Program-made: the position numbers and the translations under genes
In this document: positions 1-34,192 of the stretch, piece after piece
How positions within the stretch are numbered: position 1 is the stretch's first letter
How the letters are laid out: each line of letters opens with the position of its first letter
Notes under the pieces: model-generated
What the model was told of the DNA's origin: nothing
The model's database searches: none
The model's input: the letters and a program-made list of their open reading frames with translations, nothing else
Assembly (NCBI GenBank): GCA_021298455.1
Contig: JAJTFR010000017.1
Location: 1 to 34,192, forward strand
Direction of reading: 5' to 3'
DNA from: Sphingomonadales bacterium
Lineage (GTDB): Bacteria; Pseudomonadota; Alphaproteobacteria; Sphingomonadales; Sphingomonadaceae
DNA: 34,192 nt

Positions 1-884
1 AGATATTCGTCAAAAAAGGCGAGCGTACGTTGCCATGACAGTTCGGCCGCCGCCTTTTCATATCGCGGCGTAGAATCATTATGGAAACCGTGCTGCGTGC
101 CCGGGTAGAAATATTGCTGGTGGCGTTTACGATTAGCGATCAGCGCCGCCTGATACAGACCTGCACCCGCGTTGATACGTTGGTCATTCTCGGCATATTG
201 GATCAGCAGCGGGGACTTGATCGCCGGCACTTCTTCGGGCCGGGGTTGGCGGCCATAATAGGGCACGCTGGCCGCAAGGTCCGGGCAGGCAACGGCCAGC
301 GCGTTGCAAATGCCGCCGCCATAGCAGAATCCGACCGCCCCCACCTTCCCGCTCGACCGGCTGTGCGTTTTCAGAAAGTCAAACGACGCCAACCAATCTT
401 CGAAAAGCTTTTTGGGATCGAGTTTCGCCTGCAGCTCGCGTCCTTTTTCGTCATTCCCGGGATAGCCACCGACAGAGGTTAACCCGTCTGGCGCAAAGGC
501 CAGATAACCGGACTTTGCCAATCGCCGCGCTACATCCTCTATATAAGGATTGAGACCGCGATTTTCGTGGATAACAAGCACTGCGCCCAGCTTGCCGCGC
601 GCCTTTGCGGGCATCGCGAGCAGGCCCGCAATCCTGCCATGTCCCTTGGGGCTAACAACTGATGGCCGCTCGGTAAGAATCGCCGGATCGTCGGGCTTCA
701 CCTGTTGTGCCAGCGCATAATCGGGTGCCAGTTGATCCAGGATCATCGCCCCGGTCACGCCCGCGGCGGCAAACTTCGCTGCACGCTCAATGAATTCGCG
801 CTTGCTCAGCTTGCCATGCACATAGCCGTCGAAGATTTCGAGGATGGCTGGATGGAAATCAGCTGCGGATTTATGCTCCGTCAT
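1..884 (-). CDS. dienelactone hydrolase family protein (3' end cut by window edge)
   Basis: Reading from the ATG at 884 gives 294 codons with no stop before the window edge, so probably only the last few residues are missing. It is an alpha/beta hydrolase of the dienelactone hydrolase family. The nucleophile motif is GFCYGGG with a catalytic Cys, an acidic segment follows at AENDQ, and the catalytic His lies in TQHGFHN close to the C-terminus. An N-terminal stretch (KREFIERAAKFAAAGVTGAM) resembles the Tat-like leader found in some members, but without a clear twin arginine. The family hydrolyses lactones and esters; the substrate here is unknown. The start lies 2 bases after the stop of the upstream kinase-regulator gene, which suggests co-transcription. 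Confidence 0.9.
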   Translation of the reverse strand, partial: MTEHKSAADFHPAILEIFDGYVHGKLSKREFIERAAKFAAAGVTGAMILDQLAPDYALAQQVKPDDPAILTERPSVVSPKGHGRIAGLLAMPAKARGKLGAVLVIHENRGLNPYIEDVARRLAKSGYLAFAPDGLTSVGGYPGNDEKGRELQAKLDPKKLFEDWLASFDFLKTHSRSSGKVGAVGFCYGGGICNALAVACPDLAASVPYYGRQPRPEEVPAIKSPLLIQYAENDQRINAGAGLYQAALIANRKRHQQYFYPGTQHGFHNDSTPRYEKAAAELSWQRTLAFFDEY

Positions 885-886
885 CG

Positions 887-2674
887 TCAATGAACGAAGC
901 GTGCCACAACATCGCGATAGCTGCGGCTGACCTTCACTTGTGCGCCAGATTCAAGAATCAGGAAGCATTCGCCATTGGTGTGCGGCTTCACCTGCCGGAC
1001 AAGATCGAGATTGACGATCTTGGAGCGATGCACCCGCTGGAATGTCCTCGGGTCGAGGCGTTTTTCCAGATCCTTCATCGTTTCGCGCAGGATCAGCGAG
1101 GTGTCGGCAGTGATGATGCACATATAATCACCCGCTGCCTCGATCCGTTCGATGGTATCGACATCGACGCGGAAAATCTGTCCGCGGTCTTTGACGTTGA
1201 TCAGCTTTTCAAAGCGGCCTGTGGAAACCTCTTCCTCACCTGCGGGTATATTCTCAGCAGCTTCAGGCGCGACTTCGTTGATTACAGTGCGCAGCCGTTC
1301 CAGTTCATCTGCGTTGCGCCGCGTGGCGAGCCTATTGCGCACACGTTCCATCGTGTCGGCCAGACGGTCGGGCTCAACCGGCTTCATCAAATAATCGACT
1401 GCCTGCGCCTCGAATGCGCGAATTGCATGTTCGCTATAGGCGGTGACGAAAACGAAAAGCGGCGGATCAATGTCCATCACGCCCTGCACGACCGAAAAGC
1501 CGTCAAAGCCTGGCATCTGGATATCGAGGAAAACCAGGTCAGGTTTCAAAGTCTTGATCTTGCGGATCGCCTCACGGCCATTCTGGCACGTTGCCACAAT
1601 CTCTACATCTTCGAACGGCTCCAACCGTATCTGCAACCCGTGGATTGAGAGTTTCTCATCAACGAGCTGGTCGTCCCCATAAGCCTGCAACAACCGTTCA
1701 CGCGTATTCGCCATTCCAACCCCGGTTGACAATTTGGGGTCTGGCAGGCTGGCCTGCAACCCCGGCCCGGTATCTGACACGATTATCCGCACCCGATCGC
1801 CGACACGGCGCGCATCAATTGAAATATCTGCACCCTCCTCTTGCGGGGTGACGGCATATTTAATCGCATTCTCGACCAGCGGCTGCAACATAAGCGACGG
1901 CACCAACGCTTCGCTGACATTTTCGTCGAAGTTGAAATGCGTGCGCAGTCTTTCTTCAAACCGCATCTTTTCAATGTCGAGATAGAGTTTGAGTGTCTCA
2001 ATCTCTTGCGCCAGCGATACCTTCGCCGCGGCCTCGTTGATCAGTGTAAAGCGCAGGAAAGAGGAAAGGCGGGAGAGCATGGCATTGGCCTGCTCGGTCT
2101 GTTTCAAGAGCACGAGGGTCGAAATGCTGTTGAGCGTGTTGAAAAGAAAATGCGGATTGAGCTGGTAACGCAGCATCGTGAGCTGCGCGCTTGTCGCGGC
2201 AGCCTCCAGCCGTAAAAGTTGGTCAGCCTGTTCCTCGGCACGGACGAAATAGTTGATCGCATAGTATAGCGCCGACCAGGCAACGAGCAGCACCCCGTTC
2301 AAGAAGATCGCGCCCACCAATAGCTGCGCAAAAGGCGTTTCATCCGCACCTTCACGGATCGTTTGCAAGACCCATACATCGACATAGCCATAGATCAGCG
2401 TCGCCACTGTCACCGATATCCCGGTGATCGACCAGGTGATGATCGGCCGGCGATCGATGATGTTGCGGAAAATGACCGAAAGGATCAGCGAGATCGAAAA
2501 TCCAGTAACCGCGGAAATCAGCACTGGCACCAGCAGGCTGAACGGCTGGCCGTTGGCAATGGTCGAAGCACTGCGCAAAATCGCAGCCCCCCCCCACCCG
2601 ATACTATGTAGGTTCCAGAAAGCGCGGTTTTTGTCAGAGAAAAAGGGCTTGTCGCCAAGTTCGAGCACGGCCAT
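887..2674 (-). CDS. LytS-type histidine kinase fused to LytTR response regulator
   Basis: This 595-residue ORF joins two proteins that are normally separate. Residues about 25-145 hold several membrane segments. Residues about 165-334 are a His_kinase/HATPase module: LNPHFLFN with His175, the N-box Asn269 in PLVENAIKYA, and DTGPG at 301-305. Residues about 338-450 are a receiver with phospho-acceptor Asp384 in VFLDIQMPG and Lys431. Residues about 485-595 are a LytTR DNA-binding domain. At about residues 333-340 the kinase stops right after RERLLQAYGD, without its final strand. The receiver begins at LVDEKLSI, without its first strand and with one Asp of the usual acidic pair gone. A run of nine C on the plus strand (2587-2595) lies in the codons for residues 27-30. 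The fusion may be real or an assembly fault. No clear ribosome-binding site precedes the ATG. Confidence 0.85.
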   Translation of the reverse strand: MAVLELGDKPFFSDKNRAFWNLHSIGWGGAAILRSASTIANGQPFSLLVPVLISAVTGFSISLILSVIFRNIIDRRPIITWSITGISVTVATLIYGYVDVWVLQTIREGADETPFAQLLVGAIFLNGVLLVAWSALYYAINYFVRAEEQADQLLRLEAAATSAQLTMLRYQLNPHFLFNTLNSISTLVLLKQTEQANAMLSRLSSFLRFTLINEAAAKVSLAQEIETLKLYLDIEKMRFEERLRTHFNFDENVSEALVPSLMLQPLVENAIKYAVTPQEEGADISIDARRVGDRVRIIVSDTGPGLQASLPDPKLSTGVGMANTRERLLQAYGDDQLVDEKLSIHGLQIRLEPFEDVEIVATCQNGREAIRKIKTLKPDLVFLDIQMPGFDGFSVVQGVMDIDPPLFVFVTAYSEHAIRAFEAQAVDYLMKPVEPDRLADTMERVRNRLATRRNADELERLRTVINEVAPEAAENIPAGEEEVSTGRFEKLINVKDRGQIFRVDVDTIERIEAAGDYMCIITADTSLILRETMKDLEKRLDPRTFQRVHRSKIVNLDLVRQVKPHTNGECFLILESGAQVKVSRSYRDVVARFVH

Positions 2675-2767
2675 TGCCAGTGTCTAGCGCGAAACTGCAA
2701 CGGCATGAAGCCCTTGTTTGCGATTACCGTTATGATACAGTTTTCGTCAGGATTTCAGGAGAGAGAA

Positions 2768-3364
2768 ATGGCTGAAGGACAAAGCCGCGCGACATTCAGC
2801 GATATGTCGCAAAGTACGCAAGAAGACTGGCAGGCAATCATGGTCGAACATGTCCCCTTTGCGCGCGGCGGTGGGGCCCGGGTTCTTGACCATTTGCGGC
2901 TGCTGGCGGGCGATTATGGCGGCTTTCCGGTCGATCGGCTGACGCATTGCCTGCAGACCGCAACCCGCGCCTATCGCGACGGGCGCAGCGAAGATTATAT
3001 CGTGATGGCATTGCTCCACGATATTGGCGATACATTGGGCGCCTATAACCACCCCGAAATCGCAGCCGCGATCCTGAAGCCTTTTGTTTCCGAAGAATTG
3101 CATTGGATCGTCGAGCATCATGGCATTTTTCAGGGTGTGAACTTTTTCCACCACATCGGCCTCAACCGCGACATGCGCGAGCAGTTTCGTGGGCATAAAT
3201 ATTTCGACGCCACAGCGGAATTCATCGACAAATATGACTGCCCGGCCTTCGACCCCGATTATGACACACTGCCACTCGAATTTTTCGAGCCGATGGTAAT
3301 GCGGCTCTTCGAAAAGCCATTGAAGAGCATTTATAAAAAGAGCGAGCAAGAGGTCGCCGCCTGA
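2768..3364 (+). CDS. HD-domain protein, PhnZ/TmpB-like
   Basis: The 198-residue protein has the HD metal ligands in order: His in LTHCLQTA, the HD pair in LLHDIGD, His in NHPEIAA, a His pair in VEHHGIF, and a late Asp in DKYD. This layout and the length match the HD-domain diiron oxygenase branch (PhnZ/TmpB) and related MIOX-like proteins rather than nucleotide phosphohydrolases. The assignment to oxygenase is inference, and no phosphonate genes lie nearby. I chose the ATG at 2768 because CAGGAGAGAGAA lies directly upstream; an in-frame ATG at 2705 would add 21 residues without a good ribosome-binding site. It is transcribed divergently from the kinase-regulator gene. Confidence 0.8.
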   Translation: MAEGQSRATFSDMSQSTQEDWQAIMVEHVPFARGGGARVLDHLRLLAGDYGGFPVDRLTHCLQTATRAYRDGRSEDYIVMALLHDIGDTLGAYNHPEIAAAILKPFVSEELHWIVEHHGIFQGVNFFHHIGLNRDMREQFRGHKYFDATAEFIDKYDCPAFDPDYDTLPLEFFEPMVMRLFEKPLKSIYKKSEQEVAA

Positions 3365-3391
3365 AACGGCGGTTGCGCTCGCCCAAAGAAA

Positions 3392-3415
3392 GGGCCGCTC
3401 CGGAAGGAACGGCCC
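3392..3415 (-). terminator. hairpin terminator, minus strand (possibly both)
   Basis: GGGCCGCTCC and GGAACGGCCC form a 10-base stem with one mismatch and a GGAA loop. On the minus strand the stem is followed by TTTCTTT, as expected for a terminator of the DUF3617-type gene. The plus side has no T-run but could still end the HD gene, which stops at 3364. Confidence 0.55.
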
Positions 3416-3519
3416 AGTATTGGCGTCTAGCCAGTTAGGGAGGAAAGCGTGCCCAAATGATGGCACGATCCCCCATTAACCCCGTTACGGTTAACAGGGG
3501 CTTAAACGACCGCGATTTG

Positions 3520-3933
3520 TTAGCAACTACCCTGTTGGCGCGCCTCGACCGAGAAGGAAAAAGGCGCATTGTTGCGGATGCCTTGAGACTGGATCTGGAT
3601 CAGCCGATCGGTTTCGCGGCGAATAGTGGTGAGGCCCTGCCCGCTTCCCCGGCAGGAATAGCTGATCGTCACCGAATTTGGGCTGGATCTCACGACCAAC
3701 TGTGAACAGGCACTGCTACCGTGCTGAATCTGGGCGAGTTGCTTTGGATCGGTGACGCACAACTGAGACGCTCCGGGCGCGCTGCTACTTCCAATCGGAC
3801 GGAATTGCCACAGGCCCTTTTCCATTTGTTGCAGCAGATCTCCGCCGCCGGTTACAGGCGCCGCAAATACCGCGGGCAAGATTGCAAGTCCTGCGACTGC
3901 CGACGCCACTGCTATCCATAATGTTCGTGTCAT
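3520..3933 (-). CDS. exported DUF3617-like protein
   Basis: The protein has 137 residues. It starts with a Sec signal peptide (MTRTLWIAVASAVAGLAIL, cut near VFA-AP), followed by a small Cys-containing domain whose pattern (GLWQFRP, LCVTDP, SYSCRGSGQG) resembles DUF3617 periplasmic proteins of unknown function. I chose the ATG at 3933 because a GGAACGAAG-like site precedes it; an in-frame TTG at 3954 would spoil the n-region of the signal. It lies 93 bases downstream of hslO on the same strand. A second hairpin (TTAACC at 3476-3481 with GGTTAA at 3489-3494) lies just after its stop. Confidence 0.7.
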   Translation of the reverse strand: MTRTLWIAVASAVAGLAILPAVFAAPVTGGGDLLQQMEKGLWQFRPIGSSSAPGASQLCVTDPKQLAQIQHGSSACSQLVVRSSPNSVTISYSCRGSGQGLTTIRRETDRLIQIQSQGIRNNAPFSFSVEARQQGSC

Positions 3934-4026
3934 GACTGCTTCGTTCCGTGCCAACGATAAACCGTGGCTTATGAACGATGAATAGGTGAAGGCTGGTTAA
4001 TTGGGGCTGAACGAAACGCCCGCTTT

Positions 4027-4947
4027 TCAGTTGGAAAGGCTCACCAGGCTGATCGGGAAGCGACGCGAACAGAATTCACAATTGACGACAATGTCACCCT
4101 TTTCATCGACCATTTCAGCACGTTCGGTCGCTGGAAAACGGGCAATAACATCGCGAATATGGTCAGGATCGCAGCGGCATCCCTTCGACATGCCATGCCC
4201 TGCCTCGATGCGGACTTCCTGTTCCTCATGAAACAGACGCCAGACGATTTCTTCCAGCGGCAAAGCAGGATCGGCAAGTTCTTCGGGCCGGATCGTGCTC
4301 GAAAGCATGCGCACATGTTCCCAATCGGGATGGTCAAGCCGGACATGCAAACGCTCGCGCCCAACCTCACCTTCTGCAAGGTGCTGAACCATCAGGCCGC
4401 CTGCAACGCAGCGCCCGTCGACATGATCAATCGCAATGCGGATGAAAGTCGGCAATTGTTCGGACTGGTCGAAATATTGCATCGCCGCTTCGCTCAGGCT
4501 GTCGCCCTCCAGCGGCACGATCCCCTGATAGCGCCCCCCGCCCTGCGCCTCTGGCAGCGGCCGGTCAAAGGTGACAGCCAGATAGCCCTTACCGAACAGC
4601 GCGAAAAGATTGGGATTGGCAGGCACCTCGGCCAGGCGGGCAAGATCAAACTGAACATAGCCGCGCACTGCGCCATCGATATAATCGCAGACAAGCAGCG
4701 AAATCGGGCCGTTCTGGGTCTGCGCCTGAATGGTCAACTGGCCTTCGCGATCCTTGAGCGTCGTACCCAGCAACGCGGTAAGCACCAGCGCTTCGGCCAA
4801 GGTCTTTTCGATCACCGGCGGATAGGCGTGCGCCGACAGCACATCGTTCAGCACGGCGTCCAACCGCACCACACGGCCGCGCGCGTTGAGCGCCGGTATC
4901 GAAAAGCGCAACGGACGATCGGAAAAGGTTTCTGACTGTGCAGTCAT
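4027..4947 (-). CDS. hslO: Hsp33 redox-regulated chaperone
   Basis: Hsp33 is a cytoplasmic holdase switched on by oxidative unfolding. With the ATG at 4947 the protein has 306 residues, somewhat longer than most family members. The C-terminal zinc switch is complete: Cys257-x-Cys259, thirty residues, then Cys290-xx-Cys293 (GCRC and NCEFC). The ATG overlaps the argF stop as TGATG, so translation is probably coupled; an upstream in-frame start at 4965 lies inside argF and is less likely. Pairing with argD-argF is a recurrent alphaproteobacterial arrangement. Confidence 0.96.
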   Translation of the reverse strand: MTAQSETFSDRPLRFSIPALNARGRVVRLDAVLNDVLSAHAYPPVIEKTLAEALVLTALLGTTLKDREGQLTIQAQTQNGPISLLVCDYIDGAVRGYVQFDLARLAEVPANPNLFALFGKGYLAVTFDRPLPEAQGGGRYQGIVPLEGDSLSEAAMQYFDQSEQLPTFIRIAIDHVDGRCVAGGLMVQHLAEGEVGRERLHVRLDHPDWEHVRMLSSTIRPEELADPALPLEEIVWRLFHEEQEVRIEAGHGMSKGCRCDPDHIRDVIARFPATERAEMVDEKGDIVVNCEFCSRRFPISLVSLSN

Positions 4948-5873
4948 CACAGCTTGCCGAAGCACCAGAGCAGGATCGATTTCTGCGCGTGCAGACGGTT
5001 TTCAGCCTCATCCCAAATCAGCGACTGCGGGCCATCGATCACCGCCCCGGTCACTTCCTCGTCACGATGCGCGGGAAGGCAGTGCAGGAATTTGGCATCG
5101 GGTTTCGCAGCCGCCATCAGCCTTTCATCGACCTGATAGGGCATCATTGCCGCAATCTTGTTATGGGCATGTTCCTGACCCATCGACACCCAGGTATCGG
5201 TGACAATCACATCAGCCCCGGCGGCAGCCTCCATGGCATCGCGGGTCACCATGATCTGCGCGCCTTGCGCCCGCGCCGCGTCGATAAAGCTGGCGTCACA
5301 ATCATAGCCTTGCGGAACGCCGATGCGGACGATGAACTTCATCAACCCCGCCGCCTCGATGATCGAGTGCAGCACATTATTGCCGTCGCCCAGCCATGCG
5401 ACCTCCAGCCCGGGCAGCGCCTTGCCATGTTCAACCAGCGTTAGCAGGTCGGCGACAATCTGGCAGGGATGCGAAAGATCTGTCAGGCCATTGATCACCG
5501 GCACCGTCGCATGATGCGCCAGCTCCTCAATCTTGGCATGATCATCGGTGCGGATCATGATCGCATCGACATAACGGGACAGCACCCGGGCCGTATCGGC
5601 GATGGTTTCGCCACGTCCCAACTGCATCTGGCCCGACGCCATGAACATGCTGTCACCGCCCAATTGCTTGATCGCCATTTCAAACGAGGCACGGGTGCGG
5701 GTGGAATTTTTCTCAAAAATCATGCCCAGCGTATGGCCCGCCAGCGGAGCATCGGCATCCGCCTTACCCTTCGGCCAACCCTGGCGCGCTGCTTTTCTAT
5801 CAATCGCGTCGCTGATCATTGCGGCGATCGCATCCCCGCCGGCATCCGACAGGTTCAGGAAATGGCGGTTCAT
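4947..5873 (-). CDS. argF: ornithine carbamoyltransferase
   Basis: ArgF makes citrulline from ornithine and carbamoyl phosphate in arginine synthesis. The 308-residue protein carries the carbamoyl-phosphate loop STRTR (57-61), HPCQ (135-138) and HCLPAHR (264-270), the last with the catalytic Cys. The length is normal. Its ATG overlaps the argD stop (ATGA), and its own stop overlaps the hslO start, giving a tightly coupled three-gene operon argD-argF-hslO. Confidence 0.97.
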
Positions 5874-7057
5874 GCCTCTGGCTTCACATAGTCGGCAGCT
5901 CCGGCCGACAGTTTTTCCATGAAGGTGGCGATTTCGGCATCCCCGATGTTGAGCGGCGGCAGCACGCGGAAGGTGTTGTCACCCGCAGCGACCGTCAACA
6001 GCCCGTGATTGTCGCGCAGATGGGCCACAAAGGCACGCGTTTCATGCGTCATCATCACGCCCAGCATCAGCCCCATGCCGCGAACGCCGGTGAACAGATC
6101 TGGATAATTGCCGATGAACTGCTCGATAGCGGCGCGCAGTTTTTCACCGGTAGCGCGCACCTGCGCAAGAAATTCGTCATTGGCAACGACATCCCAAACC
6201 GCCTGGCCTGCCGCCATCGCCAACGGATTGCCGCCATAGGTCGAACCATGTGTGCCGAAAACCATACCGCGTGCAGCCTTTTCGGTTGCAAGGCATGCGC
6301 CCATCGGGAAACCGCCGCCAATACCCTTGGCCGAGGCCATGATATCGGGCGTAATGCCATAATGTTCATGTGCGTAAAGCGCGCCGGTGCGCGCGACACC
6401 GCACTGCACTTCGTCAAAAATCAGGATCAGGTCATGCTCATCCGCCAGTGCACGCAGGCCTTTCAGGAAAGCCTCTGATGCGGGGCGGATGCCGCCTTCG
6501 CCTTGGATCGGTTCAACAAGGAAGCCGGCAGTGTTCGGACCGATTGCTGCCTTTGCGCCTTCCAGATCGTCAAAATCGACATATTTGAAACCGTCGAGAA
6601 GCGGCATAAAGCCCTTATGCATCTTCTCCTGATTGCTCGCCGAAATCGTCGCCATGGTACGGCCATGAAAGGCATTTTTGAAGGTGATCAGTTCAAATTT
6701 ATGTTCATTGCCTGCCGACTGATGATAAGCGCGCGCCGCCTTGATCGCGCATTCGCAAGCCTCTGCGCCCGAATTGGTGAAGAACACCGTGTCGGCAAAG
6801 GTCGTGTCTACGAGCCGCTGGGCAAAGGCCTCCCCCTGCGGGCTGCCATAGAGATTTGACACATGCATCAACGTTGCGGCCTGATCCTGGATCGCCTTGG
6901 TCAGATGCGGATGGCCGTGGCCCAAAAGGTTGACCGCGATTCCACTGGCAAAATCCAGCGCACGACGGCCGTCGTCGGAAATAAGCCACGCACCCTCGCC
7001 TCGAACCGGCCGGAACCCGCAACGGGGATAGACAGGCATCAGAGGCGTTATTGTCAT
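5870..7057 (-). CDS. argD: acetylornithine aminotransferase
   Basis: This 395-residue class III PLP aminotransferase converts N-acetylglutamate semialdehyde to N-acetylornithine, and family members often also act on succinyl-diaminopimelate. The PLP-binding Lys is Lys244 in ASAKGIGGG, the cofactor Asp is Asp215 in FDEVQCG, and NSGAEA (95-100) binds the phosphate. It is the first gene of argD-argF-hslO. An AAGGGA-type site precedes the ATG. Its leader contains a hairpin plus T-tract (7083-7112) and a candidate promoter further upstream (7129-7157). Confidence 0.96.
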
Positions 7058-7082
7058 GGGATTTCCCTTTCCATTTGTCCTA

Positions 7083-7112
7083 AAAGCGAAAAGCGGCCCC
7101 CTCGGGAGCCGC
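7083..7112 (-). terminator. hairpin with T-tract between osmC and argD (terminator or attenuator)
   Basis: On the minus strand GCGGC and GCCGC (7093-7112) form a stem extended by a few inner C-G pairs, followed by TTTTCGCTTTT. It lies 65 bases past the osmC stop, so it can serve as the osmC terminator. Only 25 bases separate the T-tract from the argD ATG, so any argD promoter must lie upstream of it, which would make it an attenuator-like element in the argD leader. Confidence 0.65.
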
Positions 7113-7128
7113 CAATATCTAAGTCCGT

Positions 7129-7157
7129 GGTATAGGCCCCGGTCAAGGTCGAATCAA
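7129..7157 (-). promoter_or_regulatory. candidate sigma-70 promoter for argD
   Basis: On the minus strand TTGATT (7157-7152) and TATACC (7134-7129) are separated by exactly 17 bases. Each hexamer matches four of six consensus bases. A start near 7122 would give a leader of about 65 bases containing the hairpin. This is a consensus match only. Confidence 0.35.
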
Positions 7158-7177
7158 CCCCCGCGGCCTGCGGCGTT

Positions 7178-7597
7178 TCACCCCAGCAAGCTATTGATAC
7201 TGATCTGATTGGTCAGCGTACGGTGCACCGGGCATTTCTCTGCAATTTCGAGCAACTTCGCGCGCTGAGCGTCATCCAGCGCGCCTTCAAGGCGGATGAT
7301 CCGGTCAATCATGTCCACGGGTTTTCCGCCATTTTCACCCGCCCGCTCTTCCTTTGAATGCTCCAGCGTGACATGGACCTTTTCAAGCGGCCAGCCCTTA
7401 CGCGCAGCATATATTTCAAGCGTGATCGAGGTGCAGGCACCAAGCGCTGAAAGCAGCAGTTCATAGGGTGTCGGACCATTGTCGATGCCGCCCACCTCCA
7501 CAGGCTCCCCCGCTGTCCATTCATGGATGCGCGCTTTAATGCGTTGGGCATAAACGCCTTCGCTGCTTTCGACGGTGGCGCAGGGATTATCCTTCAT
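7178..7597 (-). CDS. OsmC/Ohr-family redox protein
   Basis: The protein has 139 residues from the ATG at 7597. The OsmC/Ohr fold is marked by its two redox Cys: one in LGACTSITLEIYA on the central helix and one in EKCPVHRTL. The family reduces organic hydroperoxides or related electrophiles using thiols in the cytoplasm. I preferred the ATG at 7597 because AAGGA lies 8 bases upstream; the ATG at 7603 is too close to the same site. The start lies inside the 3' end of the upstream 40-residue membrane protein gene, so translation is probably coupled. It is the last gene of mipZ-GFA-small ORF-osmC. Confidence 0.88.
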   Translation of the reverse strand: MKDNPCATVESSEGVYAQRIKARIHEWTAGEPVEVGGIDNGPTPYELLLSALGACTSITLEIYAARKGWPLEKVHVTLEHSKEERAGENGGKPVDMIDRIIRLEGALDDAQRAKLLEIAEKCPVHRTLTNQISINSLLG

Positions 7598-7709
7598 CTG
7601 CATTATCCTTCGCGCGTTTCGCCGCAGCAATCTGGCGGCGCAGATAGCCATATAGCAACAGATGCGATCCGATCAGCAGCAGCAGGATGATTACAACTGT
7701 TTTCCACAT
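7587..7709 (-). CDS. 40-residue single-pass membrane protein
   Basis: This short ORF begins with an ATG 2 bases after the stop of the GFA gene and overlaps the start of osmC by 11 bases. The product begins MWKTVVIILLLLIGSHLLL, an obvious membrane helix, then has a basic cytoplasmic tail (RRQIAAAKRAKD) and ends DNADEG. I do not recognise a family. Its tight packing between two co-directional genes and its clean hydrophobic-then-basic layout argue that it is real. Confidence 0.6.
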   Translation of the reverse strand: MWKTVVIILLLLIGSHLLLYGYLRRQIAAAKRAKDNADEG

Positions 7710-7711
7710 GG

Positions 7712-8098
7712 CTAGCCATCCCCCAATTGTGCGCGTGCCGTTTCCCAATTGCGGCCGTCAAAAGGCCTTATGTGGACATTGACCCCATGGCCTTCGTCAA
7801 TGCAGCGCCAATTGACGCTCCACGCCTCCGGATGGGATCGCGGCTGGTAAAAGGATTTGACGCCGCAGGTCGCGCAGAAAAGATGCTCGGCCACGCCACT
7901 TCCAAAACGATAGGCGGTCATTGCCGATACGGGTGTCAAAAGGCTGAAATCTTCGTGCGCCACGATCAGGTGCAGATAGCCTGAACAGCTGCACATCGAG
8001 CAATTGCAATCGAGCAGATCCACCTCGGCTGCTGGCAGCGTAAAGCCGAAACGCACCGCGCCGCAATGGCAGCCGCCGGTCAGGTCAATCCTGCTCAT
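7712..8098 (-). CDS. GFA/CENP-V family zinc protein
   Basis: The 128-residue protein has the cysteine pattern of the glutathione-dependent formaldehyde-activating (GFA) fold: GCHCGAVRF near the N-terminus, CNCSMCS at about 31-37, and CATCGV at about 75-80, binding structural and catalytic zinc. Members bind thiol adducts of small electrophiles; the exact substrate is unknown. Its ATG overlaps the mipZ stop (ATGA). Confidence 0.88.
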   Translation of the reverse strand: MSRIDLTGGCHCGAVRFGFTLPAAEVDLLDCNCSMCSCSGYLHLIVAHEDFSLLTPVSAMTAYRFGSGVAEHLFCATCGVKSFYQPRSHPEAWSVNWRCIDEGHGVNVHIRPFDGRNWETARAQLGDG

Positions 8099-9126
8099 TC
8101 AGCCTCTGCCGGTGGCGCAATCGCCTTGGCCAGCGCTTCGCTTGGCAGTTTGAGTGCGCGCAGCATCGCCCAGATTTCCTCTCTTGCAGCCGGCTGCAAT
8201 TTGCCGAGACCTGGGATCGCCTGTAGATCGAACAGCGTCAGCCCCATCGGAAACAATTCCCTATAGGTCACGCGCTCCCGCAGCCCCGGAATGATACGGA
8301 AACCCGCAACCGGTGCGATCTGCCCTAAAGCATCCAGCACCTTGCGTTCATTCTTGGTCGCGAAATTGCGCGAACGGTTCTGCATCACCACCCAGTCGAG
8401 CGGTTTCGGCCGGATCGCAAGGCCGGGTTCTTTCAGATGTTCGACCAACCGTGCAAAATTGCCCAATGTCTGGAATTCACCAGTACGCGGGTTGATCCTG
8501 CCCAACATGTCGAGATCGATGAAGCTGTCATTGACCGGGGTCACGATCGTATCGGCCATGAAGATCGCCCGCCGGGCAATGGGCGAATCATGGCCGCCCA
8601 CGTCAATCACGATGAAATCATGATGGATGCGCGCCATGCGCAGCTTTTCCTCCAGCTCCGCCTCATTCTGCTGGACCAGCATGATCTGTTCGGGCCCTGG
8701 CAGGCGGACACCATATTCCCGCTCGCTTTCTTGCCGCGCCCAAAGCGCGCGATGGAGCGTCAATTGGCGAAGATCGACGTCAAGTGCCGCGACCTTCTCT
8801 CCTGCGTTGCACAGCGCGATGCAGGTATGAAAGGCGCTGGTCGATTTGCCGACGCCGCCCTTTTCATTGGCAAAAACGATGATGTGCCCGCGTTGCCCCG
8901 ATAACGGATATTTCATCCATGCAGGTTCTGGCTGTTGCGGCGACAATCCGCCCGGCGCGCCAAATTCCAAACCCTTATCAAATGTGGATGCCGGAAAAGC
9001 GGGAACGGAACCAGCGGATAGCGGCGCAATCGGCGCAGGCGGCCATGCAGCGGACGCGACATTGCCCGGCGGCGGCAATGCCATCCGCTTTTGCTTTCGC
9101 CTGAACAAGCGCGAAAAAAATCCCAA
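8095..9126 (-). CDS. mipZ: MipZ-like division-plane positioning ATPase
   Basis: MipZ is a MinD/ParA-type ATPase that in Caulobacter forms a gradient from ParB and blocks FtsZ assembly away from midcell. The deviant Walker A KGGVGKST is at about 89-96, preceded by HIIVFANE; DVDLRQ and IVIDVGGHD supply the other nucleotide motifs. Compared with Caulobacter-type MipZ it has about 78 extra N-terminal residues, beginning with a basic, amphipathic segment (MGFFSRLFRRKQKR) and continuing Pro/Ala-rich. I kept the TTG at 9126 because GGAGG lies 9 bases upstream; an in-frame ATG at 9084 would remove the basic segment. It heads the mipZ-GFA-small ORF-osmC operon, 75 bases downstream of glmS. Confidence 0.9.
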   Translation of the reverse strand: MGFFSRLFRRKQKRMALPPPGNVASAAWPPAPIAPLSAGSVPAFPASTFDKGLEFGAPGGLSPQQPEPAWMKYPLSGQRGHIIVFANEKGGVGKSTSAFHTCIALCNAGEKVAALDVDLRQLTLHRALWARQESEREYGVRLPGPEQIMLVQQNEAELEEKLRMARIHHDFIVIDVGGHDSPIARRAIFMADTIVTPVNDSFIDLDMLGRINPRTGEFQTLGNFARLVEHLKEPGLAIRPKPLDWVVMQNRSRNFATKNERKVLDALGQIAPVAGFRIIPGLRERVTYRELFPMGLTLFDLQAIPGLGKLQPAAREEIWAMLRALKLPSEALAKAIAPPAEAE

Positions 9127-9200
9127 TTGCCGCGACCTCCGCTGTCCGGTTGATGGCGCAATGTGCCGCAGCGATCAAGGGGATCGCCGCGACTACCGGA

Positions 9201-11024
9201 TCATTCCACCGTGACGCTTTTCGCCAGATTGCGCGGTTGATCGACATCGGTGCCCTTGGCAACGGCAACATGATAAGCAAGCAGTTGCACCGGCACGGCA
9301 TAGACCAAGGGCGCGATCAGCGGATGCACGCTCGGCATCTCGATCGTGGCAAGGCAGCCTTCGCCCGCCTCTGCAATCCCTTCTGCATCGGAAATCAGCA
9401 CCACCTTGCCGCCGCGTGCGCGCACTTCCTGCATGTTGCTGACGGTCTTTTCGAACAGCGGGCCCGATGGTGCGAGCACGATCACCGGCACCGCTTCGTC
9501 AATGAGAGCGATCGGACCATGCTTCATCTCACCGCTGGCATAGCCCTCCGCATGAATATAGCTGATTTCCTTGAGCTTGAGCGCACCTTCAAGCGCCAGC
9601 GGATAATCCGGACCTCGACCGAGATACAGGACATCGCGCGCCGGCGCGATCAGATGCGCCATGTCGGCAATATCTTCATCATGGGCAAGCGCAGCGTTCA
9701 ATGCCGCCGGCGCCTCGATAAGATGGCGGACGATCTCCCGCTCTTCTTCCGCCGACAGCTTGCCCTTCACTAGCGCAAGGTGCGCGGCCAGCGCGGCGAG
9801 CACAGCAAGTTGGCAGGTAAAGGCCTTGGTCGAGGCGACACCGATTTCCGGGCCGGCATGGGTGGGCAGCAGCAGGTCCGCCTCACGCGCCATTGATGAG
9901 GTCGGTACATTGACGACGACCGCGATCGTCTGCCCCTGTTCCTTGCAATGGCGGAGCGCCGCCAGCGTGTCTGCCGTTTCACCCGATTGGCTGATGAACA
10001 GCGCCAAGCCGCCTTCCTCCAGCACCGGATCGCGATAGCGGAATTCGCTCGCTACATCGATATCGACCGGAACGCGCGCGAAGGTTTCAAACCAATATTT
10101 CGCGACCATCCCTGCATAAAAGCTGGTGCCGCAAGCGACGATGGTGATGCGCTTCACGCCGGCAAGGTCGAAATCCATCTGCGGCAGCGCCACGGTCTGT
10201 TCAAGCGACCGGATATAGCTTTGAAGAGTTTGGGCAATCACGGTCGGCTGTTCGAAAATCTCTTTCTGCATATAATGGCGGTAATTGCCCTTTTCGATCT
10301 GGGCTGCGCTGACACCTGAAGTCGTAATCTCCCGCGAGACAGGATTATTTTCCTTATCGAAAATCTGCGCGCCTTCACGATAGACAATCACCCAATCGCC
10401 TTCTTCGAGATAGGCGATCTTTTGCGTCAACGGCGCCAGCGCCAGCGCGTCAGACCCCAAATAGGTTTCACCATCACCATAGCCGACCACCAAGGGAGAC
10501 CCCAGACGCGCGCCGATCAGAAAATCCGGATTTTCGCGGAAAGCGATGGCGAGTGCGAATGCGCCGCGCAGTTGCGGCAGCACCGCCTTCACCGCCTCGG
10601 TCGGCGCTTGCCCTGCCTCAATCTGTTCGGAAACAAGATGCGCAACAACCTCGGTATCGGTCTCGCTCTCAAAGGTCCGCCCGCGCGCAGTCAGCGCATC
10701 GCGCAGCTGCTTGAAATTCTCGATAATGCCATTGTGGACAAGCGCCACTTCACCCGTCGCATGCGGGTGCGCATTGTTGGTCGTCGGCGCACCATGCGTT
10801 GCCCAACGGGTATGGGCGATGCCTATATTGCCGGGCGCAGGGTTTCCAGCCAGCTCCTTGACGAGGTTGCCCAGCTTCCCTTCTGCACGGCGGCGGATCA
10901 ACTGGCCGTCAAGTACAGTGCAGACACCTGCGCTGTCATAACCGCGATATTCCATCCGCTTCAGGCCATCGACCAAACGGTCTGCCACTGCTTCCTTGCC
11001 GACGATGCCAATAATGCCGCACAT
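9201..11024 (-). CDS. glmS: glutamine-fructose-6-phosphate aminotransferase (isomerizing)
   Basis: GlmS makes glucosamine-6-phosphate, the entry step to UDP-GlcNAc for peptidoglycan and LPS. The 607-residue length is standard. Cys2 (MCGIIGIVG) is the glutaminase nucleophile, ARTRWATHG-type residues (IAHTRWATHG) follow, and two SIS domains fill the C-terminal half (VACGTSFYAG, ISQSGETADT). The protein ends in the conserved LAKSVTVE. An AAGGA site precedes the ATG. GlmU, which acts later in the same pathway, lies about 1.2 kb upstream on the same strand. Confidence 0.98.
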   Translation of the reverse strand: MCGIIGIVGKEAVADRLVDGLKRMEYRGYDSAGVCTVLDGQLIRRRAEGKLGNLVKELAGNPAPGNIGIAHTRWATHGAPTTNNAHPHATGEVALVHNGIIENFKQLRDALTARGRTFESETDTEVVAHLVSEQIEAGQAPTEAVKAVLPQLRGAFALAIAFRENPDFLIGARLGSPLVVGYGDGETYLGSDALALAPLTQKIAYLEEGDWVIVYREGAQIFDKENNPVSREITTSGVSAAQIEKGNYRHYMQKEIFEQPTVIAQTLQSYIRSLEQTVALPQMDFDLAGVKRITIVACGTSFYAGMVAKYWFETFARVPVDIDVASEFRYRDPVLEEGGLALFISQSGETADTLAALRHCKEQGQTIAVVVNVPTSSMAREADLLLPTHAGPEIGVASTKAFTCQLAVLAALAAHLALVKGKLSAEEEREIVRHLIEAPAALNAALAHDEDIADMAHLIAPARDVLYLGRGPDYPLALEGALKLKEISYIHAEGYASGEMKHGPIALIDEAVPVIVLAPSGPLFEKTVSNMQEVRARGGKVVLISDAEGIAEAGEGCLATIEMPSVHPLIAPLVYAVPVQLLAYHVAVAKGTDVDQPRNLAKSVTVE

Positions 11025-11037
11025 AATCTTGCTTCCT

Positions 11038-11385
11038 TCAAACCAGTTTCATCGCGCCCATTAGCCAGGCAATCGGAGCACCCACCAACAGTGCGATGCA
11101 GAATAAAGATTCAAAAACAACGCCGCCCCAGTTTTTGGCGTCGCCCACTTGGTCGACCAGAATCGAGATCACCCTGCCAACCGCAGTACCAAACCAGCAT
11201 AGTCCGGCAATCGCATAAGCGATGGGTGGCAGCCAGAGTCCGCCAAATGTGGCGCGAAATTCCGATCGCCCAGCGTTGGTTACGGGTACCAGCCCCACGA
11301 AACCGGCAGCCTTAGTTGGCAACAACAATCCCAGAAAGCCCATGGCGATGGTAGCACAGGCCGCAATCTGATTGAGAAGATCCAT
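11038..11385 (-). CDS. small membrane protein, DUF4345-like
   Basis: The 115-residue protein has about four hydrophobic segments: IAACATIAMGFLGLL, LPPIAYAIAGLCWF, VISILVDQV (weak) and SLFCIALLVGAPIAWLMG. The motif GRSEFRATFGGLWL resembles the DUF4345 family, whose function is unknown. I chose the ATG at 11385; an upstream in-frame start would lie inside the toxin gene. It lies 7 bases after vapC and 13 bases before glmS, so it is probably co-transcribed with both. Confidence 0.7.
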   Translation of the reverse strand: MDLLNQIAACATIAMGFLGLLLPTKAAGFVGLVPVTNAGRSEFRATFGGLWLPPIAYAIAGLCWFGTAVGRVISILVDQVGDAKNWGGVVFESLFCIALLVGAPIAWLMGAMKLV

Positions 11386-11392
11386 CTTTAAC

Positions 11393-11773
11393 TCACAGAC
11401 TATAAGGAATGCGGATACCCGGCATTTCAGCAGGGAAGCCCTTTGTATTTCGTGTAACCAATACGCGGCCACGCGTTAGAGCGGTCGCTAATATGACGGC
11501 ATCGGGCGACTTAAGACGCGGTCTTTCGCGCCGCAACGAGGCGGCCCGAGTAGCGATCTCGTCATCAAGCTCATCAATCCCAAAGCCTGACAGAAAACGC
11601 TCTGCGCGCTTTAAGCCCTCGCCAGAGCCTTTGGACAGAACCTCAATCCAAACCATCCGGCTTACCCATACCCTACCGCCACGCTCAACTGCGCGACGAA
11701 ATTCCGAATGCGCCTGCGGAAAGCCCCGCAGCGCATCGATTATGATATTACTGTCAAAGGTAAAGCCGCTCAC
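11393..11773 (-). CDS. vapC: VapC-type PIN-domain toxin
   Basis: The 126-residue PIN-domain ribonuclease has the expected acidic active site: Asp7 (FDSN), Glu44 (WIEVL) and Asp91 (SPDAVILATA), with Asn109 in VTRNTKGF at the fourth position. VapC toxins cleave specific RNAs, often tRNA, when freed from antitoxin. The start is GTG, overlapping the antitoxin stop (GTGA), so the pair is translationally coupled. Confidence 0.9.
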   Translation of the reverse strand: MSGFTFDSNIIIDALRGFPQAHSEFRRAVERGGRVWVSRMVWIEVLSKGSGEGLKRAERFLSGFGIDELDDEIATRAASLRRERPRLKSPDAVILATALTRGRVLVTRNTKGFPAEMPGIRIPYSL

Positions 11774-12201
11774 CTTTTCGCGTGCTTCTTTTTTGGTCCG
11801 CGATCCTTATCGCCGACAATGTCCCCAGCCTTATCGAGCGCGAGACAACCGTCGTCTGGTGCCTTGCCATGCTTGGCATACCAAGCCTTGTGGAGTTCAT
11901 GCTCACGATCATCTTGCTCATCAAACAGATCCGGAAACTCGGCACGCACTTCCTCATAATCAGCATCCCAGGGGCGAGTCCACGAAGCCCGCTCCCGCCT
12001 TTGCCACTCGACCGAATCGCCTATATCGGTGCGGTCTTTCCACGCCCCAAAGCCTGCCTCCAGCCAGTCGAGCGTAGCATCTGCGCGATAGGCTTCAACC
12101 GCCTCGCGTAACACAGCCGCGCGCGACTTGCCCTGCTCGGCGGCGAGCTGGTCGAGCCATTTGATGGCTTCATCTGGCAGATCGGCGAGGATGCGAGTCA
12201 T
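11770..12201 (-). CDS. ribbon-helix-helix antitoxin (VapB-type) with long acidic/basic tail
   Basis: The first 45 or so residues (MTRILADLPDEAIKWLDQLA, SRAAVLREAVEAY) are a CopG/RHH DNA-binding domain. A toxin-neutralising segment follows (AGFGAWKDRTDIGDSVEW). At 143 residues it is longer than the 70-100 typical for such antitoxins: the tail is first acidic (about 80-100) and ends very basic (KKKHAKR). The tail is open in frame up to the toxin start, so it could be an extension gained by loss of an earlier stop. The ATG at 12201 sits next to AT-rich palindromes that look like its own operator. Confidence 0.85.
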   Translation of the reverse strand: MTRILADLPDEAIKWLDQLAAEQGKSRAAVLREAVEAYRADATLDWLEAGFGAWKDRTDIGDSVEWQRRERASWTRPWDADYEEVRAEFPDLFDEQDDREHELHKAWYAKHGKAPDDGCLALDKAGDIVGDKDRGPKKKHAKR

Positions 12202-12208
12202 GATATAC

Positions 12209-12231
12209 TGATATCATATCATGATATCATG
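12209..12231. promoter_or_regulatory. AT-rich palindromic operator of the vapBC pair
   Basis: Nested palindromes begin 8 bases upstream of the antitoxin ATG: TGATATCA (12209-12216), the perfect 12-mer ATATCATGATAT (12216-12227) and the perfect 10-mer ATGATATCAT (12221-12230). The run is strikingly AT-rich for this genome. RHH antitoxins normally bind such repeats and repress their own operon. The last codons and stop of the upstream glmU fusion lie inside the element. Confidence 0.65.
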
Positions 12232-13808
12232 TCAACCTTGTTTGATTTGCCAAACAGATACGCGACCACGACTAATGCGACATAAGCGGCATATGGAAAT
12301 AACAGTAAGATCATGAAGCCGATGGCCATCCCGGCGTCTCCAGTTCCAAGATCTCTTGGCACCTGTTGCCATAATGGCGAAGACCACGCGACATAAGGAA
12401 CAATGATCAGCGCAGCCAAAATAGAACGCGCGACCCATTTACGAAACTTTAGTCCGACAAAATATCCCAAGACAATAAAAACAGCAGGCATCGCATCGTG
12501 GAAGCGATCTGCCCAGCCGGGTTTCACCATTTGCTCGGCGCGCACCATGCGAAGTTCGCCGTCGGCTACATCGCGGCTCACTGCACTGCCCGCCGCGACA
12601 ATCGCATCCCGGCCAATCTTCACCGGGGCAATCAAGGCGCTGTTCGATCCGATGAACGCCCCCTCGCCGATCACCGTCTTATATTTGAAATAGCCATCAT
12701 AATTGCAGGTGATCGTGCCAGCCCCGATATTCGCGCCCGCGCCGATTTCAGCGTCGCCCAGATAGGTCAGATGGTTGGCCTTTGCGCCTTTTTTCAGATG
12801 CGCTTTCTTGGTTTCGACGAAATTGCCGATCTTCGTCTTTTCTTCCAGCACAGTCCCAGGGCGGAGGCGAGCAAAGGGGCCGACTTCGGCTCCGCTGGCA
12901 ATGCTGGTGCCTTCAATATGGCAATTGGCGCGGATCTTCACATTGTCAGCCACCGACACACCGGGGCCAAAAAAGACATTGGGTTCGATCAGCACATCGC
13001 GGCCAATCGCCGTGTCATAGGAAAACCAGACTGTGTCTGGCGCAGTTAAAGTCGCGCCATCGTCCATAGCCTGCGCCCGGCGGCGAGCCTGCCATTCGCC
13101 TTCCATCTCTGCCAATTGCGCGCGGCTGTTGATGCCGGCAACATCGAAAGGATCGGTGGCTACCGCCACACAGGCCCTTCCATCGGCATTGGCGATGTTG
13201 ACGATATCGGTGAGGTAATATTCCTTTTGCGCATTATCGTCGGTCACCCGGGCGAGCAGCGCGAACAAGTCCGCAGCCTTCACCGCCATCAGGCCGGAGT
13301 TGGACAATTTGACTGCCTTTTCGAGGTCCGTCGCATCCTTCTGCTCGACCATCTTTACGATCTTGCCACCCTCAACGATCACACGACCATAGCCGGTGGG
13401 ATCTTCAGGCTCGAACGCCAATACCACTACGGCGGGCGCGTCCACGCCATTCAGCCGATCAATCATTGCCTGCATCGTCGCTGACGGCACGAAAGGAACA
13501 TCGCCATAAAGGATCAATACATCGCCATCGAAACCTGCCAGCGCACCCTCAGCCTGCTGCACCGCATGGCCCGTGCCAAGCTGCGGTTCCTGCACCACGG
13601 TTTCGGCACTGCTACCCAGCGCGTCCCGCAACTGGTCCGCCTTGTCACCGACAACGACGACTTTCTTGGCGGGCGAAAGCGCATCAACGCTTGCCATCAA
13701 ATGCATCAGCATCGGCCGGCCAGCTATCGGGTGCAGCACCTTGTGCAGATCTGATTTCATGCGGGTGCCCTTGCCCGCGGCGAGGATGACGGCAGCAATT
13801 TTGTTCAT
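12219..13808 (-). CDS. glmU: GlmU bifunctional enzyme with C-terminal membrane extension
   Basis: GlmU acetylates glucosamine-1-phosphate and then forms UDP-GlcNAc. Residues 1-230 are the pyrophosphorylase (LAAGKGTRMKS at 9-19, QLGTGHA at 76-82, YGDVP at 101-105). Residues about 250-440 are the left-handed beta-helix acetyltransferase (RLRPGT 314-319, NYDG 369-372). The normal protein ends near residue 450, as here at GWADRFHDAM (431-440). The frame then continues 89 residues with about three hydrophobic segments (VFIVLGYFVG, SILAALIIVPYVAW, and a long one at about 493-519). Residue 440 is an ATG (12491) that could have been the start of a separate membrane-protein gene. No ribosome-binding site is visible before it, so a deletion fusing the two genes is likely. 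The last three codons lie in the vapBC operator. Confidence 0.93.
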   Translation of the reverse strand: MNKIAAVILAAGKGTRMKSDLHKVLHPIAGRPMLMHLMASVDALSPAKKVVVVGDKADQLRDALGSSAETVVQEPQLGTGHAVQQAEGALAGFDGDVLILYGDVPFVPSATMQAMIDRLNGVDAPAVVVLAFEPEDPTGYGRVIVEGGKIVKMVEQKDATDLEKAVKLSNSGLMAVKAADLFALLARVTDDNAQKEYYLTDIVNIANADGRACVAVATDPFDVAGINSRAQLAEMEGEWQARRRAQAMDDGATLTAPDTVWFSYDTAIGRDVLIEPNVFFGPGVSVADNVKIRANCHIEGTSIASGAEVGPFARLRPGTVLEEKTKIGNFVETKKAHLKKGAKANHLTYLGDAEIGAGANIGAGTITCNYDGYFKYKTVIGEGAFIGSNSALIAPVKIGRDAIVAAGSAVSRDVADGELRMVRAEQMVKPGWADRFHDAMPAVFIVLGYFVGLKFRKWVARSILAALIIVPYVAWSSPLWQQVPRDLGTGDAGMAIGFMILLLFPYAAYVALVVVAYLFGKSNKVDMIS

Positions 13809-13936
13809 GGATCACGGCTTTAGGGACAAATGATTGCACTTTCCAGAATTTGCAGGCGAATATTTCGTAAATCATTTCCATTTTGCAAAAAACGACGCAT
13901 CTCGACTTTGCTGCATTGAAAGTTATGGCCCGAACC

Positions 13937-14608
13937 ATGACTGATTTTCCATTCGCTATCGTTGGGTTTGATCTCGACGGAACCTTGCTCGACAGCAGCT
14001 ATGAACTGGCAGCATCGCTCAACCATGCGCTGGCCAGCATTGGCCGCCCTCCGATCGCAACCAACGGTGTGAAGGCACTGGTCGGGATGGGCACACGGCA
14101 TATGCTGCAATTGGGGCTGGAACAGTCAGGCGGTGCAGACGATGAAACGGTCCACGCCCTGCACCCGGTACTGGTAGAACATTATCGCGCAAATCTGGGC
14201 AGCAATTGCCCGCGCTTTCCGGGCCTGGAAGCAGCGCTGGATCAACTGGCAGCGACGGGTGCGAAGCTGGCGGTGGTCACCAACAAGTTTGAAAACTTGG
14301 CGGTCGAACTGCTTGGCAATGTAGGGCTGGCCGACCGTTTCGCGACCATCATCGGTGGCGACACAATGGGAAAGGGCAATGGCAAACCAAAGCCCGACCC
14401 GATCCACGAAATGATCCGGCGCTGCGGTGGTGGCCCAGCCGCCTTTGTCGGCGACACGATCCATGATGTGCACGCCGCGCAAGCCGCGGGCATCAAAAGC
14501 ATCGCCGTCAGTTTTGGCTTCCTTGATCAACCCGCCGAACAATTGGGCGCCGATGCGGTAATCGGCCATTATCAGGAATTGTTCGACACGCTTCAGCGGC
14601 TTGGCTGA
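13937..14608 (+). CDS. gph: HAD hydrolase, phosphoglycolate phosphatase-like
   Basis: The 223-residue HAD phosphatase has motif I FDLDGTLLDSS with the nucleophile Asp, motif II VVTNK, Lys in KPKPDP, and motif IV FVGDTIHDVHAA. The best match among common family members is Gph, which removes phosphate from 2-phosphoglycolate; other small phosphates remain possible. The start is uncertain: I used the ATG at 13937 (MTDFPF), with others at 13925 and 13883. It is divergent from glmU, and its 3' end overlaps the convergent nucleotidyltransferase gene by 16 bases. Confidence 0.85.
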   Translation: MTDFPFAIVGFDLDGTLLDSSYELAASLNHALASIGRPPIATNGVKALVGMGTRHMLQLGLEQSGGADDETVHALHPVLVEHYRANLGSNCPRFPGLEAALDQLAATGAKLAVVTNKFENLAVELLGNVGLADRFATIIGGDTMGKGNGKPKPDPIHEMIRRCGGGPAAFVGDTIHDVHAAQAAGIKSIAVSFGFLDQPAEQLGADAVIGHYQELFDTLQRLG

Positions 14609-15699
14609 CCTTTACGCCATTTCACCCATAAATGCCGCGCCAACATCAGCGGCGGCATGCGCAGCAGGTGCGAGCGGATGTAGAATATCAGCCGAAGCCA
14701 TTTGCGCGTCGGCCGCCCCCAGCCGTCACGTGCGGTGAGGCGGTGGATGAAGAGATAGTCGGTGAATGCAAGCCGTTGCTGTTTTGGATAAACATGGGTT
14801 CCATAAAGATGGTGCGAAAGACGTGCAGCACGCATCACCGATGCATATAGATGACGGCACCCGGGCGCAGCGTAGATATCATGCCAGTATTTTCCGCTGG
14901 TGCGGTTCTGCATTTCGTTGGCAATACAATGGAAATCCCACAAGTTTCGGAGACCGCCGGTAAGGTCGCCGTCTGCGATCAAATGCGCGGCGCAATGGCA
15001 AAGAATGTCGTGTGGCGACAAAATATAGGTCTTGCCTGGTTGGAAGGGCGTGGGCAGCGGATAGCGATAATCAAGATCATCGTCAGGATGTTCAAATTGC
15101 TCAGGAAGCGGCAGCGCAACCGCGCAATCCAACATCCCTGCGGCATCCGGCGTCGGCCGCGCGGTCAGCGGCAAAATCGTATGGTGCACGTCGATCATCC
15201 GGTCGCGCTCTTTATGAATCATCGGGGGGAGTTCGTGCATATGGTCGCGGTAATAGGCGTCGTCATAGGCGTCTTCCTTCACCCATTCCCAGCCGCCTTT
15301 GTCCAGCAACAGCGCCTCCACCTGCGGCAAATCCTCACGCGCTACCATGATGTCGAGGTCGCCAATCGATCTGCCGTCACCGGCAAGCAGCCCAGCGGCG
15401 GCATAAGCAGTGCCCTTAAGCAGCACGACCTTGCCGTGATAGCCCGCCAAAGCGCGCCGGGCGCAATCGGCCTCCCAAAGCGCGGACCGCCGCTGATATT
15501 CTGCGTTGATCTGCGCTTCGGCTAGGATTTCTGCGACGTTCGAAGGCACTGACTCAAATTTGAGTCGCGCTGCCAAGGTACCGATAAGCTGCTCGGCACG
15601 CGCCATGGTGAGCAGATCGGTCCAGCCACGCGCATCAAGACTGGCCGTCGATGCGGGGTGGCGGAGCGCATCGACAAGGAGCATGGCATCGCGCTTCAC
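14593..15699 (-). CDS. nucleotidyltransferase family protein (PF14907-like)
   Basis: The protein has 368 residues from a GTG at 15699 that overlaps the kinase stop (GTGA); an in-frame TTG lies at 15714. The nucleotidyltransferase signature LLKGTAYAAAGLL followed by GRSIGDLDIMV places the metal-binding Asp pair at Asp114 and Asp116. This pattern fits the uncharacterised 'nucleotidyltransferase 5' family (PF14907). Members occur beside HprK-like kinases in some peptide-modification clusters, such as certain lasso-peptide pathways. A basic, Trp-rich C-terminus (KWLRLIFYIR, HLWVKWRKG) may touch membranes. It is the last gene of the four-gene cluster; its substrate is unknown. Confidence 0.8.
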   Translation of the reverse strand: MKRDAMLLVDALRHPASTASLDARGWTDLLTMARAEQLIGTLAARLKFESVPSNVAEILAEAQINAEYQRRSALWEADCARRALAGYHGKVVLLKGTAYAAAGLLAGDGRSIGDLDIMVAREDLPQVEALLLDKGGWEWVKEDAYDDAYYRDHMHELPPMIHKERDRMIDVHHTILPLTARPTPDAAGMLDCAVALPLPEQFEHPDDDLDYRYPLPTPFQPGKTYILSPHDILCHCAAHLIADGDLTGGLRNLWDFHCIANEMQNRTSGKYWHDIYAAPGCRHLYASVMRAARLSHHLYGTHVYPKQQRLAFTDYLFIHRLTARDGWGRPTRKWLRLIFYIRSHLLRMPPLMLARHLWVKWRKGQPSR

Positions 15700-16550
15700 G
15701 GCAGGTCGCCCCAAAGCTGCTCGACCAGCGCAATGGCCTCTTCACCGCTTTCATAATCGATCGCCAGAGCCGGCACCGACTTCACAAAACGGGTCAGCGC
15801 CGTAAATCCTGCCTCGCCTAGGGCGACATAGTTGGTCGACGCCTGCGTCAGCCGCATGAAGGTTTCCCCGGCCGCCACGCTGCGCACCGCCCTTGGTTCG
15901 CCAAAGCGCGGAAAGAGCAGCAGCGCCGGTCGGCCGCCCTCCCCCATGCGTGCAATGGCATCAGCAGGCGGCACCATGTGGCGGATATCGCCTTTAGGCG
16001 TATCCCGCATCAACGGGCCAAAGAGCGCGTCTGGCCGGGCCGCCTCCATCGCTGCAATCGCGCTATTCTTTAGGCTGATCAACCGCAGAAAGGGCATGAT
16101 GTCGCCGCTCAACGGATCAAGCAGCACAAATTCGTCGCCCAGAAAGCGCCAGCCCCGGCAGGACAGCAAAGCCGCAAGCGTCGATTTGCCCGACCCGGAT
16201 GCGCCGGTCATCACCAGAACACGCCCGTCGCGCTCAACCGCGCTGGCATGAAGGAGCAGGTGGCGCCGCCAGCCAAGCGCAACTTGCAGGTTCATCGCCA
16301 TTTCAGCGGCGAGCAGCCCCTGCGAAAGCGGCAAGGGCGCGGCATCGGGCAGCATATAGTCGCCCTTGATCGCTACCGATGGCCGCAGCCAGCGCCGCAG
16401 CCGGCTGGCAGCTTCCAACCGCACTGTGAAATCGACATATTCCGGTCGCGGATAACCGGCATAGAGCGCGGCCATCCGCTCGATCGGCGCACGCCATACC
16501 GAACCGATGCGAAATGCGGCGGGGCCGATGCGGACGTGGAATTCATGCAC
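15696..16550 (-). CDS. HprK-related kinase A
   Basis: The 284-residue protein resembles the C-terminal kinase domain of HPr kinase/phosphorylase. It has a P-loop GASGSGKST (116-124) preceded by a conserved His101 (LLLHASAVERDG, like the HprK HG motif) and followed by LGDEFVLLD with Asp139/Glu140, equivalent to the catalytic acidic pair. It lacks the N-terminal HprK domain. This matches the NCBI family 'HprK-related kinase A', part of an uncharacterised HPr-rel-A system. The start is GTG at 16550, overlapping the PqqD-like gene by 8 bases. No HPr or PTS gene is in the window, so the substrate is probably a peptide or protein from its own cluster (inference). Confidence 0.85.
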   Translation of the reverse strand: MHEFHVRIGPAAFRIGSVWRAPIERMAALYAGYPRPEYVDFTVRLEAASRLRRWLRPSVAIKGDYMLPDAAPLPLSQGLLAAEMAMNLQVALGWRRHLLLHASAVERDGRVLVMTGASGSGKSTLAALLSCRGWRFLGDEFVLLDPLSGDIMPFLRLISLKNSAIAAMEAARPDALFGPLMRDTPKGDIRHMVPPADAIARMGEGGRPALLLFPRFGEPRAVRSVAAGETFMRLTQASTNYVALGEAGFTALTRFVKSVPALAIDYESGEEAIALVEQLWGDLP

Positions 16551-16845
16551 CGGACACGCGCTCCACTAGGCCCAGATCGGCCAGTTCTTCCAGACGGATG
16601 GCAATCAGTGCAACGGCCTCGGCACGCTTGCCAAGGTCGAACTGAGTTGCCAGCCGCGCCGCGAGCGTTGTCGCGTCGACCGCATCGTTGCGCATGGCGG
16701 CAAGCATCTGCGGCACCGGCTCTGTCACCATATGGGTGACCCCGGAACGGCGCTGATAGATAAGCGTCAGCATATCGAGCGGGTCGACAATAAGGCTGTC
16801 GGCGGGTTCTGCTTGGTAAAGTTTATCGGTCGCGGCCACGGCCAA
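16543..16845 (-). CDS. PqqD-like protein of the HPr-rel-A system
   Basis: About 100 residues with a PqqD-type pattern: a beta-rich start (SLIVDPLDMLTLIYQRRSG), a central helix (PVPQMLAAM) and a winged-helix-like end (LEELADLGLVERV). PqqD proteins bind leader peptides of ribosomal peptides and hand them to modifying enzymes. The partner genes directly downstream are the kinase and nucleotidyltransferase. The start is weakly defined: a TTG at 16845 or a GTG at 16839, and no good ribosome-binding site is seen. It lies 37 bases after the Tat-exported protein gene. Confidence 0.75.
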   Translation of the reverse strand: MAVAATDKLYQAEPADSLIVDPLDMLTLIYQRRSGVTHMVTEPVPQMLAAMRNDAVDATTLAARLATQFDLGKRAEAVALIAIRLEELADLGLVERVSGA

Positions 16846-16882
16846 GGCGTAACGCGTTGCCGTTAAAATTCAATCCACTCAA

Positions 16883-17284
16883 TCAGCGGGGCATTTGCAA
16901 CGATGCAAAACAGGTAAAGCCGCTCTGCCCTGCCTGCAGCCGGCGGATATAATTCACATAGGCCTGGCTTTGTTCATAGCTCGTACCCGGCAGGGTCCTG
17001 CCTGATAAAGCCCGCTTCACTTCTTCGCCGGTAAATTTCTGGCCGGTGGCAACGAATGATCCCGGCGTATCAGGCGGAACCAGCTTGCCCGCAGCATCAA
17101 TATTCATGCCTGTGCCATGCGGCCCGGGAACAGGGATCTGACAGTTAAGGACTGAGCCAGCCGTCTGCGCCAGCGCCGGACGGACCGAGACGATTGCGGC
17201 GACACCGGCCGCGCCAAGCATCAGAGCCCGACGGCTGGATCCACTCGCTTTGTTCGCGTCGCTATTACCCTCGTCACCAGTCAT
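16883..17284 (-). CDS. Tat-exported small protein heading the HPr-rel-A cluster
   Basis: The 133-residue protein has a Tat-like signal: SSRRALMLGAAGVAAIVS followed by RPALAQ, with likely cleavage after Ala-Gln-type residues near 40. The mature part, about 93 residues, is Pro/Gly-rich early (CQIPVPGPHGTGMN), has YVNYIRRLQAG later, and holds two Cys that could form a disulfide (near SVLNC and GFTCF). I do not recognise the family. AAGGAAAATGC precedes the ATG. As the first gene of the cluster it is a candidate substrate or exported effector of the PqqD/kinase/nucleotidyltransferase set; this is inference from position only. Confidence 0.75.
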   Translation of the reverse strand: MTGDEGNSDANKASGSSRRALMLGAAGVAAIVSVRPALAQTAGSVLNCQIPVPGPHGTGMNIDAAGKLVPPDTPGSFVATGQKFTGEEVKRALSGRTLPGTSYEQSQAYVNYIRRLQAGQSGFTCFASLQMPR

Positions 17285-17390
17285 GCATTTTCCTTAGCAA
17301 GATCGCCGCGTAAATCCATGGCCTGAATTGTAAACATCGGGCCGCGTCTTGGAACGGGACATCCCCGCACTGACGGGTTAACGGCACGAA

Positions 17391-17421
17391 AAAAGGGGCT
17401 ACCATACAGGCCGCCCCTTTT
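17391..17421 (-). terminator. intrinsic terminator after the NTF2-like gene
   Basis: AAAAGGGGC (17391-17399) pairs perfectly with GCCCCTTTT (17413-17421) around a 13-base loop. On the minus strand it ends in a T-run and lies 27 bases past the stop of the NTF2-like gene. It is symmetric enough to act on both strands, but no plus-strand gene approaches it. Confidence 0.85.
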
Positions 17422-17447
17422 CTTAATTCAATGTGATCGAAAATCGA

Positions 17448-17942
17448 TCAGCTGGTCTTTTCCGGCATCATCGAAGAGTGTAGATGGTCGATCTTCCACG
17501 CACCGTCTTCGAGCCGGTAGATGAAGGAATAGCGTGCCTTCACGTCGGTTTTTACACCGGTCGCAGCGTCGGTCAGGGTAACTGTCCAGGTACCGAGGCG
17601 CGCTGCCTGGTTGCAGCCCATCTTGAAGGTGCTGCTATTGATCGTGCCGACCGGGCTGCCCTTGAGGAAGCCAACGAAATAGTCCTGGATTTCGCTATGG
17701 TTGGTGCGCGGCTTGTTCGAAACCGTTGCCAACAGAACGGCGTCCTTGGTGAAAAGCTTGGTCACCGTCGCAGGGTCCTTCGTGGCCCATGCCGCGTTGA
17801 ATTGGCCAAACAGCCCATCAACCTGCTGCTGCGTCACCGCAGCGCATTTCATCCTCGACGATTTCGACTTGGCTTCCGCCATAGGCGCGAATGCGACGAG
17901 TGCAGCTGCACCGCCTAGGGCCAGGATAGCGTTACGAACCAT
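17448..17942 (-). CDS. exported NTF2-like (SgcJ/EcaC, DUF4440-type) protein
   Basis: The protein has 164 residues. A Sec signal (MVRNAILALGGAAALVAFA, cut after AEA) is followed by an NTF2-like fold: QVDGLFGQFNAAWATKDPAT, FTKDAVLLATVS, and a C-terminal RYSFIYRLEDGAWKIDHLHSS. The family is annotated SgcJ/EcaC, a name that does not prove activity; many members are small periplasmic binding or catalytic proteins of unknown role. I chose the ATG at 17942 because CGGAGAG lies just upstream; the longer frame from 18008 has no signal-like start. A long hairpin in the leader overlaps that ribosome-binding site. It is monocistronic, with its own terminator. Confidence 0.85.
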   Translation of the reverse strand: MVRNAILALGGAAALVAFAPMAEAKSKSSRMKCAAVTQQQVDGLFGQFNAAWATKDPATVTKLFTKDAVLLATVSNKPRTNHSEIQDYFVGFLKGSPVGTINSSTFKMGCNQAARLGTWTVTLTDAATGVKTDVKARYSFIYRLEDGAWKIDHLHSSMMPEKTS

Positions 17943-17951
17943 ATTAACTCT

Positions 17952-17987
17952 CCGATATGCGTAGCGTTTCCCCGCTGCGCATATCGG
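17952..17987 (-). promoter_or_regulatory. leader hairpin overlapping the ribosome-binding site of the NTF2-like gene
   Basis: CCGATATGCG (17952-17961) and CGCATATCGG (17978-17987) are perfect inverted repeats, extended inward by four more pairs with one mismatch, around an 8-base loop. In the minus-strand RNA the 3' arm ends in CGG, which is the start of the CGGAGAG ribosome-binding site 9 bases before the ATG. It could be an RNA switch or thermosensor, or a protein-binding palindrome. Confidence 0.6.
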
Positions 17988-18057
17988 AACTAATTTATGG
18001 CGATTCAACCAGGCGTTACGTCACAGCATGTAACTTGTTACGCCCATCGAACATCAA

Positions 18058-19617
18058 CTAAAATTCGATCTGCATCCGCGCTTGCAACAGATCGGTGCCA
18101 TAGGACTGGCGATCGACTGGCACAGTGGACAGCGGATCGACCAAAGAGGCAACGGGCCCGCCATTGACCTGGATGCGTCCATAGTTGACCATGAAACGGA
18201 TATAGTCGATCGGATACCAGTTCAGACCGAGCAGATAGCTTGTCTGCGAACCGCCGCGCCCCAGCCGACCCGGCAAGGCCGCAAGGCTGCCGATGCCGGT
18301 CGTGAAATTGCTGGTGAGGCCGTTTTTCAGCGCAGCATCGTCAAGATCGATATGATCAACGCGCGCCGCAATCTGGAATGCGCCCGATCCACCCTTGTTC
18401 AGGGGGTTCAGCACCTTGGTCCGCGTCCAGATTCCTTCGCCACGACGATATCCCCGCGTTTCGCCGGTCAGGAAGAAACCTATTTCGCCATAAGCGCCGA
18501 AGTAAGAAGGATCACCTGTCGGCGTTACGGCAACATTGCCACCGCTGAATGCATCCAGCCCGGTTGCGCGATCGCCGGCACGATAGGCATCAGCCTTCAG
18601 CCATTGACCCTCACCCACAAAATAGAGCCCCTTGAACACACCCGCAATCTCGGCCCCGATGATCCGGTCGCTCTTTGCCGCAAAATTGCCGGTATCGACG
18701 AAACGTACGTCCGTCAGCTGCGTGTTGGGACGTGCGCGATACCGGGCAACCTGTCCGGTCGATGGTGTATTGACGCCAGCAATGCCGCCATTGGATGCAA
18801 ATTCACGATGCTGGTAACCGAGGCCGAAATGCAACTGGCCACCCAGAGCCTTGGGCGCGTAAACTAGGCGCGCGGCACCAATATAACCATCATTGTCGAA
18901 TGTGCTGTCAATGCTGTGCGCAGCAAACATGCCAGCCTCGGCGCGCCAATCGTCATTTCCGCTATGCCAGGCCAAGGCAGCGCCAAGGCGGCGGCTGTTC
19001 AGGAAGGCATCGTTGAATGCCGCGCGTTCAAGGAAGGAGTTGTTGTTCGAGCTTGAAATCTGCTCCATCCCGTTGAGCGTTTCGAAATTGCCAATGCGCA
19101 CGACAAGCGGGGCATTGGCCGGGCTGTAGCTTAAAAAGACATCACCGAAATTGACCGCCGAATTGGCAAAATCTGCCTCGACCTTATAGCCAAATCCACC
19201 CGGCATCGTTCCTTCTGCACCCAGGCGGACGCGGCGAACGCGGCTGTTGAAGCCGAGGTTACGGTTGGCGGCATAATCGCCGGGCAGACCAACATATCCG
19301 GTATCATAATGCAGGCGGCCACGCGGCTTGAATGTCCATCCGCCGTCACCCTTGATTTCAGCCGCCCCTTTGAAGGCGATTTCGGGTACAGGCTTCGAAT
19401 CGGGCTTTTTCTCAGGCGCTGGGGCAGGTTGCGGCGCAGGCGCGGCTGAGACCTTTTCGACCTTCGCCGAAAGTTCCGCGAGTTGCGCCTTCAGCGCAGA
19501 AACCTCTGCACGCAATGCCTCGACCTCGGCATCGTTCGACTGCGCCGCAGCGGGATCGGCCATTGCCAGGGCGATAACCGCCGTACCTGCGAGATAGATC
19601 GATTTTGCCAACGTCAT
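18058..19617 (-). CDS. OprP/OprO-type porin
   Basis: This 519-residue outer-membrane protein has a signal peptide (MTLAKSIYLAGTAVIALAMA, cut after AAA or AAAQ). A coiled-coil segment follows (about 30-55, EALRAEVSALKAQLAELSAK), then a Pro/Ala-rich linker and a beta-barrel ending in the terminal Phe (ARMQIEF). The barrel pattern (LHYDTGYV, RRVRLGAEGTMPGGFGYK, FGDVFLSY) fits PF07396, the phosphate/pyrophosphate-selective porins, though sphingomonad members may have other solutes. The ATG at 19617 has GGAG 8 bases upstream; the longer frame from 19668 runs through a leader hairpin and has no signal-like start. It follows the TonB receptor on the same strand. Confidence 0.9.
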   Translation of the reverse strand: MTLAKSIYLAGTAVIALAMADPAAAQSNDAEVEALRAEVSALKAQLAELSAKVEKVSAAPAPQPAPAPEKKPDSKPVPEIAFKGAAEIKGDGGWTFKPRGRLHYDTGYVGLPGDYAANRNLGFNSRVRRVRLGAEGTMPGGFGYKVEADFANSAVNFGDVFLSYSPANAPLVVRIGNFETLNGMEQISSSNNNSFLERAAFNDAFLNSRRLGAALAWHSGNDDWRAEAGMFAAHSIDSTFDNDGYIGAARLVYAPKALGGQLHFGLGYQHREFASNGGIAGVNTPSTGQVARYRARPNTQLTDVRFVDTGNFAAKSDRIIGAEIAGVFKGLYFVGEGQWLKADAYRAGDRATGLDAFSGGNVAVTPTGDPSYFGAYGEIGFFLTGETRGYRRGEGIWTRTKVLNPLNKGGSGAFQIAARVDHIDLDDAALKNGLTSNFTTGIGSLAALPGRLGRGGSQTSYLLGLNWYPIDYIRFMVNYGRIQVNGGPVASLVDPLSTVPVDRQSYGTDLLQARMQIEF

Positions 19618-19629
19618 AAAAATTGCTCC

Positions 19630-19667
19630 TGCATCATGCGAACAAGCATGTTGGTCCGCATGATGCA
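19630..19667 (-). promoter_or_regulatory. leader hairpin abutting the porin ribosome-binding site
   Basis: TGCATCATGCG (19630-19640) and CGCATGATGCA (19657-19667) are perfect 11-base inverted repeats. A smaller AACA/TGTT stem lies inside the loop. In the minus-strand RNA the 3' arm is followed at once by GGAG, the porin ribosome-binding site. It may stabilise the mRNA or control translation, or be an operator. Confidence 0.6.
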
Positions 19668-19671
19668 AGGC

Positions 19672-19695
19672 CTGCCCGTCGTCGGTGACGGGCAG
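19672..19695 (-). terminator. hairpin between TonB receptor and porin genes, no T-run
   Basis: CTGCCCGTC (19672-19680) pairs perfectly with GACGGGCAG (19687-19695) around a 6-base loop. It follows the TonB receptor stop by about 57 bases, where a terminator would be expected, but no T-run follows on the minus strand, so termination is doubtful. It may instead limit read-through or protect mRNA. Confidence 0.35.
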
Positions 19696-19696
19696 T

Positions 19697-19725
19697 ATGA
19701 CGCTTTTGTTGCAGCTATGTTACAA
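19697..19725 (-). promoter_or_regulatory. candidate PhoB box upstream of the porin
   Basis: On the minus strand three 7-base units, TTGTAAC, CTGCAAC and GCGTCAT, are each separated by 4 bases. That is the spacing of Pho boxes (CTGTCAT repeats, 11-base period). The individual units match only partly. An OprP-type porin is a plausible Pho target. No good -10 element is clear. Confidence 0.3.
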
Positions 19726-19752
19726 TTTAAAAATGCTGCTGTTAGATGATCG

Positions 19753-22149
19753 TCAGAATGCCACGGTCACTTCTATCCCGACAGTGCGTGGCGCATTGAA
19801 ATTGGCATAATCACCCAGCACCAGCCTGTTGGCGTTCGAACGGCGGTAGATGATAGAATTGTTGAGAAGGTTCCGCGCCCAGAGCGCGACTGTCATATTC
19901 TGGCCGTTATCCGACATCGGAATTTCAGCGAGCGACAGTCGGGCATTGACGATAAAGCTCTTGTCGGTTTTCACATTCTCACTGGCAAAGGTAAAGGCAG
20001 GTGACGAATAATTTCCGTCGACATGCAGCTTCAACATTGCGCCATTGGCACTGACCGGAATGTCATAATCGATCGAACCCGACAGTGCGTGCTTGGGCGT
20101 GTAAAGGATATACACATCCTGGAACACCGGCGTTGTCACCGGCGGCGTCAATGATGCGTTGAGCTGTTCTTGAACTGTATTCCGCGCGGGCGGAACCTTG
20201 GTGTAGGTATAGGCATAGGACATTCCAAGCGACAGGCCATCTGCCGGCCGCACCGTCAGATCGGCTTCGATACCGCGTATTTTTGTCGTCCCGGCGGCGT
20301 TCACGGTTTCCAGCGTGTTACGCACGGTGCCATTGGCCTGCGGGATGAAGAAGTTGAAGTCGACCTGTGTGTCGGTGCGATCCATGATGTAGCCGGCAAG
20401 GTTCAGACGGACGAGGCGATCGAAAAATTCGGTCTTCGCGCCAACTTCGTAAGACTTCACTGCCTCCGGACCGAATGACCGGTAGTTGAGCGAGCGCGAA
20501 CTGGCTCCGCCGGCGCGATAACCGGTCGCATATTTCGCATATAGATTGATGCTGTCGCTTGCCTGCCAGGCAATCGTCGCAAGCGGATCGAAGCGGCGGT
20601 CATTTTCGCGGAAGGTGAAACTTGTCGCCGCTCCATTGACGGTGAAAAGGCGGCCATTTTTCTCGTCACGCGTCATGCGGCCACCAAGCGTGAGCGCAAG
20701 CGTTTCAAGATTATAGGTCGCCTGGCCATAGACGGCATAGCTTTTTGCAAAGGCGACGCTCGCACGCGCAACCGGCGATAGCGGATAGGTAGCCGGATCG
20801 ATGATCGAATAGGCGGTTCCGTCGGCGTTCCAGCGGTTAGTGTTGGGCGTGCGCGCAGAATCTTCGGCGCGTTCGTTGAAATAATAGCCGCCAAAGACAT
20901 AATCGAGATCGCCGGCTTTGCCGACCACCTGCAATTCCTGGCTGAACTGGCGCTGATCGAGCGTGGCGATGCTGTAGCGGCTGAAGCTGCCATTGGGTGC
21001 GAAAACCGGGGTGCGATTGGCAAGACCCGAATTGTCGAACTGCCGGTCGCTTACGGTGCGCCAAGCGGTGATTGAACGGATCTCGGCATCGTCGGTGATG
21101 TCCCAAGCCAGTTTTGACGTTACGCCAAAGGTTTTGCCAATGCTGGGCTGTTGCGGCACGCCGACAGAGGCGGTTTTGGCGCGCTCGGGCTGGACGGTTA
21201 CAAGGGCGGGAAGCGGTGCCACAAAGCCCGACGGCAGGCGCCCGCCATTGGCCTGGATCTGGGCAACGGTTGCAACAGGGCGACCGGTGGGGTTGAAATT
21301 GATCAACTGGCTAAGGAAAGCCGTGCTTTCATCATGGCCCGAATCGATCGAGAAATCGGCAGTGAAATCTTCGCTGGGCTTCCAGCGAACGGCGGCGCGG
21401 CCACCATAACGGTGAAAATAATTCCAACCCTTTTGCCCGGCGAGCGGGTTTTGGGTGGTGGCATTCTGATGCTGTAGCGACGCGTCCAATTTGATCGAGA
21501 AGCCCGCAACTTCAGGCAGATCAAGCCGCAGCGTGCCATTGTAACGCCCGTAATTGCCAAGCCCTGCCGTCACGCGGCCGCCAAATTCGCCGCTCGGTGC
21601 GCGCAGCACCATATTCACGGCACCGCCTTCGGTGTTCCGGCCGAACAATGTGCCTTGTGGCCCTTTCAGCACCTCAATCCGTTCGACATCAAGGAAGCCG
21701 GCATTCAGACCATGCTGGCGGCCGAGATAAACGCCATCAACATAAACGCCGACACCCTGTTCGCGCGCCGGCTGATTGGCATCATCAGGAACGATACCAC
21801 GCATGCCGATGGTCAGCGCGGTCTGGCGCGATTCAAAGGTCGAAATGCGCAGCGAGGGGATACCGCCATCACCCAGATCCAAAAGGCTTGATGCCTGACG
21901 CTTTTGCAGATCCTCATCGCTCATTACCGCAATTGCGATCGGCGTTTCCTGCAAATTGGTTTCACGCTTGGTCGCGGTCACCACAATGTCGACCAGCCCG
22001 CTGCTATCCTGCGCCTCACCAAAGGCTTCACCGCCAGCTTCAACGGCGCCTGCGTCAGCATCAACAGCCATGGCATCGTTGGCAAATGCCGGCACCGTTG
22101 CAAAAGCTGCAAGCGCGGTGCCTGCGAGAAAAGCGGATCTTGGAAACAT
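19753..22149 (-). CDS. TonB-dependent outer-membrane receptor
   Basis: The 798-residue receptor has a signal peptide (MFPRSAFLAGTALAAFATV, cut after AFA), an acidic Ala-rich spacer, a TonB-box-like DIVVTATKRE, a plug domain (GVYVDGVYLGR, ERIEVLKGPQGTLFGRN, GGAVN) and a 22-strand barrel ending in Phe (GIEVTVAF). Such receptors import siderophores, cobalamin, sugars or other large solutes; the substrate cannot be told from sequence. A GTG at 22158 would add three residues; I preferred the ATG at 22149 with GGGG 8 bases upstream. It lies upstream of the porin on the same strand and diverges from the SDR gene. Confidence 0.93.
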   Translation of the reverse strand: MFPRSAFLAGTALAAFATVPAFANDAMAVDADAGAVEAGGEAFGEAQDSSGLVDIVVTATKRETNLQETPIAIAVMSDEDLQKRQASSLLDLGDGGIPSLRISTFESRQTALTIGMRGIVPDDANQPAREQGVGVYVDGVYLGRQHGLNAGFLDVERIEVLKGPQGTLFGRNTEGGAVNMVLRAPSGEFGGRVTAGLGNYGRYNGTLRLDLPEVAGFSIKLDASLQHQNATTQNPLAGQKGWNYFHRYGGRAAVRWKPSEDFTADFSIDSGHDESTAFLSQLINFNPTGRPVATVAQIQANGGRLPSGFVAPLPALVTVQPERAKTASVGVPQQPSIGKTFGVTSKLAWDITDDAEIRSITAWRTVSDRQFDNSGLANRTPVFAPNGSFSRYSIATLDQRQFSQELQVVGKAGDLDYVFGGYYFNERAEDSARTPNTNRWNADGTAYSIIDPATYPLSPVARASVAFAKSYAVYGQATYNLETLALTLGGRMTRDEKNGRLFTVNGAATSFTFRENDRRFDPLATIAWQASDSINLYAKYATGYRAGGASSRSLNYRSFGPEAVKSYEVGAKTEFFDRLVRLNLAGYIMDRTDTQVDFNFFIPQANGTVRNTLETVNAAGTTKIRGIEADLTVRPADGLSLGMSYAYTYTKVPPARNTVQEQLNASLTPPVTTPVFQDVYILYTPKHALSGSIDYDIPVSANGAMLKLHVDGNYSSPAFTFASENVKTDKSFIVNARLSLAEIPMSDNGQNMTVALWARNLLNNSIIYRRSNANRLVLGDYANFNAPRTVGIEVTVAF

Positions 22150-22275
22150 AATGGTCACCCCGTGTGATTCGTTGCTGTTGGGGCGGCACTAGGGCGGCGA
22201 CGTTACAGGCGAGCGACGCTTTGGTGACGGATCAGCGTCAAATTATTGACCGATTTATGACAGTGAGATGCCCTG

Positions 22276-22293
22276 CTTTACGCTTGCGTAAAG
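22276..22293. promoter_or_regulatory. 18-base palindrome upstream of the SDR gene
   Basis: CTTTACGC-TT-GCGTAAAG is a perfect palindrome with a 2-base centre, 91 bases before the SDR ATG, in the region shared with the divergent TonB receptor. The form recalls operators of regulators of fatty-acid and branched-chain degradation (LiuR- or TetR-type), but no regulator gene is adjacent. Confidence 0.45.
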
Positions 22294-22383
22294 GTAAGGG
22301 TCGTGCCAAGTCGCGCCGCATCCATTATCTGTGCGGGGTTCGGAAAAGATGCCGCGCGTCAATCTAGCGTCAGGAGAAAAACC

Positions 22384-23289
22384 ATGACCATCAATTTCAA
22401 GGATAAAGTCGCAATTGTGACCGGCGCTGGCGGCGGTCTGGGTCGGGCCTATGCGCTCGAACTCGCAAAGCGCGGCGCAAAGGTTGTTGTCAACGACCTT
22501 GGCGGTTCGCGCGACGGCACCGGCCATTCGGACGCCGCGCTGCAGGTGGTTGAAGAAATCAAGGCTGCCGGCGGCGAAGCCATGTCGAACGGCGGCAGCG
22601 TTACTGAATATGAACAGATGGTGGAAATGGTCGCCAAGGCAAAAGAAGCCTGGGGCGGGGTACATATCCTGATCAACAATGCCGGCATCCTGCGCGACAA
22701 GAGCTTTGCGAAGATGGAAATTGCCGACTGGAAATTGGTCATTGACGTCCACCTGAACGGTTCGGCCAATTGCACTAAGGCGGTGTGGGATATGATGCGC
22801 GAACAAAATTACGGCCGCATCCTGATGACCGCTTCATCGACCGGCCTGTACGGCAATTTCGGCCAGGCCAATTATGGTGCGGCAAAGCTGGGGCTCGCAG
22901 GCTTCACCAAGACGCTGTATCTCGAAGGCGCGAAATATAATGTGAAGTGCAACACAATCGCCCCGATCGCTGCCACCCGCATGACCGAAGACATCCTGCC
23001 GCCTGCGGCCTTTGCGATGTTCGATCCGGTCAATGTCGTGCCTGCTGCATTGTTCCTGGTATCCGAAGATGCGCCGTCCAATGTCATCATGGGTGCGGGC
23101 GCAGGCTTCTTCCACACAGCCAATGTCACCATGACGCAAGGCAAATTGCTGTCGGGTGATGATCTGTCGCCGGAGGGCGTTGCTGCCAATTTCGCCGAGA
23201 TCAGCGATCGCGCCGGTGAGATGGTTCCCCAGTCGGGCGGCGAACAATCGATGCAGGCGATGAAGCTGCTGCAGGCCAAAGCGGGCTAA
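22384..23289 (+). CDS. SDR dehydrogenase, 3-hydroxyacyl-CoA dehydrogenase-like
   Basis: The 301-residue short-chain dehydrogenase has the nucleotide motif TGAGGGLGRA (13-22), INNAG (97-101), a catalytic Ser151 and Tyr164-x3-Lys168 (YGAAK). The segment VNDLGGSRDGTGHS after the Rossmann start is typical of the (3R)-hydroxyacyl-CoA dehydrogenase unit of peroxisomal-type multifunctional enzyme 2, so a role in fatty-acid or sterol side-chain oxidation is likely. The ATG at 22384 has AGGAGA in front. It is monocistronic, ending at a strong terminator. Confidence 0.9.
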   Translation: MTINFKDKVAIVTGAGGGLGRAYALELAKRGAKVVVNDLGGSRDGTGHSDAALQVVEEIKAAGGEAMSNGGSVTEYEQMVEMVAKAKEAWGGVHILINNAGILRDKSFAKMEIADWKLVIDVHLNGSANCTKAVWDMMREQNYGRILMTASSTGLYGNFGQANYGAAKLGLAGFTKTLYLEGAKYNVKCNTIAPIAATRMTEDILPPAAFAMFDPVNVVPAALFLVSEDAPSNVIMGAGAGFFHTANVTMTQGKLLSGDDLSPEGVAANFAEISDRAGEMVPQSGGEQSMQAMKLLQAKAG

Positions 23290-23310
23290 GCTGCCTTCTG
23301 AAAGTTCAAG

Positions 23311-23345
23311 AAAAGCCCTCCTGCCACGCGGCCGGGGGGCTTTTT
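23311..23345. terminator. bidirectional intrinsic terminator
   Basis: AAAAGCCCTCC pairs with GGGGGGCTTTTT around a GC-rich loop, giving a T-run on both strands. It lies 21 bases after the SDR stop, and its other end touches the stop codon of the convergent DUF2794 gene. Confidence 0.88.
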
Positions 23346-23693
23346 CTATGGCTCGACCAGTTTCAAAAGTTTGCGTTCGACCGGCGCGAGAACGGGGGCT
23401 AGTTCATGCCCACGTTTCAACACCGCGCCGCCCTCACCGATCAACGCCCACATCCCCTGCTTGTTTCGCAATGCAGGGTTTTTGACGATGCGATATTCAG
23501 GCCGCTCGGCAGTGCGGCGAAAGGCGGAAAAGACGGCCATGTCGCGACCAAGGTCAATCGCGTAATCGCGCCAATTTCCGGCAGCGACCATGCGGCCATA
23601 CAGGTCGAGAATGCGGGTCAGTTCGTCACGATCAAAACCCACTTGGCTGGGCAAGCGGGCGCTGACCGGAAAGGGCGTGATAACCGCGCTCAA
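23346..23693 (-). CDS. DUF2794 protein
   Basis: The 115-residue protein matches the alphaproteobacterial DUF2794 family: FDRDELTRILDLYGRMVAAG, WRDYAIDLGRDMAVFSAFRR and RPEYRIVKNPALRNKQG. The function is unknown. It starts with TTG at 23693, overlapping the cysE stop (TTGA), so it is probably translated by coupling. Its stop codon abuts the shared terminator. Confidence 0.88.
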   Translation of the reverse strand: MSAVITPFPVSARLPSQVGFDRDELTRILDLYGRMVAAGNWRDYAIDLGRDMAVFSAFRRTAERPEYRIVKNPALRNKQGMWALIGEGGAVLKRGHELAPVLAPVERKLLKLVEP

Positions 23694-24448
23694 GCCGAGG
23701 TCCGACCGCCCTTTTTGCCGCTATTGCCCTTTGCCGCCGCCGCAGCATCACGTTCTTCAAGCAACAGGGCCAAACGCTTTTGCAGGGTTTCCATTTCGCA
23801 CTGCAGGATTTCCAGCTTTTGCGTCGCCGGATCGAATCTTTCGGTGCAGGGGGTACCATAGGGCACAAAATTCTGGGTTTCAGGCTTGACCTCAACCAGC
23901 GTCGGCTTGGCAGGAATGCCCACCATTGTCGCGCCTTCAGGAACATTCTTGGTAACCACCGCATTGGCCCCGATACGGCTGTTCGCGCCAACATATATCG
24001 GCCCCAATATGGCGGCGCCGAGACTGATGATCACATTATCGCCGATCGTGGGATGGCGCTTTCCGCCCTGCCCTCCGGTCGGGTTAGTGCCGCCGAGCGT
24101 CGCACCCTGATAGATGGTAACATTATCCCCGATTTCAGCAGTTTCGCCGATCACGACAAAGCCATGGTCGACAAAGAAAAACCGCCCGATCTGCGCCCCC
24201 GGATGGATATCGATCGCGGTCAGAAAGCGGGAAAAATGATTCACAAAACGCGCAAGGAAATACATCTCTCCGCGAAACAGCCAATGCGCAACGCGATGAA
24301 GGGCGAGTGCCCACACGCCCGGATAGAGCAAAATCTCCCAACGGCTGCGCGGTGCAGGATCGCGCGCCTTGATGGAATCAAGATAGTCGACGATGTTTGA
24401 AAGCATCGCTGTTACGTCTCCCGCCGCATTTTTTCCGGCCTTTTCCAT
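23690..24448 (-). CDS. cysE: serine O-acetyltransferase (EpsC/CysE type)
   Basis: The enzyme makes O-acetylserine, the first step of cysteine synthesis. The protein has 252 residues from the ATG at 24448, where GGAG lies 7 bases upstream; longer frames begin at 24454, 24514 or a TTG at 24538. The hexapeptide beta-helix shows IDIHPGAQIGRFFFVDHG, IGETAEIGDNVTIYQGATLG and KRHPTIGDNVIISLGA, with the active-site His in DHG and in KRHP. A coiled, basic C-terminal tail follows (ILQCEMETLQKRLALLLEER). The gene is divergent from oxyR, which suggests OxyR links oxidative stress to cysteine supply. Confidence 0.93.
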   Translation of the reverse strand: MEKAGKNAAGDVTAMLSNIVDYLDSIKARDPAPRSRWEILLYPGVWALALHRVAHWLFRGEMYFLARFVNHFSRFLTAIDIHPGAQIGRFFFVDHGFVVIGETAEIGDNVTIYQGATLGGTNPTGGQGGKRHPTIGDNVIISLGAAILGPIYVGANSRIGANAVVTKNVPEGATMVGIPAKPTLVEVKPETQNFVPYGTPCTERFDPATQKLEILQCEMETLQKRLALLLEERDAAAAAKGNSGKKGGRTSA

Positions 24449-24563
24449 GGACATTCTCCTGGTCTGGCTCGGGTCGCAATAAGGAACATAGTCATCCCTT
24501 GCCGCTTTTGCCATTGTTTCCGTCACAGCAGATGACAATTACACATGGCTTAAATCGGTAAAA

Positions 24564-24590
24564 TCGATTAATGAAGCGTCTATTAATCGA
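24564..24590. promoter_or_regulatory. palindrome shared by divergent cysE and oxyR
   Basis: TCGATTAAT (24564-24572) and ATTAATCGA (24582-24590) are perfect inverted repeats with a 9-base gap, 14 bases before the oxyR ATG. Another ATCG (24554-24557) upstream may extend the array. LysR-type regulators bind such T-N11-A sites next to their own gene, so it is a likely OxyR site controlling both genes. Confidence 0.6.
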
Positions 24591-24604
24591 CAGGACAGCC
24601 ATAA

Positions 24605-25510
24605 ATGAGCACCTATCTCCCAACGCTCAAACAGCTTCAATATCTGGTCGCACTCGAACAGCATGGCCATTTTGGCAAGGCTGCGGACGCCTGTTACGTC
24701 ACCCAGTCGACACTGTCGGCCGGGATTCGCGAACTCGAATCACTGCTCGGCCTGGTGCTGGTGGAACGGACACGGCGGGTGGTACGATTCACCCCGCTTG
24801 GCCAGAAAATGGTGCTGAAGGCGCATCGCATCCTGCGCGAAGCCGAAGAACTGGCCGACATGGCGCGTGCCAGCGGAAAGCCGCTCGCAGACGAACTGCG
24901 GATCAGCGTCATCCCCACCATTGCTCCCTTCCTCCTCCCGCGCCTGCTACCCGAACTGCGTAGTCGTTATCCCGACCTGAAACTTTACCTGCGTGAGGAA
25001 ACCAGTGCCGTAGCCTGCGATGCGCTGCATCGGGGTCAGGTTGACTGTGTGCTGCTGGCACTCCCCTTTGCCTGCGGAGATATCGAGCATGCGACGCTCT
25101 TCCGCGACCGGTTCTTCGTTGCTTTTCCTAAAGGTGAACCGGACAATCCACCGAATACGATCCTTCCCGAAATGATCGACGAATCACGGCTATTGCTGCT
25201 TGTTGACGGCCATTGCCTGAAAGATCAGGCGCTGGCGGCCTGCAACCGCCCCGAACTGCGCGCGTCGGCGATGATGCTGGGCACATCACTGCACACGCTG
25301 ATCCAGATGGTCGACGGCGGGCTGGGCCAAACACTGATCCCCGAAATGGCAGTGAAATACGGGCTATTGAATGGAACGCAGGTGCAGGCGCGGCCATTGG
25401 AGGCACCCTACGCCAATCGCGAAATTGCCCTAGTCTGGCGCACGAACAGCCCACGCCAGCCCGAGTTTGAGCTTCTTGCAAACATCATCCGCGAGGTCGT
25501 TTCTGTCTGA
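24605..25510 (+). CDS. oxyR: OxyR-type hydrogen peroxide sensor, LysR family
   Basis: The 301-residue LysR-type regulator has an N-terminal helix-turn-helix (LKQLQYLVALEQHGHFGKAA, QSTLSAGIREL). The peroxide-sensing pair is Cys204 and Cys213 in DGHCLKDQALAACN, nine residues apart as in E. coli OxyR. Disulfide formation turns the protein into an activator. AGGA lies upstream of the ATG. It is divergent from cysE across a palindrome and convergent with moaE. No katG or ahpC lies in the window. Confidence 0.92.
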   Translation: MSTYLPTLKQLQYLVALEQHGHFGKAADACYVTQSTLSAGIRELESLLGLVLVERTRRVVRFTPLGQKMVLKAHRILREAEELADMARASGKPLADELRISVIPTIAPFLLPRLLPELRSRYPDLKLYLREETSAVACDALHRGQVDCVLLALPFACGDIEHATLFRDRFFVAFPKGEPDNPPNTILPEMIDESRLLLLVDGHCLKDQALAACNRPELRASAMMLGTSLHTLIQMVDGGLGQTLIPEMAVKYGLLNGTQVQARPLEAPYANREIALVWRTNSPRQPEFELLANIIREVVSV

Positions 25511-25545
25511 CGGCAGCGAGGGTCAACCGGGAACGTCATCCGCGG

Positions 25546-25986
25546 TCATTGATCCCACCGTTCGGCCCGCGCCATATCGCTATCCTTGGCCTCGACCCAG
25601 ATAGCCGCACCGTCGCGAAATTCCTTTTTCCAAAAGGGCGCGTCGGTTTTCAGCCGATCGATCAGATAGGCACAGGCTTCCAGCGCATTCGCCCGGTGCG
25701 ACGATGCCGTCACGACCAGCACAATCGCTTCGCCGACCGTCATCCGCCCGACGCGGTGGATGATGGTGCAGCCCGCAAGCTGCCAGCGGCGCATGGCGTC
25801 CTCGCAAACTTGCGCCAGACTAGCTTCAGTCATCCCAGGATAATGTTCAAGCTCGATGGCATCGACCCCGCCATCACGCCGGACTATTCCGGTAAAGGTC
25901 GCAACCGCGCCGATAGCTTCGCCGTCCAAGGCGGCAATTTCTGCCGCTGTATCAAATGCCGCACGCTGGATACGGACGGTTATCAT
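25546..25986 (-). CDS. moaE: molybdopterin synthase catalytic subunit MoaE
   Basis: MoaE transfers sulfur from the MoaD thiocarboxylate to precursor Z to form molybdopterin. The 146-residue protein shows GAVATFTGIVRRD, LEHYPGMTEASL, HRVGRMTVGEAIVLV, HRANALEACAYLIDRLK and APFWKKEF with the catalytic Lys. Its ATG overlaps the moaD stop (ATGA). Confidence 0.96.
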   Translation of the reverse strand: MITVRIQRAAFDTAAEIAALDGEAIGAVATFTGIVRRDGGVDAIELEHYPGMTEASLAQVCEDAMRRWQLAGCTIIHRVGRMTVGEAIVLVVTASSHRANALEACAYLIDRLKTDAPFWKKEFRDGAAIWVEAKDSDMARAERWDQ

Positions 25987-26237
25987 CCGCCAGTAACCGG
26001 CGGAAAAATCGCAAATTCGCGCGCACCATCAAGCGGCGCATCCGCCTTCACCATGATCTGGTCCAAAGCGAAACGAAGCCGATCACGCCGTGCAAAAGCA
26101 GAGGCATGGGCAGGTGACTTGCCGCACAGCCACTCAACCGCATCGGTAACCGTCACGATGGTCTGGGGGAATTCGACCTCTTCACTGTCGGTGGCAATCG
26201 CCTCGCGCACCGCCGCAAAATAAACAACCCGCATCAT
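25983..26237 (-). CDS. moaD: molybdopterin synthase sulfur carrier MoaD
   Basis: The 84-residue ubiquitin-like sulfur carrier begins MMRVVYFAAVRE and ends in the required Gly-Gly (PPVTGG), which becomes a thiocarboxylate. I chose the ATG at 26237, which overlaps the pgsA stop as TGATG; a longer open frame upstream lies inside pgsA and is not coding. It forms the MoaD2-MoaE2 synthase with the next gene. Confidence 0.92.
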   Translation of the reverse strand: MMRVVYFAAVREAIATDSEEVEFPQTIVTVTDAVEWLCGKSPAHASAFARRDRLRFALDQIMVKADAPLDGAREFAIFPPVTGG

Positions 26238-26815
26238 CAATCCATATGCTTGACGCCGGCGCGCAGATAATCCCAGCCGGTGATCAGCGTCAAAATGGCT
26301 GCGACCCAGAGCAAGCCGAGCGCGGTGATTTTCAGCCAATCCCATTGCGGCAACGCACCTGCAAGGATCAGCCCACCAAAAGCAACAAGCTGCGCCGTCG
26401 TCTTCCATTTCGCCATTTTGGAAACGGGAACGGAGACCTGAAGCCCCGCCAGAAATTCGCGCAGGCCAGAAACCGTGATTTCGCGCAGCAATATGACCAG
26501 CGCGGCGATGACATGCCAGCCATCGATATCGCGGGTGAAGACGAGCAATAGGATGACCGCACCGACCATGATCTTGTCGGCGATCGGATCAAGAAAGACC
26601 CCCAGTTTGGAGACGGTCCCTTGCGTGCGGGCGACATAGCCGTCGAAATAGTCGGTAATCCCCATCAAGCAGTAAAGCGCAAAGGCCAGCCAATAATCGA
26701 CCGGCAGCGGCTGGATGCTCTCAGGCTTCACCCCCGGCCACAGCAGGAAGACCAGCATAGGCACCGCCAGAATGCGCGACAATGTCAGGATATTGGGGAG
26801 GCTCAACATCGTCAT
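26237..26815 (-). CDS. pgsA: CDP-diacylglycerol-glycerol-3-phosphate 3-phosphatidyltransferase
   Basis: PgsA makes phosphatidylglycerol phosphate in the inner membrane. The 192-residue protein has the complete CDP-alcohol phosphotransferase motif: Asp58-Gly59, Ala62-Arg63, Gly72, Asp76 and Asp80 (DGYVAR to DPIAD), within a multi-pass membrane protein. It lies 6 bases after the sulfotransferase gene and overlaps moaD, forming an operon pgsA-moaD-moaE as seen in other alphaproteobacteria. Confidence 0.95.
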   Translation of the reverse strand: MTMLSLPNILTLSRILAVPMLVFLLWPGVKPESIQPLPVDYWLAFALYCLMGITDYFDGYVARTQGTVSKLGVFLDPIADKIMVGAVILLLVFTRDIDGWHVIAALVILLREITVSGLREFLAGLQVSVPVSKMAKWKTTAQLVAFGGLILAGALPQWDWLKITALGLLWVAAILTLITGWDYLRAGVKHMD

Positions 26816-26821
26816 TCCATC

Positions 26822-28498
26822 CTATCTCTGCGATTTGGCAACAACAGCCGCGTTTTGGGTTCGGTCTTCAACTTCAGGGTAGCTGTGCCACAAACTGCCT
26901 AATGCCGACTTTAACGGGTCGAGCCATTTTTCATAGGCGCGCCATTGATCGACACCGTCGCGATTGATCGGACGGCGCACCTGTTCACTCGATGCCGTGC
27001 GGACTGCGCGGCGGTTTTCATGGAAGTTGAGGCACGCCTCTTCAAACGGCACGCCAACATAGTCGAGCATTGCCCGCACATGCACCTCGGGTTCCTCGAT
27101 CAGCTGTTCATGGATCACACGATGTACCCGACCGGGAAGCACGCGATCAATATGTGCCATCAACCGGACATAATCGGCATAATAGCGCCCCATGTCGGAT
27201 AGGCTGTAACTGAATGCCTGTCCCTTGGCGAAATGCTGGCGGAAATTGGAAAAGCAGCAGTCAAGCGGATGGCGCCGCGCATCAATGATCTTCGCATTGG
27301 GCAAGATCAGGTGAATAAGGCCGGTGTAGATCCAGTTGTTCGGAAGCTTGTCGATAAAGAATGGACGATCCGTCTTGCGCTGAACGCGGGTGCGGTTCAG
27401 AAAATCGTCTCCCAGTACAGCCAAACGGTCTGCCGACATCTGGACAACAGCGTCAACCCAACCGCTGGCCACGCCCTTGCCCTCGCGAAGTGCAATTGCC
27501 GGCATGTCGGGCAACTCCATCGTGCCTTCGATCAGGCTATGGCTCGCCAATATCTGTTCAAGCAGCGTTGAACCTGCCCGCGGCATTCCCAGGATGAAAA
27601 TCGGATCGGCAGCGCCCTCTTCCAGATTGGAACGGTTGGACAGGAATTCTGGGGTGAAGCGCGCGATAATCGCATCGACATGCGCGGTAATGATGTCGGG
27701 ATCATATTCCAGTTGGCCGTGCCTTATCCGGTTCGCCTGGTCATAATGGCCAAATGATGCCTCCGCGTCGCGCCGGTCGTCATAAGCCTTGCCCAGCGCA
27801 AAATGCAAATGCAGCCGATCATCGTCGGAGAGGCTATCGCCGCTGTTCAGCGCATCTTCCATGGCGGCGATATCGGCGGCGTCAAATTGCACCGTTTTCA
27901 GATTGGCAAGGCTCCACCAGACTTCGCCCAACGTCGGCTCTTCGGCAATCGCGCGCCGGTAGGCAGCAATGCCTTCGTCCTGCTTGCCAACGGTTTTCAA
28001 CACATGGCCATAGCTCATCCAAAGCTTTGCATGCTGCGGGAACCGCTCAGTCAACGCGCCATAAAGTGTCAATGCCTCGTCATATTCGCCAATACGGCCT
28101 AGCGCGGCAGCCATCAGGCTCTGCCCGCCGGCATCATCACCTTCAGCGGCGAGGACGTCGTTCAACAGCTCGACCGTCTCTTCAAACCGGTTCTGCCGAT
28201 ACAATATGCCGGCAAGATTGCTCCGCGCGACAATGAAATCCGGCGCGAGTTCGAGCGCACGCCGGAGCAGTGCCTCACTATCCTTATATCGCCCGAGCCG
28301 CGCCGCCAGTTGCGCCATCAGCCGGATCGCAGCGACATCCAGCGGATCTTGCCGCAAATGGGCACGCAATAACGGTTCGGCATCCGCCAGCCGGTCTTCG
28401 TTGATCGCCGACGCCGCTTCGATCAGGTCGGGATTGCGGATGCCACGGTTGACATAGCGACTGACCGGATCGGTGGATTGCGGGATCATGGACGCCAT
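26822..28498 (-). CDS. TPR-repeat sulfotransferase
   Basis: The 558-residue protein has tetratricopeptide repeats over about residues 25-260 (EPLLRAHLRQDPLDVAAIRL, SEALLRRALELAPDF), then a sulfotransferase domain. The 5'-phosphosulfate loop is GMPRAGST (304-311), and the 3'-phosphate site is DARRHPLDCCFSNFRQHF (about 406-423). It is expected to move sulfate from PAPS to an unknown acceptor, with the repeats perhaps binding it. The start is 28498, or 28489 with a second ATG; no clear ribosome-binding site is seen. It begins 2 bases after the recF stop, so coupling to recF is likely. Confidence 0.9.
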   Translation of the reverse strand: MASMIPQSTDPVSRYVNRGIRNPDLIEAASAINEDRLADAEPLLRAHLRQDPLDVAAIRLMAQLAARLGRYKDSEALLRRALELAPDFIVARSNLAGILYRQNRFEETVELLNDVLAAEGDDAGGQSLMAAALGRIGEYDEALTLYGALTERFPQHAKLWMSYGHVLKTVGKQDEGIAAYRRAIAEEPTLGEVWWSLANLKTVQFDAADIAAMEDALNSGDSLSDDDRLHLHFALGKAYDDRRDAEASFGHYDQANRIRHGQLEYDPDIITAHVDAIIARFTPEFLSNRSNLEEGAADPIFILGMPRAGSTLLEQILASHSLIEGTMELPDMPAIALREGKGVASGWVDAVVQMSADRLAVLGDDFLNRTRVQRKTDRPFFIDKLPNNWIYTGLIHLILPNAKIIDARRHPLDCCFSNFRQHFAKGQAFSYSLSDMGRYYADYVRLMAHIDRVLPGRVHRVIHEQLIEEPEVHVRAMLDYVGVPFEEACLNFHENRRAVRTASSEQVRRPINRDGVDQWRAYEKWLDPLKSALGSLWHSYPEVEDRTQNAAVVAKSQR

Positions 28499-28500
28499 AT

Positions 28501-29510
28501 CTAGCGCAGGCCGGGCGCCGCGCCAAGCGCCACGTCGGAAACATGGATACGCGTTGCGTCATCCCCGGCGCTGTCAAACAAGGCCGCCTCTGTGCCAGTC
28601 ATCCAGACCTGGCTGCCCGTCGCCGCAAGCCGTGCAAAAAGCGCAGTGCGCCGTTCAGGATCAAGATGTGCGGCAACTTCATCAAGCAACAATGTTCCCC
28701 AGTTGAACAGGATGCCGCTGCTTGGCCATGGCCTTCATGCCGGACGATCAGATCATTGCGGTGCGGACCTGAAAGGGTCCGGCCGGCCGCACGATCGCGC
28801 GGACGGCCCTGACGCCACATCGCGATATAGGCATCGCGATCAGGTGTGGCAGCATCTTCCAATTCGATCAGCGGCCGCGCAAAGATGGACGGCGGCATGC
28901 CCGCCAACCTTGCCGACAATTGCGCCACCGTGCGCGCCCGGCTTTCGGCTATGGCGACAGCCGGATCGGCCATTGACGCCTCGATCGCATCGAACCAGGC
29001 TGCGTCACGCTGCCCTTCGGAGAGCATGCGGTTGCGTTGCCGCATTGCATTTTCATACCGGCTGCTGTTGCGCGCATGGGCGGGTTCGAGCGCGAGTACC
29101 AAGCGGTCGAGAAACCGCCGCCGGGCTCCAGAACCATCGACGAACAATCGGTCCATCGTCGGCGTCAGCCACAATATCGCGAGCCATTCCGAAAGATCGT
29201 TGATCGCGGCATTGGCGCCATTGATATGAACGATCCGGCGCCCCGGCTGCTGCCCCAGCACGCCTGTTCCCAATGCCGTTGCCCCCATATGCGCGGCGAC
29301 GGTAAAGCCGCCTGCGCCTGATTGACGCGCCATTTCGTGCAAATTGGCCCGGCGCAGCCCGCGTCCGGGCACCAGCAAGGAAAGCGCTTCGAGGATATTG
29401 GTTTTGCCTGCCCCGTTCGCGCCATGCAAAATGACAAATCGGCCAGCGGGTTGCACGCTTATCGCCGCATGATTGCGAAAATCGGTAAGGTCCAACCGGT
29501 CAATAACCAT
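28501..29510 (-). pseudogene. recF: recF with an internal deletion and frameshift
   Basis: RecF loads RecA at gaps and binds DNA as an ABC-type ATPase. The N-terminal frame from the ATG at 29510 is normal: Walker A GANGAGKT (30-37), FRNHAA and the body of the protein up to AAASCSTGE. The signature segment should then continue (QKALL... to LLLDE), but the frame runs on into unrelated sequence ([10 protein letters not shown]) and stops at 28599. The true C-terminus resumes in another frame at 28692 with [15 protein letters not shown], Walker B and D-loop, and ends at 28501. About 25 residues are missing between the parts, implying a deletion of about 70-80 bases of a length not divisible by three, at 28692/28693. 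As written, the product cannot be a working ATPase. An assembly error is an alternative. Confidence 0.85.
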
Positions 29511-29600
29511 GACAAGGCCCTAGCGCAGCACAGGCCGCGGTCAACGCCCAAATAAAAAGGCCCCCACGGCCGTGATCGCACGCAACATAGATGCGAATGG

Positions 29601-29617
29601 TTGGGATATTTTCCCAA
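29601..29617. promoter_or_regulatory. inverted repeat upstream of the sigma-54 promoter
   Basis: TTGGGA (29601-29606) and TCCCAA (29612-29617) form a perfect inverted repeat about 80-90 bases upstream of the -24 element, where enhancer-binding proteins of sigma-54 promoters usually bind. An AT-rich stretch (about 29641-29690) lies between, suited to bending, for example by IHF. It does not match a PspF site I can name. Confidence 0.3.
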
Positions 29618-29691
29618 TGTTCAGCTTTGCGATATGCCACGATAAATATGTAAACTCTCTTATATATCTGTTTTTATTATAATTCCTATTG

Positions 29692-29708
29692 TTGGCACGG
29701 CTCATGCA
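29692..29708 (+). promoter_or_regulatory. rpoN site: sigma-54 (RpoN) promoter
   Basis: TTGGCACGGCTCATGCA matches the -24/-12 consensus (TTGGCACG, four bases, TTGCA) at all but one defined position. The invariant GG (29694-29695) and GC (29706-29707) have the required spacing. Transcription would start near 29719, about 43 bases before the first microprotein ATG. In gammaproteobacteria psp operons are sigma-54 dependent, which fits the PspC gene downstream. Confidence 0.75.
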
Positions 29709-29761
29709 ATCTCATCGATATCACCGGAACATCCCGGAAAGCCAATATAAGGAACTTTAAA

Positions 29762-29881
29762 ATGACCATTTCGACCCGCAATCAATTCGCTTCGCTATTC
29801 GCCGCGATCGCATGCGCCTTCATCACCATCGGCACCAGCATCGCTCCTGCCATCACCTCGGTATCAACCCAACTTGCCTGA
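29762..29881 (+). CDS. 39-residue single-pass microprotein, copy 1
   Basis: The ATG follows ATAAGGAACTTTAAA, a good ribosome-binding site. The product begins MTISTRNQFASLFAAIAC, has one hydrophobic segment, and contains the motif IGTSIAPA shared with the next gene. I know no named family. Both its promoter and its position suggest a small membrane partner of PspC, as PspB and PspD are in E. coli, but the sequence is unlike either. Confidence 0.65.
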   Translation: MTISTRNQFASLFAAIACAFITIGTSIAPAITSVSTQLA

Positions 29882-29914
29882 TCGGCAGGTCTGACTTTCA
29901 AAAAGGAATTTGAG

Positions 29915-30025
29915 ATGAACGCCCAACACCGCAACCAGCTTTTCGCATTCACAGCCGCCATGTTCTGCGCCTTTGTCATGATCGGAACCAGCATTGCACC
30001 AGCGCTGAACGGCGGGATCGTCTGA
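29915..30025 (+). CDS. 36-residue single-pass microprotein, copy 2
   Basis: AAAAGGAATTTGAG precedes the ATG. The product (MNAQHRNQLFAFTAAMFCAF, then VMIGTSIAPAL and NGGIV) aligns with copy 1 without gaps from Arg-Asn-Gln to IGTSIAPA, so the two are tandem paralogues. Its stop overlaps the pspC ATG as TGATG, so it is translationally coupled to pspC. Confidence 0.65.
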   Translation: MNAQHRNQLFAFTAAMFCAFVMIGTSIAPALNGGIV

Positions 30026-30258
30026 TGAGCCTGAAATTTGAAAACAAACCCGCAATCCAACCCCTCAAAGGAAATAGTAAAATGACAAAACTCATGCTTG
30101 ATCGCACCAACAAGAAAATCTGGGGCGTATGCAGCGGCCTTGCCAAATGGACCGGCATGGATGTGACTGTTATCCGGGTCATTTTCGTACTCGCGACTTT
30201 GTTCGGCTTCGGCTCTGCCTTGCTAATCTATGCAGCGCTTGGCCTGATCCTCGATTGA
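30025..30258 (+). CDS. pspC: PspC-domain protein
   Basis: The PspC domain is LDRTNKKIWGVCSGLAKWTG followed by MDVTVIRVIFVLATLFG and a membrane helix (SALLIYAALGLIL), about 55 residues in all. PspC proteins sit in the inner membrane and relay envelope stress. The ATG at 30025, overlapping the previous stop, gives 77 residues; an internal ATG at 30082 with AAAGGAAATAG upstream gives 58, close to a minimal domain. Both could be used. No pspA, pspB or pspF lies in the window, so they must be elsewhere or absent. Confidence 0.88.
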   Translation: MSLKFENKPAIQPLKGNSKMTKLMLDRTNKKIWGVCSGLAKWTGMDVTVIRVIFVLATLFGFGSALLIYAALGLILD

Positions 30259-30347
30259 TCAGCCCGCGCTGCGCGCGAGTTGCATCCATTTTGGTGTTGG
30301 AAACTGGATTTTCACTTTTGGCATGATAAGGCCCATGGAAATCAAGC

Positions 30348-30710
30348 ATGTTTTCGAGGCGGCTTTGGATGCCATATAGCGCAAAAGGAAAAAGCGAGCC
30401 CGCCAAGGGCATCGAATTTCGTCGCTATTCGCGTGGCGACGTCAACATTACGATTGACCTGCGGGAATTTGGCGGCGGCCGCATGCAGGCGCAGATTGTC
30501 GACATCTCCCAATCGGGATGCCGCATCGCCACCGTCAGCCATCTGAATGACCATGGGCGGATATTCATCACGCTGCCCGGATTCGGCCCGCTCGAGGCAG
30601 AGGTCGTCTGGCGGATCGGCGAAAGCTATGGCTGCGCCTTTGTCGCCCCGCTACACCCTGCCGTTTTCGACCATATCCTCGCAAAATTCCCTTCGCTTGG
30701 CCCGGGCTGA
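30348..30710 (+). CDS. PilZ-domain protein
   Basis: The 120-residue protein is a single PilZ domain: EFRRYSRGDVN supplies the Arg-x3-Arg motif and DISQSGCRIA the (D/N)-x-S-x-x-G motif, so cyclic-di-GMP binding is expected. The C-terminal part is LEAEVVWRIGESYGCAFV. The start may be 30348 or an ATG at 30369, with GAGG 9 bases upstream. Its partner is unknown; it is convergent with the ketosynthase gene. Confidence 0.85.
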   Translation: MFSRRLWMPYSAKGKSEPAKGIEFRRYSRGDVNITIDLREFGGGRMQAQIVDISQSGCRIATVSHLNDHGRIFITLPGFGPLEAEVVWRIGESYGCAFVAPLHPAVFDHILAKFPSLGPG

Positions 30711-30784
30711 TCTACGGACGGCTTTGGCGCAGCCTTCTATATGGTCGCTGGCAGCCCGATAGCATAACCTTAAGCTTTGCGGGA

Positions 30785-31915
30785 TCAGGCCACTTTGCGC
30801 ACGAACACACTGCCCGCCGAATAGCCTGCCCCAAACGAGCAAATCAGGCCGATATCGCCCGCCGCCAGATCATCGCTATGCTTGTGGAAGGCGATGATCG
30901 AACCCGCACTTGAGGTGTTGGCATAAGTATCAAGTACGGTGGGGCTTTCATCCTCATTGGCTTCATGGCCCAGCACGCGCTGTGCAATCAAGCGGTTCAT
31001 CCCCTGATTTGCCTGATGCAGCCAGAGACGGCGCAGCTTGTTGCTATCCAGTCCCAAATGCGCAGCATGGTCGACGATCATATGCGCGACCATCGGCACC
31101 ACTTCCTTGAAGACCTTACGCCCTTCCTGCACGAACAATTTGTCCGTCTTGGGGCCACTCTGGTCGACAGGTCCCTTGCCTTCGGCGCGATTCAAAAAGC
31201 CGAAATTGTTGCGGATGTTATTGCTATACTGGGTCTTCAAACGGGTGCCGAGGATTTCCCAATGCTTGGCCGGGGCAAGATCCTTCGCCTCGACAAGGAT
31301 TGCGGTCGCCACATCGCCAAAGATGAAATGGCTGTCGCGATCACGCCAGTTCAAATGCCCCGAGGTAATTTCCGGATTTACGACCAGCACCGAACGCGCA
31401 TTGCCAGCGCGAATATAGTCTGCGGCGGTCTGTATGCCGAAGGTAGCGGACGAGCAGGCGACATTCATGTCAAAGCCAAAGCCGCGTTCCATCCCCAGTT
31501 CATGCTGGATTTCAACAGCCATCGCCGGATAGGCGCGCTGCAGGTTTGACGCTGCGCACAAAACCGCATCGACATCGGCGATATCGCGCCCTGCCTTGGC
31601 AAGCGCGTCGCGGCAGGCGGCAACGCCGATTTCCGCCATCAGCGAAATCTGATCATTTGGGCGTTCTGCATAACGCGGTTCCATCAGCGCCGGATCGGTG
31701 ATCGCGCTTTTGTCGATTACATGCCGGGCCTTGATCCCGCTTGCCTTTTCAACAAACTCGACCGAGCTGTGCATCAGCGGCTCTGCGTCGGGATTTTCCG
31801 CGTTATAGCGATCCACATAGGCGTTGAAGCTCGCGACCAGCTCTTCATTGGTGATGATGTCGCTCGGCGTGTAAAGGCCGGTCGCTGAAATGACCGGGGT
31901 ATGGGCGTCTGTCAT
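30785..31915 (-). CDS. FabH-like beta-ketoacyl-ACP synthase III family protein
   Basis: The 376-residue thiolase-fold protein has the KAS III triad: Cys154 in VACSSATFG, His300 in LHQAN and Asn333 in YANTSSAGS. It is longer than housekeeping FabH (about 320), with a distinct N-terminal region (VEKASGIKARHVID, about 56-69), so it belongs to a side branch making or using special acyl chains. I chose the ATG at 31915 (GGGA upstream); the open frame extends to 32605 but that part has no family features. It diverges from an acyltransferase gene and may act in the same lipid pathway. Confidence 0.9.
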   Translation of the reverse strand: MTDAHTPVISATGLYTPSDIITNEELVASFNAYVDRYNAENPDAEPLMHSSVEFVEKASGIKARHVIDKSAITDPALMEPRYAERPNDQISLMAEIGVAACRDALAKAGRDIADVDAVLCAASNLQRAYPAMAVEIQHELGMERGFGFDMNVACSSATFGIQTAADYIRAGNARSVLVVNPEITSGHLNWRDRDSHFIFGDVATAILVEAKDLAPAKHWEILGTRLKTQYSNNIRNNFGFLNRAEGKGPVDQSGPKTDKLFVQEGRKVFKEVVPMVAHMIVDHAAHLGLDSNKLRRLWLHQANQGMNRLIAQRVLGHEANEDESPTVLDTYANTSSAGSIIAFHKHSDDLAAGDIGLICSFGAGYSAGSVFVRKVA

Positions 31916-32044
31916 GGCAATCCCGCTTGATTTTTCATTCTGCAATTTGTCGCCTAGCGCCGTGCGATAAGGGAAACAAGCCAATTGCATTTGAATGTAA
32001 CGGAGGGCATTGTCCTTCGTCAGGGGTAGGAGGGTCGCACCAGA

Positions 32045-32650
32045 ATGGCGTTGCAAACGCGCACACCGAGTTTGATCTCGCGCGCCGTAAAGGCGTTGCT
32101 GATGTGGTTTTTCCGGCGTCAGGGCTGGACCGTACAGGGCGTGGTTCCCGAACCGCGGCGCTTTGTCATTATAGCGGCGCCGCATACGTCCAACTGGGAT
32201 TTTCTCTATTATCTCGGCCTGACACAAACTCTGGGTATCCAGCCGCATTTCATGGCGAAAAAATCGCTGTTCCGCTGGCCGATCACCAACTTTCTGCTCG
32301 ATATCGGCGGCGTTCCGGTCGACCGTTCCAAGGGTGGCAATTATGTGCAGGCGATGATCGATGAATTTGATCGTCGGAAAGAGTTCATGCTGACAATCGC
32401 GCCCGAAGGTACGCGCGGGTCGGTCAAGCAGTGGAAAACGGGGTTTTACCATATTGCAATGGCTGCCAAGGTGCCCATGGTAGTGGGCATGATGGATTAT
32501 GGCACCAAAACCGGCGGGCTGGGCCCGTTGATCTGGCCTACCGGCGATTATGATGCCGACATGGCGAAGGTCGCCGCAATCTATTCGAGCGTGACGCCGA
32601 AGCATCCGGAAAAGCAGATGGCGAGCATAACGGGAGTGAAAGACGCATGA
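32045..32650 (+). CDS. 1-acyl-glycerol-3-phosphate acyltransferase family (PlsC-like)
   Basis: The 201-residue protein has the acyltransferase motifs PHTSNWD (His-x4-Asp, block I), FRWPITNFLLDIGGVPVDR (block II region) and APEGTR (block III). It probably acylates a lysophospholipid or related lipid at the inner membrane. GGAGGG lies upstream of the ATG. It overlaps the following DUF1295 gene by 4 bases (ATGA). Confidence 0.9.
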   Translation: MALQTRTPSLISRAVKALLMWFFRRQGWTVQGVVPEPRRFVIIAAPHTSNWDFLYYLGLTQTLGIQPHFMAKKSLFRWPITNFLLDIGGVPVDRSKGGNYVQAMIDEFDRRKEFMLTIAPEGTRGSVKQWKTGFYHIAMAAKVPMVVGMMDYGTKTGGLGPLIWPTGDYDADMAKVAAIYSSVTPKHPEKQMASITGVKDA

Positions 32651-33456
32651 CCGATATTTTGAGCCTTTTGGCGCTCAACCTTGTGATCCTGTTCGCAGCG
32701 ATCCTTCTGCTTTGGGCTTATGCGGTGCGCATCCGCGATGTGTCTTTCATCGATGCCTTTTGGGCATTCGGGATGGTCATTCTGGCCTGGTCTAGCTGGT
32801 TTCAGATCGACGGCGACGGCCGCCGCGCAGATGTGCTGCTGGGGCTCACCACCCTTTGGGGCATGCGCCTCGCCATACATTTGGTCACCCGCTGGCGGCA
32901 CGAAGGCGAAGACCCGCGATATAAAAAGATCATGGGCCATGCGATGGAAACCAAAGGCTGGAGCTGGGCAAAAACCGCGCTGCTGATGGTTTTTCTGACG
33001 CAGGCTCCCTTGCTGTTCATCACCGCGCTACCTGCCCAAATGGGCATCTGGGCAAGTGAGGGCGGCCGCACGGTCATGGGTCCGATAGCTTGGCTGGGCA
33101 TCGCCATCGCATTGATCGGCATTCTTTTTGAAACCGTCGGCGATGCGCAGCTTAAGGCCTTCCGCAGCAATCCGGCCAATAAGGGCAAGGTGCTCGACAC
33201 CGGGCTATGGCGCTTTACGCGCCACCCCAATTATTTCGGCGACGCTTGCACATGGTGGGGTATCTGGCTGGTTGCGGCCGAAACCGGGCCGATCGGCTGG
33301 GTGAGCGTCATCGGCCCGATCTTCCTGACCTTCACTTTGACCAAATGGTCGGGCAAGCCCTTGCTCGAACGCAGCCTTAAGAAAAACCGGCCCGATTACG
33401 CCGCCTATATCGAGCGGACTTCCGGCTTTTTCCCATTGCCGCCAAAATCCAAATAA
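32647..33456 (+). CDS. DUF1295 membrane protein, steroid 5-alpha-reductase-like
   Basis: The 269-residue multi-pass protein has the DUF1295 layout. Hydrophobic segments fill the N-terminal half, and the C-terminal signature is LWRFTRHPNYFGDACTWWG (about 198-216), shared with steroid reductases and isoprenylcysteine methyltransferases. The substrate is unknown. Overlap with the acyltransferase suggests a lipid function. Confidence 0.88.
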   Translation: MTDILSLLALNLVILFAAILLLWAYAVRIRDVSFIDAFWAFGMVILAWSSWFQIDGDGRRADVLLGLTTLWGMRLAIHLVTRWRHEGEDPRYKKIMGHAMETKGWSWAKTALLMVFLTQAPLLFITALPAQMGIWASEGGRTVMGPIAWLGIAIALIGILFETVGDAQLKAFRSNPANKGKVLDTGLWRFTRHPNYFGDACTWWGIWLVAAETGPIGWVSVIGPIFLTFTLTKWSGKPLLERSLKKNRPDYAAYIERTSGFFPLPPKSK

Positions 33457-33482
33457 CGTCCTACTGAAACAAGTTCAGGGTA

Positions 33483-33500
33483 ACGGCTTGTTGGAGCCGT
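33483..33500. terminator. weak hairpin between convergent DUF1295 and P450 genes
   Basis: ACGGCT and AGCCGT form a perfect 6-base stem with a 6-base loop, right at the P450 stop codon and 26 bases after the DUF1295 stop. No T-run follows on either strand, so its activity is doubtful. Confidence 0.25.
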
Positions 33501-34192
33501 CACTTCACCAGCCAGACCTCACCATAGCCGTTAAATGCCGGCGCGACCTTGTGCTTCACCTCCCGGCCCGGCGCGAAGGCAAGGTCGGGGAAGCGTTCGA
33601 ACAGCAAGGGCAACGCGATCTTCGCCTGCGCCTTGCCCAGTCCCGCCCCCAGGCAATAATGCGCGCCGCCGCCAAAGGCGAAATGCTGCACATTTTTCCG
33701 TTCAATATCAAATTTATGCGGGTCAGGGTTCATTTCGGGATCCAAATGCACGCCGAAGAGCGACATGTGGATCGTATCACCCTTGGAAATCTGCTTGTCG
33801 GCGACCTGCATATCTTGGTGCGCGCTGCGCAGCACCTGCGTCACCGGCGGCTCGACCCGCAGGATTTCATCCATCGCATTGTCATGCAAATCGGGTCGCG
33901 CCTTGAACTTGGCAAGCTGATCCGGATTTTTCAACAATTGGACGACGCCCGCCCCGAGCATGTCGGTAGTGGTCGAATTGCCTGCAATCAGCAGCAAGCG
34001 GATAAGCAGCACGATATCCTGTGTGGTAAGGCTGTCGCCCTCCTCCTCAGCCTGCGCAAGGCGGGTGATCAGGTCGTCACTCGGCTGGGTCCGGCGAATA
34101 TCGACTTCGCGCGCCAGATAATCGGCAAGCACAGTCGTCGATTCCTCATATAGCGCGGTCTGCTCGGGCGTGCGGAAAGGGTTCAGCGCCTG
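33500..34192 (-). CDS. cytochrome P450 (5' part beyond the window)
   Basis: The frame is open to the window edge, so only the C-terminal 230 residues are seen. The heme loop FGGGAHYCLGAGLGKAQ has the axial Cys, and the K-helix motif is DEILR. The I-helix reads LLIAGNSTTTDMLG: a Ser stands where many P450s have the acidic residue before the conserved Thr. It probably hydroxylates a lipid or terpene-like substrate, but the subfamily cannot be told. No ferredoxin partner is visible. Confidence 0.93.
   Translation of the reverse strand, partial: QALNPFRTPEQTALYEESTTVLADYLAREVDIRRTQPSDDLITRLAQAEEEGDSLTTQDIVLLIRLLLIAGNSTTTDMLGAGVVQLLKNPDQLAKFKARPDLHDNAMDEILRVEPPVTQVLRSAHQDMQVADKQISKGDTIHMSLFGVHLDPEMNPDPHKFDIERKNVQHFAFGGGAHYCLGAGLGKAQAKIALPLLFERFPDLAFAPGREVKHKVAPAFNGYGEVWLVK

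Follow-up and report, generated by a model that had tools for sequence, protein, structure and literature searches.

In the phosphorylated and phosphoglycosylated lasso peptides (paeninodin, pseudomycoidin) a kinase acting on a C-terminal Ser is combined with a nucleotidyltransferase. The lasso kinases phosphorylate this Ser, PsmN adds a hexose to the resulting phosphate, and kinase-bearing lasso clusters were also reported in Proteobacteria (review PMC8498205). The linear polyphosphorylated peptides (LPP) share with the locus described here a discrete RRE, an HprK-like kinase and an NTP transferase, and both lack a macrolactam cyclase (Popov et al. 2026, PMC13381572). According to that report, a single Ser of LppA is the target of LppK, no activity of LppN was seen in the one heterologous test described, and LPP genes often lie in capsular polysaccharide loci. 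LPP differs in having a YxxP leader, a peptidase of the SipW type and an exporter resembling MsbA. The authors call LPP restricted to Bacillota, whereas the enzymes studied here occur in Pseudomonadota and the proposed substrate, unlike that of LPP, carries a Tat signal. The NCBI models for HPr-rel-A (TIGR04352, TIGR04353) name the enzymes and leave the Tat protein outside. For this kinase/PqqD set no assigned function was found in print among the matches listed, in line with the original prediction of a system with family names and no assigned function. TorD-type maturation chaperones of Tat redox enzymes also shield a signal peptide before export (PMC8428690), an analogy only, as PqqD is another family and would act here with a kinase.

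In this study, we analysed a stretch of 34,192 nucleotides from a Sphingomonadales bacterium (the window). It contains a cluster of four genes, all on the minus strand as described before, which we favour, by a modest margin of confidence, as a protein-modification cassette that encodes its own substrate. Its features are:

16883..17284, minus strand: small Tat-signal protein of 133 aa, proposed substrate; co-occurs with the kinase, no NCBIfam or Pfam match
17168..17236, minus strand: twin-arginine signal of this protein, Arg17-Arg18 to Ala-Leu-Ala37-39, read from the sequence; R18 invariant in 33 members
16901..16915, minus strand: Thr124-Cys125-x-x-Ser128 motif near its C-terminus; C125 and S128 identical in all 33 members, which were selected for the motif
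16543..16845, minus strand: PqqD-like protein (RRE-type), proposed precursor adaptor; TIGR04353
15696..16550, minus strand: HprK-related kinase A; TIGR04352
16179..16205, minus strand: kinase P-loop GASGSGKST; S118, G119 and G121-T124 invariant in 18 relatives
14593..15714, minus strand: PF14907 nucleotidyltransferase, with an equally plausible GTG start at 15699
15352..15360, minus strand: nucleotidyltransferase DxD, Asp114 and Asp116 (numbered from the GTG start), invariant in 38 relatives

The kinase reaches 234.6 bits to TIGR04352 HprK_rel_A (cut-off 200) and the PqqD-like protein 55.0 bits to TIGR04353 PqqD_rel_X (cut-off 35); with adjacent genes and both curated cut-offs exceeded, the pair belongs to HPr-rel-A. 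The nucleotidyltransferase scores 142.7 bits against PF14907 (gathering score 31.2). The PqqD and kinase genes overlap by 8 bp, the kinase and nucleotidyltransferase genes by 4 bp with the GTG start or 19 bp with the TTG start, and the Tat gene lies 37 bp upstream of the PqqD gene (TTG start). The four-gene cluster, the overlaps and the family names of the original prediction are thus real, and so is the intact kinase P-loop: the SGxGKST residues, a preceding His and a following Asp-Glu pair are invariant in 18 kinases. All of the 38 nucleotidyltransferases compared share the DxD, which is probably catalytic, and a later Asp. While a PDB sequence search with the nucleotidyltransferase gave no match and Foldseek returned nothing at E <= 0.001, the best structural neighbours of its AlphaFold model (pLDDT 91) are nucleotidyltransferases. 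In a second structural comparison these were MenT1 (Z 11.9, rmsd 2.9, 178 aligned) and ANT(2'')-Ia (Z 9.6, rmsd 3.6, 166 aligned), with FKRP much weaker (Z 5.4, rmsd 4.4, 155 aligned). At one locus (L201) the kinase and PF14907 are naturally fused in a single ORF.

Joint conservation of the neighbours in other genomes was a point at which the original prediction could fail, and the genes are indeed conserved together. In 61 related genomes, kinase and Tat protein occur together in 32 and are both absent from 29; PF14907 is present in 31 of the 32 kinase genomes, and in the remaining one the contig ends there. Among 398 sampled Pseudomonadota genomes, the kinase is found in 61, and 50 of the 51 with a class I Tat protein have a kinase over the cut-off, the 51st carrying a diverged set of genes. 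Since kinase-adjacent members were used to construct the class I profile, its matches in kinase genomes are partly built in, and the weight therefore rests on its absence elsewhere and on the unlinked cases. In seven genomes the Tat and kinase genes are separated and both kept, either on one contig (G004, 1.2-1.4 Mb apart; G274, 164 kb) or on separate contigs (G129, G141, G185, G328 and G082), and an eighth, G245, carries an additional Tat gene. Of these eight split places, five have a PqqD gene adjoining the Tat gene. In a diverged cluster (L231), genes for the Tat protein, PqqD, kinase and PF14907 are accompanied by one for a radical SAM/SPASM enzyme. What was observed directly is the content of the gene cluster, its conserved motifs, the joint inheritance of its genes, their persistence in unlinked places, the fusion and the locus setting.

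Of 136 non-identical kinase loci, 104 have an upstream Tat-like ORF with a C-terminal Cys-x-x-Ser-type end, compared with only 2 of 597 control windows, under a loose pattern (Thr allowed) and a tail limit of 40 residues at the loci and 35 in the controls; this association exceeds chance. The Tat-like test alone was weak (119/136 loci vs 137/597 control windows), so only the combined test was used, and a first detector proved too strict. A signal HMM recognised 125 of the 136 loci, with 4 hits above 8 bits elsewhere in the loci; it was seeded from the same loci and, being circular, was not relied on. Its 11 misses comprise three loci in which a Tat gene is present on reading (L184, L209, L214), one with the gene on the opposite strand (L196), five with the gene elsewhere in the genome (L054, L198, L199, L205, L211) and two at contig ends (L097, L217).

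Judged by its sequences, the Tat protein family is an unnamed, fast-evolving companion of the kinase. None of the 33 members scanned gave a meaningful NCBIfam match or fell into a known family. Identity between the window protein and members from outside the genus is just 14-33%, yet the Cys-x-x-Ser remains invariant; across these 33 diverse members, which were selected for the motif, one Tat arginine and the near-C-terminal Cys-x-x-Ser are the only invariant positions. The motif is present in 109 of 120 non-identical Tat proteins, with a median of 5 residues beyond the Ser. Of the 11 lacking it, L124 looks frame-broken and ten are of other types, several with an SPGxW-like motif. As some types lack it, that Ser cannot be the acceptor everywhere, and the Cys-x-x-Ser could be structural rather than modified. 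The twin-arginine, hydrophobic stretch and AxA site of the window protein are visible on reading; TIGR01409 was not among its matches at E <= 1. Its predicted structure has a mean pLDDT of 71, with a block at residues 61-130 of pLDDT 86-92, and had no PDB fold match at E <= 0.001, so that the structure points to no function. A P-x-x-x-[TS]-hydrophobic motif occurs in 34 of 42 signals outside the family of the window protein and in 1 of 29 general Tat signals, a comparison set chosen differently (30 loci taken as best TIGR01409 matches, 29 read, identical-signal rows dropped). With 0 of 43 signals within the window's own family, it was ruled out as a universal handle for PqqD.

The RRE, HprK-like kinase and NTP transferase trio of LPP is complete in the cluster. 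A Pfam scan of 28 window genes detected neither a SipW-like signal peptidase nor an MsbA-like ABC exporter, there was no lasso cyclase among the window genes scanned, and on reading the Tat protein of the window lacks the YxxPxVLxHQ leader motif of LPP. The lasso leader peptidase B2 (PF13471), found in 7 of 61 genomes, had no match in this 78%-complete genome. The lasso precedent of kinase plus nucleotidyltransferase invoked by the original prediction agrees with PMC8498205 and with the LPP work (PMC13381572). That prediction had the direction, the family names and the conserved neighbourhood right; it did not pick out the Tat protein as probable substrate and missed both its Cys-x-x-Ser motif and the exopolysaccharide setting.

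We consider the Tat protein very probably the substrate of the modifying enzymes; the chemistry of each step, its contact with PqqD and its role in the envelope are inferred. The PqqD-like protein would hold the Tat protein precursor, probably via its unusual signal peptide. The HprK-like kinase would then phosphorylate the conserved Ser in the [ST]CxxS motif close to the C-terminus (Ser128 in the window protein); that this Ser is the phosphate acceptor seems to us somewhat more probable than the contrary. The PF14907 enzyme may cap this phosphate, either with a nucleotide or with a sugar as known from pseudomycoidin, a step to which we give an even chance. The Tat system would finally export the protein, already folded and modified, and its place of action would be the cell envelope, where exopolysaccharide is its most likely partner, although for a role in exopolysaccharide itself the balance is equal.

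The cassette often sits among exopolysaccharide genes. In the order sample, an exosortase was found in 31 of 32 kinase genomes vs 7 of 29 others, and among the 12 exosortase-bearing kinase genomes outside the genus, 10 have it no more than 15 kb from the kinase. In the phylum sample the figures are 32 of 61 vs 47 of 337, an exosortase match thus being absent from 29 of the 61 kinase genomes. On a marker tree, three independent exosortase changes are well supported, and the kinase changed along with exosortase in an average of 2.7 of these and in none went against it (p 0.25, not significant because the independent changes are too few). On the phylum counts and these three changes we rejected exosortase as an obligatory partner and keep it as an association, not a rule. 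In G066, seven XrtA-type exopolysaccharide genes over the cut-offs lie beside the cassette, yet exosortase gave no match, and it may therefore be the polysaccharide, and not exosortase, with which the cassette is linked.

This setting could also be explained if the Tat protein were a working partner and not a substrate, with a glycan, lipid or sugar of the envelope as target of kinase and nucleotidyltransferase, whose product the Tat protein would bind or use outside. The many loci among exopolysaccharide genes and near exosortase would suit such a role, and co-inheritance of Tat protein and kinase fits it too. However, a peptide chaperone of the PqqD family would be difficult to account for if no peptide were modified, PqqD stays beside the Tat gene in most split places, and the conserved Ser is close to the C-terminus, a position that it shares with the Ser of phosphorylated lasso precursors; we therefore regard this alternative as unlikely.

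Both regulatory explanations are very improbable. A phosphate-starvation module of the Pho regulon is suggested by the phoR-pst-like genes that adjoin the cassette in many Sphingomonadales loci, and by a phosphate-selective porin close by in the window, but all five cassette-less genus-mates keep phoR-pst next to gph-glmU-glmS, and on these unchanged flanks the reading was rejected. In addition, the phylum-sample loci fetched mostly have other neighbours, and 93 upstream regions gave no general Pho-box signal (out of 14, the best score was between 8 and 10 for 89 regions and 11 or 12 for the other 4), and among the 40 regions listed shuffles attained most of the scores. Metabolic regulation of the HPr type by an HprK paralogue draws on the distant similarity to HprK in the P-loop region, and a search of PDB sequences with the kinase alignment found HprK entries and, more weakly, general P-loop proteins. 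Against this, the HprK family score is 17.5 bits vs a cut-off of 240, and the kinase is tied tightly to the PqqD, Tat and PF14907 genes instead.

With the Tat protein as substrate, a concrete and testable target is now proposed for an enzyme set that had been named without a known target. As a bolder and rather doubtful possibility, a RiPP-type toolkit of RRE adaptor, kinase and phosphate-capping enzyme may have been turned onto folded Tat-exported proteins, with the signal peptide as leader and the capped phosphate joining the protein to exopolysaccharide, which would be a new protein-glycan linkage in Gram-negative bacteria. If the proposal is true, RiPP-style modification would extend to Tat-exported proteins, a quality-control use of PqqD on the Tat signal would be suggested, and PF14907 capping enzymes would be tied to exopolysaccharide biology.

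The Tat protein, a small protein with a putative twin-arginine signal, is the constant partner of the HprK-related kinase encoded with it. In the window, both belong to one gene cassette:

17284 down to 14593, minus strand: Tat protein, PqqD-like protein, HprK-related kinase and PF14907 nucleotidyltransferase, in that order

The Tat protein comprises 133 residues including its putative twin-arginine signal. The enzyme families are already known by name (HPr-rel-A at NCBI), and both curated cut-offs were exceeded by the kinase (234.6 bits vs 200) and the PqqD-like protein (55.0 vs 35), while the nucleotidyltransferase scored 142.7 bits on PF14907 (cut-off 31.2). Among the best 80 of 343 relatives, the nearest named relatives of the kinase are Sphingorhabdus-type Sphingomonadaceae. 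Across 18 kinases the P-loop SGxGKST residues, a His upstream of the P-loop and a downstream Asp-Glu pair are invariant; a classical HprK was rejected (17.5 bits vs 240). In 38 nucleotidyltransferases, DxD and one later Asp are invariant. The structural model of the nucleotidyltransferase (pLDDT 91) is nearest to MenT1 (Z 11.9) and ANT(2'')-Ia (Z 9.6), both nucleotidyltransferases, and this resemblance speaks for nucleotidyl transfer without deciding the matter. The Tat protein was predicted with good confidence at residues 61-130, and no PDB match was found for its predicted structure.

In the order survey (61 genomes: the window's own, 36 genus-mates and 24 of the order), a kinase family member was detected in 32 genomes, 31 above cut-off plus G041, whose kinase (187.8 bits) matches almost the entire model. 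The Tat-protein profile gave a strong match in the same 32 genomes; the other 29 gave none. PF14907 was present in 31 of the 32, the exception being G056, where the contig ends at that point. Outside the order the kinase is rare in Alphaproteobacteria (8/289 genomes above cut-off). Among 398 Pseudomonadota genomes, 61 carry the kinase above cut-off and 51 a class I Tat protein (the window's class; E <= 1e-6), the Tat-protein search scoring only the first candidates per genome, so that misses are possible; 50 of these 51 belong to the 61 kinase genomes. The 51st, G124, carries a diverged set, and ten of the eleven kinase genomes with no class I match encode a different Tat-signal protein adjoining the kinase (class II), the eleventh (G249, 57% complete) being outside this count:

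G124:C20, 5249-9306 (locus L231): Tat protein, radical SAM/SPASM enzyme, PqqD, HprK-like kinase, PF14907
L181, L183, L184, L197, L203, L209, L210, L212, L214, L215: class II Tat loci

In the diverged set, PqqD scored 37 bits on PF05402 (cut-off 23.4), the nucleotidyltransferase 106 bits on PF14907 and the kinase 62 bits on TIGR04352, under its cut-off.

Beyond the genus, class I members share 14-33% identity with the window's Tat protein. An alignment of 33 members, selected for having the motif, has just three invariant columns, namely the Tat arginine and, near the C-terminus, Cys125 and Ser128. A Cys-x-x-Ser inside the last 50 residues occurs in 109 of 120 non-identical Tat proteins collected with a signal HMM and takes the form [ST]CxxS in all but one of these (108); the median number of residues past the Ser is 5. 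Many of the 120 are close relatives, and 55 read TCYASL. A Tat-like ORF with this type of ending was found at 104/136 kinase loci vs 2/597 control windows. In two loci (L042, L060), the mature part contains inserted long Asp-rich runs. According to the review PMC8498205, HprK-type kinases of lasso peptides phosphorylate a Ser near the C-terminus, and the nucleotidyltransferase of pseudomycoidin puts one or two hexoses on the phosphorylated peptide. LppK, the kinase of the linear polyphosphorylated peptides (LPP) of Bacillota, adds one to four phosphates to one Ser of its precursor (PMC13381572). In light of these precedents, the invariant near-C-terminal Ser128 is the best candidate for the phosphate acceptor. 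Such an acceptor is limited in range: class II Tat proteins lack the C-terminal Cys-x-x-Ser, and several have a common Cys and an SPGxW-like motif.

Operon neighbours may travel together without joint function, therefore loci where the genes are split matter. In G004, PqqD, kinase and nucleotidyltransferase lie near 2.36 Mb and the Tat gene, its motif intact, at 0.98 Mb; no Tat gene was found beside these three genes. The Tat gene lies 164 kb from the kinase in G274 and on a different contig in G129, G141, G185, G328 and G082, and a second Tat gene of G245 lies apart from the kinase. PqqD adjoins the Tat gene in five of these eight split places (G129, G185, G245, G082, G328), which favours PqqD as the adaptor of the Tat protein; it stays with the kinase in G004 and G274, and none was found adjoining the Tat gene in G141. 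Kinase and nucleotidyltransferase are naturally fused in a 706-residue ORF of G245 (L201:8968-11085; TIGR04352 at 20-299, PF14907 at 354-608), which argues that the two enzymes act together.

The adjacency to phoR-pst was rejected as cassette-specific, being a conserved site in Sphingomonadales. In 5/5 genus-mates without the cassette phoR adjoins gph, glmU and glmS, thus all four cassette genes are absent together. At this site, the window's GlmU (12219-13808) has 529 residues vs 447-476 in most complete-called relatives, with an additional hydrophobic C-terminal part, and the glmU-glmS interval holds a ribbon-helix-helix and PIN-domain gene pair (11393-12201), also present in genus-mates, which we take to resemble a toxin-antitoxin pair. 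The gene at 26822-28498 encodes a TPR protein that also has a sulfotransferase domain. None of the 28 window genes matched a signal peptidase, an ABC exporter or a lasso cyclase in a Pfam scan, and a search of the window's genome for a lasso peptidase found nothing. In a genus-mate (G036:C63:24180-34778), two weak HprK-like matches, a PF14907 gene and a PF13471 peptidase are clustered, possibly a phosphorylated lasso-type cluster.

The cassette is also associated with exosortase and exopolysaccharide genes. Among 47 loci (7 of the order; the remaining 40 drawn from the samples of the class and the phylum), 15 contain a glycosyltransferase cluster and 16 an amidotransferase cluster; in L182 and L183, family models identified XrtA glycosyltransferases, amidotransferase, deacetylase, FemAB protein, tyrosine autokinase, chain-length protein, PrsT, PrsR and PrsK. 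In the order outside the genus, 12/13 kinase genomes have an exosortase, which is no more than 15 kb away from the kinase in ten of them; the kinase contigs of the remaining two measure 5 and 19 kb. In the genus, an exosortase occurs in 19/19 kinase genomes vs 1/18 without kinase, the two genes not being near each other, and in the phylum sample in 32/61 kinase genomes vs 47/337 others. In the window's genome, XrtA-locus genes lie on contig C75; the exosortase of this genome (C75:775-1567) is a two-piece match in different frames adjoining unknown bases. In a 56-genome glmS tree, whose long branches call for caution, the kinase changes the same way in on average 2.7 of 3 supported independent exosortase changes and never the opposite way (p 0.25). 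G066 (L182) has XrtA-type genes and no exosortase match, thus the cassette may be tied to the polysaccharide itself rather than to the exosortase.

In the proposed mechanism, PqqD would bind the Tat-protein precursor, the kinase would phosphorylate its C-terminal Ser, the PF14907 enzyme would cap the phosphorylated protein, probably via nucleotidyl or glycosyl transfer, and the Tat pathway would afterwards export it. A P-x-x-x-[TS]-hydrophobic motif, found in 34/42 signals beyond the window's family vs 1/29 general Tat signals, is a possible PqqD handle there; signals of the window's family lack its Pro (0/43). If PqqD covered the signal until modification is complete, it would by analogy act like the TorD-type chaperones (PMC8428690). 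In the open-access literature we found no paper on HPr-rel-A, on HprK-related kinase or on PqqD with exosortase, and none covering more than one of PqqD, HprK and Tat signal. The RRE-Finder paper does not mention HPr, kinase or twin in its main text, nor does the LPP paper mention Tat, twin-arginine, exosortase, Proteobacteria or Pseudomonadota. We rate the cassette as being of the LPP/phospho-lasso kind, from which it would differ by its new element, a Tat protein as the proposed substrate.
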